Positions 1 to 64,000 of a stretch of DNA of 64,000 bases are shown here, in pieces; positions within the stretch are counted from its first letter, which is position 1; the number at the start of each line of letters is the position of its first letter. Made by a program: the position numbers and the translations under genes. Under the pieces are notes generated by a model. The model was not told the DNA's origin and made no database searches. It saw only the letters and a list, made by a program, of their open reading frames with translations. Source of the DNA: Fulvivirga marina (GTDB lineage Bacteria; Bacteroidota; Bacteroidia; Cytophagales; Cyclobacteriaceae); the NCBI RefSeq assembly GCF_016775155.1, contig NZ_JAEUGD010000058.1, positions 137,733-201,732 of the forward strand, given 5' to 3'.

Positions 1-408
1 GTTGGACAGAAGAGTACAAAAAACTGACACGCGACTTTCATATTAAACTATAATGTAAAATCAGAGTCTCTTTAAGCTTCAAAGCCAACTCAAAAGCCTC
101 CCTTGGCATGTAGGTTGATGTTCTGATCAAAACAGGTTCGGAAGGTTAAAAAAATTTAAAAATAAGCGTCAAGCACAGACTAGAAACCATCTCCAAAAAC
201 AACAACAAACTGACTTACAATAGGTTAAAATCCAAAATAACCTTAATGTTACCTAAAAATAAACAATGCTTATATCACTAGCATTAATGGATGAGTTCTA
301 CTATCTTTATATCGATATTTGGGCCTCTTTGATATAGCAAGGGCCTCTTTTAACCTTGCTACTCCCTGACACTCAAACATCGTGTTTTTAATTAATTTAT
401 TATTTCCA
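1..408. other. Left-edge non-coding stretch with hairpin
   Basis: No convincing coding region is seen between the window edge and the RRM gene. The stretch is AT-rich. Near its right end a decamer GGGCCTCTTT occurs twice, about 20 bases apart (from 321 and 341), the second copy lying inside an 8-bp perfect inverted repeat (335-361). It is probably the 5' leader and promoter region of the RRM gene; a gene ending left of the window cannot be excluded. Confidence 0.6.
335..361 (+). promoter_or_regulatory. Inverted repeat in RRM gene leader
   Basis: TAGCAAGG and CCTTGCTA form a perfect 8-bp stem around an 11-base loop, 48 bases upstream of the start codon of the RRM protein. It has no T-tract, so it is not an obvious terminator. 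A role as an operator or as a leader RNA hairpin recognised by the RNA-binding product itself is inference only. Confidence 0.4.
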
Positions 409-663
409 ATGAACATTTTTGTAGCAAAGCTAAACTACCGAACCACCAGCGAAGAACTCCAAAGACAGTTTGAAGCATTTGGTGAAGTCAGTTCTGCCAA
501 AGTTATCTTTGACAGAGAAACACAACGATCTAAAGGTTTCGGGTTTGTTGAAATGCCAGATGATGATGCCGCCAGAGAGGCTATTCAGGCACTCAATGAG
601 TCTGAATTTGACGGAAGAACTATCGTTGTTAAAGAAGCGAGACCGAAAACTGAAACTTATTAA
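409..663 (+). CDS. RRM-domain RNA-binding protein
   Basis: An 84-residue protein made of a single RNA recognition motif. RNP2 is visible at residues 3-8 (IFVAKL) and RNP1 at 42-49 (KGFGFVEM), with the expected aromatic residues for stacking on RNA bases. It would bind single-stranded RNA in the cytoplasm; in Bacteroidota and cyanobacteria such small RRM proteins are often cold-responsive RNA chaperones, which is family knowledge, not shown here. The ATG at 409 was chosen over an upstream GTG at 382 because RNP2 begins directly after it. The gene is monocistronic: a strong terminator follows and the leader carries an inverted repeat. Confidence 0.93.
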   Translation: MNIFVAKLNYRTTSEELQRQFEAFGEVSSAKVIFDRETQRSKGFGFVEMPDDDAAREAIQALNESEFDGRTIVVKEARPKTETY

Positions 664-686
664 TTTATAATAAACATCAGTGTTAC

Positions 687-724
687 AAACCGTCCCAATT
701 CATAATTGAGACGGTTTTTTTTAT
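687..724 (+). terminator. Rho-independent terminator after RRM gene
   Basis: A stem of AAACCGTC and GACGGTTT, extended by CAATT/AATTG, is followed by a run of T. It ends transcription of the RRM gene. Confidence 0.9.
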
Positions 725-826
725 TTTCAGCCACACCACCTCCTACCCAACACCTCCACCAGGTTAAACACAATAGCTAAAAGCTTGCTCTTGAAAATCT
801 TAAAAGAAAATTTCAAAAAATTATTC

Positions 827-853
827 ATTGTTTAAACATTATTGTTTTAACAT
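827..853 (+). promoter_or_regulatory. Tandem 14-bp repeat, probable MarR operator
   Basis: ATTGTTTAAACAT (827-839) is repeated as ATTGTTTTAACAT (841-853), so the two copies are offset by 14 bp with one mismatch. The core TGTTTAAACA is a perfect 10-bp palindrome, as expected for a dimeric winged-helix regulator. The block lies immediately upstream of the -7 element of the YceI gene, whose neighbour encodes a MarR regulator; binding by that protein is inferred. Confidence 0.55.
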
Positions 854-857
854 CGTT

Positions 858-865
858 TATATTTG
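858..865 (+). promoter_or_regulatory. -7 promoter element (TAnnTTTG) of YceI gene
   Basis: TATATTTG matches the Bacteroidota primary sigma factor -7 consensus TAnnTTTG and lies 35 bases before the YceI start codon. No clear -33 TTTG is found at the usual 19-20 base spacing, so the promoter may depend on, or be overlapped by, the tandem repeat just upstream. Confidence 0.55.
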
Positions 866-899
866 CATGAAACAAATTGAAATCACAAAAATTAGAATC

Positions 900-1478
900 A
901 TGAAAAAAGTAAGTCTATTATCAGCCTTAGTACTTATTGCTGGTATGTCTTTCGGCCAAACCAAATGGGGAATTGATGCCGCTCACTCTAACATCGGCTT
1001 CACTGTAAGTCATATGGTTATTTCAGAAACTGAAGGTAACTTCAAAGAATTTGATGCTACTGTTACCAGCAGCAAAGAAGATTTTGATGGCGCTGCAGTT
1101 GTATTTACTGCCAAAGTAGCTTCTATCGACACAGACAACGAGAAAAGAGATGAGCACTTAAAAGGAGAAGATTTCTTCAACGCTGAAAAGTATCCTGAAA
1201 TTAAATTTGATGGTAAGATCAAGAAATCAGGTTCTAAATATCAGCTAGTTGGAGATTTCACTATGAGAGGTGTAACTAAAAAAGTGACTTTTGATGTGAA
1301 GTACAACGGCACTGTTAAAGACCCTTGGGGAAACATCAAATCAGGTTTCAAAATTAACGGAATTGTTAACAGACAAGATTACGGGTTGAAATGGGGTGCA
1401 TTGACTGAAGCCGGTGGCGCTGTAGTAGGAGATGAAGTCAATATCATCTGTAATGTTGAGTTACAGAAAAAAGGTTAG
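900..1478 (+). CDS. YceI family periplasmic protein
   Basis: A 192-residue secreted protein: a signal peptide (residues 1-19, ending SFG before Q) followed by a complete YceI domain, a lipocalin-like beta barrel that binds a polyprenoid or other amphiphilic lipid in the periplasm. The family pattern is clear: WGIDAAHSNIGFTVSH near the N-terminus, the HLKGEDFF segment, and the FTMRGVTK motif. The ATG at 900 begins the signal peptide; a longer reading from 828 would run through the operator and promoter and is rejected. It sits 121 bases before a MarR regulator gene in the same direction, with a terminator between them. Bacteroidota often pair YceI with MarR; the inducing signal is unknown. Confidence 0.93.
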   Translation: MKKVSLLSALVLIAGMSFGQTKWGIDAAHSNIGFTVSHMVISETEGNFKEFDATVTSSKEDFDGAAVVFTAKVASIDTDNEKRDEHLKGEDFFNAEKYPEIKFDGKIKKSGSKYQLVGDFTMRGVTKKVTFDVKYNGTVKDPWGNIKSGFKINGIVNRQDYGLKWGALTEAGGAVVGDEVNIICNVELQKKG

Positions 1479-1483
1479 TATCT

Positions 1484-1514
1484 TGGAGGGTTAAAAAGAC
1501 CCTCCAGTTTTTTT
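1484..1514 (+). terminator. Terminator between YceI and MarR genes
   Basis: TGGAGGGT and ACCCTCCA form an 8-bp perfect stem with a 7-base loop, followed by seven T. It should limit read-through from the YceI gene into the MarR gene. Confidence 0.88.
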
Positions 1515-1599
1515 ATAAATTAATATGGGCTTAGGTTCTATCACCTATTACCCATATGCCTGTTTCACTTGTAGATCGCTGGAGATGAATCCCATAGAA

Positions 1600-2049
1600 A
1601 TGAATTTTGAAGAAGAAATACAGCAAAAAAAATTTAAAAGTGAAAAACAGAAGGCTACTCTAAACCTGATTTTCACATCCGGATGGCTGGTTAACAGACA
1701 TAAGGAATTTTTTAAACCTTTTGGCATTACCAATCAACAATACAATGTCTTGCGTATTTTGCGTGGCCAACACCCCAAATCCATATCAACCTGCGTTATT
1801 AAAGAGCGGATGCTTGACAGAAACTCTGATGTATCCAGAATTGTAGATCGCCTTACCCTAAAAGGCTGGGTAAGTAAAGAAATTTGCCCCAATGACCGTA
1901 GACTTGTAGATGTCATCATCAGCGACGACGGCTTAGCTCTGCTTAAGAGAATGGATAGTGCTGTTGAAAAACTGGACAGTCAACTGGGGAATTTATCTGA
2001 AAAAGACGCAAAGCTCCTAAATGATCTATTAGACAAAATCAGGGAATAA
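1600..2049 (+). CDS. MarR family transcriptional regulator
   Basis: About 149 residues from this start, the normal size for MarR, with the winged-helix core: the region reading GITNQQYNVLRILRGQ, the recognition helix around DRNSDVSRIVDRL, and the beta-wing NDRRLVDVIIS. It is a dimeric DNA-binding protein that usually represses and is released by small ligands or oxidants. Starts at 1525, 1585 and 1600 are all possible; 1585 has GGAG just before it, while 1600 gives the usual family N-terminus. Its likely target is the tandem ATTGTTTWAACAT repeat upstream of the YceI gene (inference). A cytochrome c pseudogene follows downstream. Confidence 0.9.
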   Translation: MNFEEEIQQKKFKSEKQKATLNLIFTSGWLVNRHKEFFKPFGITNQQYNVLRILRGQHPKSISTCVIKERMLDRNSDVSRIVDRLTLKGWVSKEICPNDRRLVDVIISDDGLALLKRMDSAVEKLDSQLGNLSEKDAKLLNDLLDKIRE

Positions 2050-2125
2050 GAATTTATCCTTCAAAAAGCATAAATTAATCGCGCAATTTTAGCTTATCAC
2101 ATGGTTCTCCCGTTTGTCATCAACC

Positions 2126-2467
2126 ATGAAAAAGATACTAAAAGCCATTCTGATTAACATAGGTTGTGTTGCCCTTATAATTTTTGCTGGTGAAAAACAA
2201 TAGCAGTTTCATGAGAGGAGGTAACAAACCTATTGACAGTCAAGGTAACGTAATGATAACCACTATCCTGACATCCGCCCCTGAAAGCGGCCAAAAGAAC
2301 GGTTTGTAAAAGCTGTGAAGTATGGAATAAAGGAAAATGAGCCCACTCTACGAGAGCCCATGATGCCATATATTCAGCTAAAAGACAGTGAGTCTAAAGC
2401 TATTTATGCTTATCTAAAGACTATACCTGCAATAAAAAATGAAATAAAGCGCTCTATGATCGACTAA
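2126..2467 (+). pseudogene. Decayed c-type cytochrome gene
   Basis: Three fragments in different frames together resemble a small cytochrome c. From 2126 there is a signal-anchor-like start (MKKILKAILINIG...) stopping after 25 codons. From 2211 a second frame reads GGNKPIDSQGNV. From about 2300 the third frame reads RFVKAVKYGI..., MMPYIQL and AIYAYLKTIP, typical of the C-terminal methionine-ligand and helix region of such cytochromes. The haem-binding CxxCH is absent, so there is a deletion plus at least one frameshift. The last codons overlap the 3' end of the convergent histidine kinase gene. The assignment rests on pattern recognition of the C-terminal half. Confidence 0.6.
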
Positions 2468-4404
2468 GAACCAACAACTTCTGACGTGAGTACCCCCTTA
2501 AACAAAGGCATATGTATAGTAAAGGTGGTTCCCACACCTTCTTCACTATCTACAGTAATGCTACCGCCATTCATTTCTGAAAAGGAATAAACTAACTGTA
2601 ACCCAAGACCAAGTCCTTTTTCCCCCTCTGTCCCCCATGATCTCTTGTGTCCGGCAAGCTTAAATAAACCTTTCAATTCCTCTTGAGGAATTCCTCTTCC
2701 GGTATCTGCAACATGTACAGCAGCCATACCATCATCCTTTTCTGCTGATAGCGTTACAAAGCCCCCTTCCCCTGTAAACTTCAACGCATTATTCACTAAA
2801 TTTCTCAATATGGTTCTTAAACTATTACTATCCACCCATAGCTGAATATCTTCAGGAATATGTGTAGTTAAGCTAATTTTCTTAGCTTGGGCCATATTGT
2901 TAAACAACCCCATAATATCCTTAGAAAGATCATGAAGGTTAACCATTCCAGGACTATAGGGCACTTTTCCTTGCTGAGAAACTGCCCAATCCAACAGATC
3001 GTCCAGTAAGGTTGACAATTGATCTACAGAGTGATCAAAGTGTTCATTAAGTTCAACCAGTTCATCTATACAGTTCTGATCAATATACATTTTAATGAGC
3101 CTGGACATCCCCTTAAAAGCATGAACTGGCCCACGTAAATCATGAGAAATGATAGAAAAGAACTTATCCTTGGATTGATTTAACTCATCCAACTGATCTC
3201 GCTGCGTCTCAATTTCTTCTTTTTGTTCACTGAGGATGTAATTTGTGTGCTGCCTCTGCTTACTGTTTTTATAAAACATAAAAGCCAAAACACCCACCAG
3301 TATGGTTACAATGGTCAGTCCGACTCCTATAATCTGTTGATTGCGCTTTTGGACACTTAGCAAATCTACTTCTGCCTGCTTCTGAGAAACTTCATACTCA
3401 GTACGCAAATCCGCCATCTTCCGTATAGTCTCTTCATTATTGATACTGTCTCGGTAAACTATGTATTGACTTTGAAATTCAAAAGCCCTTTCGTATTCCC
3501 TAAGGTCGTTATAGAGTTCTGAAAGTTTAAGCGAAGCGTCTCTTATTTGCTCTTTAAAACCACCCTTAACAGCCTGTTTATGACTTCGATTTGCATACTC
3601 CAATGCTCTTTCATAGTCGCCCTTATCTTTGTATATATCCGCCATGTAAGTATCATAGACTGAAATTGCATATGTATCACCTAACCCCTTAAGTATACCA
3701 ATGGCCTCATTTATATTTTCCTCCGCCAAATCATTTTGACCTTGTTCGGCATATACAAGACCTATATTTCCATGATTATATGCCAATCCGGTACGATGCT
3801 CTTTAATCGAAAAAAGCGTTTTCGACAATTTGAAAGCTATCAATGAGGAGTCAAGTTGCTTATTCAACCTATATGACTCACCTGAATTCATCAATAGGGT
3901 AGCCTGACCTAATGTATCTTTATGTACTTTATATATACCAATCCCCTTTTGATAATACTGTAAAGCAAGCCTGTAATTTCCTTGAAGCCTATAGACGCTG
4001 GCAATTGCATTATATGCGGAGGCCTCCCTACTGTATTCTCTACTGGCATCAACATACTTAAGGCTCTTAAAAAGAGCTTCTAACGCTTGATCCAAATCAC
4101 CTTTCAGCTTATTAGCGTAACCAATGTTTAAAAGTGCCCTAAAAAGCCAATCCTCATTATTGTTCTCTTTTGAAAGTCTAATAGCTATTCCTGCAAACTC
4201 AATCCTTGTATTGGGATTCCTGTGTTTAACAAAAATTTGATGCAAATATTCGAAATGAGTAGAATCATCAGGAAAACTCATTTCCTTATAAGCCATAGCA
4301 AGACTATCTATTCTATTCGAATTTTGACTGTATAACGGCAAACAAAAAAAATGGCCTACTATTAATATATAGACCATTTTTTTCATTGAGTTAGCAATTA
4401 TCAT
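2464..4404 (-). CDS. TPR-containing sensor histidine kinase
   Basis: A 646-residue membrane sensor. In order: signal peptide (about 1-26), tandem tetratricopeptide repeats in the periplasm (about 60-310), a transmembrane helix (about 350-375), a coiled coil, a HisKA dimerisation helix with the phosphoacceptor histidine in SHDLRGP near residue 421, and a HATPase domain with N-box NLVNNALKF, G1 DTGRGIP and G2 GLGLGL. No receiver domain or response regulator lies next to it, so the partner is elsewhere. The start at 4404 overlaps the stop of the upstream small gene as ATGA, arguing for translational coupling. The TPR sensor is common in Bacteroidota; the stimulus is unknown. Confidence 0.92.
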   Translation of the reverse strand: MIIANSMKKMVYILIVGHFFCLPLYSQNSNRIDSLAMAYKEMSFPDDSTHFEYLHQIFVKHRNPNTRIEFAGIAIRLSKENNNEDWLFRALLNIGYANKLKGDLDQALEALFKSLKYVDASREYSREASAYNAIASVYRLQGNYRLALQYYQKGIGIYKVHKDTLGQATLLMNSGESYRLNKQLDSSLIAFKLSKTLFSIKEHRTGLAYNHGNIGLVYAEQGQNDLAEENINEAIGILKGLGDTYAISVYDTYMADIYKDKGDYERALEYANRSHKQAVKGGFKEQIRDASLKLSELYNDLREYERAFEFQSQYIVYRDSINNEETIRKMADLRTEYEVSQKQAEVDLLSVQKRNQQIIGVGLTIVTILVGVLAFMFYKNSKQRQHTNYILSEQKEEIETQRDQLDELNQSKDKFFSIISHDLRGPVHAFKGMSRLIKMYIDQNCIDELVELNEHFDHSVDQLSTLLDDLLDWAVSQQGKVPYSPGMVNLHDLSKDIMGLFNNMAQAKKISLTTHIPEDIQLWVDSNSLRTILRNLVNNALKFTGEGGFVTLSAEKDDGMAAVHVADTGRGIPQEELKGLFKLAGHKRSWGTEGEKGLGLGLQLVYSFSEMNGGSITVDSEEGVGTTFTIHMPLFKGVLTSEVVGS

Positions 4405-4751
4405 GGATTAGGCTGAATTTCAAGCTCAGGATCATCAACATACTCCGTCCCATTAATTTTGTAAGCAATATTATAAGACTCGTTCCCCGTGGCTGAGTTG
4501 CTCACAATCCCTTTAAAAGAACCATCACTTTGTTTCGTGGGGTCACTGCTAAAAATATCCTGGCTACCTGTCTTTGCATAAATATTGACGATCTCATCAA
4601 TGCCTCCACCACTGACAAGTTCCCATACAACGGTATCTCCCGGAGATACCGCTGTAGTAATGGTATTATCTCCAGAGTCCCCTTCATTATCGGAAAGAAA
4701 GAGACCGGTTCCACTGGCTTGTTTACTAATAAAAATAGTTTCGGTTGCCAT
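4401..4751 (-). CDS. Small unknown protein coupled to the kinase
   Basis: A 116-residue acidic protein without a signal peptide or membrane segment. The pattern of short hydrophobic strands, the GDTVVWEL segment and the glycine-rich turns suggest a small all-beta (immunoglobulin or cupredoxin-like) fold, but no copper ligands are evident. It ends in DDPELEIQPNP, a kind of proline- and aspartate-containing tail I associate with small Bacteroidota proteins of unknown role. Its stop codon overlaps the start of the histidine kinase (ATGA), so the two are probably made together. I do not recognise a function; a ligand-binding or signalling partner of the kinase is conjecture. Confidence 0.75.
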   Translation of the reverse strand: MATETIFISKQASGTGLFLSDNEGDSGDNTITTAVSPGDTVVWELVSGGGIDEIVNIYAKTGSQDIFSSDPTKQSDGSFKGIVSNSATGNESYNIAYKINGTEYVDDPELEIQPNP

Positions 4752-5293
4752 AATTAAATTTGGTTAATTAAAAGTTAAAAGTTTTAGCACATATGGGCTT
4801 TAGTGGGGTTTGATTAAATCAACAATAACAAAATAATTCAGCTATATGGCAATCAATCAATATAAAGCACCATTCAAGTTTAAAAAATTAACACTTCATT
4901 TGAAACAAAAACTGTAAGACTTTATCAACAAGCTTTTGATGCTAAAATGGCAATCAACAGAAGTGGCAAGTAAGAATATAGCCTTATCACAAATCAAATA
5001 ACTGATTTACAGAATATTAAAAAAACAAAAGAAGGATATATGTGATTTAAAAAGGATATTGAACACATTCTCATGTCCGTGCATTTGACGGTTAAGCTTT
5101 CCAAACTTTGGAAGTTAAGTTAAGCTGCCTTGAAAGGTACGTAAATGTCAATTCTGCCGACCCCAGGCTTAACCTTTCACCGGTCTTCATAGTAAAATTT
5201 CGCCCGTGATTTTACAAAAAAATCCCGGACCAAAAGCCCGGGATTTGAAATGACCGCCTTAAAGCCGCAGTTCGACTGCGACAACCCTACTTA
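4752..5293. other. Intergenic region, no gene seen
   Basis: About 540 bases of AT-rich sequence with no convincing ORF. It should hold the minus-strand promoter of the small gene and kinase. Small palindromes are present: TTCCAA-ACT-TTGGAA near 5099, GTAAAAT/ATTTTAC (5192-5215), the terminator at 5214-5246 and a short CGCAG/CTGCG hairpin near 5266. Confidence 0.6.
5214..5246 (-). terminator. Terminator of the helical unknown gene
   Basis: Read on the minus strand, AAATCCCGG pairs with CCGGGATTT and is followed by a run of T. It lies about 50 bases beyond the stop of the minus-strand gene at 5294. Confidence 0.8.
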
Positions 5294-5674
5294 TTAATTA
5301 AGTGGAAAGTTTACACTATCCTTAATCATCATCATTTTAACTTCATCTCTAATTTGGATAAGGTGCTCTATCTGTCTGGTCATTAATCCATGCATCACCT
5401 TAAACTCCTTCTCGTAATCTTCCAAACACTCCGCCTTTTCCATCAACGGGGTCAGATCCTCATTATATATTTTGTGGGCAAATTCCATGTTAATTTGCTC
5501 ATACTCAAATAACGCTCTTTTTGTTTTGTCCAATAGTGTGTTCAGGCTTTCAAAAAGTTTGTTATAACGGCCGTTAGAATCCTCCCATGTCATTTTCATT
5601 GCATTTGCATTTTCTGTTTTACATCTATTTTCTTTCCATTTACTTGAAGTTCCCGGCAAAAACCTTTTGCCCAT
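5294..5674 (-). CDS. Hypothetical helical protein
   Basis: Up to 126 residues, predicted almost wholly alpha-helical from the heptad-like spacing of leucine, methionine and charged residues (for example LFESLNTLLDKTKRALFEYEQ); no signal peptide or membrane segment. The start at 5674 has GAGG a few bases upstream; an internal ATG at 5599 would give 101 residues and may be the true start because the first 25 residues are basic and unstructured. It stands alone with a good terminator downstream and long non-coding DNA on both sides. I do not recognise the family; a coiled-coil or four-helix-bundle protein is all that can be said. Confidence 0.6.
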   Translation of the reverse strand: MGKRFLPGTSSKWKENRCKTENANAMKMTWEDSNGRYNKLFESLNTLLDKTKRALFEYEQINMEFAHKIYNEDLTPLMEKAECLEDYEKEFKVMHGLMTRQIEHLIQIRDEVKMMMIKDSVNFPLN

Positions 5675-6250
5675 ATTACCTCAAATAGAATGATCCTGGT
5701 AGGTTGAAAAGAAAATCACTAAGCTGCATTTCAGCGAAATATTACACTTTGTTAATAGTAAAGTTCAGCATTGCAGCAACCTTACTATCTCATGAATATA
5801 ATAATTTCCCACAACTTTATTACACACACAAAACAATATTTATACTCATAAACCCCAAAATTAAGTGATTCACTTACATGAATAAATATAAAAACAACAA
5901 AAGACATTGAACTAGGACAAATAAAAAAATCCTTTCATCCCACAAAAAAGTTACATCACAGAAAAATATCCGCTAAATATAAAATACATACCTTCACCTA
6001 TTTTATTTGTCGCAACTCTTAAATATTCTACACTAATGGAGGTTTAGAATTTTATAAACTGAAGCTATAAATGTAGCAACCATATAGATTACAGAATATC
6101 GAAGGTCACTAAGAGATATTCTGTAACATTTGAAAGAAAATCAGGTTAAGCACCTTGTAGCCAAATATAGCTTCCGAAGCCATTGTAAAATTTGATATTA
6201 CAACACCTTCGGAAACTACGAATCAATACATGAGAGCAGTAATGGAGAAC
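5675..6250. other. Intergenic region with two large inverted repeats
   Basis: No gene is supported here. The sequence is strongly AT-rich. It carries a perfect 12-bp inverted repeat TTACAGAATATC/GATATTCTGTAA with a 14-base loop (6089-6126) and a second nested palindrome, TTCCGAAG/CTTCGGAA enclosing TTGTA/TACAA, at about 6171-6213, shortly after the M3 peptidase gene on the minus strand. Neither has a T-tract. Confidence 0.6.
6089..6126. repeat. 12-bp perfect inverted repeat
   Basis: TTACAGAATATC and GATATTCTGTAA flank a 14-base loop. There is no adjacent T-run. It could be an RNA hairpin at the end of the peptidase transcript or a protein site; no function can be assigned from the sequence. 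Confidence 0.6.
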
Positions 6251-7975
6251 TTAAAGCTTCTCCATTTCCTGCTGCACAAAACTCATCAACTCTTTGATAT
6301 AAGATCTGCTAAAATCAAACTTGATATGTGCAGCTTTATAGACTTCAGGTATTGACCGCATATAGCCTAACCTCAAAGCGTTCATATACCCTTCCAGACC
6401 TTTTCTTGAATCTTCTTTATAATTTTTCCAGACAGCTACTGCTCCCAACTGAGCCATTCCATATTCAATGTAGTAGAAGGGCACTTCATACAAATGAAGC
6501 TGTTTTTGCCACAAAAAATCACGATTCTGCTCTAACCCCGACCAGTCTGTAACATTATCTGAAAACTGAGCAAAGATTTCATTCCAGGCTTTGGCTCTTT
6601 CATCCTCAGAATGCTCCGGATTTTCATATACCCAATGCTGGAATTTATCAATGGTTGCCACCCATGGCAGAGTTTCTATAATCTGTTCCAAATGCTCCTT
6701 TTTGGCACGCTTCAGGTCATCTTCATTGTCAAAGAAAAGGTTCCAATGATCCATGGAAATAAGCTCCATACTCATGGATGCCAACTCAGCAACCTCTGAA
6801 GGAGTGTGTTTAAAGTCAGCTAGCTCCAGATCTCTGGTAAGGAATGAGTGTACGGCATGCCCACCCTCATGTAATATGGTAATCATATCGCGAAGGGTTG
6901 ACGTTGCATTCATAAAAATGAATGGCACCCCTATCTCAGAAAGTGGGTAATTATACCCCCCGGGAGCTTTTCCTTTTCGAGACTCCAAATCAAGATGCCC
7001 CATTTCCTCCATAATCTCCAGACACTGGCCTAAAAACGGATCTAAACGCTTAAAGCATTCGATAGTTTTTGAAGTCAGCTCCTTACTAGATTCAAATGGC
7101 TTTAAGGCCTCTTTACCTTCAGCATCAACCGCTTTATCCCAAGGACGAAGCTGGTCAACACCAAGCTTTTCTTTTCTCTCCTGGGCTAATTGATTCAGCA
7201 TAGGCACTATTTCCTGGCTTACTGATGAGTGAAAGTCGAAGCAATCCTGCGGAGTATAATCAAAGCGGCCCATAGCCTTGAACATATAATCACGATAATT
7301 ATCAAAACCTGCATTTTCAGCCACCTGATCTCTCAGGGAGATAAGTTTGCTGTATAGTTCATTGAGCTTTTCCTTATCCTGAAGTCTTCGTTTGGCAATC
7401 TTATGATATACCTTTTCACGCTTAGCCCTATCGGTGGACTGTAGCATAACTGCAGCCTGTTGCAAGGTAAGCTCCTTCCCATCGACCTCCACCGTCATGG
7501 CACCATTGATCTGCCCAAATTTTTGAGTCTCGGTCTGCATTTCAGTAAAAAGCGGAATATTCTCCTCTCTGAATATTTCGATATCTTTTCTTAACTCACG
7601 GATCATAATATCAAAGCCTTCTTCCTGCTCCAGTTTTTCCGTAAAAGGAGTGTTCAGGGCCTTCTTGTTTAACTTATCCGCAATAGGAGATATTTTTGGC
7701 TGGATTTGCTGCACAAAATGATGATACGCTTTAGTATATTCTTCATTATCCGTAAATCGAGTCATGAAAATATATCTCCAGCCAGCATCTTCTGACACTA
7801 TCGATTCCAGTTCGCTGCGATCACTAAGCCATTTGCGCAAGTCTTCCGCTGAATTGATCTCTCTCTCCAATAAATTGTTATAAAATGGCTCAAGTCCTTC
7901 CCAGTTATCTATTTTAAAATCTTCTGGCAAAAATTTCCTTGGCTTTCTTTCTGGTAGTACTATTTCCTTTTTCAT
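6251..7975 (-). CDS. M3 family oligoendopeptidase (PepF-like)
   Basis: A 574-residue cytoplasmic zinc peptidase of the M3 (thimet oligopeptidase/PepF) family, which cuts short peptides. The zinc motif HEGGH is at about residues 369-373 within LHEGGHAVHSFL, and the third ligand region follows at about 25 residues (PSEVAELASMSMEL). Length matches PepF-type enzymes and no signal peptide is present. The gene is the last of a minus-strand operon: its ATG overlaps the stop of a tiny zinc-ribbon ORF as ATGA, which in turn follows the PaaE-like oxidoreductase gene. No link between those activities and peptide breakdown is obvious. Confidence 0.94.
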   Translation of the reverse strand: MKKEIVLPERKPRKFLPEDFKIDNWEGLEPFYNNLLEREINSAEDLRKWLSDRSELESIVSEDAGWRYIFMTRFTDNEEYTKAYHHFVQQIQPKISPIADKLNKKALNTPFTEKLEQEEGFDIMIRELRKDIEIFREENIPLFTEMQTETQKFGQINGAMTVEVDGKELTLQQAAVMLQSTDRAKREKVYHKIAKRRLQDKEKLNELYSKLISLRDQVAENAGFDNYRDYMFKAMGRFDYTPQDCFDFHSSVSQEIVPMLNQLAQERKEKLGVDQLRPWDKAVDAEGKEALKPFESSKELTSKTIECFKRLDPFLGQCLEIMEEMGHLDLESRKGKAPGGYNYPLSEIGVPFIFMNATSTLRDMITILHEGGHAVHSFLTRDLELADFKHTPSEVAELASMSMELISMDHWNLFFDNEDDLKRAKKEHLEQIIETLPWVATIDKFQHWVYENPEHSEDERAKAWNEIFAQFSDNVTDWSGLEQNRDFLWQKQLHLYEVPFYYIEYGMAQLGAVAVWKNYKEDSRKGLEGYMNALRLGYMRSIPEVYKAAHIKFDFSRSYIKELMSFVQQEMEKL

Positions 7976-8178
7976 GGGTTCCTGTTTCTTTTTTCTTTGT
8001 AATACTTGACCTTACTGAGATAAAACTCACCATGTTCAGGAGTCACTGCTTTAACATATGCTCCTGATTTGACAGACTCTCCGCAATACAGACAAGTAGC
8101 CGTACCTGAATCGGGGGAGAAATCAATACATTTTACATTGGCGCAAACCTTGGCTTGCTTTCCAACTTCCTCAAGACC
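7972..8178 (-). CDS. Tiny zinc-ribbon protein, start uncertain
   Basis: An open frame of about 70 codons lies between the oxidoreductase and peptidase genes. It reads VCANVKCIDF, then ATCLYCGESV, giving C-x4-C and C-x2-C pairs that look like a zinc ribbon, and ends with a basic tail (KVKYYKEKRNRNP). Its TGA overlaps the peptidase ATG (ATGA), as in coupled genes. No ATG, GTG or TTG occurs in frame before the first cysteines, and an in-frame stop lies at 8185-8187. The start may be a rare codon such as ATT, or the gene may have lost its start or carry a frameshift. The span given is the plausible open frame, not a proven CDS. Confidence 0.5.
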   Translation of the reverse strand, partial: GLEEVGKQAKVCANVKCIDFSPDSGTATCLYCGESVKSGAYVKAVTPEHGEFYLSKVKYYKEKRNRNP

Positions 8179-8188
8179 GAACCTTTAT

Positions 8189-9322
8189 TTACCCGATCTC
8201 TATCACCACATCATCGGATAAAGGGTGACCTACGCAGGTAAGTACATACCCTTCCTCAATTTCTGATTCGCTAAGACCTTCTTCTTCATCAAGCTTCACC
8301 TTACCTGAGATGCATTTTCCTCTGCAAGCAGTACATAAACCACTTTGACAAGAGTAGGGAAGATCAATTCCTAAATCCAAAGCAGTTTCAAGAATTGTAG
8401 CATCAGGTTCTACAGTAAACTTATGCTCCTCACCATCATAGATAACTGTAACCTCTCGGGTTACTATTTCTCCCTCTACAGATTCTGCACCTTCTTTTTT
8501 GAGTTCCTTATCGATAGTTCCGGCTACGAAGCTTTCTTTAAAAACTCTGCTTTTATCAATTTTCTGCTCATCCAGCAGGTTCTCAACATTCTTCATCATA
8601 CCCTCAGGCCCGCACATCAGGTAAGTAGTATTATCTTCTCCCCAGTTTGGAATACGCTCAAATATTTTAACCAGCATACCATGATTTAGCAAACCCGAGT
8701 GTCCCTGCCAATTCATGGGGGCATCGTCCAGGATATGGATCACCCGAAACCTTCCCTCGTAGTCAGTTTGTAACTGGTCCAGCTTCTCTTTAAAAATAAT
8801 ACTGTCTATATTTCTGTTACAATATATCAATGATATAATGCTATCAGGTTCCTGGGTAAGCATGGATTTTGTAATGGACATCATAGGTGTTATACCACTA
8901 CCTCCAGCAAACATTATAATATGCCGCTTATTATCTGACTTGTACTCGGTAGTAAACACACCCATAGGTTCCATGATCCTCATAGTATCCCCCACCTTCA
9001 GGTTATCGGGCAACCAATTGGACATTAATCCGCCTTCCACTCTTTTAACGGTAACGGCAAGGTCTCCATCTACAAACGGTGATGAGCATAGGGAGTATGC
9101 CCTTCTCACATCCTTACCTTCCATAGGTACTATCAGGGTAAGAAACTGACCTGATTTGTAATTAATCTTATCTTCAGGACTCTCAAAAACGATAGTGATG
9201 GCGTCCTTAGTTTCCTGAATGATCTCTTTTACCTTCAGGTTATAATAATGACTACCTCCGCTCTGCGGCTGTTTTTTCTCTTCTTTTTCCTCTTTGTTTT
9301 TCTTAAAAAAGCTGAATGCCAT
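8189..9322 (-). CDS. Ferredoxin-NAD(P)H reductase, PaaE-like
   Basis: A 377-residue three-domain electron-transfer enzyme. An FAD-binding barrel (RAYSLCSSP near residue 90) is followed by an NAD(P)-binding domain (FAGGSGITPM) and a C-terminal plant-type 2Fe-2S ferredoxin domain with cysteines at about 325, 330, 333 and 363 (CQSGLCTAC...LTC). This order matches PaaE, the reductase of phenylacetyl-CoA epoxidase, and related hydroxylase or desaturase reductases. No paaABCD genes are nearby, so phenylacetate breakdown is not implied; it may feed electrons to a di-iron enzyme elsewhere. The lysine/glutamate-rich first 25 residues look like a flexible extension. First gene of a three-gene operon. 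Confidence 0.9.
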   Translation of the reverse strand: MAFSFFKKNKEEKEEKKQPQSGGSHYYNLKVKEIIQETKDAITIVFESPEDKINYKSGQFLTLIVPMEGKDVRRAYSLCSSPFVDGDLAVTVKRVEGGLMSNWLPDNLKVGDTMRIMEPMGVFTTEYKSDNKRHIIMFAGGSGITPMMSITKSMLTQEPDSIISLIYCNRNIDSIIFKEKLDQLQTDYEGRFRVIHILDDAPMNWQGHSGLLNHGMLVKIFERIPNWGEDNTTYLMCGPEGMMKNVENLLDEQKIDKSRVFKESFVAGTIDKELKKEGAESVEGEIVTREVTVIYDGEEHKFTVEPDATILETALDLGIDLPYSCQSGLCTACRGKCISGKVKLDEEEGLSESEIEEGYVLTCVGHPLSDDVVIEIG

Positions 9323-9576
9323 TGATTTGAATGTTTAGCTGTTTATTTAAAAGCGCTATACCCGGCTTTATGTTCAATAATTTTGAAGGCATAAAGGTAG
9401 TAAGTAATCATTTAACTCTAAAAAAAGCTGTATTACAAGCCTAATTAACCCTTTCTGTGCCCGAATCAAAATTAAGAAAAACGACCATAACAGGTCTTAT
9501 TAAATCCGTAATTATTAACTGCTTAAAAGAGTTATTTTATTAATTTTGTGCGCTTCAAAGAAAACCTATCTCTTTC
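9323..9576. promoter_or_regulatory. Divergent promoter region, oxidoreductase/purB
   Basis: This 254-base AT-rich gap separates two divergently read genes and must hold both promoters. A -7-like TAATTTTG at 9541-9548 faces purB. No palindrome stood out, and no PurR-type or purine-riboswitch features were seen. Confidence 0.55.
9541..9548 (+). promoter_or_regulatory. -7 element of purB
   Basis: TAATTTTG fits the TAnnTTTG consensus exactly and lies 28 bases before the purB ATG. The -33 element is weak. Confidence 0.5.
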
Positions 9577-10920
9577 ATGGATTTAAATGCATTAACCGCT
9601 CTTTCACCTGTTGACGGTCGTTACAGAAGACATACTCATTCTTTAGCTCAATATCTTTCAGAGTTTGGACTTATCCGGTACCGAGTGCTTGTAGAAATAG
9701 AATATTTCATAGCACTTTGCGAAGCAGATGTTCCTCAGCTTAAAGGGTTTGACCGTGGGCTATTTGCTCAATTGCGTAATATCTATGAAAACTTTTCAGA
9801 AAGTGACGCGGAGAGCATCAAAGAAATAGAGAAGACTACCAACCATGATGTGAAAGCTGTTGAGTATTTCATAAAAGAGAATTTTGACAAACTCAATATC
9901 AGCGAATACAAAGAGTTTATTCATTTTGGGTTAACTTCTCAAGACATTAACAATACGGCTATTCCTCTTTCTTTGAAGCATGCATTGGAAAAAGTTGTTT
10001 TACCTCTTTTGGGTGAGATTCACACCAAAATAGCTCAGGATGCTGAGAGTTGGAAGGACATACCCATGCTGGCTAAAACTCACGGACAGCCCGCCTCTCC
10101 AACCAGACTAGGAAAAGAATTCATGGTCTTTCATGCCCGAATAGCTAAACAAATAGAACTATTAAAAACAATACCTTACTCAGCCAAGTTCGGAGGAGCA
10201 ACAGGTAACTTCAATGCACATCACATTGCATACCCTGATACAGACTGGGTTGCTTTTGGAGACAAGTTCGTTAAAGAATATCTGGAACTGGAAAGAAGTC
10301 ACCCAACTACCCAGATAGAACACTATGACAACCTTGCTGCTTTATTTGACAACCTAAAAAGAATCAACACCATACTCATTGATCTTAGCAGAGATATTTG
10401 GCAGTACATAGCTTCAAACTACTTCAAACAAAAGATAAAGGCCGGAGAAATCGGTTCATCGGCCATGCCTCACAAGGTAAATCCTATTGATTTTGAAAAT
10501 GCAGAGGGCAACCTGGGTTTGGCAAATGCTATATTTGAGCACTTATCTGCAAAACTGCCCATCTCCAGACTGCAGCGTGACCTTACTGACTCAACCGTTT
10601 TAAGAAATATAAGCGTTCCTCTTGCTCACACCTTAATTGCCCTGAAATCTCTTGAGAAGGGTCTTGAAAAACTTGAACTTAATCAAAATGCTATTGAGGC
10701 TGACCTGTCTGAAAACTGGGCTGTTGTAGCTGAGGCTATCCAAACTATCCTTCGTCGCGAAGGCTATCCAAAACCTTACGAAGCGCTTAAGGAATTAACC
10801 AGAAAGAATGAAAAGGTAACTGAGGAGAGCATCAAGAGTTTTATAGACACTTTAAATGTCTCTGATAGCATTAAAGAAGAGCTTAAAGTTATTTCGCCTT
10901 TTAATTATACAGGTGTTTAG
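9577..10920 (+). CDS. purB: Adenylosuccinate lyase
   Basis: A 447-residue enzyme of the fumarase/aspartase superfamily, acting in the cytoplasm. It releases fumarate from SAICAR in IMP synthesis and from adenylosuccinate in AMP synthesis. Diagnostic segments: the N-terminal LSPVDGRYR, the TTNHDVKAVEYF region, KTHGQPASPT with the catalytic histidine, and the superfamily signature SSAMPHKVNPIDFEN near residue 295 carrying the catalytic serine loop. The N-terminal LTALSPVDGRY places it in the E. coli-like PurB subgroup. It is monocistronic and convergent with the small secreted protein gene that follows. Confidence 0.97.
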   Translation: MDLNALTALSPVDGRYRRHTHSLAQYLSEFGLIRYRVLVEIEYFIALCEADVPQLKGFDRGLFAQLRNIYENFSESDAESIKEIEKTTNHDVKAVEYFIKENFDKLNISEYKEFIHFGLTSQDINNTAIPLSLKHALEKVVLPLLGEIHTKIAQDAESWKDIPMLAKTHGQPASPTRLGKEFMVFHARIAKQIELLKTIPYSAKFGGATGNFNAHHIAYPDTDWVAFGDKFVKEYLELERSHPTTQIEHYDNLAALFDNLKRINTILIDLSRDIWQYIASNYFKQKIKAGEIGSSAMPHKVNPIDFENAEGNLGLANAIFEHLSAKLPISRLQRDLTDSTVLRNISVPLAHTLIALKSLEKGLEKLELNQNAIEADLSENWAVVAEAIQTILRREGYPKPYEALKELTRKNEKVTEESIKSFIDTLNVSDSIKEELKVISPFNYTGV

Positions 10921-10985
10921 AAAAAGTTTTGAATTTGTCGGAATCTTCAGGGTTCCGGCAAACCCTATATTGTTATCAGCCTACA

Positions 10986-11387
10986 TTAACCAACAAAGTC
11001 TCCGGTACTGCGTCGGCATTCTCTACGTTTCTTTTTGAGTTTAAATTTCCAAAAGGGCCCATTGCGAAAAGTTATGCCTATTTTGGCAAAAAAGTTATGT
11101 GCCAAGCGCCCAAACTCACTTCTATTCCCTACCTGTCCTTTAGGCTGTACCACATAGACAAACCCCATATCATTGGTTATTTCGTCCATACACCTATTAC
11201 CTTGCAGTAGCCCTGCAGCATCACTCTTCACCCATTGAATCATTCGTCTTTTCTTATGCATTTTAGCATTGGGCTTATACTTAGAGGCTTTATTTGTAGT
11301 TCCTGTATCTCCAAATTTCAAATCATCCTGACCATAGCAAGTTCCTGCTGACAACAAGAAAACAATGATATAGACACCCATTCTCAT
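10986..11387 (-). CDS. Conserved secreted basic protein, unknown
   Basis: A 133-residue protein with a signal peptide (about 1-19, ending CYG before Q). The mature part is rich in lysine and arginine and contains the block SDAAGLLQGNRCM, then QPKGQVGNRSEFGR and a very basic end (FKLKKKRRECRR). I recall similar small proteins in other Bacteroidota but know of no function. Two cysteines in the mature part could pair in the periplasm. It is convergent with purB and divergent from the methyltransferase gene. Confidence 0.8.
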   Translation of the reverse strand: MRMGVYIIVFLLSAGTCYGQDDLKFGDTGTTNKASKYKPNAKMHKKRRMIQWVKSDAAGLLQGNRCMDEITNDMGFVYVVQPKGQVGNRSEFGRLAHNFFAKIGITFRNGPFWKFKLKKKRRECRRSTGDFVG

Positions 11388-11528
11388 ATTACAAATCTAA
11401 CATAAATTATTTTTAACCACAGAAATCAGCAACAAAGCACGTGATCCGGCCATTTCACCAGCATATAGCCATATTCTTTTTTGCTTTACTTCTAAAATGG
11501 CCTCACTCTTTGATATATTTGCCCCTTC

Positions 11529-12302
11529 ATGAAAAAGTTGATCAGCTTCATTATTCGTTTTGTTCCCCGTAAATACTTACAACGGGTGAGTGCTCCTGCA
11601 CTAAAAGTAGTAGGGATTTTTCTTCGAGGCAACAACGTGACCTGCCCTATAATCAATAAAAGCTATAGAAAGTTTCTTCCATACGGACGGATTAACCCTC
11701 GTCCTAATGCGTTATGCCCTGATTCTCTGTCCCTTGAAAGACATCGACTTCTATGGTTGTATCTAAAGGAGAAGACCAACTTTTTTAAGGAGAAGATACA
11801 TTTTCTACATATTGCTCCCGAGCAGTGCTTCATGAAACAATTTGAAGCCCAACACCAGGATGGTTATATTACCGGAGATATTGAATCTCCCCTGGCGAAG
11901 GTAAAAATGGATGTCCACGAAATCCCTTTTGAAGACAACACCTTTGATGCCGCTATGTGTAACCATGTTATGGAACATGTTGATGATGACATCAAGGCCA
12001 TGAGTGAGATCTATCGTGTACTAAAACCTGGCGGATGGGCCATCATGCAGGTACCTTTCTTCAGTCCAGTTCCCGATGTTACTTTTGAAGATAAATCGAT
12101 TACCGATCCTCGTGAGCGCGAAAAGTGGTACGGCCAGGATGACCATGTCAGATTATATGGCAAAGACTACCCAGATCGACTTCGCAAAGCTGGCTTTGAT
12201 GTCACTGAAGACCGGTTTATTTATGAACTTGGAGAGGAAGCTGTAAAGAAGTATGCGCTGCCTGCCCATGAGATTATTTATTTCTGTCAAAAAAAGGGGT
12301 AA
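11529..12302 (+). CDS. SAM-dependent methyltransferase, class I
   Basis: A 257-residue protein with a Methyltransf_11-type domain in its second half: LHIAPE occupies the place of motif I, followed by YITGDIESP, the acidic strand MDVHEIPFEDNTFDAAMCNHVMEHV, and the post-motif RVLKPGGWAIMQVPF. The glycine-rich motif I is atypical (no GxGxG), as in a Bacteroidota subgroup of these enzymes. The N-terminal hydrophobic stretch (about 1-35) may contact the membrane. The substrate is unknown; the convergent operon encodes glycosyltransferases, so a lipid or glycan acceptor is possible but unproved. It is transcribed alone. Confidence 0.85.
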   Translation: MKKLISFIIRFVPRKYLQRVSAPALKVVGIFLRGNNVTCPIINKSYRKFLPYGRINPRPNALCPDSLSLERHRLLWLYLKEKTNFFKEKIHFLHIAPEQCFMKQFEAQHQDGYITGDIESPLAKVKMDVHEIPFEDNTFDAAMCNHVMEHVDDDIKAMSEIYRVLKPGGWAIMQVPFFSPVPDVTFEDKSITDPREREKWYGQDDHVRLYGKDYPDRLRKAGFDVTEDRFIYELGEEAVKKYALPAHEIIYFCQKKG

Positions 12303-12457
12303 TCAGGCTTTGCATATGAATGTCTGAAATGGAGTAGAATGGTTTGCCTGTTTCTAGGTCATCCCCTTTTTGCTGGTGTGGACTGAATGTTAAGCTTCAT
12401 AAAACTTTAGCAGTTGAGTAAAGCAACCGCTTAATTTTGTCATGCATGGCTATCAAC

Positions 12458-13423
12458 TTAGCCTTTCACTAATTTCCTCCACCCTTCGGTGAGAAAGCCT
12501 ACACCATAGGCAAACAGTTGCGTAAATGCTGCCCCTACACTTAATGCCGCTACCTGAAGGCTCTTCTCTTTTGCAAAAGCATCGAAAAATATGAGTCCAA
12601 AAAACGAGATAAAGACTGTAAATGCTATAAAAAATAGTACCGGACTTACAACGGGAAGTACCCACATGAGGAAGAACCCAAGGGTAAACACCACTGGCAG
12701 CATATGAACCAGTTTGATTTCATCAGGGTAAAATCTGCTGATATTGATTCTGGCGCGTCCAAAGAAGTGTAGCTGCTTATAGAATTGACTCAGACTGGTT
12801 CTTCTTTTATGGTACACATAAGCATCCTCTATCAGACCGGTTTTAAAACCCAATTCTATGATCCTGATACTGAACTCTATATCCTCTCCCATCCGGGTAA
12901 TCTTATAGCCTTTGGTTTTCTGATAAACCTCTTTGGAAATACCCATGTTAAAACTTCTCGGATGAAATGCCCCCACACGCTTCTTTCCTCCTCTAATACC
13001 CCCTGTAGTAAAAACGGAGGTCATCGAATAACTAATAGCCTTTTGAGTAGGAGTAAAACTATCATGTGCACGGTCCGGCCCACCATAAGCATCTAACTGG
13101 TGCTTATCCAGATACTTTTCAACGGTTTCGAAATAGTGATCAGGAATGATACAGTCCGAATCAAACACGACTAAAAAATCGCCCTTGGCTTTCTCAAAAC
13201 CGAAATTTCGGCTGAATCCCTGACCTGAGTTTGGTTTATAAAAGTAGGTAAGGCGAAGCTTATTCGTGTACTTTTCAACTATCCCGTCACATCGTTTCGA
13301 AGACCCATCCTCAACAACCAGTACTTCGAAGTGATTATAGGTCTGACGGGTCAGACTTTCCAGCAATTCATCTACCTCATCAGGGCGGTTATAAACAGGA
13401 ATAATTACAGAATAAAGACGCAT
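12458..13423 (-). CDS. Glycosyltransferase family 2, membrane-attached
   Basis: A 321-residue GT-A enzyme. The N-terminal SVIIPVYNRPDEV and the DSDC motif (DxD-type metal site, about residue 93) mark the catalytic domain; three hydrophobic helices near residues 235-310 place it on the inner membrane. It probably transfers a sugar from a nucleotide donor onto a lipid-linked or surface glycan. It is the last gene of the minus-strand operon, beginning one base after the preceding glycosyltransferase gene ends. Acceptor and linkage cannot be read from the sequence. Confidence 0.88.
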   Translation of the reverse strand: MRLYSVIIPVYNRPDEVDELLESLTRQTYNHFEVLVVEDGSSKRCDGIVEKYTNKLRLTYFYKPNSGQGFSRNFGFEKAKGDFLVVFDSDCIIPDHYFETVEKYLDKHQLDAYGGPDRAHDSFTPTQKAISYSMTSVFTTGGIRGGKKRVGAFHPRSFNMGISKEVYQKTKGYKITRMGEDIEFSIRIIELGFKTGLIEDAYVYHKRRTSLSQFYKQLHFFGRARINISRFYPDEIKLVHMLPVVFTLGFFLMWVLPVVSPVLFFIAFTVFISFFGLIFFDAFAKEKSLQVAALSVGAAFTQLFAYGVGFLTEGWRKLVKG

Positions 13424-13424
13424 C

Positions 13425-14393
13425 TTACTCTAAACCTATCTTTTCTATTACCAGGTATTCATTAGAAGACTGTGATTTCATGGCCATCATCTCAGCCAAA
13501 AAGCCCGTTAAAAAGAGTTGAACACCGATCACCAATGCAACAAGCGCCAGAAAGAATAAGGGCTGATCCACCACATCTCTTGCGGGCATTTTATAATTCA
13601 GGCGATAGAGTTTATCTCCGATAACATAAATAGTTATGATCAGACCTGTAAAAAATGACAAGGTACCTAATGTACCGAAAAAGTGCATGGGCTTGCGCTT
13701 AAACTTGGAAACAAATGTGATAGAAAGCAAATCCAGAAAACCATTAATAAAACGTTCCAGGCCAAACTTGGTAGTACCATACTTTCTAGCGCGATGCTCC
13801 ACTACTTTTTCACCTATTTTACTGTAGCCGTTCCACTTGGCTATTACAGGTATATAGCGGTGCATCTCTCCATAAACATGGACATTTTTTACTACCTGGT
13901 TTTTATATGCTTTCAGCCCACAATTGAAGTCATGAAGTTTGATACCCGATATCTTTCGGGTGATGTAATTAAAGAACTTTGAAGGAATAGTTTTTGAGAT
14001 TGGATCGTGGCGTTTTTTCTTCCAGCCCGATATCATATCATACCCCTCAGTCATGATCATTTTATACAGATCGGGGATTTCATCGGGACTGTCCTGCAAG
14101 TCTGCATCCATGGAGATCACCACATTGCCCTTGGCTTTTTTGAAGCCAGTGTTTAAGGCAGCTGATTTGCCATAGTTTCTGTTAAACTTTATGCCTTTTA
14201 CATATGGATTGCTGACAGAGATGTTGCGTACCGTTTCCCAAGAACGATCACTGCTACCATCATCCACTAATATTATTTCATAAGTAAAGCCGTGTGTCAG
14301 CATTACACGGCTTATCCAATCACAAAGTTCCGGTAGTGATTCCTCTTCATTGTAAAGCGGAACCACCACGGAAATATCCAAATTATTTAGCAT
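13425..14393 (-). CDS. Polyprenyl-phosphate glycosyltransferase, DPM/GtrB-like
   Basis: A 322-residue GT2 protein of the dolichol-phosphate mannosyltransferase/GtrB type. VVVPLYNEEESLPEL opens the domain; SMDADLQDSPDEIP holds the DxD and the family-typical LQD; ARKYGTTKFG follows the catalytic core; two C-terminal transmembrane helices (about 230-260 and 280-310) anchor it. Such enzymes load one sugar onto undecaprenyl phosphate at the cytoplasmic face. It lies two bases after the DUF4199 gene and one base before the next glycosyltransferase gene, so they are co-transcribed. Confidence 0.92.
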   Translation of the reverse strand: MLNNLDISVVVPLYNEEESLPELCDWISRVMLTHGFTYEIILVDDGSSDRSWETVRNISVSNPYVKGIKFNRNYGKSAALNTGFKKAKGNVVISMDADLQDSPDEIPDLYKMIMTEGYDMISGWKKKRHDPISKTIPSKFFNYITRKISGIKLHDFNCGLKAYKNQVVKNVHVYGEMHRYIPVIAKWNGYSKIGEKVVEHRARKYGTTKFGLERFINGFLDLLSITFVSKFKRKPMHFFGTLGTLSFFTGLIITIYVIGDKLYRLNYKMPARDVVDQPLFFLALVALVIGVQLFLTGFLAEMMAMKSQSSNEYLVIEKIGLE

Positions 14394-14395
14394 AG

Positions 14396-14950
14396 TTACA
14401 TATCAAGATCCGGATTACTATTTTTAGTAAACGCACTGATGATCAAAGATAAGATAAATCCAAAAAATACAGTCATGAAAATAGCGATTACCGATATAAA
14501 TTCAGGGGTCATAAAGCCGCTTGCCATCGCCATAGCCTGATCTATCTGCTCTTCACTCATCCCTTGCTCCTGCATACCTTCAAGCTGCTTTTCTCTTACA
14601 ATCTCCATAAAAGATGAGTCAATGAACTTGACATACACATAGAAAAAAACAGTTGAGATAACGGTACCTATCAAAACCAACAAAGTACCTGAACCAAGTC
14701 CTTGCCCGTAAGACATAAACCCATCGCCCTCCGACTTAAATTCCTTATGTGCATAAATAATGAGTATAATGGTAGGTATATACCCCACATATTGCATGGC
14801 TTGGTTCCCTATAAGTCCGGCAAATACCGTGACCAAAAATAAGGCTATTGAGATTACTCCTAAAATCAGACCGTATTTGGTGGCTACTTGCTTCACAGAG
14901 ATCTGCTCTCCTCCTTGTGAGTGATCCAGTACAGAATTACTATCTTCCAT
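14396..14950 (-). CDS. DUF4199 membrane protein (copy 1)
   Basis: A 184-residue membrane protein with four hydrophobic helices (about 28-48, 54-70, 85-110, 155-180) and a soluble hairpin rich in glutamate and methionine between helices three and four (VREKQLEGMQEQGMSEEQ). This layout is that of DUF4199, a Bacteroidota family usually found beside DPM-like glycosyltransferases, as here. A helper role for the glycosyltransferase or lipid carrier is a guess. It is a paralogue of the gene at 15407-15961. Confidence 0.85.
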   Translation of the reverse strand: MEDSNSVLDHSQGGEQISVKQVATKYGLILGVISIALFLVTVFAGLIGNQAMQYVGYIPTIILIIYAHKEFKSEGDGFMSYGQGLGSGTLLVLIGTVISTVFFYVYVKFIDSSFMEIVREKQLEGMQEQGMSEEQIDQAMAMASGFMTPEFISVIAIFMTVFFGFILSLIISAFTKNSNPDLDM

Positions 14951-15406
14951 AATAAAAGGTTTTTGGTTGTATCTATTAAGTTAACTGAATTTATTAACGG
15001 TTGAAAATTAATTCCAAGGATCTATATTTCAAAAGCTTATCAATTGCATGGTCTGAATTCCTGTTAACCGGAAAAAAGGAAGGTGTTAACCTGAAGATGA
15101 TGAGGAATAAGTATCTGTCAATTAGCAGGTAAAGCGCTACCCAAAAGGCATAAAGCAGAAGTAGGAAACACTTGGAAACTTGATTTTTTCAGAGATAATG
15201 TATGTTTTGTATTCTGTCAGGGGGACAGAGCATCGGTCAGGGTAAGGATGAGAACGCTCTGTCGGAATAGTTTCAAATCAGACCCTTTGCTTGATTTTGC
15301 TCATTCATTACCATTTAGACCCTCCTAACGAAGCCCTAATGCATAATCAGAGTTAAAGCTAACCAGCCTTACTAAACCATTTGAGTTTTGGTAAGGCTGG
15401 TTTTAG
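14951..15406. other. Intergenic region between two DUF4199 genes
   Basis: About 455 bases without a gene, breaking an otherwise tight operon. It holds an 8-bp inverted repeat GACAGAGC/GCTCTGTC (15224-15263) and a terminator-like hairpin right after the upstream DUF4199 gene. A minus-strand promoter for the downstream DUF4199-glycosyltransferase genes probably lies here. Confidence 0.6.
15361..15402. terminator. Terminator-like hairpin after DUF4199 copy 2
   Basis: AACCAGCCTTAC and GTAAGGCTGGTT form a perfect 12-bp stem with an 18-base loop, five bases after the stop of the minus-strand gene. The T-tract is weak on either strand. The stem core GCCTTAC also recurs in the terminator at 40726-40763. 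Confidence 0.6.
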
Positions 15407-15961
15407 TTAAAATCTTTTTTCTGTTCTTCTCAGGATCACTGAAATTATGATGGCTAGGAAAAAGCCAATGAAACAGCTTTTTATAATATAGTCTACAGCC
15501 AAAAGCATGGGGCTTGTTTCTTTCAAAAGTGTAACCTGACGATTAAACTCTTCTTCCGAAATGGTTATACTCCCTTCAGTCAGTAGTCTGCTTTTTTCCA
15601 ACTCCATTCCCTTAATGGTACCTGTTATATACCCTTCAAGGAACTCAGGAACAAGGTTTGCAAATGCGATGATAAACACCCCTACCACTACACCGATCAT
15701 CATATACATGATAAAACTTATTACCATGCCTTGCCAAAAATTAAGGATACCTCCATTGTAGTACTCCCTAAACTCTTTAAGGCCAAAGAAGATAAATAGC
15801 CCAAACAGAATGATCCTAAAATCAAACATGGGTGGTATCAATAAAGGATGCCGATTGGAATAAAAAAGAACAATAATAAGTATAATACCAAAGAGGGAAC
15901 CTATTAAACCATACTTAAGCGGGATCTTAAAAATGGGTTTCATATTATTAAACTGCGTCAT
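15407..15961 (-). CDS. DUF4199 membrane protein (copy 2)
   Basis: A 184-residue four-helix membrane protein with the same helix and hairpin layout as its paralogue at 14396-14950, including a glutamate-rich soluble segment (EEEFNRQVTLLKE). From the first ATG it overlaps the end of the dihydroorotase-like gene by 14 bases; an ATG at 15943 would leave a 4-base gap and begins MKPIFKIPLKYG, so the start is uncertain by six residues. It is co-transcribed with the dihydroorotase-like and BatA-like genes. Function unknown. Confidence 0.85.
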   Translation of the reverse strand: MTQFNNMKPIFKIPLKYGLIGSLFGIILIIVLFYSNRHPLLIPPMFDFRIILFGLFIFFGLKEFREYYNGGILNFWQGMVISFIMYMMIGVVVGVFIIAFANLVPEFLEGYITGTIKGMELEKSRLLTEGSITISEEEFNRQVTLLKETSPMLLAVDYIIKSCFIGFFLAIIISVILRRTEKRF

Positions 15962-17219
15962 CTATATATTGCTTTCCCTGGTTAAATACTGCTACCGCCT
16001 TTCCTTTTATGGTCTTGTCCCAATAAGGTGAGTTCTTCGATCTAGATTTATTGCTCTTTCTATCCAGAGTCCATTCATGCGTGGGGTCAAAAAGTGTAAG
16101 GTTAGCACCCTCACCTTCTTTTACCACGGGGATGGGTAAACGAAGCAACTTTCTAGGATTATAAGTCACGGCTTTGATCAACAACTCCATGTCAACAGCC
16201 GAAGACAACATAGTCAGGTTGTGAGCCACCGTTTGGAGACTGATAATACCAAAATCAGCCAGATCAAACTCCAATTTCTTACTTTCTTCGTCCTGGGCTA
16301 TATGACTGGACACAATTACGTCAATAGTACCTTCCTGCAAGCCTTTGATCAATGCTTTGTTATCTTTTTTCTCTCTAAAAGGTGGATTTACCTTAAAATT
16401 AGTGTCGAAACCACTCAGAGCGCTGTCATCAAAAGCGGTTTGAAAGGCTGCAATATCACAGGACACCTCCAGCCCACGTTTTTTAGCTGCTTTAATCATT
16501 GCTACCGACTTCTCCGAAGATATATTAGTGAAGTGAAGTCTTCCACCTGCGTACTGCAGCAACTCCAAGTCTCTTTGTACGATCAGCTCTTCGGATAGCT
16601 TAGGCATCCCTTTCATCCCGAGCATAGTACTATTTACACCTTCATTCATAGTACCAAACAGATTGAGGCGCATATCTTCTGGCAGGTTGATCAGCAAGCC
16701 ATCAAATTTCTGAAGGTACTGCAAGGATTTCAACAGAATATCCGTATGCCATATAGGCTTAATTCCATCTGAAAAAGCCACTGCTCCGGCATGGTGCAGA
16801 TCAATCATCTCTGTCAGCTCTTCTCCCTTGGTATCAATAGATACTGCCCCAACAGGAAATACCTCAGTCAGGGAATCTATATTCCTTGACCTCAGGTAGC
16901 TGACATCATTTTTAGTTTGTGTTACAGGTTTATTATTGGGTAGTAGTGCCACTCCTGTAAATCCTCCTGCCGCTGCAGTTTCCAACCCTGAAGTAATGTC
17001 TTCCTTATACTCGTAACCCGGGTCTCCAAATGAAGCCCGCAAATCAAACCAGCCTGGCGAAAGTATCATACCTTTAGCATCAATAACCTTATCTGCTTCA
17101 GGGGCTTCCTTTCCAATCTTTACAATGTTTCCTTTATCAATAAGTACATTAACAGTCTTACCGTGGTAAGCGGATAACTCATCAATGACCTGGGCTGATT
17201 TTATTAGTACTTTCTTCAT
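15948..17219 (-). CDS. Dihydroorotase homologue lacking metal ligands
   Basis: A 423-residue member of the dihydroorotase/amidohydrolase family. The fold landmarks are intact (SPGWFD, the GFTGVALLPNNKP region, CDIAAF, HNLTML, YNPRKLL, LTLFDP). The catalytic residues are not: where active enzymes read D-x-H-x-H-x-R-x-P-G this one reads DLRASFGDPG, the PHH motif is replaced by AAFQ, and TDHAPH is SSHIAQ. It is therefore probably non-catalytic, like the pseudo-dihydroorotases that support aspartate carbamoyltransferase in some bacteria, or has another role. I recall the same changes in other Bacteroidota. The ATG at 17219 begins MKKVLIKSAQ. It follows the BatA-like gene by about 18 bases. Confidence 0.88.
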   Translation of the reverse strand: MKKVLIKSAQVIDELSAYHGKTVNVLIDKGNIVKIGKEAPEADKVIDAKGMILSPGWFDLRASFGDPGYEYKEDITSGLETAAAGGFTGVALLPNNKPVTQTKNDVSYLRSRNIDSLTEVFPVGAVSIDTKGEELTEMIDLHHAGAVAFSDGIKPIWHTDILLKSLQYLQKFDGLLINLPEDMRLNLFGTMNEGVNSTMLGMKGMPKLSEELIVQRDLELLQYAGGRLHFTNISSEKSVAMIKAAKKRGLEVSCDIAAFQTAFDDSALSGFDTNFKVNPPFREKKDNKALIKGLQEGTIDVIVSSHIAQDEESKKLEFDLADFGIISLQTVAHNLTMLSSAVDMELLIKAVTYNPRKLLRLPIPVVKEGEGANLTLFDPTHEWTLDRKSNKSRSKNSPYWDKTIKGKAVAVFNQGKQYIDDAV

Positions 17220-17237
17220 TATAATTGACACATGAAA

Positions 17238-19235
17238 TTATGGCAAAAACCTAATTAATAAAACTTCCATTAAAAGAAATATAAGTGCAATAATAATAGC
17301 ATATTTCCATAACGGTTGTCCGATATATTTTTTTTCTACTGAACGTTTAAAACCTTCTTCATCCTGCACTTCAAATACCTCTACCTTGCCCTTAAAAGTG
17401 TTTTTTAGGTCTTCAGTCAGGTATTGCCTCAGATCTGATTCGGCAGGGGAGGCATTAAAAGCCAGGGTAGTGAGTTTTTTTCCTTCAAACACCAGTTCAT
17501 AAAAGCCTACTCCCAAAGTGAATTTGGGTACTTCCATAAATACATTGTTGCCGACAATATGTTGCGAGGGAATGATCTCCTCATCTCCTCTTTTCAGCTT
17601 GAATATATTATCCGTGATCAATGTATCTGTTTTGAAAGTGATTCGTGGATCATCAATAAAATAATATAGCTTTGACTCCTTTGAAGCACTTTGGGCTGCT
17701 ATACGATACATAATAGGGACAAAAATGGCATGAGCATGCAAGCTGGTATAATTAGTATTCAAAGGTGATCCAAAGGCGTATAGGTTCCCGTTAACACCCA
17801 TTTTAGACAAGAATGGCATCCCATTATTGTATTTCAGTAAAGCGGTTCGATCTCTCCCCCACTGCACTACCCCTGTAGCTTCAGGCATGGCAAAGCTCTT
17901 ATTAGTCTCCTCGAAAACATTTTCAAAAAACGGATCTTTGAAATCCGGAGTCATTAAAGCTACTTTACCTACAGAGTCCATGTGAGTAAGATTTCCCAGA
18001 CCAGATAACTGCCTGTAACTTGCAATATCAGGTGAAGATGCCGGGATAAAAATTACATTGCCATATTCCGCCAAGTATTCATTTAATACCACTGCCAGCG
18101 ATGGGTCTATATTCTCCAGTCCATTGACCACCACCAGGTCTGCTTCAGGGATCAGACTATAATCAAGATTTGAATAGTTTGTGCTCTTTAAATTAAATAA
18201 CTCTTCATTGCCAAATACACTCTGCACATGGATAACCTCTGACTTGCTCTTGATCTCAAGTACATCAATTTTCTGACTACCATTGATCGTGAAGTAAAAA
18301 TCATTATCGAAAGTGACCGGAAACTCTTCAAAACTAATACGACACTTATTATTACCTTCAATATTAAAGGCCAGATCAAAGGTAGCCGTCACTATATCAT
18401 TGGGTTTGATGTTTACACTTGCGGTAGCAGACTGCACCTCGTCTACATATACCTTAACTATGAGGTCACTAGCCTCTTTCTCACCTATGTTTTTAAGAAC
18501 AACATTCAATTTCAGTTTCTCATCTCCGATAAGAAAAGGGTTATCCAGGTACAAAGAGTCAACGTAAACATTATTGACAGAAGTGAAATTCATGGGTACA
18601 AGGTTCACACTGTACGTGCTGTCAAAATGTATTTCCTCTTCCTTTCCAGCAGTGGATACCTGAAAATCGCTTATCCAAAAAACATCGTAGGTCCCATCAT
18701 CTTTCTGTAGGCTTAGCCTTTCTTTGATGTCCTCAAAAGAGCGAGTAACGCCTGTCATGCGCAACTCCGTGGTAAGCTCTGAAACTTCTTTTCTATTTTG
18801 ATAAATACCTGAGTAGGTATTAAAGTCATTAGTCAATACTTTATACTCAACAGAAGTAGGGTATAGCTCCGTCAGTGTGTTAACATACTGCATTGCCTCA
18901 TCGAAAGCAGCTACCCCTTCATCCACCTCATTATTCATACTCAATGAGTTGTCAATATATATCAATGTTTTACCTTGTGCAGAAGCTTCCTCTTCAGATG
19001 GAAAGAAGGGCTGAGCAAATGCTATAACCAGAAAAAACAACATCAAAAGCCTGGAGGCAAGGATGAGGTAATGCTTAAGTTTTCTTTTTGAGCTGCTGGC
19101 TTCTTTTACTTTTTGCAGAAAGCGGGTATTGGAGAAATATACTTTTTTAGTCTTTCTAAAATTGAATAAATGAATAATGATCGGTATAGAGAGGGCGAAA
19201 AGGGCATATAAGAATTGTGGGTATAAAAAATTCAT
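17238..19235 (-). CDS. BatA-type membrane protein with vWA domain
   Basis: About 665 residues. The N-terminus (FLYPQFLYALFALSIPIIIHLFNFRK) is the BatA domain with its first helix, followed by a second helix near 58-75, then a von Willebrand A-like domain with the metal-site motif DNSLS near residue 96; the long remainder is extracytoplasmic beta-rich sequence, and a last helix closes the C-terminus (about 645-662). BatA proteins belong to aerotolerance/MoxR-type systems, but no MoxR ATPase is present here. ATG 19235 is preferred to a TTG three codons upstream. First gene of the operon that continues into the dihydroorotase-like, DUF4199 and glycosyltransferase genes. Confidence 0.88.
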   Translation of the reverse strand: MNFLYPQFLYALFALSIPIIIHLFNFRKTKKVYFSNTRFLQKVKEASSSKRKLKHYLILASRLLMLFFLVIAFAQPFFPSEEEASAQGKTLIYIDNSLSMNNEVDEGVAAFDEAMQYVNTLTELYPTSVEYKVLTNDFNTYSGIYQNRKEVSELTTELRMTGVTRSFEDIKERLSLQKDDGTYDVFWISDFQVSTAGKEEEIHFDSTYSVNLVPMNFTSVNNVYVDSLYLDNPFLIGDEKLKLNVVLKNIGEKEASDLIVKVYVDEVQSATASVNIKPNDIVTATFDLAFNIEGNNKCRISFEEFPVTFDNDFYFTINGSQKIDVLEIKSKSEVIHVQSVFGNEELFNLKSTNYSNLDYSLIPEADLVVVNGLENIDPSLAVVLNEYLAEYGNVIFIPASSPDIASYRQLSGLGNLTHMDSVGKVALMTPDFKDPFFENVFEETNKSFAMPEATGVVQWGRDRTALLKYNNGMPFLSKMGVNGNLYAFGSPLNTNYTSLHAHAIFVPIMYRIAAQSASKESKLYYFIDDPRITFKTDTLITDNIFKLKRGDEEIIPSQHIVGNNVFMEVPKFTLGVGFYELVFEGKKLTTLAFNASPAESDLRQYLTEDLKNTFKGKVEVFEVQDEEGFKRSVEKKYIGQPLWKYAIIIALIFLLMEVLLIRFLP

Positions 19236-19324
19236 TGGCTGCAAAAGTAGAAAAAATCAACCAATCATACGCAGATTAATTGAAGTGACTTTACCTGTTT
19301 AAGAGATTATGGAAATAAAAAGTT

Positions 19325-19873
19325 ATGAGAAATTCACACAACAGTCAACAAATGCAGGTCAATGCAGGCTCTATGGCCGACATAGCTTTCCTGTTACTCA
19401 TCTTTTTCATGATCACCACCACGATTGTAAACGACAAAGGAATAAGTTTGTTGTTACCTCCTGAACGGCTTAAAACTGAATTAGTGCCGATTAATGAGCG
19501 TAATTTATACAAGATACAGATCAACTCTCAGGATAAACTGCTGGTTGAAGGAGAACTCCGCGAGAATACGTCCGGGCTTAGGGAAGAGATAAAAGCCTTC
19601 ATTTTGAATTACGGAAAATCGGCCGATTTGAGTGAAAGCCCTTCGAAAGCTGTGGTTTCTATTAAAACCAACCGGGGTACTACCCAAGAGATGTTTATTA
19701 AAATGCTAGATGAGGTTAAAGCTGCATATTATGAGATTTATGCAAAACGTGCCAGAATCACTCCTGCGGAATATCGCAACTTATCATTAGCCGTACCTGC
19801 TGAAAAGTGGTTATACGATTTGGGTAGGAAGGGCATACCTATGAATATCTCCATTGCAGAACCATCTAATTGA
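19325..19873 (+). CDS. ExbD/TolR family transport protein
   Basis: A 182-residue inner-membrane protein with one N-terminal helix (about 20-38) containing the ExbD pattern MADIAFLLLIFFMITTTI, where the aspartate is the proton-path residue, followed by a periplasmic domain. ExbD works with ExbB and TonB to power outer-membrane uptake, but neither partner gene is in this window, so it must pair with components elsewhere. The periplasmic part carries an insertion (about 85-110) relative to short ExbD forms. Divergent from the BatA-like gene with about 90 bases between. Confidence 0.88.
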   Translation: MRNSHNSQQMQVNAGSMADIAFLLLIFFMITTTIVNDKGISLLLPPERLKTELVPINERNLYKIQINSQDKLLVEGELRENTSGLREEIKAFILNYGKSADLSESPSKAVVSIKTNRGTTQEMFIKMLDEVKAAYYEIYAKRARITPAEYRNLSLAVPAEKWLYDLGRKGIPMNISIAEPSN

Positions 19874-20098
19874 TATTTTTAATTCCCTGCCTGGGAAGTG
19901 CGACCAATTAAAGAATGAGTATAGTGGTCTGTCTGGGACGAGACTATGGCGGTATAGTTAGGGGGTGAGAGCGGCTTGTCTCTTGACAAGCCAAGGGAGG
20001 GAGAGCCGTTAAGGTGAAGGACTGGTTTGATGATCATAACTTAGTGATCACATTCTCCCTTGCCTATCAAAAGCAAGGGAGAATGTAGCATCTAGCTG
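19874..20098. other. Intergenic hairpins between exbD-like and ssb-like genes
   Basis: Two strong palindromes lie between these convergent genes. GGCTTGTC/GACAAGCC with a TCTT loop is near 19974-19993, and ACATTCTCCCTTGC/GCAAGGGAGAATGT, a perfect 14-bp stem with a 9-base loop, is near 20050-20086. They have no clean T-tract but could end transcription in both directions. Confidence 0.6.
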
Positions 20099-20437
20099 TT
20101 ACTTCTTAGACCCAAGCATCAAAATCTCATTGATGTTGATTTCTGTAATGTATCTCTTTTCACCTTCTACGGTTTCATATGATCTATGTATCAGTTTACC
20201 CTGAACAGCTATCTCCTGTCCCTTCTGCAAGTACTCCTCTGCTATTTTGGCTGTTTTCCCCCAGGCTACAATGTTATGCCATTGTGTATCTTCTATTTTT
20301 TCTCCTTTAGAATTGCGATAGCTGTCTGAAGTTGCGAGCGTAAAACTTGCCATTGTCTTACCACTTATAAGGTTTTTAACTTCAGGGTCTTTTCCTAGTC
20401 TACCAATTAACTGTACGCTGTTTCTTAAATTTTTCAT
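20099..20437 (-). CDS. ssb: Short single-stranded DNA-binding protein
   Basis: A 112-residue OB-fold protein: VQLIGRLGKDPEVK opens the fold, SFTLATSDSYRN and the DTQWHNIVAWGKTAKIAEEYLQKGQ block are classic SSB, and ITEININEILML is the last strand. It lacks the glycine-rich linker and the acidic DDxIPF tail that recruits repair proteins in house-keeping SSB, so it is probably an accessory SSB, as used in DNA uptake or mobile-element biology, rather than the replication SSB. Three 21-bp-phased repeats upstream suggest activation by a dedicated regulator. Confidence 0.92.
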   Translation of the reverse strand: MKNLRNSVQLIGRLGKDPEVKNLISGKTMASFTLATSDSYRNSKGEKIEDTQWHNIVAWGKTAKIAEEYLQKGQEIAVQGKLIHRSYETVEGEKRYITEININEILMLGSKK

Positions 20438-20807
20438 GTCGTGTAATAATTAAAAGTTTATAATTTTTATCAGTGATGAGCCGTTCATCGATTTCGTTGG
20501 CACAAAGTAAGAGCAAGCAAAAAAAGGCAGTCGGATAGTAAATATTTGTAGTCGCTTATTATCCGTTTGTAGTCGTTTACAAATGAGTAAAAAATTGATA
20601 ATCAGAATAAAACAAAAAATACAGAACAATATTCGGCTTTATAAAAAGTTTACGATTTTGACCTTTTAAATCTGTAATAACCCCTAAAAAACAAATAAAA
20701 TAAATGCTTCACCAGTGCATACCGAAGAAATACCATTACAATAAGTATGTCGCTGCAATATGAAATATGGTTGGAAAAATTTGCAAATCTCTTTATAAAA
20801 CAACCTA
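20438..20807. other. Upstream region of the ssb gene
   Basis: No gene is seen in these 370 bases. On the minus strand the order toward ssb is: three phased CGACTACAAA-type repeats (20575 to 20524), a T-run, a -7-like TACTTTG at 20503-20509, a leader of about 60 bases, then the start codon. The other side borders the 3' end of a histidine kinase gene. Confidence 0.6.
20524..20575 (-). promoter_or_regulatory. Three 21-bp-phased direct repeats, LytTR-like
   Basis: On the minus strand CGACTACAAA occurs at 20575-20566 and again at 20554-20545, and a weaker CGACTGCCTT at 20533-20524. The starts are exactly 21 bases apart, two turns of DNA, so a regulator would meet them on one face. Ten-base direct repeats with this period are the hallmark of LytTR (AlgR/AgrA) response regulators. 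They sit just upstream of the presumed ssb promoter, as activator sites do. The identity of the binder is inference. Confidence 0.5.
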
Positions 20808-22688
20808 TCAACTATTGCGAAAAGGTATTGATACCCTAAAAGTAGTCCCTTCCCCAAGTTCGCTTTCTACAGATATGTCTCCTCCAATTTTTTCAATCAG
20901 TTCCTTACATATAAGCAAACCTAAACCGGTACCTTTTTCGAGTGAGGTTCCTGCTGTGGAATAGTTCGAGGTCCCAAACAGTTTTTTCTGAATATCCTGC
21001 GAAATACCAACCCCTGTATCGGAGACTTCAAACGTCACAATTTTGTCCTTAATGGATGATTTCAGACTAACTTTTCCATTTCTATTGGAAAACTTGATGG
21101 CATTTGACATGAGGTTGTTAAGTACGACAAAAAGTATTTCCCGATCAGATATGAAATTCAGACGCACCCCATTGTCCACCTCAATCATTATACTCTTTTT
21201 ATTGGCCTGACTAGCATGGTATGTCTTGATCTCACTAAATAAAGCATCACAATCGATAGTATCACGCCGAACTGTAAACCCTTCAAAATGGCTCTTTATC
21301 CAAGTGATAATATTGTTAATCGAAGTTTTAGATTGCTTTACAACCTGCAAAAGCTGTTTTGAAACAGGCACCGCCTCATCAGGTGACATATGTTTTTTGA
21401 TAAGCAAATTGAGCATGTTCTCTAATGTACTGATGGGCGTCTTAAAGTCATGCATTACGGCGGTAAACATCCGGTCTTTGAGCTGATTCAAACTATCCAG
21501 TTCGTCCCGTTGTGTGGCAAGTTGATAATTATAAACTTCTATAGTTTCCTTTTGTACCTTTACCTGCTGATACAGACTACGTATTTTCTTATTGAGCATT
21601 ATAAAAAGAATAAGCAGGCATAGTAATACAAACCCTATAATAGCTCCAATTATTGAAAGGTTTTGCTGTTTTTTTGTCTTCACTATCTGCTGCTGCATCT
21701 TTTCTTCCTGCTCTCTGAATATAATATTATTCAACTGACTTGTTTTTTCTTTCGCCTGTATTTTACCTTCAATCTCAAACACCTTCGACTGATAGAAGAA
21801 AGCACTGTCAATATTATTTAAGCGATGATGAATCCTAGACATTAAGAGGGCTATGTCCTTTTGAATAAAAATCAGATGTTCTTTATCCGCCGTTTTGTAA
21901 GCCCTGTTTCCAAAAGAAATTGCCTTTCCTATATCTCCTAATTGAAAGTGATTAACGGCAATGCCATACAGACAAAAAGCTCTTGAATAATCGACATGTA
22001 AATTATGCTCCTCACCTGTATCATAAGCCTTCTGTATGAAATACAATGCACTGTCATACTTCTTCTGGCTGAGCAATATTTCTCCTTTTGTACTATAGGC
22101 ATATAGCAATCTTAAAAAGTCTTTTTGGCGAGTCAAGTCTTTGATTGACAGGTTTACATATTCCAGAGCCGTTTCAAACTGATTCAGCTCTCTATAAGCA
22201 CCCGCCAGGTTATTATACAAAACAGGGATTTTACCTTTCAGGTCATTACTTCTAGCCACTTTCAAGGCTTCTTTGGTTGATTTTATGGTTTGATCAAACT
22301 GACCAATTTTATAAAAACTACCTCCAATAAGGTTGTGGCTTTCAACAAGCTCCACATACATCTCCTCTCTCTTAAATATGATATTGGCTTGCTTTAAATA
22401 CTCGACGGACTTTACCAGATCATTGGTATACTGCTCTGCCAGCCCCAGTGTTAATAATACACGGCCTTTACACCGATCATTATTCTGCTGATTTTCAACT
22501 GCTTTAAGATTCTCCCTGGCCAACATCAGCGCTCTCTTAGGGTTAGTATAAAGTATCTCTTGGCTTATACTGTCTCTTTTATTTACCTGCTCATCGCATA
22601 TTTTACCTTGTTTTTGAGCATAGGTGAATTGACCCCAAACTTGAGCAGCAAAAAAGCAAAGACACCATATCATCAGACGAAAAACCAT
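20808..22688 (-). CDS. TPR-containing sensor histidine kinase (second)
   Basis: A 626-residue kinase with the same plan as the one at 2464-4404. Signal peptide (about 1-24), tetratricopeptide repeats (about 60-300) in the periplasm, a transmembrane helix (about 345-365), coiled coil, HisKA with the phosphoacceptor in MHDFKTP near residue 413, and HATPase with N-box NLMSNAIKF, G1 DTGVGIS and G2 GTGLGL. DFKTP replaces the usual DLKTP. No response regulator is adjacent. It is probably monocistronic; the stimulus is unknown. Confidence 0.92.
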   Translation of the reverse strand: MVFRLMIWCLCFFAAQVWGQFTYAQKQGKICDEQVNKRDSISQEILYTNPKRALMLARENLKAVENQQNNDRCKGRVLLTLGLAEQYTNDLVKSVEYLKQANIIFKREEMYVELVESHNLIGGSFYKIGQFDQTIKSTKEALKVARSNDLKGKIPVLYNNLAGAYRELNQFETALEYVNLSIKDLTRQKDFLRLLYAYSTKGEILLSQKKYDSALYFIQKAYDTGEEHNLHVDYSRAFCLYGIAVNHFQLGDIGKAISFGNRAYKTADKEHLIFIQKDIALLMSRIHHRLNNIDSAFFYQSKVFEIEGKIQAKEKTSQLNNIIFREQEEKMQQQIVKTKKQQNLSIIGAIIGFVLLCLLILFIMLNKKIRSLYQQVKVQKETIEVYNYQLATQRDELDSLNQLKDRMFTAVMHDFKTPISTLENMLNLLIKKHMSPDEAVPVSKQLLQVVKQSKTSINNIITWIKSHFEGFTVRRDTIDCDALFSEIKTYHASQANKKSIMIEVDNGVRLNFISDREILFVVLNNLMSNAIKFSNRNGKVSLKSSIKDKIVTFEVSDTGVGISQDIQKKLFGTSNYSTAGTSLEKGTGLGLLICKELIEKIGGDISVESELGEGTTFRVSIPFRNS

Positions 22689-22777
22689 AGTTTAGACTTA
22701 TGAAATATAACTAAATCTTAAACTATTTTCGTCCTCCTTTCTGGATTTATCCTAATTGATAGCAACGGCTCACTGTC

Positions 22778-23653
22778 TTATTCCTCCAACTCAGCCAGTT
22801 GCTGCCTGGCATTATTATTTTCCGGATCCAATTCCAATACCTTTTGGTATTGTATTTTTGCCTCTTTTACTTTTCCCGCCATGGCCAGCGCCTCTCCATA
22901 GCTATCGTAAACATTAGGCTCATATCGGAATAGGTAAGTATTGAGTTCGAAAGTATAAATGGCTTTGTCAATTTCCCCTGCCTTAAGCAACACATAGCCC
23001 AAGGTATTCAGCTCACTACTTTTTCCCACCAAATGATATGTCTGACTGAAATAGAACCTGATTTTATCTCTCATATGATCTATTGGATGTAACGAAAAGT
23101 GCTCTAACAAGAAGTTTGCTGCTTTGTAGTTAGGTTTTGAAGGGTACCCTAGTGCTATCTGAGCAACATCTGTAACCAGATCAGAGGCCGGGCTTTCTAC
23201 TATTCTGGCAAATTCCGTATCCTCTCTTTTAAATATAAAAGTGGGTACACGATGAATCTGCTTTCCCTGCTCCTCACCTTCTGGTCCTTGCTTATAATGT
23301 GCTCCCGAACCATAAAGGGCTATAAACTTTAACTGATCTCTTGGCAGGCCGAGTTCTTCCCACATTCTGACAAACTTAGGAACCCAGTTTTTACTGTCAC
23401 CACACCATGTACCCATATAAATTTCCACCTCTATCCCATGCAGGTTATGTTTCCAATCTATTTTGGTGTAATCCAGTTCAGCACTTTCATAGCTCTGCTG
23501 GTACCACTGACTGTACAATGTATCGGTTTCCAACACGGTAAGATCAAACTCCCCGAGCAAATGGGTCTTTCCATTGGATGTATATGTTGTAGGGGTTTGG
23601 CCTTTTACCATGCCACTAAGTACAAGAACAAAAATAATTAGGGGTAATCTCAT
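22778..23653 (-). CDS. Secreted thioredoxin-like protein with TPR tail
   Basis: About 291 residues. A signal peptide (about 1-18) is followed by a thioredoxin-like domain in which the active-site position reads MGTWCGDSKNWVPKF near residue 80: one cysteine is kept but the second is serine, so it is probably not a disulfide reductase of the usual type. KGRVPTF-like IHRVPTFIF supplies the cis-proline loop. The C-terminal third holds two tetratricopeptide repeats (DSYGEALAMAGKVKEA). The ATG at 23653 begins the signal peptide; a longer frame to 23701 is unlikely. It lies upstream of the second kinase gene with about 90 bases between, so co-transcription is possible. Confidence 0.82.
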   Translation of the reverse strand: MRLPLIIFVLVLSGMVKGQTPTTYTSNGKTHLLGEFDLTVLETDTLYSQWYQQSYESAELDYTKIDWKHNLHGIEVEIYMGTWCGDSKNWVPKFVRMWEELGLPRDQLKFIALYGSGAHYKQGPEGEEQGKQIHRVPTFIFKREDTEFARIVESPASDLVTDVAQIALGYPSKPNYKAANFLLEHFSLHPIDHMRDKIRFYFSQTYHLVGKSSELNTLGYVLLKAGEIDKAIYTFELNTYLFRYEPNVYDSYGEALAMAGKVKEAKIQYQKVLELDPENNNARQQLAELEE

Positions 23654-23843
23654 AATGGTTTGGTTGATGTTAAAATTGTAAAACAACATTTTTCCTTCCA
23701 TTATTTATGTTAATGGTTTGTTAAAGTACTCTAAATGAAGTGTTAAAAAAGGTAGGTAATATGAGTAATTGATGTTTCCAAAATCAATTTAAAGCCATTG
23801 TAATCCCTCATTATTGTCTCCGCTAGTACAACCAGCCGTAAAC

Positions 23844-23870
23844 TTTACCAAACTTTTAAAGTTTAGTAAA
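23844..23870. repeat. Near-perfect 27-bp palindrome
   Basis: TTTACcAAACTTT-t-AAAGTTTaGTAAA is symmetrical apart from one mismatched pair, midway between the 3' end of the zinc-ribbon gene and the thioredoxin/TPR gene start. No T-tract is next to it. It may be an operator for the thioredoxin/TPR gene or an RNA hairpin. Confidence 0.5.
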
Positions 23871-23918
23871 GCAACAGCCAAATTTGTAATCATAACCTGC
23901 TCCTTGTCAAGCTAAACC

Positions 23919-25034
23919 TTATTTCCCAAAAAGCCAGTAGGAAAGTGCTGAAATACCAACAAAAGCTAAAATAGCCAATACAATTTTGACCACACTCCAT
24001 GGCCTTTCCCCCTGCACTTCACCACTTCTTGCATTGACTAAAAAGCGGTAAAGTTTGCCTTTAAAATTATATGCACTGACATACGCCGGTAATAAGATGT
24101 GCTTAAATGTTATATCAGAGTAGGCAGTATTGTAGTTAAGAATACGCTGCTCATCACCTCCAATGTCCTGGCGAATCAGGTGGGAAATACGGGCATCCAT
24201 AACTCTACTGGCCTGACCGAACCCCTGTTTCAGATCAACCTGATACTTTTCGGTAATAAAGCCACTCAAATATTTGGCATCAAATGGTATCAGATTATCC
24301 AGGTCCCAAGGCTGCAAGGCTGTTACCTGCTTTTGTGGCAAGCTCTGCGATGCTGGCACCAGCACATCATCAAAAAACTGTTGAACCCGGCCTGAAGTCG
24401 AGTGCCAACGTGTTTTACGCACTTGTCTGCTTTTTGTCACAGATTTACCATTTTCGGTCGCTGTATAAGTTTCTGTAATATAATAGTACTCCCCTCTCTG
24501 ACCGGTATAAGGAGTATCCGTTTGCGCATCATAAGTCCAGTATGGCAAGTAAACCCCTTTAAAATGGTCAAACGAAAGCACTGCCTTTTTTAAGGCATTA
24601 GGAGCAAACCAGAGGCTATTAATCCATTTACGAAATGCCTTCAGGGCCTCCTCTTTGGTAACTTTAAAAGGCAGTAAACTTTTAGGCTGCAAAATATCTT
24701 CGATGTGGGCCGTACTCACAATCAATGGTGTATCGCAATAAGGACAATGAGATGAAGTGATATTGGACTCCAAAGATGATTCGGCAGCACACACCGAGCA
24801 TTTAACCATATTTACAGCTATATGATCCTGAGCTTTCGAAGCCTGCTCAAAATGTGCTTCAAAATCCAGTTCTTCTATGGCCTCCTCTGATTGAGGAATC
24901 TCATTTGTAGCACCACAGTATTCACATTTCAGCTCTGATGTACCTACCTTGTATTTCAGGTCTGCGCCACAGGAGGTGCAGCCAAAAGTACCTGTTGTAG
25001 CTGCCTCCTGATTCATTTGACTTTCCATATTCAT
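23919..25034 (-). CDS. Membrane zinc-ribbon protein, partner of SPFH
   Basis: A 371-residue protein with two N-terminal zinc ribbons: FGCTSCG...CEYCG (about 18-42) and VKCSVCA...SHCPYCDTP (about 78-104). A middle beta-rich domain (PYWTYDAQ, GEYYYITETY) and a C-terminal transmembrane helix (about 348-367) follow. The layout recalls the YdjG-type partners of the SPFH protein YdjI, which recruit PspA to stressed membranes in Bacillus; that role here is inference. Its start overlaps the preceding stop by one base (TAATG), so it is translated with the SPFH gene. Databases often mislabel such zinc ribbons as PriA or TFIIB-like. Confidence 0.85.
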   Translation of the reverse strand: MNMESQMNQEAATTGTFGCTSCGADLKYKVGTSELKCEYCGATNEIPQSEEAIEELDFEAHFEQASKAQDHIAVNMVKCSVCAAESSLESNITSSHCPYCDTPLIVSTAHIEDILQPKSLLPFKVTKEEALKAFRKWINSLWFAPNALKKAVLSFDHFKGVYLPYWTYDAQTDTPYTGQRGEYYYITETYTATENGKSVTKSRQVRKTRWHSTSGRVQQFFDDVLVPASQSLPQKQVTALQPWDLDNLIPFDAKYLSGFITEKYQVDLKQGFGQASRVMDARISHLIRQDIGGDEQRILNYNTAYSDITFKHILLPAYVSAYNFKGKLYRFLVNARSGEVQGERPWSVVKIVLAILAFVGISALSYWLFGK

Positions 25035-26146
25035 TATTGAGGGGGAAGTGGCGGTGGCACACTACCAAACAGGCTGTTAAGTTCTGATACCTGACCTGCT
25101 GCTGTCCAGTTACCCATACCCTGTTTCCAGACCAAAGTTTCTCTTGTAACCTGCTGTTGTGTTACCATTTGTTGTAGTGTAGGCATATCATATGGCCCCG
25201 CCTGCTGGCCGTTGATCGCCACATAAAATGTTACTTGGTTAGGTATTGGTGGCGGGCCCCCTTGTGTTTGTTGGTTTTGTTGTTGGTTTTGTTGTTGTGA
25301 AAAAGACTGTCCCATCTGGTTGGCCATGGCAAAACCCATACCCATGCCCATTCCGGCACCTGCTGTACCACTTTCATTTTCAGCAGCTTTCTCCAATGCT
25401 TTGGCAGCTTTGATCTTTGCAAACTTATCCAGATCAACCGCACTGAGTCTACTTAGCTCGAATATCTCAGACTTGACTTCGTCTGGCATAGAGATATTTT
25501 CTATTAGGAAATTAGCCAGGTCAATTCCATAAACTTCAAAATCTTCCTGCATGATGCCCTGCACCAGTTGGGATATTTCATTGGTATTGGCAGCATATTT
25601 TTCTACGGGCAGATCAGCCTCTCCTATAGCATCTGTAAAGCGGGTAACCACCAGACTTCTAAGCTGGTTATTGATTTCATCTGTTGTGAAGTGTCCATCT
25701 GTACCTACCACCTCGCGGATGAAGAGTCCGGGGTCAGTAATTCTGATCACATAAGTACCAAATGCGCGGATTTCCAGCATACCAAACCGGTTGTCTGAAA
25801 GCGTTATGGGGTTTTTAGTACCCCATTTCTGGTCCGTAAATTTGCGCGTACTAACAAAATAAACCTCTGCCTTGAAAGGACTATCAAATCCATATTTCCA
25901 CCCTTTTAAAGTAGACAGAATTGGCAGGTTGGCAGTTGTGAGCGTATGCATGCCTGGCAAAAACACATCCGCCAGCTGACCTTCATTAATGAATACAGCC
26001 ACCTGGCCTTCCCTTACGGTTAACTTCGCTCCACTTTTTATCTCGTTATCGTGCCTTTCAAACCGGTATACCAGAGTATTATTGGTATTGTCGGTCCATT
26101 CGATGATATCTATAAATTCTCCCCTGATACTGCTAAATAGTCCCAT
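25034..26146 (-). CDS. SPFH-domain protein with C-terminal GYF_2 domain
   Basis: A 370-residue YdjI-type SPFH (virion core/flotillin-like) protein. The N-terminal block IDIIEWTDNTNNTLVYRF and the REGQVAVFINEGQ segment mark the family; the SPFH body runs to about 245, a glycine/methionine-rich linker (MGMGMGFAMANQMGQ) and glutamine-rich low-complexity stretch follow, and a GYF_2 domain (YVAINGQQAGPYDMPTLQQMV, WKQGMGNWTAAG) ends the protein with a polyproline tail. SPFH proteins form membrane-associated oligomers; GYF_2 binds proline-rich peptides. It is coupled to the zinc-ribbon gene by a TAATG junction. Confidence 0.9.
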   Translation of the reverse strand: MGLFSSIRGEFIDIIEWTDNTNNTLVYRFERHDNEIKSGAKLTVREGQVAVFINEGQLADVFLPGMHTLTTANLPILSTLKGWKYGFDSPFKAEVYFVSTRKFTDQKWGTKNPITLSDNRFGMLEIRAFGTYVIRITDPGLFIREVVGTDGHFTTDEINNQLRSLVVTRFTDAIGEADLPVEKYAANTNEISQLVQGIMQEDFEVYGIDLANFLIENISMPDEVKSEIFELSRLSAVDLDKFAKIKAAKALEKAAENESGTAGAGMGMGMGFAMANQMGQSFSQQQNQQQNQQTQGGPPPIPNQVTFYVAINGQQAGPYDMPTLQQMVTQQQVTRETLVWKQGMGNWTAAGQVSELNSLFGSVPPPLPPQ

Positions 26147-26367
26147 GTCCTTAGTTTATTGGTAATAATGTTGACCCAGGTTATACAACGCTAAAATCAC
26201 CATCCAAATTAAATAAACTTTATAATTTTCAGTGATTTTATTTCAGTAAAAATTTACAAGGCACCCGATCTAATTCTGCTATAGTTATAATCAGAGAATG
26301 CTAGAAAATCTAAAGTAGCTTATTTATTTCCTTTAGACTTATCTCTTAAATTAAGTTTTTGAGTCTA

Positions 26368-27297
26368 TCATAGGTCTTTGATGGCAGGCACTTTGAGCTC
26401 TTCTAAATTCCAGCCCGCTCGTTTCGCTCCGGCCTGATAGGCACTTTCCAAAAAAGATAATACTGCCCCAGCTGGATCCTTGGCATTCTTTACGTATTCG
26501 TAAGTAAGAAGTACCATAGGGCTACCATTGCTATCCATCCATTTTGCTGCATCTGGTTTCAAAACTTCTTGATCAATTCCTTCTGGGGATGGATAAGTAT
26601 AAGAGTAGTACATAGGCTCCTGAACATTATCATCCCCCGCCCAGAAGCCAAAACTTATTTGTTCATGCGAATAAGTATCCTTCTCTAAGGTACGAGCCGA
26701 GCTATCCATAGCCGGGAGTTTCTTTCCTGAAAACCGGGTTACAGCCAAATCCATATGATGCCAATAAATCTGAACAGGACAGGTTTTACCATAAAATCTT
26801 CCGCTGAATTCTTTAAAAATAGCATCATTCCACCTCATGATTCCCCAAAAACGGTTAATAAAATCCCAATCATAGTGGTGATACTCCTTCAACTGGTCAA
26901 ATGGTTCATCAACCCCCATATCAAAGGGTTTAGGTACAAACTGAGGGGACAAGCCGAGGCTGGCCAGTGCTTCCATATATTGTTTATAGAAAGTAGCAAC
27001 ATCAGGCTCTTTCTTCAGAGATATAGTCATTATTCTACCTGTACTGCATAAAATAACAACTTCTTTTCTCAATATATCAAACGTTATATCAACACTATCC
27101 TGACCACAATTAATAGGAATGCTGTGGGTGCCAAAACCCCTTGATGTGACGTATAAGGTGATGTACCACCAGTGATTTTTTCTGGTTGTTAGTTTTAACT
27201 GGGATTTACCGATAATCTGCAATATCAAATGCAGGGTAAGACGAGTATCAGTCCAGGCATGGAAGGGTAAATCAGGCAATTGAGGGGCTTGTGTCAT
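26368..27297 (-). CDS. DUF5996 family protein
   Basis: About 309 residues from the ATG at 27297 (MTQAPQLPDLPFHAW), a cytoplasmic soluble protein. The DUF5996 landmarks are present: WTDTRLTLHL near the start, NHWWYITLYVTSRG, the YHHYDWDFINRFW segment and, near the end, HEQISFGFWAGD and PMYYSYTYP. The biochemical role of the family is unknown to me. A longer frame to 27396 adds 33 residues without the family start and is rejected. It stands alone, with an AT-rich leader on its upstream side. Confidence 0.85.
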   Translation of the reverse strand: MTQAPQLPDLPFHAWTDTRLTLHLILQIIGKSQLKLTTRKNHWWYITLYVTSRGFGTHSIPINCGQDSVDITFDILRKEVVILCSTGRIMTISLKKEPDVATFYKQYMEALASLGLSPQFVPKPFDMGVDEPFDQLKEYHHYDWDFINRFWGIMRWNDAIFKEFSGRFYGKTCPVQIYWHHMDLAVTRFSGKKLPAMDSSARTLEKDTYSHEQISFGFWAGDDNVQEPMYYSYTYPSPEGIDQEVLKPDAAKWMDSNGSPMVLLTYEYVKNAKDPAGAVLSFLESAYQAGAKRAGWNLEELKVPAIKDL

Positions 27298-27514
27298 AAC
27301 GTATGTTGTTTTGTACGGGTGGCTCAGGTCTATAACCAACAATTCAACACGCTTGAGCCCTTTTGTAAGATAACAAAGTCTGCAGTTTGACACCAATAAT
27401 TAGCTTACTGTTTAAATCGAAGGTGCTGCTTTTAGTAATGGCTTTTCATGCTATCTTAATAAGAGACAAATGCAAACAACTGATCTCACTCGTCACGGGT
27501 AAAATATACTATCA

Positions 27515-27556
27515 AAGCTGCCTCAAAAGTGATGAATGTGACTTTTAAGACAGCTT
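27515..27556 (-). terminator. Hairpin after the GH97 gene
   Basis: On the minus strand a 16-bp stem, with only two G-T pairs, encloses a 10-base loop (outer AAGCTG/CAGCTT, inner AAAAGT/ACTTTT). It lies about 40 bases after the GH97 stop. The T-run is poor, so it may act as a processing or stability hairpin as well. The rest of the 300-base gap (27298-27597) holds no gene. Confidence 0.6.
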
Positions 27557-27597
27557 ATAACAATTTCTTGCACCTTACAAGTGGAATACTTGCTTAT

Positions 27598-29736
<2,139 letters not shown>

Positions 29737-29886
29737 TTAGTTTTTATTCTTTCAGGCTCTAAAATAAAGAGTAGTATTGAAAAGTGGGTATTGAGTATAG
29801 AGGAAAGGTTTGGTAGAAGGGTTCATTTACCCAGTTTTCTTGCCAATATTAGCTTTTTCCCACGCTTTGAGACTTAATTATAAAAT

Positions 29887-29944
29887 TATACCCGTACAAG
29901 TATAACTATATGGTGTTGAGATAAAATATACCCGTTTAGGTATA
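29887..29944 (-). promoter_or_regulatory. Two 18-bp palindromic operator-like sites
   Basis: TATACCCGTACAAGTATA (29887-29904) and TATACCCGTTTAGGTATA (29927-29944) share TATACCCGT at one end and GTATA at the other; the second is symmetrical as TATACC-N6-GGTATA. Their starts are exactly 40 bp apart, about four helical turns. They lie about 160-220 bases upstream of the GH97 start. A sugar-responsive dimeric regulator binding both sites is the simplest reading, but the protein is unknown. Confidence 0.5.
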
Positions 29945-30018
29945 AAAAGCATTGATAATTTAAAAACCGATTGATTAAATCGTAATTCCGGTGACTCAGG
30001 GTTCCTCTGCACACCCCA

Positions 30019-30054
30019 CAAAAAAGCCCCCGAAGCCAAATCAACTCCGAGGGC
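30019..30054 (-). terminator. Terminator of the GH48 gene
   Basis: On the minus strand GCCCTCGGAG pairs along its full length (with G-T pairs) with CTTCGGGGGC and is followed by seven T. It is 22 bases beyond the stop codon. Confidence 0.88.
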
Positions 30055-30076
30055 CTCCTATCTAACTATTTTTATT

Positions 30077-33000
30077 TCACTTTATCCCCACCTTCTTTAT
30101 TTCAGATCTGTCTCCATTGTTGATATGCAACAGGTACATTCCTGGCTCAAAACTGCTAACGTCCAGTTCTATACTTTGGGAATTAGAAGTAGTAGTTTGT
30201 TTATCGAGTACTACACGGCCGCTTACATCCACCAATCGCAGCCAGGTATAACCATCTCGTACCACAACATTCAACTTGTTTGCCGCAGGGTTAGGGTATA
30301 CAACAATATCCGAATTTGATCTGTATTCAGCTTCTGGCAACCGTTGCGCTAACCTGCTACTCGCGTTACAAACCGGCGGTGTGGATGCATTACTGAAATA
30401 GATAGAAAATCCGCCTGTTTTAGATACCATCACAAAGTTATCGTTATCCAATGCCACCCAGTAAGCCCCATCCAAACCCGGAATACCGCTGTTGCTGAAC
30501 GTTATATCCGGCTGTGCCTGGCTAAATGCTGAAGCAGACACAGTTCTTAAATCAATCCACCAGTTGGGTTGACCATTATTTGTATTGAAAGACAACTGCC
30601 ATAAACCGTTGTGTTGGATACTCCAGTTAATGGTAAAGTTAGTGACATTGCTCAGGTCAGGGCCTCCTGCACCAAGCACATGAGTATTGTTAAAGCTCTT
30701 GTTTATGCTAGGCAAGCCCGATGCTAGTGGTGTATCAAAACCACAATCTGATGGACCTGAAGGCAATACTTCAATATTTACACTGGCCGTAGCCGAACCT
30801 CCATTGCCATCTGTTACCGTGACCGTAGCTGCATATGTACCTACCATTGTATAAATATGGCTAACAACTGCTCCTGTGGAAGAAGCTCCGTCACCAAAGT
30901 TCCAACTGTAGGAAAGCACATCGCCATCTGCATCACTCGAACCACTGGCATCAAAGTTCACCTCTAATGATGCCTCTCCTGTAAGTGGATTAGCCAATAT
31001 TATAGCAACAGGATCATTATTCTCCTCTCCAACAGTAATGTTTACAGGAATCGATGTTCTTGTATTTCCAGCATCATCCGTAGCAACAGCAGTTAATACA
31101 TAACTTCCTTCCGCAACATTATTCCAAATGACTGCATACGGTTCACTATTATCTACACCCAAGCTGATACCATTCTGGAAAAACTCTACCGATGCCACTA
31201 CATTGTCATCCGCTGCGTTGGCCTGAATGGTAATATCACTACCAGGCGTAAAAACGGCATTGTTAGCTGGAGACTCAATGCTTACTGTAGGAGAAGCATC
31301 ACCACCATCACCAAAGAAGAAACCATACTCTGCATTGGCCAGGGCAATTTCTATCAGCGCCCATGACCTGTGGTATCTGGTTTCGTAAGGCTGACCGCTC
31401 TCGTAACTGCTTTGCAGCTTCTGAAAGTCAGGGTCATTTTTATATTTGCTGCGGATATCAAGAAAAGTGATGCCACTTTCTATAACATCTCCATTAGGCA
31501 TGGTTCCGTTAAAAGATTCAGGAACATAGACTTCCTGCTCGAAGAACCTGACATAATCTCCTCTTTCTTCGGGAGAAGCAAGGCCTTTTTCATCACGGAA
31601 GTTATTCCACATTCTGTCCAATATCTCCTTGGCAAGTACTTTTGATTCCTCATCGATCACTTCGTATTTCTCCGTAGCTGCGGCATAATAAATTAAAGCT
31701 TTGGCAAAGGATGCGGCGATTCCTAAATCTTGGTTATAACCGGTTACTGTTACTCTTAAGTTACTATTAGCTCCCGGGTTGTCAGGGTTCCATGTATCCG
31801 GCTCACCGCTCCATTCCAGTTCAGCAGGGATTTGAAAAGTACTACCTGTTAACTGAACATGCTCTTTTACCCAAGGCACCCAGTTATCCATCAACTCCTT
31901 GGCTCTTGGGTCGTTGGACAGGTAGTAGTATTCAGCCACCCGCTCCATAGACCATGCCTGCCATCCTCCCCAGGTATTGCTTCCGGGATCATGGTACACG
32001 GGTTGATCATCATAGGCCATTCCGTAGAAAGTTGATTTTCCTGCCGGATATGGGCTGTAGTCTCCGTTCCAACTGTTAGTAGCTCCACCTGCAATGGCGC
32101 CATCAGCTGATTGTAGGTAGCGATAGAATTCAAGCTGACGATCCAAACTAGTTCCGAAATCTCTGGCTCCGTTTTGAGATGCCGGCTTTAAATCATCATA
32201 GGCTGTCAAAGCCCAGGCTGCAACCGGGTTTTGATATCCAAAGTGGCAATGACTTGATCCTATTCTCCATGCCCAGGTTCCAGAAGTAGAAATAGAGCCG
32301 CCCCACGCATAGTACCACGACATCAGGTAATGTGCACTTTCATAACCAGAAGCTGAAGCATCCGGACTTTGCGCACCCAGCGGTTTGAAGTATTTGTCAA
32401 ACATGGCCAACCGGGTAAAATCACCCATTTTGCTGGCATCATTTAGTGGAATGATTGAGTTAGGGTTCAAATCCTGCTCTTTTGCCCACTCAGCTGCCCA
32501 ATACATGGCCTGCACTACTCTGGCGTCTGCATCCGGCGCATTGGTATACCTCCACTGTTGTGCATAGTTCTGGTCGAGGGTAAATAAAGGCAAATAACCT
32601 TTGTCGCTTCCCCAGTTGAACGCTTCCCAAGAGGGCTGGGGAACTGTTTCCCAAACAGACTCCTGCTCCCCTCTCTGGAAGGTGTTGATGAAAGACGGGG
32701 TGGTAACGCCGTCACCTCTTGTTCCATAACCATAAAAGTTATCGCAGTCTAGCAACCAGTGCATGCCATAGACTTCCGGACCATAGGCAGCCGTCAAATC
32801 AGGCGATACAGGGTCACTCCCAACGGGTGTGTTAAACTGCAATGGTGATGGATAGTAACTAGGTTCGGGGAATTCCGGCGCATAGGTAGCAGGACTTGAA
32901 GCATTGTAAGCACTGTTAGTGGGCTGGTCCTCTTTTGAAGGAATAATATGATCCTCCATTTTCCCCCATGCCTGATTCAAGGGCTGCCAGTCTCCACTGA

Positions 33001-33262
33001 TCCTGCCATGCATGGCCTCAAGCCAGATCCAGTAAGAATATAATTCGCTGGTAGATTCATGCCCATGATCAGGAGCTTCTACAATCAAGGTTTCTACTGA
33101 GTGGTAGGGAGCTCCGTCGGGGCTAAAATAGCCGTTGGCAGGATCGTAAAACTCTCCTCTTAACTCTTTAAACCTATCAATGTACACGTTCTGCGCACTG
33201 ACATAGGAACACCATGCCAGCATCAACAAAAAAAGCATCGGTAATTTTAAATTTGTCTTCAT
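30077..33262 (-). CDS. GH48 cellulase with Ig, PKD and T9SS domains
   Basis: A 1061-residue secreted enzyme. Signal peptide (about 1-24); GH48 catalytic domain (about 25-650), recognised from [27 protein letters not shown] (holding the conserved catalytic-acid glutamate) and [14 protein letters not shown]; an Ig-like domain (about 657-745); a PKD domain (about 750-832, SYSWNFGDG); an unassigned beta-rich domain (about 835-965); and a type IX sorting domain (about 985-1061, [11 protein letters not shown]...). GH48 enzymes are processive cellobiohydrolases acting from reducing ends, some being chitinases. The ATG at 33262 starts the signal peptide; the longer frame is rejected. GH48 is rare outside Bacillota and Actinomycetota. 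Confidence 0.93.
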
Positions 33263-33872
33263 AGAAGTAAGGGTTTGGTTATAGTTGATTAATCGATTAC
33301 ATTCCATATTAAAAAAGGGGATAGTGGGAGTAAATTCATTTCCGTGATATATCCCACCGTCAATGTTCGGAATATGCATCTCACAGAAAGTAGCTGGTAT
33401 TGAGTCCCCAAAAACAAGAATCTGTTTTCACCAGACTCTTACTCGAGCTTTTCCCAAAGAAATCACTAATTAAATTCACCTGTTGGCACTATAGTCTCAA
33501 AGTTCTGGAGTATTGTCTGCCATAAAAAACCATTTAAACAGGCATAAAAGGGGGCTTTCTACCTTACCTTTTTAGTTTGGAACGCATACATGGGATGAAA
33601 ATTAAAACCGCGACATTTACATCAAAACAGCGGGGTGATTATATCACGGTCAGACTTAGTAAGATTGTAAAAGCGGAGAAAACTTACTGTTCATCACAAG
33701 ATTATCATCGGAACAAATGCTGTTTCATCAAGGAAATGATTTGAACAAGCTAAGGAGTGGCAGAAAATTTGAGGGAACCTCTTGCCTGAATGTTATTATT
33801 GGAATATAGTCTCATTTGTGGTTCAAGCTTAGGCCATAGTCATCGATCTGGACCGAATAAACAATTGTACAA
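33263..33872. other. Intergenic region upstream of GH48, no gene
   Basis: About 610 bases. A 49-codon plus-strand ORF (33595-33744) has no recognisable family and poor surroundings, so it is not called. The region should contain the minus-strand GH48 promoter and leader. Confidence 0.55.
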
Positions 33873-34438
33873 TCAAGCTTTCTTAACTCTATCTTTAATG
33901 AGTCTACAAAATTCATTTCCAAGGATATTAGCTTCCTTTGAAAACTTCTCTTCCAATTGAAAATTTAACACTCGATACTCATTTATACCATTGCAAATTA
34001 ATAACTCCACAATCCTAAATTTGGACCCTGACCCTGGCAGTGATTTCAATTGAACACACTCAGTTCTTAAATGCATTTTTACTTTAAGATCAGCAGCCTT
34101 CTTTTTTTGAAATCGTTTCGAAATTCAATATTCTCCTTAGTTATCAAAAGATAGTCTGAAGCTTGTTTTAACATGATCAATACTGAAAATCCCGCAATTC
34201 CGAATCCAAGGCACGCCCCTATTATTATTTCTATATAATTGTGAGAATAGGCGATTGTCAAGATTCCTACGAACACTCCAATTAAAAACAACAGAAGCAA
34301 TCCAATTCTTGGCTTATCACACAGATCGAGGTTAGACCTTACCTGCAATCTAGCAGTGGTATTGTTTATTTGTAATCCTGCAAGTTCGCAAGTGGCATAA
34401 ATATCAAATTTCTTTTCTTGCTCTACTTTTTTTGACAT
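33873..34438 (-). pseudogene. Two-helix membrane protein, split by frameshift
   Basis: Two consecutive ORFs look like one gene. The first (34438-34079, 119 residues) has two transmembrane helices (about 45-65 and 70-90) and ends ...EFRNDFKKRRLLILK. The second (34076-33873, 67 residues) begins MHLRTECVQLKS and lacks any start-like context of its own. Reading -1 at a run of seven A in the codons for FKK continues without a stop into the second frame (KKAADLKVKMHLRTECVQL), giving one protein of about 185 residues with a C-terminal cytoplasmic domain. Either a recent frameshift, a sequencing error in the A-run, or programmed slippage explains it. The family is unknown to me. Confidence 0.55.
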
Positions 34439-34536
34439 TCTGGATACAGGGGATTGAATACAGGAAAATCCTTGAGACCAAGGAAAGCTAAAAATGCCCC
34501 TCCTATAATGTATGTTCGTAATTTATCGTCCTTCAT
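34423..34536 (-). CDS. Tiny membrane protein overlapping the split gene
   Basis: A 37-residue ORF beginning MKDDKLRTYIIGG with one short hydrophobic segment (YIIGGAFLAFLGL) and ending in a lysine pair. It starts with ATG at 34536 after an AT-rich leader and overlaps the start of the two-helix membrane gene by 16 bases, as coupled genes do. Too short to identify; it may be a small partner of the following membrane protein or fortuitous. Confidence 0.35.
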   Translation of the reverse strand: MKDDKLRTYIIGGAFLAFLGLKDFPVFNPLYPECQKK

Positions 34537-34659
34537 TTTAATCCAAACTATAAAATTTTGATAATCAAAACATAGTCTGGATAAATTAAGAGGGAACTTA
34601 ATAATATAAAATAGTTACCGCTACTTTCTTGCTAGTTGCAGGCTTTCCTAAAGTCTATG

Positions 34660-34725
34660 CAAAATCAGGAGATTGCTTTGTCATTCTCCCCTCTCTTCAC
34701 ACCATGAAGACCAGAAACCGTCATC
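34660..34725. repeat. Dispersed repeat arm, GAGATTGC/GTCAT type
   Basis: GGAGATTGCTTTGTCATTCTCCCCTC followed after about 20 bases by CCGTCATCGCAGATT resembles the inverted arms of the common bacterial repeat in which CGTCATTGCGA faces AGCAATCTCC. A related element is at 40570-40690. The copy is degenerate. Confidence 0.4.
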
Positions 34726-35635
34726 GCAGATTATCTACCTCAAGAGCTTTCCGCTTATAGCGCTTATTGATAACCGGGTAAACCAAGACTGAAGCAAGAA
34801 TAATTAGCGTTCCCCAATAAAAGCCTGGCTCCATTTTTTCCTTTTCTCCAAAAATGAGTACGGCCAGGATAATACCATAAACAGGCTCAAGGTTAACCGT
34901 AAGGTTAACCACAAAGGCTGATATCCTTTTCATAAGTTCTACTGACACGGAGAATGCGTAAACTGTGCAAATCAAGGCCAGTATGGAAAGGTAAAGCCAA
35001 TCCATAGCTGTAGGTACCAAGTGTAGCTGCCCATCTGATGCAAAGTGAGTCATATAGACCGGAAAAAATAACGAGGTGCCCAGAAATGCACCAAGCATTT
35101 CATAAAAGGTGATCATATAAGGTCCGTGTTTCTTTGTCAGTTGCCCATTAATCACAGAAAACAGGGCTGACAGCATAGCAGAAACCACTGCCATCAGTAA
35201 TCCAAGGGCGTGGTTGAACTGAAATCTAAAAATAATATACAGGCCTACAATAACTACTAAGCCAAGAACAACTTCAAAGATCTTGATCTTTCTCTTGTTC
35301 ACCCAAGGTTCAACAAAACTGGTCCACAAAGAGCAGGTGGCCATACCCGCCAAACAAACAGAAGCTGTGGAAACTCTTGCCGCTGCGAAGAAAAGTATCC
35401 AATGAGCTGCAATAATAAAACCGGTACCCAGGATTTTAAGTACTTCTTTGTACCCAAGTTGAAAGTTATGCCTTCTGAAATGTAGCATAACTCCTAGTGC
35501 CATAAAGGCCAGCATGGTACGGTACCAAACTATTTCAACCGAAGGAATAGAAATAAGAAGTCCAAGAATAGCCGTAAACCCCCAAATCCACACAATAAAG
35601 TGTAAGGTGACATAATCTTTTGTGGTAGCAGTCAT
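34721..35635 (-). CDS. EamA/DMT family transporter
   Basis: A 304-residue integral membrane protein with about ten hydrophobic helices arranged as two EamA repeats (the second starts near ALLSALFSVINGQL). The family (drug/metabolite transporters) exports metabolites or amino acids; the substrate here cannot be read. A conserved glutamate-proline pair (NLEPVYGIILAVL) near residue 245 is typical of the second repeat. Its start overlaps the preceding permease stop by one base (TAATG), so it is the third gene of the tgt operon. The C-terminal tail is basic and cytoplasmic. Confidence 0.92.
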   Translation of the reverse strand: MTATTKDYVTLHFIVWIWGFTAILGLLISIPSVEIVWYRTMLAFMALGVMLHFRRHNFQLGYKEVLKILGTGFIIAAHWILFFAAARVSTASVCLAGMATCSLWTSFVEPWVNKRKIKIFEVVLGLVVIVGLYIIFRFQFNHALGLLMAVVSAMLSALFSVINGQLTKKHGPYMITFYEMLGAFLGTSLFFPVYMTHFASDGQLHLVPTAMDWLYLSILALICTVYAFSVSVELMKRISAFVVNLTVNLEPVYGIILAVLIFGEKEKMEPGFYWGTLIILASVLVYPVINKRYKRKALEVDNLR

Positions 35636-36708
35636 TACCTGGGTACGTATTTATACATCAAAAGTGAAATTCCTCCAAATAGAATATTAGGAATCCATAC
35701 CGAAAATGCAGGATTCATACTTCCCGCCTCGGCAATGGTCTTGGTCATGATAAAGAACAAAATATAAAGGAAAGATAAAAAGAACCCCAGGGCAATCTGG
35801 AACCCTGCCCCACCTCGTGTTTTCCTTGCTGATACGATTACTCCCATGAAGGTCAGTATTAAAACTGCAAACGGCGAAGTAAAACGGGTGTATTTTTCTA
35901 CTTCAAAAACCTCCACATTGCTGGCCCCCCGCAATCTGAGCTTATCAATTTGTTCGTTGAGTTCATCAATGGTCATGGCATCCTGACTGCGATAGTCATT
36001 ATCAAATTCACTAGGATGTATAGCCAGTGTTGTATCTATTTCTTTGCCCTCTTCAATTTTTTCAACATCACCGGTTATGCTATGCTTACGCCAATTGCTC
36101 AGCACCCACTTCGATTTATCCTCATCCCATTTGATCCGCGACGCCGAAAGTTTCTCTAAAAGTCTGGTTCCGTCAACCTTCTCCAAGGTAAAATCATACC
36201 CCATCTCTGTCTGGTTATTATAACTCCTGATATAGAGATAGGTATTGGGTGCCACCTGTATGTGGTAGTTAGTTTTATCAAAGTAAAATTTGCTCTTAAG
36301 GTACTCCACTTCAAAAGCCACCCTGGATTTATTAGAGTTAGGTATTACCCATCCTGTAAGCACAAAACTGGTAACAGCAATCATGGTAGATCCGATCAGG
36401 TAGGGTAGCAACATTCTTTTAAAGGAAACACCGCTACTCAGTATAGCCACTATTTCAGTGTGCCCGGCCATTTGGGCTGTAACAAATACTGTAGCAATAA
36501 AAACAGTTAGTGGGGTAATAAAATTGGCTATCCATGGAATAAAATCCAGATAGTAACCCAGGATTTGTGGTGTTTGCAAACCCGCATCCGCAAATTTATC
36601 CGTCTTCTCTGTGATATCAATCACCAGAATAATGGATACAATAATGAGAACTGTAAAGATAAAAGCCCCTAAAAACTTCTTAAGTATGTACTTATCTATT
36701 AACTTCAT
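35635..36708 (-). CDS. LptF/LptG family permease (YjgP/YjgQ)
   Basis: A 357-residue inner-membrane protein of the LPS export permease family. The typical start KLIDKYILKKFLGAFIFTVL, three N-terminal helices (about 12-33, 52-72, 98-120), a periplasmic beta-jellyroll (about 130-265) and three C-terminal helices (about 275-355) are visible. With LptB and a partner permease it would lift lipopolysaccharide from the inner membrane. It begins directly after the tgt stop (TAA then ATG), a neighbourhood I recall from other Bacteroidota. Whether it is LptF or LptG is not decided. Confidence 0.92.
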   Translation of the reverse strand: MKLIDKYILKKFLGAFIFTVLIIVSIILVIDITEKTDKFADAGLQTPQILGYYLDFIPWIANFITPLTVFIATVFVTAQMAGHTEIVAILSSGVSFKRMLLPYLIGSTMIAVTSFVLTGWVIPNSNKSRVAFEVEYLKSKFYFDKTNYHIQVAPNTYLYIRSYNNQTEMGYDFTLEKVDGTRLLEKLSASRIKWDEDKSKWVLSNWRKHSITGDVEKIEEGKEIDTTLAIHPSEFDNDYRSQDAMTIDELNEQIDKLRLRGASNVEVFEVEKYTRFTSPFAVLILTFMGVIVSARKTRGGAGFQIALGFFLSFLYILFFIMTKTIAEAGSMNPAFSVWIPNILFGGISLLMYKYVPR

Positions 36709-37839
36709 TTAGAGTCGTTGAGAAACCTTGCTGACCATTTTGTTTTTCCATTGACTGAAAGTGCCCGCTTCTATTTGTGTTCGAGCCTCTCCTACCAGCC
36801 ATAGATAAAAACTTAGGTTATGTATGCTAGCAATTTGCGCGCCTAAAATTTCCTTGCTCATGATCAGATGTCTAAGATAAGCTTTTGAATAAAAATTATC
36901 GACATATCCAGGCAAAACTGGGTCGATCGGAGAAAAGTCTCTATCCCACTTTTTATTTTTTATATTAATGATACCTTCCGATGTAAACAGCATGCCATTC
37001 CGGGCATTTCGGGTAGGCATCACACAGTCAAACATATCTATACCTAAAGCAATACACTCCAGGATGTTGGCAGGCGTACCTACTCCCATCAGGTAACGTG
37101 GCTTATCTAACGGCAAAATATTACAAACATGATCCGTCATTTCATACATCATTTCCGCCGGTTCACCTACAGACAAACCTCCAATAGCATTACCATCACG
37201 TTCAAACGATGCTATAGCCTCAGCAGACTGTGTACGCAGGTCTTTGTAAACACTGCCCTGCACTATCGGGAATAATGTTTGACTATATCCATATTTACCT
37301 TCAGTTTTGTCAAAATGCTCGCAGCAGCGTTTCAACCAGCGATGCGTCATATGCATGGATTTCTCAGCATAGTCGTATTCACAGGGGTAAGGTGTACATT
37401 CATCAAAAGCCATGATGATATCTGCCCCTATGGTCCGCTGAATATCCATTACTGCCTCTGGTGAAAACATATGCCTTGAGCCATCGATATGCGACTGAAA
37501 GGTTACTCCTTCTTCTTTTATTTTACGTGTATCGGCCAATGAGTAGACCTGGTACCCTCCACTATCCGTAAGAATAGGCCTGTCCCACCCATTAAATTTA
37601 TGTAAACCTCCTGCTTCCTCAAGAATGTCAAGCCCTGGCCTAAGGTATAAATGATAAGTATTTCCTAATATGATCTGGGCTTTGATATCTTCCTTCAGCT
37701 CTCGTTGATGTACCGCTTTAACAGAACCTGCTGTACCTACCGGCATAAAAATAGGAGTCTTGATGTCTCCATGGTCAGTGGTTATAGTACCTGTTCTTGC
37801 TTTGCTCCCAGGATCTTTTGACTCTAGCTTAAAATTCAT
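36709..37839 (-). CDS. tgt: tRNA-guanine transglycosylase, zinc cysteines absent
   Basis: A 376-residue enzyme that exchanges guanine 34 of certain tRNAs for preQ1 in queuosine formation. Active-site segments are intact: LTDSGGYQVYS (general base aspartate), GGLSVGE (substrate loop) and FDCVMPTRNARNG (nucleophile aspartate). The zinc site is not: bacterial enzymes read C-x-C-x2-C just before SRAYLRHL, whereas here the run is PVLPGYVDNFYSKAYLRHL with no cysteine, although the distal histidine in IASIHNLSFY remains. The fold may be held together without zinc. First gene of the tgt-permease-transporter operon; a -7 element (37864-37871) lies 25 bases upstream. Confidence 0.95.
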   Translation of the reverse strand: MNFKLESKDPGSKARTGTITTDHGDIKTPIFMPVGTAGSVKAVHQRELKEDIKAQIILGNTYHLYLRPGLDILEEAGGLHKFNGWDRPILTDSGGYQVYSLADTRKIKEEGVTFQSHIDGSRHMFSPEAVMDIQRTIGADIIMAFDECTPYPCEYDYAEKSMHMTHRWLKRCCEHFDKTEGKYGYSQTLFPIVQGSVYKDLRTQSAEAIASFERDGNAIGGLSVGEPAEMMYEMTDHVCNILPLDKPRYLMGVGTPANILECIALGIDMFDCVMPTRNARNGMLFTSEGIINIKNKKWDRDFSPIDPVLPGYVDNFYSKAYLRHLIMSKEILGAQIASIHNLSFYLWLVGEARTQIEAGTFSQWKNKMVSKVSQRL

Positions 37840-38144
37840 TTTTTACCTTTAATAAATGGCCTGCAAAAATAAGGGGAATATTACAAATGCCACTAAGGTT
37901 TAGTATTTTACTCAGTATTGAAATTTATGGACATAGGTTCCAGGGCTGCATACCTCATGGTTTTATTCCCCCAGCATGGCTTTAAGTAAAATAAAAATCA
38001 ATGACCTAAACCCGGTCTTCCACAATCAGACACCTTCCTGCAAACCGAAAAGGCAGGTTAAATTAAAGAGCAACGTTTATATTTTATTAGTATTGATTCT
38101 TCATAGTACTGGCAAACCTCACCTAAATTCACTATTTTACATAC
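37840..38144. other. Divergent region between tgt and alkB
   Basis: A 305-base region holding promoters for both directions. The tgt side has TATTTTTG on the minus strand (37871-37864), which fits TAnnTTTG. The alkB side shows no clear consensus element. A weak CCTGC/GCAGG inverted repeat sits near 38037-38058. No gene is seen. Confidence 0.55.
37864..37871 (-). promoter_or_regulatory. -7 element of the tgt operon
   Basis: TATTTTTG on the minus strand matches TAnnTTTG and is 25 bases upstream of the tgt ATG. No TTTG is present at the expected -33 distance. Confidence 0.45.
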
Positions 38145-39236
38145 ATGAATATAGGTCGCAAACTAGGCTTTTTTACTGCTTTTATACTGCCTGCATGGAT
38201 ACTGCTGGGCTACACTCTGGGAGGATGGGGAAATTTCATTACCATGCTTCATGTATTTATTTTAATGCCATTAATTGACCAATCCGTAGGGATTAATACT
38301 CAAAATATACCTAAAGAGAAGGTTAAGGCGGTATCCAACGAATTTTATTATCGTTTTGTAACATACATCTGGACCTGGTTCCAACTGGCCTTTCTTCTCT
38401 GGGGCATCTATGTAGTAACTTTCGGCAACATCAACACTCCTTTAGAATGGATCGGTTTCACTTTAAGTTTTGCCTTAGTTACTGGTGGCATCGGTATAAC
38501 CGTAGCTCATGAGCTGGGTCACAAAAAATCCCCTTTAGAGCGATTTTATAGCAAACTACTGCTGATGACAGTCTGCTATATGCATTTCTATATAGAACAT
38601 AATAAAGGCCATCATGTACATGTGGCAACTCCTGAAGATCCTGCCACGGCTCACAAAAATGAAACCTTCTACGCTTTTTGGGTAAGATCCGTTTTTATGG
38701 GCTATACCCATGCCTGGAAAATTGAAAATGACAGGTTGCGACGTAAAGGTAAAAAACCGCTGAGTCTGGATAACAGCATGATCTGGTTTGCTGTGCTGCC
38801 TATCTTGTTTTGCGCAGCAATTACTTTCGTTCTTAGCGCCTATGCAGGTTACTTCACCTGGCAGGTACCTGTGTTTTTCTTCGCACAAAGTTTCTTTGCC
38901 TTTAGCCTGCTTGAACTGGTCAACTATGTAGAGCATTACGGTATCCAGCGCAAAGAGATTTCCGAAGGCAGGTACGAAAGGGTAACTCCTATTCACTCGT
39001 GGAATGCCAGCCATCTCATCAGTAACTTCTTTCTTTTTCAGTTACAGCGTCACTCTGACCACCATGCCAATGCCATTAAAAGATACCAGGTACTGGACCA
39101 TTACGATGAAAGCCCGCAATTGCCGGCCGGCTACCCTACTATGATCATCATTGCACTGGTTCCTCCGCTATGGTTCAGCATGATGAATAAAAGGCTGGAA
39201 AAGTGGCACTCATCGCATGACCTGCAAGCTGCATAA
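38145..39236 (+). CDS. alkB: Alkane 1-monooxygenase (AlkB)
   Basis: A 363-residue inner-membrane di-iron hydroxylase that oxidises the terminal methyl of medium-chain alkanes to alcohols. Hydrophobic helices alternate with the three diagnostic histidine boxes: HELGHKK (about 122-128), EHNKGHHVHVATPEDPATA (about 148-166) and LQRHSDHHANA (about 302-312), together with the HYG motif NYVEHYGIQRK (about 265). All are complete, so the enzyme should be active. It needs a rubredoxin or ferredoxin and reductase, none adjacent; the PaaE-like reductase 29 kb away is a possible donor (speculation). Monocistronic, with a peptidase gene convergent downstream. Confidence 0.94.
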   Translation: MNIGRKLGFFTAFILPAWILLGYTLGGWGNFITMLHVFILMPLIDQSVGINTQNIPKEKVKAVSNEFYYRFVTYIWTWFQLAFLLWGIYVVTFGNINTPLEWIGFTLSFALVTGGIGITVAHELGHKKSPLERFYSKLLLMTVCYMHFYIEHNKGHHVHVATPEDPATAHKNETFYAFWVRSVFMGYTHAWKIENDRLRRKGKKPLSLDNSMIWFAVLPILFCAAITFVLSAYAGYFTWQVPVFFFAQSFFAFSLLELVNYVEHYGIQRKEISEGRYERVTPIHSWNASHLISNFFLFQLQRHSDHHANAIKRYQVLDHYDESPQLPAGYPTMIIIALVPPLWFSMMNKRLEKWHSSHDLQAA

Positions 39237-39245
39237 GCCTATAAG

Positions 39246-40379
39246 TCACTTCACCTTATTGTATCTCTTCATGATATCTACGACCTGCCCTACGGGCAGC
39301 GCCTTGATGGTATGACTATCTCTACCTTCAGTAGTTTCTGCCGCAAACAGTGAATTCAAGATGGCTTCCTCTGTAGCTTCAATGGTTGCCAGAAACAATG
39401 GACTCATGGCCTCATTAGACAGCACCTCACTTTTGTAAAACATGGACTCCTCCGAATTGGGCACAAAGTTATCTTTTGCTGTTGACACGGCGATTACATA
39501 GTCGCCACTACCATTTGAGGCTATTCCTCCTGTTTTAGCAAGGCCTAACATAGCCCTTTTTGCCAACCGCTTCAGGTTACGCGATGAAAGTGGAGCATCT
39601 GTCATGACTACGATCATACATGATCCGTCAGCTTCATTAAGAAGCTCCTCCATAAAAGGATAATTATTAAGCTCCTGACCTATGGGAACACCATTGATCT
39701 CCAAAACACCTCCAAAATTGGTTTGTACTAACACGCCAACAGTATAACCTCCTTTAGCCTTTGGAACCACTCTTGAAGATGTACCTATACCTCCTTTATA
39801 ACCAAAACATATGGTTCCTGTACCTGCACCAATATTTCCCTCTGTTACTTTACCTGACTTAGCACTTTTAATGGCCTCGAGTATGTGTTCCTGGGTAATA
39901 TGCCTACCACGAATATCATTTAGCCAACTATCGTTTGTCTCTCCCACAATAGCGTTTACTGATCTTACCTCTTCATTCCCCGGCTGATTGAGGGTATAAG
40001 TAATCAGCCCTTCAGCAGCGGCAGGCACGCTAAGTGTATTCGTTAAAATAATGGGTGTTTCTATGTTTCCTAGTTCCTCTACCTGGCTGTATCCGGCTAG
40101 TTTACCAAAGCCATTGCCAATATACATCGCTGCTGGCGCCTTCATTTGATAAATATTACCTTCATGAGGTATTATTGCTGTTACGCCAGTCCTGATGTTG
40201 TCGCCTTTTACCACTGTGGTGTGGCCGACTTTTACTCCGGCAACATCAGTTATAGCGTTATTCTGACCGGTTTTTAAAACACCGATCTTTATTCCGTAAT
40301 CTCTTAATCGTTTGGTTTGTGAATTAACATGCATCAGTACAGTTACAGTCAATATTAGGGTTAATATACTTTTTTTCAT
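39246..40379 (-). CDS. P1 (DmpA/BapA-like) aminopeptidase
   Basis: A 377-residue secreted Ntn-type serine peptidase of MEROPS family S58. A signal peptide (about 1-20, ending VNS before Q) precedes a complete domain: ITDVAGVKVGHTTV, VPAAAEGLITY, GNIGAGTGTICFGYKGGIGTSSR and the self-cleavage site NGSGDYVIAVST (near residue 290), where the serine becomes the N-terminal nucleophile. Relatives release N-terminal D- or beta-amino acids from short peptides. The ATG at 40379 starts the signal peptide. It lies downstream of a repeat-bearing gap and is not in a clear operon. Confidence 0.92.
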   Translation of the reverse strand: MKKSILTLILTVTVLMHVNSQTKRLRDYGIKIGVLKTGQNNAITDVAGVKVGHTTVVKGDNIRTGVTAIIPHEGNIYQMKAPAAMYIGNGFGKLAGYSQVEELGNIETPIILTNTLSVPAAAEGLITYTLNQPGNEEVRSVNAIVGETNDSWLNDIRGRHITQEHILEAIKSAKSGKVTEGNIGAGTGTICFGYKGGIGTSSRVVPKAKGGYTVGVLVQTNFGGVLEINGVPIGQELNNYPFMEELLNEADGSCMIVVMTDAPLSSRNLKRLAKRAMLGLAKTGGIASNGSGDYVIAVSTAKDNFVPNSEESMFYKSEVLSNEAMSPLFLATIEATEEAILNSLFAAETTEGRDSHTIKALPVGQVVDIMKRYNKVK

Positions 40380-40569
40380 GGTTTTACGGCGTTGCCGTTT
40401 CACTAACGGCTAAGATTGATTTTATTAATGATGGCTGGCAAGGTAATTAGACAAGGCTATGAAAACAAGCCCAAATCAACGTGGGTGAATGCCTCAACTC
40501 CCATAAAATTTTTAACCCACTGATTTTTAAACCAATACACACATTTTAAATTCAAAGTTTTTATTTCCT

Positions 40570-40690
40570 CGTGGGGATGTGAAGCGACAGGGAGATTGCT
40601 CCCTCGGCCGTCGCAATGACGGTGTATTTTTTACTAGCTGTAATCATGAGGAGGTATGACGACGTGATCTCCCTGATTATGACGACGAAT
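40570..40690. repeat. Degenerate inverted-repeat element (CGTCAT/GGGAGAT type)
   Basis: The left arm reads GACAGGGAGATTGCTCCC then GTCGCAATGACG; the right arm, on the opposite strand, reads CGTCGTCATAATCAGGGAGATCACGTCGTCAT. Such CGTCATTGCGA / AGCAATCTCC palindromic repeats are dispersed in many bacterial genomes. A fragment of the same kind is at 34660-34725. It is not coding. Confidence 0.5.
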
Positions 40691-40725
40691 TTTTAGTGAG
40701 GTTCTCATTTACGCAATCTTACAGC

Positions 40726-40763
40726 AAAAAAAGCCTTACCAAACATCAAAGCTCGGTAAGGCT
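40726..40763 (-). terminator. Terminator of the amidohydrolase gene
   Basis: On the minus strand AGCCTTACC pairs with GGTAAGGCT, followed by six to seven T. It is about 25 bases beyond the stop codon. Confidence 0.88.
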
Positions 40764-40787
40764 AAGTCTCAAACCTGTGATATAAAC

Positions 40788-43700
40788 TTAGTGGCTCTCT
40801 TCGCAGCTACAACCTACGGTCATATAGCTTTCTCCAGCCTCATGCCAATCAAACGCCTGATTGTACTTATTATTTTCCCAGTAGAACTTAGTTCTTTTTT
40901 CCTCTCTATTTCCGATCTCGTTCATGGTAGCGGCATCATAGAGCCTGCCATTCACCATGGTATAAACTACTGAGTTACTATTTTGAATATCTTCCAGTGG
41001 GTTTTTATCCAGCACCACAAGGTCTGCCAGCTTGCCGGCTTTCAACGACCCAATCTGATCATCCATACCCAGATAGTTAGCACCATTGATTGTGGCTGCT
41101 TTCAAGGCTTCCATATTAGTCATTCCACCTTGTTGTAGCATCCATAGCTCCCAGTGGGCACCTAACCCCTGAAGCTGTCCATGGGCACCCAAATTAACCT
41201 TTACCCCTGCGTCAGTCAGGGCTTTAGCTGTTTTAGAAACCAGAATGTGTCCATTCTCATACTCCTTGTCAGGAACCATGGTTCTGTGTCTTGACCTCGA
41301 GTCAACAACCCCTCTTGGGTAGAAGGTCAACAACCTTTCATTTTCCCAAACATTGGTTTTCTGATACCAGAAGTACTCACCATTCAAACCACCGTAATTA
41401 ACAATAAGTGTTGGTGTATAGCCTGTTTTACTATTTCCCCAAAGCGTTTCAACATCTTTGTAAACCGGGGCTACAGGTATATTGTGCTCAATTCCTGTAT
41501 GACCATCCATAATCATGGTCATGTTGTGGTAGAAAGTCGAACCGCCTTCCGGCACAACCAGCATGTTAAGCTCTCTTGCTGCCTGAATTACCTGTTGACG
41601 CTGATCCCTGCGCGGTTGATTATAGCTTTTAACCGAGAACGCACCAAATGCTTTAGTTCTTCTTAATGCCGACCTAGCATCATCAATACTATTAATTGTT
41701 GCTTTAAAGTCGCCGTCTGCTCCATAAAGTATGATACCTGTGGAATACAACCTCGGCCCATGCATCTGACCTGATTTAATGAGTTCAGACATCGCAAATA
41801 TAGTGGTAGTATTGGCCGAAGGGTCATGTGCCGTAGTTACTCCATAGGCCAGATTTGCATAAAAAGGCCAGTGCTTTTGAGGCAACACACCGTAGCTAAA
41901 TGCTCCTACGTGAGCATGAACATCCACTATACCCGGTATAATAGTTTTGCCCGCAACATCGTATACCTTAGCATTAGCAGGCACCGTTATTTCTCCGGTC
42001 TTACCTATAGCCTCAATCTTGTTATTTTTCACTATTATAGTACCGTCCTCAATCACCTCATCACCTTCCATTGTGATTATTCTGGCTCCTTTAAACACAA
42101 CAGTACCCTGAGGCTTATAGGCATCAGCTACAAGGCCTACTTTCAACCCTACCGTATCTACAGGAGGTATGCTGTCGGGAGAACCTTCAAGGAAGGTAAA
42201 ACGCTCTTTAATATCATTGGTAAAATACTCCTCGCCCAGCGTCCAGTGAATCTTTCTACTGTCTGCAGACCAATGAAGGTTGATACCGGCATCTCGGGTA
42301 ATAGGTGATACAGGGAAAGCCGTTGTTTTATCATCCAGATCTATGGTCTGTCCCGTGTGAGGCATTGGAGCAATATATGCCTTATGCAGGTTTATAAAAG
42401 CTACCCATTTGTTATCAGGGCTGGGCACCAGTCTGTTGGCATATTTTGACTTTAACAAAGTTCTTTCATCCTCACCATTCAGGTCAACGCTTTTAAGTTC
42501 TTTAGTAAGGTTTCCGAAGAAGTATCCACCAGTCTGAAAGAATATTCGTTCCCCATCAGCACTGTAGCTAGGATATTCTCCCTGCTCCACCACAAGCTTA
42601 GCCTTGCCTCCGCTGGCAGAAACCCTGTATATTCCTGCATTTTTATCAAATGTACCCCCCAACACACTGTTTCCTGACTCCTTTACATAAGCGATCTCTT
42701 TACCATCAGGGGAATAGGCCGGGCTTCTGAAAATACCTTTTTCTGATGTTACCTTAACAGGCTGTGCTTTTCTGCTCTTCAGGCTAATTTTTTGAACTGC
42801 GCCCATTCCTTCATCACTCCAACTCACATATACTACTTCGCTACCATCGGGAGAAAAAGAAGGTTCAAACTCGAAATCAGACGAGGAGGTTAATCTTTGT
42901 GGCTTGCCATCAGGCAGTTCTTTTTTGTAAATATGTCCAAGCGCATTGAACACCAAAGTTTTACCATCAGGTGAGGTCACTGCATTACGAATTACTTTGG
43001 CACTGAACTTATCAGGAGCCACTTCATTTCTAAATTTAAGAGCCTCTGCGATCTTCAATTTCGCATTAACTGTAAAAGGCACATCTGTTACGGTAAGATT
43101 CGCTACATCAATTTTATTGATTCTCCCGCCTGACCAGATATAAATAAACTTATTATCCGGACTCCAGCTAAAGTTGGGGTAAACACCAAATATCGCCCAC
43201 GCTTCCTGCTGGTCTTTATTCAGTTGATCATGAACAGGCCATTCCTCACCAGTTTTTAGATCGTGTATAAATAATACAGACTTTTCTCTGACCCTTTTAA
43301 TAAATGCAAGTTTTGAACCGTCTCTGGATACCTGAGGCCTTGCAGCACCACCCGGGCCTCCGGTAATAGTTTTAACAGATCCATCAGTAAAATCATATCG
43401 CTGAATCACATAGATTTGGCTGTTCGGATCTTTATTATACTTAAAGTACCCACCTGGATACATATCTTCACTATAATACAAATATTTACCATCAGCAGAC
43501 GCTGATGGCTCATTAACATCCTGCTGATCATTTTTTCGAGTTGTCAACTGTAGCCCACTCCCTCCGGTAACATGGTACATCCACATCTCCCCTGCTCCTA
43601 ATGATCGCTGAGACGTAAAGTGCTTTCTGGCAATAATGTAGTTCCCATCAGCGGCCCAAACTGCATTATTCAACAACCGAAAACTTTCTTTGGTCAGTTG

Positions 43701-44069
43701 TTTAGCATTACTACCATCACGATCCATGATCCAAATATTGTCCCCTCCACCTGCATCACTGGTAAAGGATATTTTCTTACCATCCGGGCTAAACCTGGGC
43801 TGGATTTCAAATGGAAGACCTGACCTCAAAACCCTGGCCTCACCTCCGGTTACCGGCATAATGTAAATATCACCCAAGAGGTCAAAAACAATCTCATTCC
43901 CATCAGGACTCACATCCAGATTCATCCAGGTTCCCTTATCCGTTTTTAGATCAACTTCTTTAAAGTTCCAGTCTCCGTGCGGATCAGCAACTTTCCACTC
44001 TTCTTTTTTCTGTGCATTAACTACTGATGCAATTACAAGGAATACCCCTACTAGCAGGTGTTTTTTCAT
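40788..44069 (-). CDS. TolB-type propeller/amidohydrolase fusion, secreted
   Basis: A 1093-residue secreted protein. After a signal peptide (about 1-19) come many WD40-like PD40 repeats (FSPDGKKI, YSPDGKEI, and similar) forming propellers over about 40-600. An amidohydrolase domain follows (about 640-1050) with the metal-site motif PGIVDVHAHVG, and HGQLQGLGAHWELW further on. The last residues carry a CSC pair. The combination is common in Bacteroidota, where it is annotated as a WD40-like amidohydrolase; the substrate is unknown, a cyclic amide or peptide being usual for the enzyme family. The ATG at 44069 begins the signal peptide. It follows the TPR gene by 43 bases, probably in one operon. 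Confidence 0.9.
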   Translation of the reverse strand: MKKHLLVGVFLVIASVVNAQKKEEWKVADPHGDWNFKEVDLKTDKGTWMNLDVSPDGNEIVFDLLGDIYIMPVTGGEARVLRSGLPFEIQPRFSPDGKKISFTSDAGGGDNIWIMDRDGSNAKQLTKESFRLLNNAVWAADGNYIIARKHFTSQRSLGAGEMWMYHVTGGSGLQLTTRKNDQQDVNEPSASADGKYLYYSEDMYPGGYFKYNKDPNSQIYVIQRYDFTDGSVKTITGGPGGAARPQVSRDGSKLAFIKRVREKSVLFIHDLKTGEEWPVHDQLNKDQQEAWAIFGVYPNFSWSPDNKFIYIWSGGRINKIDVANLTVTDVPFTVNAKLKIAEALKFRNEVAPDKFSAKVIRNAVTSPDGKTLVFNALGHIYKKELPDGKPQRLTSSSDFEFEPSFSPDGSEVVYVSWSDEGMGAVQKISLKSRKAQPVKVTSEKGIFRSPAYSPDGKEIAYVKESGNSVLGGTFDKNAGIYRVSASGGKAKLVVEQGEYPSYSADGERIFFQTGGYFFGNLTKELKSVDLNGEDERTLLKSKYANRLVPSPDNKWVAFINLHKAYIAPMPHTGQTIDLDDKTTAFPVSPITRDAGINLHWSADSRKIHWTLGEEYFTNDIKERFTFLEGSPDSIPPVDTVGLKVGLVADAYKPQGTVVFKGARIITMEGDEVIEDGTIIVKNNKIEAIGKTGEITVPANAKVYDVAGKTIIPGIVDVHAHVGAFSYGVLPQKHWPFYANLAYGVTTAHDPSANTTTIFAMSELIKSGQMHGPRLYSTGIILYGADGDFKATINSIDDARSALRRTKAFGAFSVKSYNQPRRDQRQQVIQAARELNMLVVPEGGSTFYHNMTMIMDGHTGIEHNIPVAPVYKDVETLWGNSKTGYTPTLIVNYGGLNGEYFWYQKTNVWENERLLTFYPRGVVDSRSRHRTMVPDKEYENGHILVSKTAKALTDAGVKVNLGAHGQLQGLGAHWELWMLQQGGMTNMEALKAATINGANYLGMDDQIGSLKAGKLADLVVLDKNPLEDIQNSNSVVYTMVNGRLYDAATMNEIGNREEKRTKFYWENNKYNQAFDWHEAGESYMTVGCSCEESH

Positions 44070-44112
44070 TGTTGTATTATTTATTCCTAATTCTAATTTT
44101 AAATTCTCAATT

Positions 44113-44610
44113 CTACTCACACTCTACAGGCACATCAGAGCCCAGCTCTTTAGCCTTTTCCCAATCTTCAGCAGCCTCCTGAGTTTTTCCTATGATACAT
44201 TTGATGCTGCCTCTGTTTATCAACGCCAAAGCATAATCGGGTCTAAGCTTTATAGCTTCGTCAAATGCAGCGATGGCTTCTTCGAATTGGTTGAGTACAA
44301 AATAGGCGTACCCTTTTTCATAATAAGCCTCAGGATACTCCGGCTTGATCTCCAAGGCCCTGTTATAAGCTGTGATAGCTTCCCAATTCTCTCCAACCTG
44401 CGATCTACATACTCCCATAAGGTAATAAGCCTCAGGATTTTCAGGATCACGCCGCAACGCCTGATTGAAAAAGTCAATTGCCGAACGGTAATCACCAGAC
44501 TCATATTCCTGATAACCAATATCTACCAGTTCAGAAACTTTTTGCTGGTCTTGACATATACCGGAAGAGAAGGCAAAAACTGCCATTAAGGCTACAAAAA
44601 GTGTTTTCAT
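44113..44610 (-). CDS. Secreted TPR protein
   Basis: About 165 residues. A signal peptide (about 1-19, ending GIC before Q) is followed by three to four tetratricopeptide repeats (DIGYQEYESGDYRSAI, AYYLMGVCRSQVGENWEAI, AYYEKGYAYFVLNQFEEAI, ALINRGSIKCIIGKTQEA). It should act as a protein-binding scaffold in the periplasm. It is first in a probable operon with the amidohydrolase, 43 bases downstream. An ATG 24 bases further up is possible but less fitting. Confidence 0.88.
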   Translation of the reverse strand: MKTLFVALMAVFAFSSGICQDQQKVSELVDIGYQEYESGDYRSAIDFFNQALRRDPENPEAYYLMGVCRSQVGENWEAITAYNRALEIKPEYPEAYYEKGYAYFVLNQFEEAIAAFDEAIKLRPDYALALINRGSIKCIIGKTQEAAEDWEKAKELGSDVPVECE

Positions 44611-44717
44611 AGCTGCCAAATTAAGTGTTTTCAAAATGTATTGATAAAAAATAGTGACTTTTTACACTAGTGGTAGTCTAAACAAAAAAATGCAGATAAC
44701 GTTAATAAATTAACTTA

Positions 44718-44909
44718 TTACTTGCGAATAAAAAATAAAGTTACATACTTTGGGCTTTCGATGAAAAATTCAGCCACATATACACCCGTTCTTAACGTAG
44801 CAGCCGTTGCGGCAGCCGCGGTGTATGCTCCTGTGGCCAGGATTAGGGCAGCCAGGCCCCTTGCGGGTATATAATCTTTTAGCGGTGGTACGTCCACTGC
44901 ATCCTCCAA
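44718..44909 (-). CDS. Possible small alanine-rich membrane peptide
   Basis: A 63-codon ORF with a hydrophobic, alanine- and glycine-rich middle (GLAALILATGAYTAAAATAATL) that could span a membrane once. Its local GC content is clearly higher than that of the flanking DNA. No start-site signal or homologue is recognised, so it may be fortuitous; the rest of 44611-44970 contains no other candidate. Confidence 0.3.
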   Translation of the reverse strand: MEDAVDVPPLKDYIPARGLAALILATGAYTAAAATAATLRTGVYVAEFFIESPKYVTLFFIRK

Positions 44910-44970
44910 TCAATCTTATTCTCAATTAATCAAAGGCCGAAAGGCTCACATTCTTAAATTATTTCCTGCA

Positions 44971-45681
44971 ATGTCGGAAATTAAAATTACCATAGCTGGT
45001 GAAGCGCATGTGCACTTTGCCGAAGAAATTTGCTCTATGATGGAGCAAGCCGCCCAACAACGTGGCACTGGTATTGCCAAACGCTCCCATCTCTATGTAA
45101 GTGCTAAAATGATGGAAGGAAAGGCTGTTATTGCCATATCAGATAATACCCCCGTTGGTTTCTGCTACATCGAAACCTGGGGACATGGCAAGCATGTAGC
45201 TAACTCAGGGCTAGTCGTGCACCCTGACTTTCGCAATACAGGATTGGCCCGAGACATAAAAGCCGAGATCTTCAAGCTTTCAAGAAAGAAATTTCCAGAA
45301 GCAAGGATTTTTGGTATCACTACCAGCCTCGCTGTAATGAAGATTAACTCTGATCTGGGCTATAAACCGGTAACTTTTTCTGAATTAACAACAGACGAAG
45401 ATTTCTGGAAGGGATGCCAGAGTTGCCGAAATTATGACATCCTAACCCGTACCAACAGGTCACATTGCCTTTGTACAGGTATGATGTTCGACCCGAGCAA
45501 ACCCGCTAAACCAGCTAACAAAAAGCTCAACAAAGAGGAGCAATGGGAAAGGTTTAAGCGATTTATGAAGTTTCAGGGCATTAAGGAAGGAGCTGACCGT
45601 TTGCGTCAAAAAATCAAAAACAAATCTGGTAATCTCAAAATCAATAAATCATCATGGCTGTCAAAAATATCGTTGTTTTAG
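44971..45681 (+). CDS. GNAT acetyltransferase of the arginine cluster
   Basis: A 236-residue GNAT-fold protein. The acetyl-CoA site is visible as VVHPDFRNTGLARDIKAEIF (the Q/RxxGxG/A turn) near residues 91-110, with SLAVMKINSDLGYKPV after it. Downstream are two cysteine pairs (CQSC near 155, CLCTG near 172) that could hold a metal, and a long basic helical tail. It is the first gene of the arginine cluster and overlaps argG by 28 bases, so it is probably the N-acetylglutamate synthase, replacing ArgA/ArgJ, which are not seen. That role is inferred from position. Confidence 0.85.
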   Translation: MSEIKITIAGEAHVHFAEEICSMMEQAAQQRGTGIAKRSHLYVSAKMMEGKAVIAISDNTPVGFCYIETWGHGKHVANSGLVVHPDFRNTGLARDIKAEIFKLSRKKFPEARIFGITTSLAVMKINSDLGYKPVTFSELTTDEDFWKGCQSCRNYDILTRTNRSHCLCTGMMFDPSKPAKPANKKLNKEEQWERFKRFMKFQGIKEGADRLRQKIKNKSGNLKINKSSWLSKISLF

Positions 45682-46865
45682 CTTTTAGCGGAGGGTTAGA
45701 TACCTCTTACTGTGTTAAGTACCTGAAGCATGACCTTAACATGGAGATTCATTCCGTTCTGGTCAATACTGGAGGATTCAGCCAGGAAGAACTTAAGTCG
45801 GTAGAAGATCACGCTTATAAACTGGGCGTGACACAACATAAAACCATTGATGTTGTTGATGAATTTTATGCAAAAGCCATCAAGTACCTCATTTTTGGTA
45901 ATGTTTTAAAAAACAACACTTACCCACTATCTGTAAGTGCTGAGCGTGTATTTCAGGCTATTGCCATTGCCGAGTATGCTAAAGAGGTGAATGCCTCGCA
46001 CATCGCACACGGAAGCACTGGTGCTGGCAACGATCAGGTACGATTTGACCTGGTATTTAACATCATGGTACCTAATGCTCAGATCATAACTCCTATACGG
46101 GATCAGCAGCTTTCCCGCCAGGCTGAAATAGAATACTTGAAGTCACACGGCGTGGAAATGAACTGGGAAAAGGCAAAATACTCTATCAATAAAGGGTTAT
46201 GGGGCACAAGTGTCGGAGGTGCTGAAACACTGACCTCTAAAGAAGCTCTCCCTGAACAGGCTTATCCCAGCCAGTTGAAAAAAAGTGAGGCTTGCCAAAT
46301 CACTCTGAGCTTCGAAAAAGGCGAGATCACTAGTATTGACGGAGAGTCGATCAAACCAGTGGATGCGATAATAAAGCTAAACGAACTGGGTAATGAGTAT
46401 GCTATTGGGCGAGACATTCATGTTGGTGATACGATCATCGGTATCAAAGGCCGTGTAGGGTTTGAGGCCGCAGCTCCTCTAATGCTCATTAAGGCACATC
46501 ACCTGCTGGAAAAGCATGTGCTTACCAAATGGCAACAGCACTGGAAGGAACAATTGGCTAGCTGGTATGGTATGATGATGCACGAAGGACAATACCTTGA
46601 CCCTGTCATGCGAAATATAGAGAAGTTCATAGAGGATACTCAGGAAAATGTAACGGGTAAGGTTTATTTAACATTGGCTCCATACCATTTTCAAATAACA
46701 GGCATTGAGTCTGAACATGACCTGATGAACTCCAAGTTTGGACACTACGGTGAAATGAACAGCGGATGGACTGGCGAGGATGTAAAAGGCTTCACTAAAA
46801 TATTGGCGAACCAGACGAAGATCTATTATGCTGTAAACAAACAGGCCGAAGTAGAGGCCACTTAA
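45654..46865 (+). CDS. argG: Argininosuccinate synthase
   Basis: A 403-residue cytoplasmic ligase joining citrulline and aspartate with ATP. The ATP pyrophosphatase loop AFSGGLDTSYC is near residue 10, the HGSTGAGNDQVRF segment near 120 binds citrulline and aspartate, and SVGGAETLTSKEALPEQAYP lies near 180. The C-terminal half (KGRVGFEAAAPLMLIKAHHLLEK) matches the family. The start is inside the end of the GNAT gene (28-base overlap), a mark of tight coupling. A 120-base gap with a dispersed repeat separates it from argC. Confidence 0.96.
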   Translation: MAVKNIVVLAFSGGLDTSYCVKYLKHDLNMEIHSVLVNTGGFSQEELKSVEDHAYKLGVTQHKTIDVVDEFYAKAIKYLIFGNVLKNNTYPLSVSAERVFQAIAIAEYAKEVNASHIAHGSTGAGNDQVRFDLVFNIMVPNAQIITPIRDQQLSRQAEIEYLKSHGVEMNWEKAKYSINKGLWGTSVGGAETLTSKEALPEQAYPSQLKKSEACQITLSFEKGEITSIDGESIKPVDAIIKLNELGNEYAIGRDIHVGDTIIGIKGRVGFEAAAPLMLIKAHHLLEKHVLTKWQQHWKEQLASWYGMMMHEGQYLDPVMRNIEKFIEDTQENVTGKVYLTLAPYHFQITGIESEHDLMNSKFGHYGEMNSGWTGEDVKGFTKILANQTKIYYAVNKQAEVEAT

Positions 46866-46879
46866 TTTAAAATTTAAAT

Positions 46880-46965
46880 AGCAGCCGTCACCCTGGACGT
46901 AATTCCAGGACACTTAGCAAGGCCATATGCCGGTCTAATCAAATTTGGAATGACGAGCCATATTT
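46880..46965. repeat. Short inverted-repeat element between argG and argC
   Basis: GTCACCCTGGACGTAATTCCAGG and, further on, TTTGGAATGACGAGCC form a loosely inverted pair with the ends GTCA and TGAC. This differs from copies A-D. A similar single arm (GCTCGTCATCCTGAAATTT) occurs near 58815. Confidence 0.4.
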
Positions 46966-46985
46966 AAGAATAACCAAAAGATAAA

Positions 46986-47960
46986 ATGATAAAAACAGGA
47001 ATTATAGGTGGAGCAGGATATACAGCAGGGGAGCTGCTGCGCATACTGATACACCACCCTGAAGTTGAAATAAGTTTTGTTCAAAGCTCCAGTCAAAGCG
47101 GTAAACCTGTCAGCAGCATCCATGACGACCTGATCGGAGAAACTGATTTGGTTTTCAGCGATGCTATGGCTCAGGCAGATGTCATTTTCCTTTGTCAAGG
47201 GCATGGAAAATCATACGCATGGGTTGAAGAAAATGATCTGAATAGCTCCACACGCATTATAGACCTAAGTCAGGACTTTCGCCATCAGGCAAAGGCCACT
47301 TATGGTGACCGTAACTTTATATACGGGCTGCCTGAATTAAATAAAAGTAGAATTGAATCAGCTCAGAATATAGCTAATCCTGGTTGCTTTGCAACTGCTA
47401 TTCAACTGGCTCTGCTACCATTGGCTGACTTCGGCCTGATCAAAGACGAAGTTCATGTACACGCTATTACCGGGTCAACTGGCGCAGGTCAGGCTCCAGG
47501 CGGAACAACACATTTTAGCTGGAGAAATGATAATGTTTCTGTTTACAAAGTATTTAAACATCAACACCTCACAGAAATAAAAGAGAGTATTGAGAGTCTT
47601 CAATCCGGGTTTGGGCAGGACATTAATTTCATTCCAGTGCGAGGTAACTTCAGCCGGGGAATATTCGCAACCGCTTACACCCACTTTGAAGGCTCCCTGG
47701 AAGACGCACAAAAGCTTTACAAAGACTTCTACCGTGAAGCAGTATTTACAAAGGTGGTTGAATCACCCGTTCATCTCAAGCAGGTAGTCAACACCAACAA
47801 CTGCCTGATTCAACTTGAGAAGCATGGAAACAAGCTGCTGATCACAAGTATTATAGACAATTTATTAAAGGGGGCTTCCGGACAGGCCGTTCAAAATATG
47901 AACCTGATGTTTAGCCTGGATCAAAGCCTTGGACTCAAATTAAAAGCAAACGCATTCTAA
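46986..47960 (+). CDS. argC: N-acetyl-gamma-glutamyl-phosphate reductase
   Basis: A 324-residue NADPH-dependent enzyme reducing N-acyl-glutamyl phosphate to the semialdehyde. The dinucleotide-binding turn GGAGYTAGELLRIL is at the start; the catalytic cysteine lies in ANPGCFATAIQLALL near residue 130; HVHAITGSTGAGQAPGGTTHF follows. The N-terminus and length agree with the ArgC type-1 group. Its gene stands between argG and proC, all in the same direction. Confidence 0.96.
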   Translation: MIKTGIIGGAGYTAGELLRILIHHPEVEISFVQSSSQSGKPVSSIHDDLIGETDLVFSDAMAQADVIFLCQGHGKSYAWVEENDLNSSTRIIDLSQDFRHQAKATYGDRNFIYGLPELNKSRIESAQNIANPGCFATAIQLALLPLADFGLIKDEVHVHAITGSTGAGQAPGGTTHFSWRNDNVSVYKVFKHQHLTEIKESIESLQSGFGQDINFIPVRGNFSRGIFATAYTHFEGSLEDAQKLYKDFYREAVFTKVVESPVHLKQVVNTNNCLIQLEKHGNKLLITSIIDNLLKGASGQAVQNMNLMFSLDQSLGLKLKANAF

Positions 47961-48085
47961 TCATGAAATGACCGTAAAACTAAGCTATACGAACCGATAT
48001 GAATATCAAACTTCTTTTTTGATCACAGAGCAGAATTTGGCCACTTTGGTTATTCCAGTGGCCCTTAGAAATTAACTATATACAC

Positions 48086-48904
48086 ATGAAACAACAAACA
48101 ATAGCCATTTTAGGAGCGGGCAACCTTGGTCTTGCTATTTACAAAGGACTGAAAAAAAGTGGTTTGCTGGAAACCAATAAACTGATACTCACACGACGAG
48201 ACATCAGCGGCTTAATTGGTATCAAGGACCCTTCTGTAACCATAACCACAGAAAACCCTAAAGCTGTGAGCGAAGCGGATATTGTCATTCTTGCCGTCCA
48301 GCCCAAACAACTAAAAGGATTATTACAAGAGGTAAGCCCGGTTTTGGACCCAGACAAACACATGTTAATCTCTGTAATTACAGCGGTGACCATCGCTGAA
48401 ATGGAAGCCTCACTCCCCGGTAAATTTCCCATCATCCGGGCTATGCCAAACACGGCTATTGCAGTACTGCAATCTATGACCTGTATTGCCTACAATGAAC
48501 TGGGAAAGGAAAAGACAGGTATGGTTGAAACTATCTTCAACTGTGTAGGCAAAACTCTGGTCATTCAAGAAGAACTCATGCAGTCTGCCACGGTAGTTTG
48601 TGCCAGTGGCATTGCTTTCTGGATGCGCTTCATCCGGGCTACTACGCAAGGAGGAGTACAATTGGGCTTCGATGCTGAATATGCTCAGGAGATAGCTGTT
48701 CAAACCTGTTTGGGCGCAGCAAGCCTTCTCGGCGAGAACGGTGGTAGTCACCCTGAAACGGAGATTGATAAGGTAACAACACCTCAAGGCTGCACTATCT
48801 CTGGCCTGAATGAAATGGAACATAATGGGCTTAGTTCGGCATTGATCAAGGGACTGGTGAAATCCTATGAAAGGATCAATAAAATGAAGGAAACATCAAA
48901 ATAA
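48086..48904 (+). CDS. proC: Pyrroline-5-carboxylate reductase
   Basis: A 272-residue NAD(P)H enzyme making proline from pyrroline-5-carboxylate. The nucleotide-binding turn GAGNLGLAIYKGL is at residues 9-21; VILAVQPKQLK and IIRAMPNTAIAV follow in the usual places; the C-terminal substrate helix reads TTPQGCTISGLNEMEHNGLSSALI. A role in linking arginine and proline metabolism, or on an N-acyl semialdehyde, could explain its place inside the arginine cluster; plain proline synthesis is the family default. An inverted repeat GGCCACT/AGTGGCC (about 48040-48064) precedes it and repeat copy A follows. Confidence 0.94.
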   Translation: MKQQTIAILGAGNLGLAIYKGLKKSGLLETNKLILTRRDISGLIGIKDPSVTITTENPKAVSEADIVILAVQPKQLKGLLQEVSPVLDPDKHMLISVITAVTIAEMEASLPGKFPIIRAMPNTAIAVLQSMTCIAYNELGKEKTGMVETIFNCVGKTLVIQEELMQSATVVCASGIAFWMRFIRATTQGGVQLGFDAEYAQEIAVQTCLGAASLLGENGGSHPETEIDKVTTPQGCTISGLNEMEHNGLSSALIKGLVKSYERINKMKETSK

Positions 48905-49206
48905 GAACGAATAAACATTGAAAAATAAAATACTACAGGGAACACCCTCTGTCCCGACAGAAAAAATCAGAACACCTTCCTCAAGGGAGGATTAGGGCAT
49001 AAAAGGATTTAAAGTGTGCAACTAATAAAGGGCTGTATTTGAATGATTGATAGCAATGTCCCAAAATGTCTCCTTAAGGGGGCTACAGGGGTGTTCTCCG
49101 AACAGAAACTCAAGAGATACCATTTATAAGACAAAAGAAAAAGAATTTATTAACCATTTAAACAAAAAGATGAACTACAAAAATCATCCATGACTAAATA
49201 ACAATT
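48905..49206. other. proC-argD spacer
   Basis: A 302-base spacer in an otherwise compact cluster. More than half is repeat copy A (48941-49095). The remaining about 110 bases before argD are AT-rich and contain no ORF. Confidence 0.7.
48941..49095. repeat. Inverted-repeat element, copy A
   Basis: Copy A begins AACACCCTC, has an internal duplicate start (AACACCTTCC), the hairpin CCTCAAGGGAGG, a variable centre with AAAGTGTGCAACTAAT, then CAAAATGTCTCCTTAAGGGGG, CTACAGGGGTGTT. The ends AACACCC and GGGTGTT are inverted. It is the most diverged at its left end, with an insertion of about 30 bases relative to copy D. Confidence 0.75.
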
Positions 49207-50367
49207 ATGAAACTATTTAAGGTATACCCCCAGCTTGACCTCGAGCTTACGAAAGCTCAGGGATGCTACATTTATGACAGATCCGGCGCTCAGTATCTTG
49301 ACCTCTACGGAGGACATGCGGTGATCTCGGTCGGTCATACGCACCCCCATTATGTTAAACGTATAAAGGAACAACTGGACGCAATAGCCTACTACTCCAA
49401 TGCCGTAATTAACCCTGTTCAACACAGCCTTTTGGATAAGCTGGGTAAAATATCAGGATATGATGCATACCAGTTATTTTTATGTAACTCAGGAGCAGAA
49501 GCCATCGAAAATGCCTTAAAAATAGCCTCTTTCCATACTCAAAAGGATAAGCTTGTTGCTTTCAACAAGTCCTTTCATGGTCGTACTTCAAGAGCGCTTT
49601 CTGTAACGGACAACGATAAATACCGTTCGCGGCTTGACAAGTACAGCAATGTGCAGTTTCTGGAAATGAACCTTAATGCTGTTGAATCTGCCTTAAAAAA
49701 CCAAGATGTCTGCGCCGTGTTGATAGAAGGCATTCAGGGACTGGCCGGTATTTACATGCCTGAGGCCGATTTCCTTCCGGGACTAAAGCAACTTTGTGAA
49801 AAGTATGGCGCTTTACTGGTTGTGGATGAAATACAGTCCGGTTATGGCCGCAGTGGAAAATTCTTTGCACACCAACATGCTGATGTGCAACCTGACCTGA
49901 TCACAGTAGCCAAGGGTATGGCCAACGGTTTTCCTATGGGCGGCGTACTCATCAGTCCGAAAATTGAGGGTTGGTTTGGTATGTCGGGCTCCACTTTTGG
50001 GGGCAACCACCTGGCTTGTGTAGCGGCTTTAGCAACATTGGAAATCATCGAGAATGAAAAGCTTGTAGAAAATGCTCAAAAGGTAGGGGCAGAATTGATC
50101 GAAGCTTTAAGAGCCATACCTGAAGTGAAAGAAGTTCGCGGGGCTGGTTTGATGATCGGTGTGGAATTCGATTTCCCTGTAAAAGATATAAGAGAAAACC
50201 TAATGAAGGAGCAGCATGTTTTAACAGGAATGGCAGCTAACCCCAATGTAATCCGGTTATTGCCACCGCTAACCCTAACTCAGGAGCAAGCCGCTTTATT
50301 TGTAGAGAAACTAAAATTAAGCATTCAAAAAATAAGTTCAGATGCAGCAGTTCTTATCGGTAAGTGA
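49207..50367 (+). CDS. argD: Acylornithine aminotransferase
   Basis: A 386-residue PLP-dependent class III aminotransferase giving N-acylornithine from the semialdehyde. LYGGHAVISVGHTHP, LFLCNSGAEAIENALK and NKSFHGRTSRALSVT are in the N-terminal half; VVDEIQSGYGRSG carries the PLP-contacting aspartate; the Schiff-base lysine is in VAKGMANGFPMGG near residue 235. Its last 26 bases overlap the start of the carbamoyltransferase gene, so the two are translated together. It may also work in lysine synthesis (family knowledge). Confidence 0.95.
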   Translation: MKLFKVYPQLDLELTKAQGCYIYDRSGAQYLDLYGGHAVISVGHTHPHYVKRIKEQLDAIAYYSNAVINPVQHSLLDKLGKISGYDAYQLFLCNSGAEAIENALKIASFHTQKDKLVAFNKSFHGRTSRALSVTDNDKYRSRLDKYSNVQFLEMNLNAVESALKNQDVCAVLIEGIQGLAGIYMPEADFLPGLKQLCEKYGALLVVDEIQSGYGRSGKFFAHQHADVQPDLITVAKGMANGFPMGGVLISPKIEGWFGMSGSTFGGNHLACVAALATLEIIENEKLVENAQKVGAELIEALRAIPEVKEVRGAGLMIGVEFDFPVKDIRENLMKEQHVLTGMAANPNVIRLLPPLTLTQEQAALFVEKLKLSIQKISSDAAVLIGK

Positions 50368-51280
50368 CTCGGAAGACCCGGGTAGTTTAGTAAAAAAGGC
50401 GTTGGCCTTAAAAAAAGATCCTTTTGGTAATCAGATAGGAAAAAACAAAACTCTCGGGCTGGTGTTTTTTAATCCCAGCCTGAGAACCCGCATGAGCACG
50501 CAGAAAGCGGCCATGAACCTGGGAATGAATGTCATGGTGATGAACATTGATAAAGACGGCTGGAAAATAGAAACTCATGATGGCGCCATCATGGATGGCG
50601 ACAATCAGGAGCATATCAAAGATGCCGCCCGGGTAATGAGCCAGTATGTTGATGTTCTGGGAGTAAGAACCTTCCCTGCTTTGAAAAGCCGGGAAGAGGA
50701 TTACTCTGAAAATGTAATCAATCAATTTGTGAAACATTCAGAGGTGCCCATCATCAGTCTTGAATCAGCCACCCGGCATCCGTTACAATCGCTGGCAGAC
50801 CTGATCACTATTGAAGAACTGGGCATAAAAAAGCCAAAAGTAGTTCTGTCATGGGCTCCCCATCCACGCATTTTGCCACAGGCGGTATCGAATTCATTCC
50901 TGGAGTGGATAAAAATAACAGATGCTGAAGTAACGCTGGCATGCCCGGAAGGTTATGAACTGGATGATCAGTTTATCGATGGTGTAACCATCTGCCATGA
51001 TCAGGACAAAGCTTTTGAAGGAGCGGACATCATTTACGCCAAGAACTGGAGCAGCTATCACCATTATGGACAGCGTTTGGAGGTAAAACAGGACTGGACA
51101 ATTACCAGCGACAAAATGGCTCTAACTAATAATGGAAAGTTTATGCATTGCCTGCCTATACGCAGAAATGTGGTGGCTACTGATGAGGTTATTGATCACT
51201 CAATAGTTTACCAGCAAGCAAAAAACCGTGAGTTTTCAGCGCAGGTGGTGTTGCTGGAGATATTGGAGAGGATGAAATGA
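50342..51280 (+). CDS. argF': N-acylornithine carbamoyltransferase
   Basis: A 312-residue member of the carbamoyltransferase family in the N-acetyl/N-succinylornithine group known from Bacteroides fragilis and Xanthomonas. The carbamoyl-phosphate loop reads SLRTRMST instead of STRTR; EDGAIMDG-like HDGAIMDGDNQEHIKDAARVMS and SLESATRHPLQSLADL follow; HCLPIRRNVVATDEV is near the end. This enzyme works before deacylation, giving N-acylcitrulline. Acetyl versus succinyl specificity cannot be settled by eye. It overlaps argD by 26 bases and is followed by repeat copy B. Confidence 0.93.
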   Translation: MQQFLSVSDSEDPGSLVKKALALKKDPFGNQIGKNKTLGLVFFNPSLRTRMSTQKAAMNLGMNVMVMNIDKDGWKIETHDGAIMDGDNQEHIKDAARVMSQYVDVLGVRTFPALKSREEDYSENVINQFVKHSEVPIISLESATRHPLQSLADLITIEELGIKKPKVVLSWAPHPRILPQAVSNSFLEWIKITDAEVTLACPEGYELDDQFIDGVTICHDQDKAFEGADIIYAKNWSSYHHYGQRLEVKQDWTITSDKMALTNNGKFMHCLPIRRNVVATDEVIDHSIVYQQAKNREFSAQVVLLEILERMK

Positions 51281-51290
51281 CGTTCAGCAG

Positions 51291-51420
51291 AACACCCTCC
51301 GGACTGCGGCCACCTCCCTTGAGGGAGGACTTTAGCGCAGTTGAAGGATTCAAGGGGTGCAAACTATTAAAATTGATGGCACTACACTAACTGTCCTCTT
51401 GAGGGGACTACAGGGGTGTT
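51291..51420. repeat. Inverted-repeat element, copy B
   Basis: Copy B is the shortest, about 130 bases: AACACCCTCC, CTGCGGCCACCTCCC, TTGA, GGGAGG, a centre with GGGGTGCAAACTATTAAAATTGAT and GGCACTACACT, then TGTCCTCTTGAGGGGAC, TACAGGGGTGTT. Two hairpins face each other near the ends. It fills almost all of the 163-base gap between argF' and argB. Confidence 0.8.
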
Positions 51421-51443
51421 AGCCATCCAGTAAAGTTATAGAT

Positions 51444-52217
51444 ATGAAAACCAAACTAACCGTAGTTAAAATCGGAGGTAATGTCATTGATGATGCTGAA
51501 ACTTTGAAGCATGTGTTGCAGGAGTTTAGCCAGTTGGACTCTCCTAAAGTCCTGATCCATGGCGGGGGGAAAATTGCTTCTGAGCTTTCTCTTAAAATGG
51601 GATTACAACCAAAGATGGTTGATGGGAGACGTATTACTGACGCTGATACCCTCAAAGTGGTCACCATGACATATGGAGGTTTGGTCAATAAAAACATAGT
51701 TGCTCAGCTTCAGGCATTCAGATGTAATGCAATCGGCCTGACTGGTGCGGATGCCAACGTTATCCCTGCGCAAAAGCGTGTAACCAAAGAGATTGACTAC
51801 GGATATGTAGGTGATTTTGAAGTGGACAATATTGATGTCGAGAGATTATCCTTTTTTATTGACGGAGGCCTCACCCCTATATTTTGCGCCTTGACACATG
51901 ATCAGCAAGGTAATTTACTCAATACCAATGCCGATACTCTGGCATCAGGCATAGCAACCACACTGGCTAAATTTTATGAAACGAAACTCATTTATTGCTT
52001 TGAAAAGCCAGGAGTACTGCTGGATGCTGACGACGACAACACTTTGATCCGTGAACTGGGGTATTTGCACTACCAGCAACTTAAAGATGACGGCATCATC
52101 CACACCGGTATGATCCCCAAACTTGATAATGCTTTTGCTGCCCGACGGCATGGTATTGAAGTAGGCATTAAGCATGCTCTCGATCTGAATAAACCCGCAG
52201 GTACTATTTTGTTATAA
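51444..52217 (+). CDS. argB: N-acetylglutamate kinase
   Basis: A 257-residue amino acid kinase phosphorylating N-acylglutamate. VVKIGGNVIDD and LIHGGGKIASELS bind phosphate groups; VDGRRITDADTLKVVTMTYGGLVNKNIV and the NTNADTLASGIA segment (nucleotide/substrate) match ArgB; GMIPKLDNAFAA is near the end. It lacks the N-terminal helix of arginine-inhibited hexameric forms, so strong feedback inhibition is less likely (inference). Argued to be first of a pair with the deacylase gene, five bases downstream. Confidence 0.95.
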   Translation: MKTKLTVVKIGGNVIDDAETLKHVLQEFSQLDSPKVLIHGGGKIASELSLKMGLQPKMVDGRRITDADTLKVVTMTYGGLVNKNIVAQLQAFRCNAIGLTGADANVIPAQKRVTKEIDYGYVGDFEVDNIDVERLSFFIDGGLTPIFCALTHDQQGNLLNTNADTLASGIATTLAKFYETKLIYCFEKPGVLLDADDDNTLIRELGYLHYQQLKDDGIIHTGMIPKLDNAFAARRHGIEVGIKHALDLNKPAGTILL

Positions 52218-52222
52218 ATTTC

Positions 52223-53281
52223 ATGGACTACACGCAAGACGCCATATCATTACTCCGAGAATTAATTAATATTCCTTCATTGTCGCGGGAAGAGGAAGGC
52301 ACGGCTGAGGCTATTGCCACGTTTATGGAACAACGTGGAATAGCGGCGTTCAGGTCCGGTAATAATGTGTGGGCAAGAAATAAGTTTTACGATCCGACCA
52401 AACCGACTATTCTGCTCAACTCGCACCATGACACGGTTAAACCGAACGCCGGATATACCAGAGATCCTTTCAAAGCAGAAGTGGTCGATGGAAAGCTGTT
52501 TGGATTGGGCAGCAATGATGCGGGCGGGGCTTTGGTGAGTCTTATTGCTACATTTCTGGCTTTTTATGAAGCCGATAACTTAACACATAATCTTATCATA
52601 GCAGCTACTGCCGAAGAGGAGATCTCTGGCAAAGGTGGAATAGAAAGCATACTACCTGACTTGGGCGAGTTGGAACTTGCTATTGTCGGGGAACCCACCC
52701 TGATGCAAATGGCCGTTTCCGAAAAGGGATTGTTGGTGCTGGACTGTACTGCAAAAGGAAAGGCGGGGCATGCGGCTAGAAATGAGGGGAAAAACGCAAT
52801 TTATAAGGCCATAAAAGATATCAGCTGGTTTGAGGGCTACCATTTCCCAAAGGTTTCTGAAACACTGGGACCTATTCATATGAATGTTACCCAAATCCAG
52901 GCGGGATCACAACATAATGTGGTTCCAGACACTTGCAGTTTTGTGGTTGACATTCGTGTAACAGATGCTTACAGCCATGAGCAGATTCTGGAAATTATAA
53001 AGCTATACACCAGTTGTGAAGTAAAAGTACGGTCAACACGTTTAAGGCCATCAGGGATAGACAAAGACCATCCGGTGGTAAAACTAGCAAGTAAAATGCA
53101 GATCAGAACATATGGTTCTCCGACTTTAAGTGACCAGGCACTGATCCCATACCCAAGCATAAAAATAGGTCCCGGAGACTCCGCTCGTTCTCATACTCCG
53201 GATGAATTTATTTATATTGAAGAAATTGAAGAGGGGATTAGAGTGTACAAGGAGCTGTTGGAAAAATTGATTAGAAAATGA
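52223..53281 (+). CDS. argE': M20 deacylase (N-acylcitrulline/ornithine)
   Basis: A 352-residue zinc hydrolase of the M20 family. Metal-site motifs: LNSHHDTVKPN (near residue 75), LGSNDAGGALVSL, ATAEEEISGKGG with the general base glutamate, and EPTLMQMAVSEKG; DKDHPVVKL and RSHTPDEFIYIEE lie near the end, where the last ligand histidine sits. In the carbamoyltransferase-first pathway it should remove the acyl group from N-acylcitrulline. The gene is five bases after argB and is followed by repeat copy C. Confidence 0.92.
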   Translation: MDYTQDAISLLRELINIPSLSREEEGTAEAIATFMEQRGIAAFRSGNNVWARNKFYDPTKPTILLNSHHDTVKPNAGYTRDPFKAEVVDGKLFGLGSNDAGGALVSLIATFLAFYEADNLTHNLIIAATAEEEISGKGGIESILPDLGELELAIVGEPTLMQMAVSEKGLLVLDCTAKGKAGHAARNEGKNAIYKAIKDISWFEGYHFPKVSETLGPIHMNVTQIQAGSQHNVVPDTCSFVVDIRVTDAYSHEQILEIIKLYTSCEVKVRSTRLRPSGIDKDHPVVKLASKMQIRTYGSPTLSDQALIPYPSIKIGPGDSARSHTPDEFIYIEEIEEGIRVYKELLEKLIRK

Positions 53282-53301
53282 GATGTATATTGTTAACGCA
53301 G

Positions 53302-53459
53302 ACTACCCTCCTCCCTGCGGGTACCTCCCTCGAGGGAAGATTGATGCGGTAACATATTATAGCAGGCATTAATTTAAGTAAGTAATTAAAACATAAAATG
53401 CAGTTAACAATTATGGAGCACTATCCAAAATGTCCCCTTGAGTGGACTATAGGGGCGTT
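53302..53459. repeat. Inverted-repeat element, copy C
   Basis: Copy C reads ACTACCCTC, CTCCCTGCGGGTACCTCCC, TCGA, GGGAAG, a longer AT-rich centre (AATTTAAGTAAGTAATTAAAACATAAAATGCA), then GGAGCACTATCCAAAATGTCCCC, TTGA, GTGGAC, TATAGGGGCGTTAG. Several substitutions in both stems suggest it is older than copy D. It ends about 30 bases before the DUF559 gene. Confidence 0.8.
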
Positions 53460-53488
53460 AGTCATTTAGAAAAGGAAATAATAAGTCA

Positions 53489-53881
53489 GTGTCTAAAAAC
53501 AAACTCGTCCCATATCGTAAGGATTTAAAAGCCAAAGCAAGGGAACTTAGAAAGCATAGTACCCTTTCAGAAGTCCTGTTGTGGTGTGAAATTAAAAACA
53601 GACAGTTACTAGATTATCAATTTCATAGGCAGGTACCAATGCTTGATTATATCGTTGACTTTTATTGTCATGAACTCGCCCTGGTAATTGAGATTGATGG
53701 AGAGAGCCATTATCATGATGATGCTCCGGACAGAGATGCATTACGCCAAAAGCGCATAGAACAATATAAAATAACGTTTTTACGATTTGATGATAAAGAT
53801 GTAAAGCAAAATATGTCCTTTGTTTTAAATTCAATTTATCAATGGATTTCGGATTATAAAGAAAAAACGGATACTAAATGA
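53489..53881 (+). CDS. DUF559 endonuclease-domain protein (VSR-like)
   Basis: A 130-residue protein of the DUF559 family, PD-(D/E)XK nuclease fold related to very-short-patch-repair endonucleases. Family landmarks: ARELRKHSTLSEVLLWCEIKNRQL, YQFHRQVPMLDYIVDFYC with the first catalytic aspartate, IEIDGESHYH with E-x-D, and RQKRIEQYKITFLRFDD. The start is GTG at 53489, after AAAGGAAAT as a ribosome site. The gene lies between repeat copies C and D, its stop codon three bases before copy D begins, and interrupts the arginine cluster between the deacylase and argH. It has no metabolic tie to its neighbours. Action on, or spread with, these repeats is inferred. Confidence 0.9.
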   Translation: MSKNKLVPYRKDLKAKARELRKHSTLSEVLLWCEIKNRQLLDYQFHRQVPMLDYIVDFYCHELALVIEIDGESHYHDDAPDRDALRQKRIEQYKITFLRFDDKDVKQNMSFVLNSIYQWISDYKEKTDTK

Positions 53882-53883
53882 AG

Positions 53884-54024
53884 AACACCCTCCCCCCTGC
53901 GGGTACCTCCCTCAAGGGAGGATTAGTGCGTAAAAGATATGAAAAGTGCATAATCAATTAAAATGCATATCAGCATCAATAGCACTAGCCAAAATGTCCC
54001 CTTGAGGGGACCTACAGGGGTGTT
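53884..54024. repeat. Inverted-repeat element, copy D
   Basis: Copy D is the cleanest, about 141 bases: AACACCCTCC, CCCTGCGGGTACCTCCC, TCAA, GGGAGGATTAGTGCG, a centre (AAAAGTGCATAATCAATTAAAATGCA, TCAATAGCACTAGCC), then AAAATGTCCCC, TTGA, GGGGACCTACAGGGGTGTT. The terminal AACACCC/GGGTGTT and the two hairpins face each other. It lies in the leader of argH. Confidence 0.85.
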
Positions 54025-54076
54025 AGCCATGAAGAAAATATTATACATAGATCAACATATTATACATATAAAAAAA

Positions 54077-55360
54077 ATGAAACTCTGGGATAAAGGATAC
54101 TCGATAGAAAAAAACATTGAAACTTTTACAGTAGGTAACGACCGCGAGTTGGACCTTCACCTGGCCAAATACGATGTGCTAGGCTCGCTGGCGCATGCAC
54201 AAATGCTCAAGGAAATTGGGTTGCTGTCCGCAGAAGAGCTGGAAGGAATTGAAAAAGAGATCAGCCTGATCCTGAAGCAGATTGTCGAAGACTCTTTTGA
54301 AATAGAAGATCATTTTGAAGATGTCCATTCTAAAGTAGAGCATCTGCTTACCGAAAAGCTAGGCGAAGCAGGCAAAAAGATCCATACTGCCCGTTCCCGC
54401 AATGATCAGGTTTTAGTTGATCTGCACCTGTTTGCCAGAGATGAGCTACAAGAGGTTAAAGGACTGATCAGGAAGCTTTTTGATCGATTGATCTCACTAA
54501 GTGAACAATACAAAGGTGTTCTTTTACCCGGATACACACACTTTCAGGTAGCAATGCCATCATCGTTCGGCCTATGGTTTGGCGCTTATGCAGAGTCCTT
54601 GATCGATGACATTCACCTGCTCAATGCGGCTTATAAAATAGCGGATCAAAACCCGCTCGGATCAGCAGCAGGTTATGGCAGCTCCTTCCCCATTAATCGC
54701 ACCTCAACAACTGAAAAGATGGGATTTACAACGTTGAAATACAACTCCGTTGCCGCCCAGATGAGCAGAGGAAAACTGGAAAAATCCATAAGCTTCGGAT
54801 TGGCTAGTGCTGCCGGCACACTTTCCAAACTATCCATGGATGTCTGCCTTTACATGAGTCAAAACTTTGGTTTTGTCACTTTTCCTGACCACCTGACAAC
54901 TGGATCCAGCATTATGCCTCACAAAAAGAACCCGGATGTATTTGAATTGGTGCGCGCTAAATGCAACAAGATACAAGCCCTACCCACAGAACTGATCATG
55001 GTCACCAATAACCTTCCCAGCGGCTACCATAGAGATTTCCAGATTCTAAAAGAAAGCTTATTTTCTGCACTTTTCACCCTTAAATCTTGTCTAAAGATCT
55101 CTGAGTATATGCTTCAGCATATCATTATCAATAAAAAAGCCATAGATGATCCTAAATATGACTACTTGTATACGGTAGAGTCTGTCAATAAAGAGGTAAT
55201 CAATGGTCTGCCGTTCCGTGAGGCTTACCAAAAGGTTGGGCAAGCTGTTCAAGCCGGGACTTATGTGCCTGATAAAGATGTTAAACATGCCCATGAAGGG
55301 AGTATTGGAAACTTATGCAATGAGGAAATTAAAGAGAAAATGAGGGAGGCTTTGGGGTAG
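54077..55360 (+). CDS. argH: Argininosuccinate lyase
   Basis: A 427-residue enzyme of the fumarase/aspartase superfamily, releasing fumarate to give arginine. The N-terminus KLWDKGYSIEKNIETFTVGND, DVHSKVEHLLTEKLGEAGKKIHTARSRNDQ, LPGYTHFQVAMPSSFG and the signature GSSIMPHKKNPDVFE (near residue 277) are all present. A longer frame to 53963 would run through repeat copy D, so the ATG at 54077 is preferred. Last gene of the arginine cluster; its upstream region has been rebuilt by copy D and the DUF559 insertion, so its expression may be affected. Confidence 0.95.
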   Translation: MKLWDKGYSIEKNIETFTVGNDRELDLHLAKYDVLGSLAHAQMLKEIGLLSAEELEGIEKEISLILKQIVEDSFEIEDHFEDVHSKVEHLLTEKLGEAGKKIHTARSRNDQVLVDLHLFARDELQEVKGLIRKLFDRLISLSEQYKGVLLPGYTHFQVAMPSSFGLWFGAYAESLIDDIHLLNAAYKIADQNPLGSAAGYGSSFPINRTSTTEKMGFTTLKYNSVAAQMSRGKLEKSISFGLASAAGTLSKLSMDVCLYMSQNFGFVTFPDHLTTGSSIMPHKKNPDVFELVRAKCNKIQALPTELIMVTNNLPSGYHRDFQILKESLFSALFTLKSCLKISEYMLQHIIINKKAIDDPKYDYLYTVESVNKEVINGLPFREAYQKVGQAVQAGTYVPDKDVKHAHEGSIGNLCNEEIKEKMREALG

Positions 55361-55449
55361 TGGACTAACACTAGGAGGAAATTTTTTATCAGAGCTAGGC
55401 TGATTTATGTCTGTGCAGGCGTGAATAATATATGTGTGATGGAAGTAGG

Positions 55450-56865
55450 CTACTTTTTAACTATTTTTTTAATAATTGAAAATTTATCAGAAACAACCTG
55501 TATATAATACACTCCACTTGGAAACTCATGTAAATCTAACACTTTATGCACCTGATTAGAGTCGTTGGTATTTCTTAATAAAATATGCCCTAATTCATTC
55601 CGTACAGTTATACTTGATATTGTGATACTGCTGTCATTATTGATAACAAGTCTGTTAACTACAGGGTTAGGACTAATAGATAACTCATAATTTTCGTTAC
55701 TAATACCATTCACAACATTATTTGTAAATATCTTTACTGTACCAACATTATTCTGTCCTCCGTAATAATCATAACCATTTACCAAAAGTATTTCCTCTGT
55801 AGCTGAAATAGCCCCAACAAACCAGCCCGGTTCCGAATCCTCAGATTTTAATTCCTGCATGTAAGTTACTCCTGTCTCATTTAATTGATACAGTAACACA
55901 CTCCCATTAGCCCCAACAAAAACATTATCCCCTTGCAATGCCAAACCATACCCTAGATAAAATGAGCTCCTGCCCTTAACAGTAACTTTATTATTCAACT
56001 GCCAACCCTCTCCAGTTCTTATGTAGGTATAGAAAGCTCCAGCATTCTCTCCTTCTTGACTGTCTCTTGATGCACTGACAATAGCATAGCTATCATTTAT
56101 TTCTACTCCACCCCTACCAAACCAATCATTATTTACGCCTGAATCCAATTGACCGTCCAACTCCCATTTTCCATCAATCAGTTGGTATATAAAGACAGGA
56201 GTATATCCTGTATTACTGGAGCTACCGCCTATTATTAAAAAGTCTTCATATATCTTTAAAGCATACCCAAAACGTAAACTCTCAACTGGGGATAGTATCT
56301 TCGCAACAAAGCCCCAGTTACTATCCTCCATTTGAAATATATAAACTTCACCACTTTCCATTCCTCCACCACCAATAGCCCCTATTACTGCGTAATTACC
56401 AAAAATACTAACCGAAGAGCCGAACTGAGGTAAGGTAAGATGATTATCTGGATTAAATTTATTGATTTGCTCCCAGCAATCTCCATTTTTCTTAAAGAAA
56501 TAGACAGCTCCTTTACCATCGCCATGTTGGTTTGCGCCAATTATAATATAATCGCCAAAAATTGCCACATCTGTACCGAATTGATCTTTGGAATTAATAT
56601 CATCGGAGATCAATTCACATTGCTTACCCCAGGCTCCATCAACACGTTCATATACATAAACCAACCCGGCGTCCTCTCCATATGTATCATCATGCATCGC
56701 CCCTACAACAATGATATTTTGGTAAACGTCTATTGAATAACCATACGAATCTTCATAGGGATTTTCTGAACTAAGCTTCTCAGACAAACTCCAGTTTTGG
56801 CCAAAAATTATCGGTACATTAAAAATGAATATGCAAAAAATAAGTATTAACTTTTTTATAGCCAT
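55450..56865 (-). CDS. Secreted FG-GAP repeat protein with T9SS tail
   Basis: About 471 residues. A signal peptide (about 1-22, ending IIFG before Q) is followed by some seven FG-GAP-like repeats with the recurring pattern G-x-S/V-x-I-x2-D-x-I-I-V-G-A (for example FGTDVAIFGDYIIIGANQ, FGSSVSIFGNYAVIGAIG), which form a propeller. The C-terminal 75 residues are a type IX secretion sorting domain (LSISPNPVVNRLVINN...GVYYIQVVSD). It is thus surface-attached or released; a ligand or adhesion role is likely, but the target is unknown. An ATG six bases upstream is equally possible. Convergent with argH. Confidence 0.88.
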   Translation of the reverse strand: MAIKKLILIFCIFIFNVPIIFGQNWSLSEKLSSENPYEDSYGYSIDVYQNIIVVGAMHDDTYGEDAGLVYVYERVDGAWGKQCELISDDINSKDQFGTDVAIFGDYIIIGANQHGDGKGAVYFFKKNGDCWEQINKFNPDNHLTLPQFGSSVSIFGNYAVIGAIGGGGMESGEVYIFQMEDSNWGFVAKILSPVESLRFGYALKIYEDFLIIGGSSSNTGYTPVFIYQLIDGKWELDGQLDSGVNNDWFGRGGVEINDSYAIVSASRDSQEGENAGAFYTYIRTGEGWQLNNKVTVKGRSSFYLGYGLALQGDNVFVGANGSVLLYQLNETGVTYMQELKSEDSEPGWFVGAISATEEILLVNGYDYYGGQNNVGTVKIFTNNVVNGISNENYELSISPNPVVNRLVINNDSSITISSITVRNELGHILLRNTNDSNQVHKVLDLHEFPSGVYYIQVVSDKFSIIKKIVKK

Positions 56866-57022
56866 TAGCATTTAGCGTAAATATCCTATAAACTAGCTAG
56901 GATCAATTTGCAATATTAATCACTTTTTATTTCAAAGGCCAATTAAGCATAACAAACCGCAATACACCTAGATTGGGAATTGTGTAATTTAATAAAGAAA
57001 GTAATTGAGGCATATGCATACT

Positions 57023-57778
57023 CTAACCCATCACAACATCCCCATCCATTGGAATCACAACATCTATATTATTTGCAACAGCAGCAGCCTTTAACGTTTC
57101 TCTAGTTGTTTTACAATGATCTAAAGCCTCCATATGAACCGCAATAACAGTAGCATCAGGAACAGCTTTGGCCACTTTTATGGTCTCTTCTTCATTCATT
57201 AAAATCCTGACTTGTCCCATGAATACCGCACCACCAGAATTGGTAATGACGATGTCTGGCTTGATCGTTTTGAGGTTATTTTCAATCTCAGCATCCCAAA
57301 TACAGTCACCTATAATATAAACTATTGGATAACCTCCGGCCTGAAGGACAAAGCCCGCCACCTCTCCAAGGAGGTTCAACTGTTCTTCCGGGCCATGCTT
57401 CCCTCCTGTTCTTGTAATGGTTATATCACCCAATTCCCCCTTATCCTCTATGACTTGAACATTTCGAAAACCCGCCTCTTGAACTTTGCCCGCATCTACA
57501 GGCGGTGCATAAAAAGGTAAGCTTTTATCTAATATCTCAACAGCGGCAATATCAAAATGATCAGGGTGTGTATGGGTAAGCAAAATGGCGTCAAGATCTG
57601 CAACAACCTCCTCTACCGTTATAGGCAAATCAACCGTTGGGTTCAGGTTTTTGCCGGGCTCGACGAATGATCTGAAGCTATGCTTTGCTCCCAGTGCCGG
57701 GTCTACCAAAAGCGTTTTGCCCGCATACTTAATTTTTAAGGTTGCATTTCTGATAAGCTGAATTTCTATCTTTTCCAT
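57023..57778 (-). CDS. MBL-fold metal-dependent hydrolase
   Basis: About 251 residues with a metallo-beta-lactamase fold: ATLKIKYAGKTLLVDPALG, the metal motif LLTHTHPDHFD (near residue 70), TRTGGKHGPEE, YIIGDCIWD and AVHMEALDHCKTTRETL. This set of motifs is closest to UlaG-like and other small-molecule MBL hydrolases; the substrate is unknown. The ATG at 57778 gives the family start MEKIEIQLIRNATL, while the frame to 57835 adds unrelated residues. It lies 143 bases downstream of the AraC regulator in the same direction, which may control it. Confidence 0.88.
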   Translation of the reverse strand: MEKIEIQLIRNATLKIKYAGKTLLVDPALGAKHSFRSFVEPGKNLNPTVDLPITVEEVVADLDAILLTHTHPDHFDIAAVEILDKSLPFYAPPVDAGKVQEAGFRNVQVIEDKGELGDITITRTGGKHGPEEQLNLLGEVAGFVLQAGGYPIVYIIGDCIWDAEIENNLKTIKPDIVITNSGGAVFMGQVRILMNEEETIKVAKAVPDATVIAVHMEALDHCKTTRETLKAAAVANNIDVVIPMDGDVVMG

Positions 57779-57921
57779 ATCTGTCTGTTTTGGTTTTGCA
57801 TGCCTATCCAAATCGGAGCATAACATGTAAAACAATGATTAAATAGTAACTCGCGTTTGATCAAATTGCTTACGCAAAGGTTCTATTTAGCAGACTCCTA
57901 AAAGCTACCAGTCACTGGTTA

Positions 57922-58791
57922 TTACATACCATTTTGATAACCTTCTCTAAATTCAATTGGGGTAACTCCTTCCCGGCTTTTAAACAGACGAGATAAATGG
58001 TTGGGTTCTGAAAAGTTCAGCTCAGCGGCAATTTGAGCAATGGTAAGTTGGGTGTAGATCAGTTTCATCTTTACCTCAAACAGAAGCCGGGACTTGATAA
58101 AATCGGAAGCGGTTACATTAAATTGAGCTTTGACCAGTTTATTGAGTGTAATCCTACTGACCCCCATCAATGCTGTATAGTCTTCTATTCTTTGCTTAGA
58201 GCAGATATTCTCTTCCACGAGTTTTCTAAACTCATAAGCCACATTATCCTGATTAATAGCGGTTTCTACATTGTATTTTTCAGCATATGCACGATTCAAA
58301 CTTATAAGCATATAATAGACTAATGAACGTATGAGATGAGCGCTATCACTTTTTGGACAAACCAGCTCTTCTTTGATCTTTAAAAGCTGCTCCAGGTATG
58401 CCTTCCTTTCAGCCTCATCAACGGCTATATGAAGAGGATACTGTGTTTGATAAAAATAAAGTAAGCGATAACTAAAATATTTATCAGCAAAGAACTCATT
58501 CAAAAAATCTTCCTGAAACACCAATACATGTGCCCTAAAGCTACTCCCCTTATCTATTTTCCACTGATACTGCTGGAATTGGGAAATGAATATAATGGAG
58601 TTGTCTGAGACATTAATTTCACTTTGGTTTAATTGTAACCTGCCACTCGCCTCCTTGATAAAGATAATTTGAAAGAAATCAGTGGACTGCACTTCACTAA
58701 ATAACCCGCTGCTTTTATCGTTGTTGAACTCAAGCACATTGAGAAGAAAATCTACCCCGCATATGGTCTTATTGAATTTTATATGCTTCAT
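57922..58791 (-). CDS. AraC family transcriptional regulator
   Basis: A 289-residue regulator. The first two thirds form a sensing domain (cupin-like N-terminal part with FIKEASGRLQLNQSEINV). The C-terminal 90 residues carry the two helix-turn-helix motifs of AraC: IEDYTALMGVSRITLNKLVKAQF and TIAQIAAELNFSEPNHLSRLFKSREGVTPIEFR. It is most likely an activator of the downstream MBL hydrolase gene or of itself; the inducer is unknown. Confidence 0.92.
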   Translation of the reverse strand: MKHIKFNKTICGVDFLLNVLEFNNDKSSGLFSEVQSTDFFQIIFIKEASGRLQLNQSEINVSDNSIIFISQFQQYQWKIDKGSSFRAHVLVFQEDFLNEFFADKYFSYRLLYFYQTQYPLHIAVDEAERKAYLEQLLKIKEELVCPKSDSAHLIRSLVYYMLISLNRAYAEKYNVETAINQDNVAYEFRKLVEENICSKQRIEDYTALMGVSRITLNKLVKAQFNVTASDFIKSRLLFEVKMKLIYTQLTIAQIAAELNFSEPNHLSRLFKSREGVTPIEFREGYQNGM

Positions 58792-59601
58792 GAGGTTTTA
58801 AAATTAGCTTATTTGCTCGTCATCCTGAAATTTTCTGTTTTGAGTATGGCATATTGCTGCTGAGCTTTATGGAGATATTCAGGTGGGACATTATTGTTAA
58901 CGTCCCAATCCACCATGCTGAATTATTTGACGGCCATATTTCAATTGATCCCCAATTCAGTAAGATAATTTGAGTTTTAAAAGAAGCATGTCGAGTATTA
59001 GAAAACAAAAGTCAGAACAGAGTAGCCCTTTAATGGCGGGACATGATGCTATCGCACTCAAAATGAAAGTGATAAAGCCATGAATATTATGAGCTATTAT
59101 TGAAAATTGAAGAGACAGAGCATACTCGACAAAAATTAAATAAAATGATAGAATCGACCGAATAACGATGAAATTATGATCAAAATCATTACGAATAAAG
59201 TAATCGGTCATCAACTACTTTAATAGCATGTTGTACCTTTATAATATCAAGTAAATGATAAAAGGCTTACTGGAAACAGTATGATTAAACATGAGCCTGA
59301 TCATGAAATTCTTTCTCGTCTACGGATTAGGAAGTTGGGATTGTTAAGACAGTGTTTGATTAGATTCTGAAAGTTACGACTGGATGATGAAGCCATAATA
59401 ACAATAGCTTGACGTTTAATATACTTTACGAAGTATTTAAATGAGCGGGAAGTTTATCTATCAAAAGGTAAGTTTCCCGCTTTTTGTTTTTATTCAACAA
59501 AAAGCATTTGGGCCACAAAAATTGGTCAGGCTGAGAAAACTGAAGATACCCCTGGCATCCAATACAAATTCCTACCCTTTCTCTTTACTTAAAACCTTCA
59601 T
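58792..59601. other. 810-base region without a supported gene
   Basis: Several short ORFs occur but none has a family, a good start or typical composition. A repeat-like arm GCTCGTCATCCTGAAATTT lies near 58815, matching the argG-argC element. At 59444-59487 there is a strong plus-strand terminator with no gene before it. The right part lies downstream of the CaCA gene (minus strand). Confidence 0.55.
59444..59487 (+). terminator. Orphan plus-strand terminator
   Basis: AGCGGGAA and TTCCCGCT form a perfect 8-bp stem with a 22-base loop, followed by TTTTG and TTTTT. All neighbouring genes run on the minus strand, so it could end a small RNA or be the remnant of a lost gene. Confidence 0.6.
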
Positions 59602-60579
59602 TTACAGGAAGAATTTGACAAAGGCATAAACCAGGTACATAACTGTTAAGCCTATCCCTTCCCAATGTTGTAACCCCCTTTCTCTAGTAAAAAAATAAAT
59701 AACTGTACCTGTAAGCACAAACAAATAGGGCATATCAAACCACAATACCGGACCCTCCACTTTTATATCTGAGATAAGCGAAGCAATACCAATTGGCACA
59801 AGCAGATCAAAAATATTGCTACCTACTATATTCCCAATAGATAGCCCTGATTTATTGTTTGCTATTGCATTAATAGAAATTGCCAGTTCTGGTAAACTTG
59901 TACCCAGCCCTACTATCACTGCACCTATAAATGATTGTTGAATACTCCAAATTTGAGCGATAGCCAAAGCATGGTCTATCGTAAACTCAGAACTAAATGC
60001 AACTATTGCCAACCCCAGGACCAATAATATGATTTGCACCGGAAACCTGGCCCAAATTGTTCCTCTTTTAGGGGCGGGTGGTTTAGGTGGGATTTCAGCC
60101 TTAATTTCACTTGCTTTGGCATGCTTTTCTCCCTGCCACAAGGTGAAAAAATAAATAAGAAAGGCTATGATGAGTAAGGCTCCATCATTCCAGGTCACAA
60201 TATGATCAAAGGCCACTAAAGAGAGTAATACAATTGACCCCAGGAGTTCTATCGCCAGGTGCTGCAATTGTTTTTTGTCTATAGAAAGCAAGCTATATAT
60301 TGCCACCACACCAATTACCACACTGATTTGACACACTGAGCTGCCTATTGCATTGCCAACAATAATACGTGAGGTCTGTTCTCCATGAAGGTTGTGGATG
60401 CTGCCATCAATAGCTACAATCAACTCAGGCAAGTCAGTACCAAATGCCAAAATCGTAAGTCCAATAAATAACTCCGATACATGAAATTCCTCTGCTATCA
60501 GTGCAGCATTTTTAATAGTAATTTGAGTTCCTCCCCAAAGCCCAAAAATCCCAACCAAAAGAAGGATGAAATCATCCAT
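59602..60579 (-). CDS. Calcium/sodium antiporter (CaCA family)
   Basis: A 325-residue membrane protein of the YrbG/CaCA cation exchanger family with about ten helices. The two inverted alpha-repeats are clear: LAFGTDLPELIVAI...GNAIGSSVCQISVVIG in the first half and GLGTSLPELAISINAI...GNIVGSNIFDLLVPIG in the second; the glutamate and aspartate/asparagine residues bind Na+ and Ca2+. The loop between them (about 165-190) is short and lysine/proline rich. It begins 13 bases after the FtsH gene ends, so the two are probably co-transcribed. Confidence 0.93.
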   Translation of the reverse strand: MDDFILLLVGIFGLWGGTQITIKNAALIAEEFHVSELFIGLTILAFGTDLPELIVAIDGSIHNLHGEQTSRIIVGNAIGSSVCQISVVIGVVAIYSLLSIDKKQLQHLAIELLGSIVLLSLVAFDHIVTWNDGALLIIAFLIYFFTLWQGEKHAKASEIKAEIPPKPPAPKRGTIWARFPVQIILLVLGLAIVAFSSEFTIDHALAIAQIWSIQQSFIGAVIVGLGTSLPELAISINAIANNKSGLSIGNIVGSNIFDLLVPIGIASLISDIKVEGPVLWFDMPYLFVLTGTVIYFFTRERGLQHWEGIGLTVMYLVYAFVKFFL

Positions 60580-60592
60580 AGCATAATTTTGT

Positions 60593-62536
60593 TCATACGA
60601 CTATATCATCCGGAACAGGAGGCTTAAACGTTCGTTTGCCTAAGATTTTCTCTATATCTTCTTTGTATAAGATCTCCTTCTTTATAAGCTGCCTGGCAAG
60701 TTGTTCAAGTTGCTCCTTATGATCTGACAATAGCTTCCTGGTGTTTTCATAAGCCTCATCCACTATTTCCTGTACTTCCTGGTCTATTTTCTCTGCTGTT
60801 TTTTCGCTATATGGCTTATGCAAAGCATTTTCAGACTGACCTGTAGAATCATAATAACTAATGTTCCTAATCTTATCACTTAGTCCATAGATAGTGACCA
60901 TAGCATAAGCCTGCCTGGTCACTTTTTCAAGATCATCCACCGCATTTGAAGACACTTCATCAAAGAATATACTTTCAGATACGCGCCCTCCCAAAGCTCC
61001 ACAAATAGCATCAAAAAACTCAGATCGGGTAATGATCTGGCGCTCTTCAGGCAGGTACCAGGCCGCCCCTAACGATTTACCCCGGGGTATTATTGATACT
61101 TTCAAAACGGGGTAAGCATGTTCTAAAAACCAACTGGCTGTAACATGGCCTGCCTCATGAAAGGCTATGCGCTCTTTCTCTGCAGGAGTAATAATTTTAC
61201 TTCTCTTTTCCAGACCTCCTATTACTCTGTCTATGGCGTCCATAAAATCAACACTTTCTACCTCTTCTTTTTCTCTTCTTGCGGCTATTAATGCCGCCTC
61301 ATTGCATATATTGGCGATGTCAGCACCAGAAAACCCGGGTGTTTGCGCTGCCAAAAGTTCATTATCCACTTCTTTATTCAACTTCAAAGGCATCATATGT
61401 ACAGCAAATATGGCTGCCCGCTCTTTAAGGCCGGGCAGTTCTAAATGAATATGCCTGTCAAACCTACCCGGACGAAGAAGCGCCGGATCAAGAACATCAC
61501 CCCGGTTAGTAGCGGCCAATACGATCACACCAGTATCTGAATCAAAGCCATCGAGTTCGGCCAGCAATTGGTTGAGGGTATTCTCTCTTTCATCATTAGC
61601 CTGAAAGGCTCCGGCTTTTCCACGATTTCTCCCCACAGTATCAATTTCATCAATAAAGATGATGCAAGGGGCTTTGGCTTTGGCTTTCTCAAACAAATCA
61701 CGCATGCGCGCTGCTCCAACGCCCACAAACATCTCAACGAATTCAGATCCTGACAAGGAAAAAAAAGGCACACCAGCCTCTCCGGCCACTGCCTTGGCAA
61801 GCAAGGTTTTACCTGTGCCTGGAGGGCCAACCAATAAAATCCCTTTAGGGATTTTAGCTCCTAGTTTACTGTATTTCTGAGGGGCTTTTAAAAACTTAAC
61901 GAGTTCATAAATCTCCTCTTTAGCTTCTTCAAGACCCGCTACATCATCGAAAGTTGTTTTTCTTACTGCATCCGTATCGATCTCTTTTTTAGCTATTTGA
62001 CCAAAATTAAATACCGAACGTCCCATATTCTTCATTCCTGAAGAAGCTCCACGAAGTAAGAATACTGAAAATAGAATGATCAACCCAAAAGGTATTAACC
62101 ATCCTAAGATATTGGGTAGCCACTCCGTTTCTTCTTTGTATATTACCGTAAGGTGGTCAGCTTTAGGTTTTCCTTCCTGGGCAGTTTCCATATCTTGGTG
62201 AAAAACCTCTACTGAACCTATGTTGAAATAATAGTGAGGTCCATTCAACAGTTTTTTACCCATAAAATTTTTTGCTGCATCGTTGTACTCTACCTTATCC
62301 AGACTTTCTGACTTTATATATACCTGGACCTTACGTTCGTTAATCACCTCTACCCTACTTACATCTCCACTAAGTAGCATCTGCTGCTCAAAGCGCTTCC
62401 AGGTTATAACTTTTTCACTGCCACCATTGTAAAGTAAAAGAATGGCCATCACCATGAAGAATAAGACATACACCCACCTAGAGAGGCCCGTTGGGAGTTT
62501 TCGTTGATTGAGTTTTTTTTGATTTTTCCTAGCCAT
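60593..62536 (-). CDS. ftsH: ATP-dependent zinc metalloprotease FtsH
   Basis: A 647-residue membrane protease. Two N-terminal helices (about 20-40 and 145-165) flank a short periplasmic domain; the AAA module has Walker A GPPGTGKT (near 236), Walker [10 protein letters not shown] and the second region of homology [19 protein letters not shown]; the zinc motif HEAGH is near 459, and the coiled-coil tail ends with [10 protein letters not shown]. It extracts and degrades membrane and some soluble proteins. Residue SVGRNRG-like [11 protein letters not shown] is normal for Bacteroidota. Whether a second FtsH exists elsewhere cannot be judged. Upstream of the CaCA gene with 13 bases between. Confidence 0.96.
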
Positions 62537-63187
62537 GACTATAGAGGCTTACAGCAATACCTCGTAAAAGGTAGGTCACAAATAACTATTAATAAATGAC
62601 TTGCATCAATAACCCATTTGATTCAAATCATTGCTATTTTCAAAGTAATCCAAAAATTATAAGTGCACCCGAAGTAGACTATATCAAACATCCGTAAAAG
62701 TCCCTGGAGCTTGACTGAGTATTGCCTAATCAAAGTACCTCAACATGATAAAATTTGTCTATGACAAAGATTTTTGCCTCTGACGATCAAGGTCATTTCT
62801 GAAAAGCCATACTTCCACTATTTTTCTTTAGAATATTGATCGCTTTCGATGCTATACTATATCATGCGATGTAGGAGTATAGATTTTGGGCATGGGTTTA
62901 ATTTTAATGCGAAATGATTTCCGCAGAATGTTAGAACCCAAAGCCATTGATAGATTTAGTCCTGAGGCTTTCGGATCGTTTTATCAAAAACAACGACTCC
63001 ACTTATTCTTTTGAAAACAGTTTCTCGATGATAACCTCATTATTTGGAGACAATGTTTATCGTTACAAGAGAATTCCTGAGGATGTATATCTCCGAACTA
63101 AAACCAAGGCCTGGATGGGTAAAACCTAGGTTTAAATAAACTTATTTCGGGCTCATTTAATGACAAAATTCAAGAAACCTCGTAGCC
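62537..63187. other. Upstream region of ftsH and baeRF-like gene
   Basis: About 650 bases between divergent genes. One short plus-strand ORF (62947-63129) is a possible small gene and is listed on its own. The rest is AT-rich with no clear palindrome; promoters for both sides must lie here. Confidence 0.5.
62947..63129 (+). CDS. Possible small KTSC-like protein
   Basis: A 60-codon ORF starting with TTG. The second half, YSFENSF...NVYRYKRIPEDVYLRTKTKAWMGKT, resembles the end of KTSC domains (VYRY, a proline, VY, then a lysine/serine-glycine end), small proteins of unknown role. The start codon is weak and a link to the baeRF-like gene about 60 bases on is only positional. It may be a fragment. 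Confidence 0.3.
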   Translation: MIDLVLRLSDRFIKNNDSTYSFENSFSMITSLFGDNVYRYKRIPEDVYLRTKTKAWMGKT

Positions 63188-64000
63188 ATGACCACCATTA
63201 CAAAGCAAGAGGTAAGGAAACTTGCAGAAATTCATGCTAACCATTGCATTTCCATTTACTTACCTACATACGAATCAGGTGAAGCAGTACTAAAAAAAGA
63301 AAATCAACTACAGTTAAAGAACCAGCTTAAAGATGTGAAAAACAAACTTATAGATCTACGTATCAATGAGGCTGCAGTTACTAAATTAGTTCAACCTATC
63401 GAATCACTTTTAGAGGATGTAACCTTCTGGAAATATCAATCTGAGGGATTGGCTCTATTCCTCTCGAATGACCATTTCTATAAGTACACTTTACCACTAA
63501 ATTTTACTCCTTTCAACTATGTGTCTCACGAATTTTATCTTGAGCCACTATTGCCTATGTTTATCGACGACCACAAGTTCTTCATTCTCGCTCTGGAACT
63601 TCAGCGGGTCAAGTTATACGAGGGAAACCTATATGGTATTACCGAAGTGGCGGTTGATGAATATATTCCATCGCACTTGGAGGAAGTTGTAGGGTCTGAT
63701 TATGAGCAAAAAAGCTTCCAGTTAAAAAGTCAAAAACAAGGAGTGGCCACTTTTCATGGTCATGGAGAAGGTAAGGAAGATTTTAAAGATGAAATGAATC
63801 GTTTTTTCAGAGCTATCAATAAAGGCCTCATGAAAAAGCTTAATAATGAAAGTGCGCCCTTGCTGGTCGCATGCCTTGACTATATGTTTCCCATATATAA
63901 AAAAGTAAATCAATATCCTCATTTGATGCCACAACCTATCTCATGTCACCCTTCCGACCTTAATGACCTTGATCTAAATAAAGCGGCCCTGAAAATTATG
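63188..64000 (+). CDS. baeRF-type (eRF1-like) protein, cut by window edge
   Basis: At least 271 residues from ATG 63188, open to the right edge. The N-terminal ANHCISIYLPTYESG and the strand/helix pattern up to FILALELQRVKLYEG... are those of the bacterial/archaeal release-factor-like (baeRF) families, with AVDEYIPSHLEEVVG and the TFHGHGEGKEDFKDEMNRFFRAINKGLMKKL segment matching the baeRF3-like group. Such proteins are thought to act on stalled ribosomes, often in stress or biological-conflict settings; no experiment is implied. The C-terminal part is missing from the window. No operon partner is seen upstream. Confidence 0.7.
   Translation, partial: MTTITKQEVRKLAEIHANHCISIYLPTYESGEAVLKKENQLQLKNQLKDVKNKLIDLRINEAAVTKLVQPIESLLEDVTFWKYQSEGLALFLSNDHFYKYTLPLNFTPFNYVSHEFYLEPLLPMFIDDHKFFILALELQRVKLYEGNLYGITEVAVDEYIPSHLEEVVGSDYEQKSFQLKSQKQGVATFHGHGEGKEDFKDEMNRFFRAINKGLMKKLNNESAPLLVACLDYMFPIYKKVNQYPHLMPQPISCHPSDLNDLDLNKAALKIM

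Follow-up and report, generated by a model that had tools for sequence, protein, structure and literature searches.

DUF559 nuclease genes between tagged hairpin repeats: a probable small mobile element that recurs across bacteria

In the sequences analyzed here, genes for DUF559 proteins, Vsr-like nucleases, were found to be specifically associated with short tagged hairpin repeats. We consider it probable that such a gene is the coding part of a small mobile element that ends in these repeats, and that the nuclease mobilises them. The DUF559-repeat pairing recurs across bacteria, in places even within genes for essential enzymes, and this points to a kind of mobile DNA that is little known. 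An earlier note on this DNA had proposed an endonuclease-repeat partnership, and the proposal is now strongly supported by statistics, by the specificity of the association, by sites seen both occupied and unoccupied, and by copies of whole units within single genomes.

The window, as we call the whole 64,000-nucleotide stretch that was analyzed, carries four copies of one repeat (A to D) in a single arginine operon, all in the same orientation and each an inverted pair of tagged hairpins (Table 1). The claim that a DUF559 gene lies between copies C and D and separates an argE-like gene from argH, as we presume these two flanking ORFs to be, was confirmed, with gaps of about 24 and 2 bases to copies C and D, respectively. 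The ORF matches Pfam PF04480 (E 2.7e-29). In copy D, the tag AACACCC goes with CCTCCCTCAAGGGAGG, and TCCCCTTGAGGGGA goes with CTACAGGGGTGTT; the right hairpin of copy C has a mismatch. A search of the whole genome at E ≤ 0.011 gave 13 rows, one element accounting for two of them, and thus the four operon copies plus eight more, mostly incomplete. No Rfam family matched at E ≤ 0.1 across positions 48800-54200 of the window, the repeat included.

Table 1. Positions in the window of the repeat copies, the nuclease gene and its neighbours
Feature	Position	Strand	Description
Repeat copy A	48941-49095	+	upstream of argD; inverted pair of tagged hairpins, REPIN-like
Repeat copy B	51291-51420	+	between argF and argB
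argE-like gene, left neighbour of copy C	52223-53281	+	ORF
Repeat copy C, left bracket	about 53302-53464	+	hairpins 53324-53339, 53432-53447
DUF559 (Vsr-like) nuclease gene	53489-53881	+	130 aa from a GTG start; conserved residues present
Repeat copy D, right bracket	53884-54024	+	hairpins 53906-53921, 53996-54011
argH, right neighbour of copy D	54077-55360 (start about 54077)	+	ORF

Three DUF559 matches occur in the genome of the window, an assembly of 69 contigs and 6.78 Mb. The second, the standalone gene L001, is bracketed by two near-identical repeats (77 nt, 96% identical) that form a double hairpin unlike that of the window and are its only clear copies in the genome, while the third lies unbracketed inside a 324-aa ORF. 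Between the brackets of both elements there is only the DUF559 gene, with no DDE, HUH, or serine/tyrosine recombinase transposase. These findings bear on an alternative that we think unlikely, in which DUF559 is a bystander: the repeats would owe their spread to a different enzyme, such as a RAYT, and whatever gene happened to lie between two of them would be shuffled by homologous recombination between the copies. Each of the two bracketed genes having its own, different repeat argues against such a passenger, as does the finding of only two weak Y1_Tnp matches in this genome (best 4.4e-7).

The association extends well beyond this genome. We assembled two sets of DUF559 loci. The first comprises 61, the best-scoring ones from the window's genome, 78 relatives, and 296 genomes of the phylum, which is probably Bacteroidota; the second comprises 80 named loci, the top 80 among 577 relatives. 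A locus counted as bracketed if self-BLAST placed a repeat copy on both sides of the domain, no more than 500 nt away. By this measure, 41/61 loci of the first set were bracketed compared to 4/117 positions shifted by 700 nt, and 47/80 of the second compared to 4/140 positions shifted by 900 nt (46/79 when L191, which is the same stretch as L089, is left out). Random ORFs came from the window and from 20 stretches in as many of these genomes and were tested over a central 380-nt stretch; they were bracketed in 3/95 cases when 100-250 aa long and in 0/173 when longer than 250 aa. That DUF559 genes are flanked by the repeat beyond chance, the point that the earlier note proposed to test, is thus borne out, and the near absence of bracketed random ORFs again speaks against a passenger. 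These counts were measured from the ends of the domain; measured from ORF ends, 6/18 DUF559 genes and 3/75 controls were bracketed, the low DUF559 figure arising because ORFs read into the repeats. GIY-YIG loci were rejected as a neutral control, since 16 of the 25 that could be scored (5 of 30 were too short) were themselves bracketed, by tRNA genes, duplicates, or a different palindrome. Bracketing alone is therefore not specific, a point in favor of the bystander reading, and random ORFs were used instead.

Specificity comes from the form of the repeats. Despite differing sequence, most bracketing repeats combine a tag rich in C, for example CCTCACCCC.A, with a hairpin whose 5´ arm is rich in pyrimidines; those at L044 and L095 are among the few that depart from this form. 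The tags that we read are mostly of the CCTCACCC[CT] or AACACCCC type. The short palindromic units with an unpaired 5´ tag occur as inverted doublets, their orientation being assigned by a crude C/G rule that left many undecided. The density of hairpins of this form is 3.47/kb within 300 nt of DUF559 and 0.16/kb beyond, a 22-fold difference. We captured this form in a covariance model, R2, built in two steps, the first from eight typed and partly idealised seeds and the second from the 63 natural matches alone; in an alignment fitted to the structure, 6 of 8 stem pairs show compensatory change. Applied to loci outside its building set, R2 gave 103 matches in 37/80 DUF559 loci (E ≤ 0.05). At the same threshold, it had no match at 30 GIY-YIG loci and none at 30 RAYT-type Y1_Tnp loci, although R2 does not cover every repeat family; the latter result speaks against repeats spread by a RAYT. 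The model finds the L001 repeats and does not match those of the window (best E 0.98).

The domain of unknown function DUF559 is common: 45/74 good-quality genomes of the relatives search, the window's own included, have a match. R2 was present in at least 90/296 genomes when up to 24 candidates per genome were scored, and its presence follows that of the nuclease: 70/126 genomes with a strong DUF559 match (E ≤ 1e-15) carry it, compared to 20/170 others (odds ratio 9). Without the training genomes, the figures are 48/93 and 20/170 (odds ratio 8, p 5e-12), with genomes counted in both comparisons without correction for relatedness. Among ten genomes reached via the named loci, with up to 150 candidates per genome scored, R2 was found in eight, and most often in Pseudomonas alcaligenes (97 matches), Cyanosarcina (75), and Stagnimonas (50).

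There are also counterexamples. The 20/170 genomes that carry R2 without a strong DUF559 match weigh against the mobile-element reading, and an over-cut-off Y1_Tnp gene in 82/118 genomes of a phylum sample is in keeping with another enzyme spreading the repeats. Three genomes, G162, G218, and G145, have 15, 7, and 5 R2 matches, respectively, and no DUF559 match at E ≤ 0.001; they may have lost the partner or use another enzyme. The earlier note had named DUF559 genes without the repeat and repeat-rich genomes without DUF559 as findings that would speak against a partnership. Both exist in part, the former as the 20/61 and 33/80 unbracketed loci and the latter as G162.

Comparisons with relatives further suggest that the units change place. 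ArgH orthologues were identified in 12 of 14 same-genus relatives (all except G010 and G011), and the operon was compared in those 12. At the argE-argH site, G001 has one repeat and G014 the right half of one, neither with DUF559; their DUF559 genes, 81-86% identical to that of the window, instead lie at argF-argB with a repeat on either side, a place that in the window holds copy B alone. The outer flanks of the single G001 repeat match the sequence to the left of C and to the right of D, and the window's site thus equals that of G001 plus the gene and one more repeat (two G001 repeats contain runs of N). In the other ten operons, neither the window repeat (BLAST E ≤ 1e-3) nor DUF559 (tblastn E ≤ 1e-5) was detected. 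At the L001 site, the left neighbor of the gene is matched in 7 other same-genus genomes: both repeat and DUF559 are absent from G012 and G013, worn repeats but no DUF559 are present in G001 and G014, and in the remaining three the matches lie in other surroundings. The empty sites that the earlier note asked for in relatives therefore do exist, and occupied and unoccupied forms of one site, as would be expected of a homing endonuclease, are found at both places and also in LeuRS, described below. Nuclease dN/dS is about 0.10, compared to 0.03-0.09 for four neighboring arg genes, which points to purifying selection on the nuclease.

The differences in position within the arg operon could also result from ordinary recombination between direct repeats, as would be expected if DUF559 were a passenger. 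They also invite a second alternative, one that we regard as distinctly improbable: the repeat would serve only as target and recombination arm, with the nuclease cutting unoccupied repeats and repair inserting the gene, and there would be no spread of repeats to repeat-free DNA. An argE-argH site that equals its G001 counterpart plus a gene and one repeat is what such homing would leave. However, whole units together with their hairpins are found in different surroundings. In two same-genome pairs, the proteins are 90% (L276/L277) and 91% (L289/L290) identical, and the DNA between the outer hairpins is 86% and 91% identical, while identity over the 200 nt outside is 49-56%. Identity is still 68% in the 25 nt just beyond the hairpins on one side in each pair, and the unit ends can therefore be placed to within about 25 nt. 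Inverted hairpins lie at or near the unit ends in both pairs, as terminal inverted repeats would. No target-site duplication was seen in either pair, at sites without a closely related empty form to compare. Similarity of proteins and of flanks is correlated in a Mantel test (r 0.24, 0/500), a result that partly reflects orthology and is not main evidence.

The preferred reading, a nuclease that mobilises its repeats, also accommodates DUF559 domains that reside within other proteins. In 21/61 and 22/80 loci of the two sets, the domain lies in an open frame longer than 250 aa, and Pfam found another domain in 28 of 29 such ORFs. The host proteins are LeuRS, HsdR, HsdM, type ISP enzymes, MetH, chorismate synthase (AroC), and a few others, together with an N-terminal fusion to HisF. 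The inserts in LeuRS, HsdR, HsdM, MetH, and AroC are in frame, and none of the 29 ORFs has an intein or splicing domain in Pfam at E ≤ 1e-5; homing genes of the free-standing sort also exist. The LeuRS of G071 was matched in two pieces by those of 36 other genomes of the order, with residues 322-459 unmatched in all. When ten of these genes were aligned residue by residue, the site held nothing in eight, 1 residue in one, and 20 in one. An insert whose middle has no counterpart in 36 genomes is difficult to explain if the nuclease only enters existing repeats. DUF559 inserts also occupy a second LeuRS site in other genomes. At the first site, which whole elements occupy in other genomes, the LeuRS of L055 and L348 have a short insert that resembles translated repeat, without the nuclease domain.

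One HsdM site is occupied in L053 and L058, which belong to the window's genus, and in L268, a gammaproteobacterial MAG. On a FastTree tree, the L268 domain does not stand next to those of L053 and L058, and tolerant loops, rather than gene-specific homing, would therefore explain the recurrence at this site. Strict gene-specific homing was rejected on this ground and on the distribution of host labels, which change 17 times among 27 embedded rows, compared to 18-22 times in shuffles. Embedded forms do cluster overall: among 158 rows, 39 of them embedded (12 as HisF fusions), there were 13 changes, and none of 200 shuffles gave fewer than 27. Some rows that are in fact embedded, L054 and L200 for instance, were labelled free in this count.

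Two other arrangements deserve mention. The HsdR of L091 (1-1047 aa) has, in a single frame between its N-terminal and helicase domains, both a GIY-YIG (251-317) and a DUF559 (443-547) domain. DUF559 is fused in front of HisF in L196, L202, L205, L208, L210, L219, L229, L237, L243, and L251, mostly through a glycine-rich linker, in Pedobacter, Mucilaginibacter, and other hosts. HisF was assigned by Pfam for L202 and by sequence likeness for the nine others, and was presumed for L232 and L269 from ORF length and kinship. The linker may be a remnant of the repeat, and the fusion is possibly an insertion that has settled.

The conserved residues of the nuclease are intact in the window protein. 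Residues E28, D57, E68, D70, H74, and D83 (window-protein numbering), which from knowledge of the family we take to be the Vsr-like active site, are all present and are invariant or nearly so in alignment A7. The AlphaFold2 model (pLDDT 91.3) has the Vsr-like nuclease fold shared with EDxHD homing endonucleases. The nearest solved structures are 3hrl, a DUF559 protein, and then the homing endonuclease I-Bth0305I (3r3p; E 1.7e-6 and, with Foldseek, E 0.002), a kinship that would also suit a nuclease that does no more than home; Vsr itself is more distant (1vsr, Foldseek E 0.25). PADLOC reported weak similarity to mREase_II and DpdF. The DUF559 protein VsrA of Caulobacter acts in a DNA-damage setting in the account given in PMC12907096, so that some DUF559 members may not be mobile-element enzymes. 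Both observations lend something to a third alternative, that DUF559 serves DNA repair or defence and that the repeats, retained next to the gene, act as terminators or regulatory hairpins. We give this very little credence, since the gene stands at different places together with its repeats, resides in frame inside unrelated enzymes, and has repeats that are also found away from it.

The best explanation, in our view, is that the DUF559 element works like a REPtron with an unrelated, homing-type Vsr-like nuclease. In this model, the cognate hairpin or tag would probably be where the nuclease nicks or cuts DNA, after which host repair would copy either the hairpin pair alone or the hairpin-gene-hairpin unit to a new place. 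Targets would include other repeat copies, in a homing-like manner, and tolerant loops of coding genes, entered in frame. The gene-less derivative would be a REPIN-like hairpin pair, dispersed in the genome. Recognition and cutting of the repeat by the enzyme, the form of DNA that would be cut, and the way of copying are what we infer from sequence comparison.

GIY-YIG genes (L099-L128) often have another palindrome nearby, one of the GTCAT..TCGAG type that resembles CGTC REPs. A model seeded from five GIY-YIG loci, R3, gave 17 matches over 90 loci at E ≤ 0.2: 16 in 8/30 GIY-YIG loci (three of the eight non-seed), 1 in 30 Y1_Tnp loci, and 0 in 30 DUF559 loci. A cruder count of the palindrome motif gave a weak signal, 0.5 compared to 0.13/kb at GIY-YIG loci, yet 0.58 compared to 0.10 at Y1_Tnp loci. 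GIY-YIG may be a partner of CGTC REPs. More tentatively, and with the odds in our estimate somewhat against it, there could be a broad class of bacterial mobile elements without a classical transposase, in which tagged hairpin repeats are mobilised by a lone homing-type nuclease of their own (DUF559/Vsr-like, with GIY-YIG as a parallel branch). Such a class would account for REP families without a known enzyme, perhaps including CGTC REPs, and for palindromic inserts translated within proteins, and insertion in frame into essential enzymes would be part of what lets it persist across phyla. If it exists, it would also make sense of the unusual inserts that LeuRS and other essential enzymes carry in several lineages. 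In a search of the open-access literature on DUF559, alone or with repeats or palindromes, which left subscription journals largely uncovered, none of the papers listed was presented as describing a DUF559-repeat element.

Several known systems resemble parts of this picture. The Vsr mismatch endonuclease and Caulobacter VsrA belong to the same nuclease superfamily, and VsrA holds a DUF559 domain, while an association with repeats is absent from the VsrA system as described in PMC12907096. Rickettsia palindromic elements and intragenic REPs are likewise palindromic elements translated in frame inside protein genes, in the account of PMC3733652; the inserts studied here differ from the Rickettsia elements described there in bringing a nuclease domain and in their repeat family. 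With EDxHD homing endonucleases such as I-Bth0305I (3r3p), as described in PMC3943268, DUF559 shares the Vsr-like fold and residence of the gene inside conserved host genes. In contrast to these enzymes, DUF559 is a single domain of about 130 aa without a long DNA-binding part, and its unit ends in hairpin repeats; no intron or intein was found around the gene, and related domains occur in different host genes. REP/REPIN sequences and their RAYT (TnpA-REP), together the REPtron, are described as relying on an HUH tyrosine transposase and carrying GTAG or CGTC tags (PMC6006769, PMC3733652). Here, the enzyme is a PD-(D/E)XK Vsr-like protein and the tag is C-rich (CCTCACCCC or AACACCCC); in place of an HUH/Y1 gene, the gene flanked by the repeat is DUF559, with R2, which covers repeat families only partially, at 0/30 Y1_Tnp loci. 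Even so, the two systems have in common tagged hairpin repeats, their arrangement as inverted doublets, a flanked nuclease gene, and gene-less copies elsewhere, and the two bracketed DUF559 genes of the window's genome, each with a repeat of its own, extend the likeness to the REPtron.
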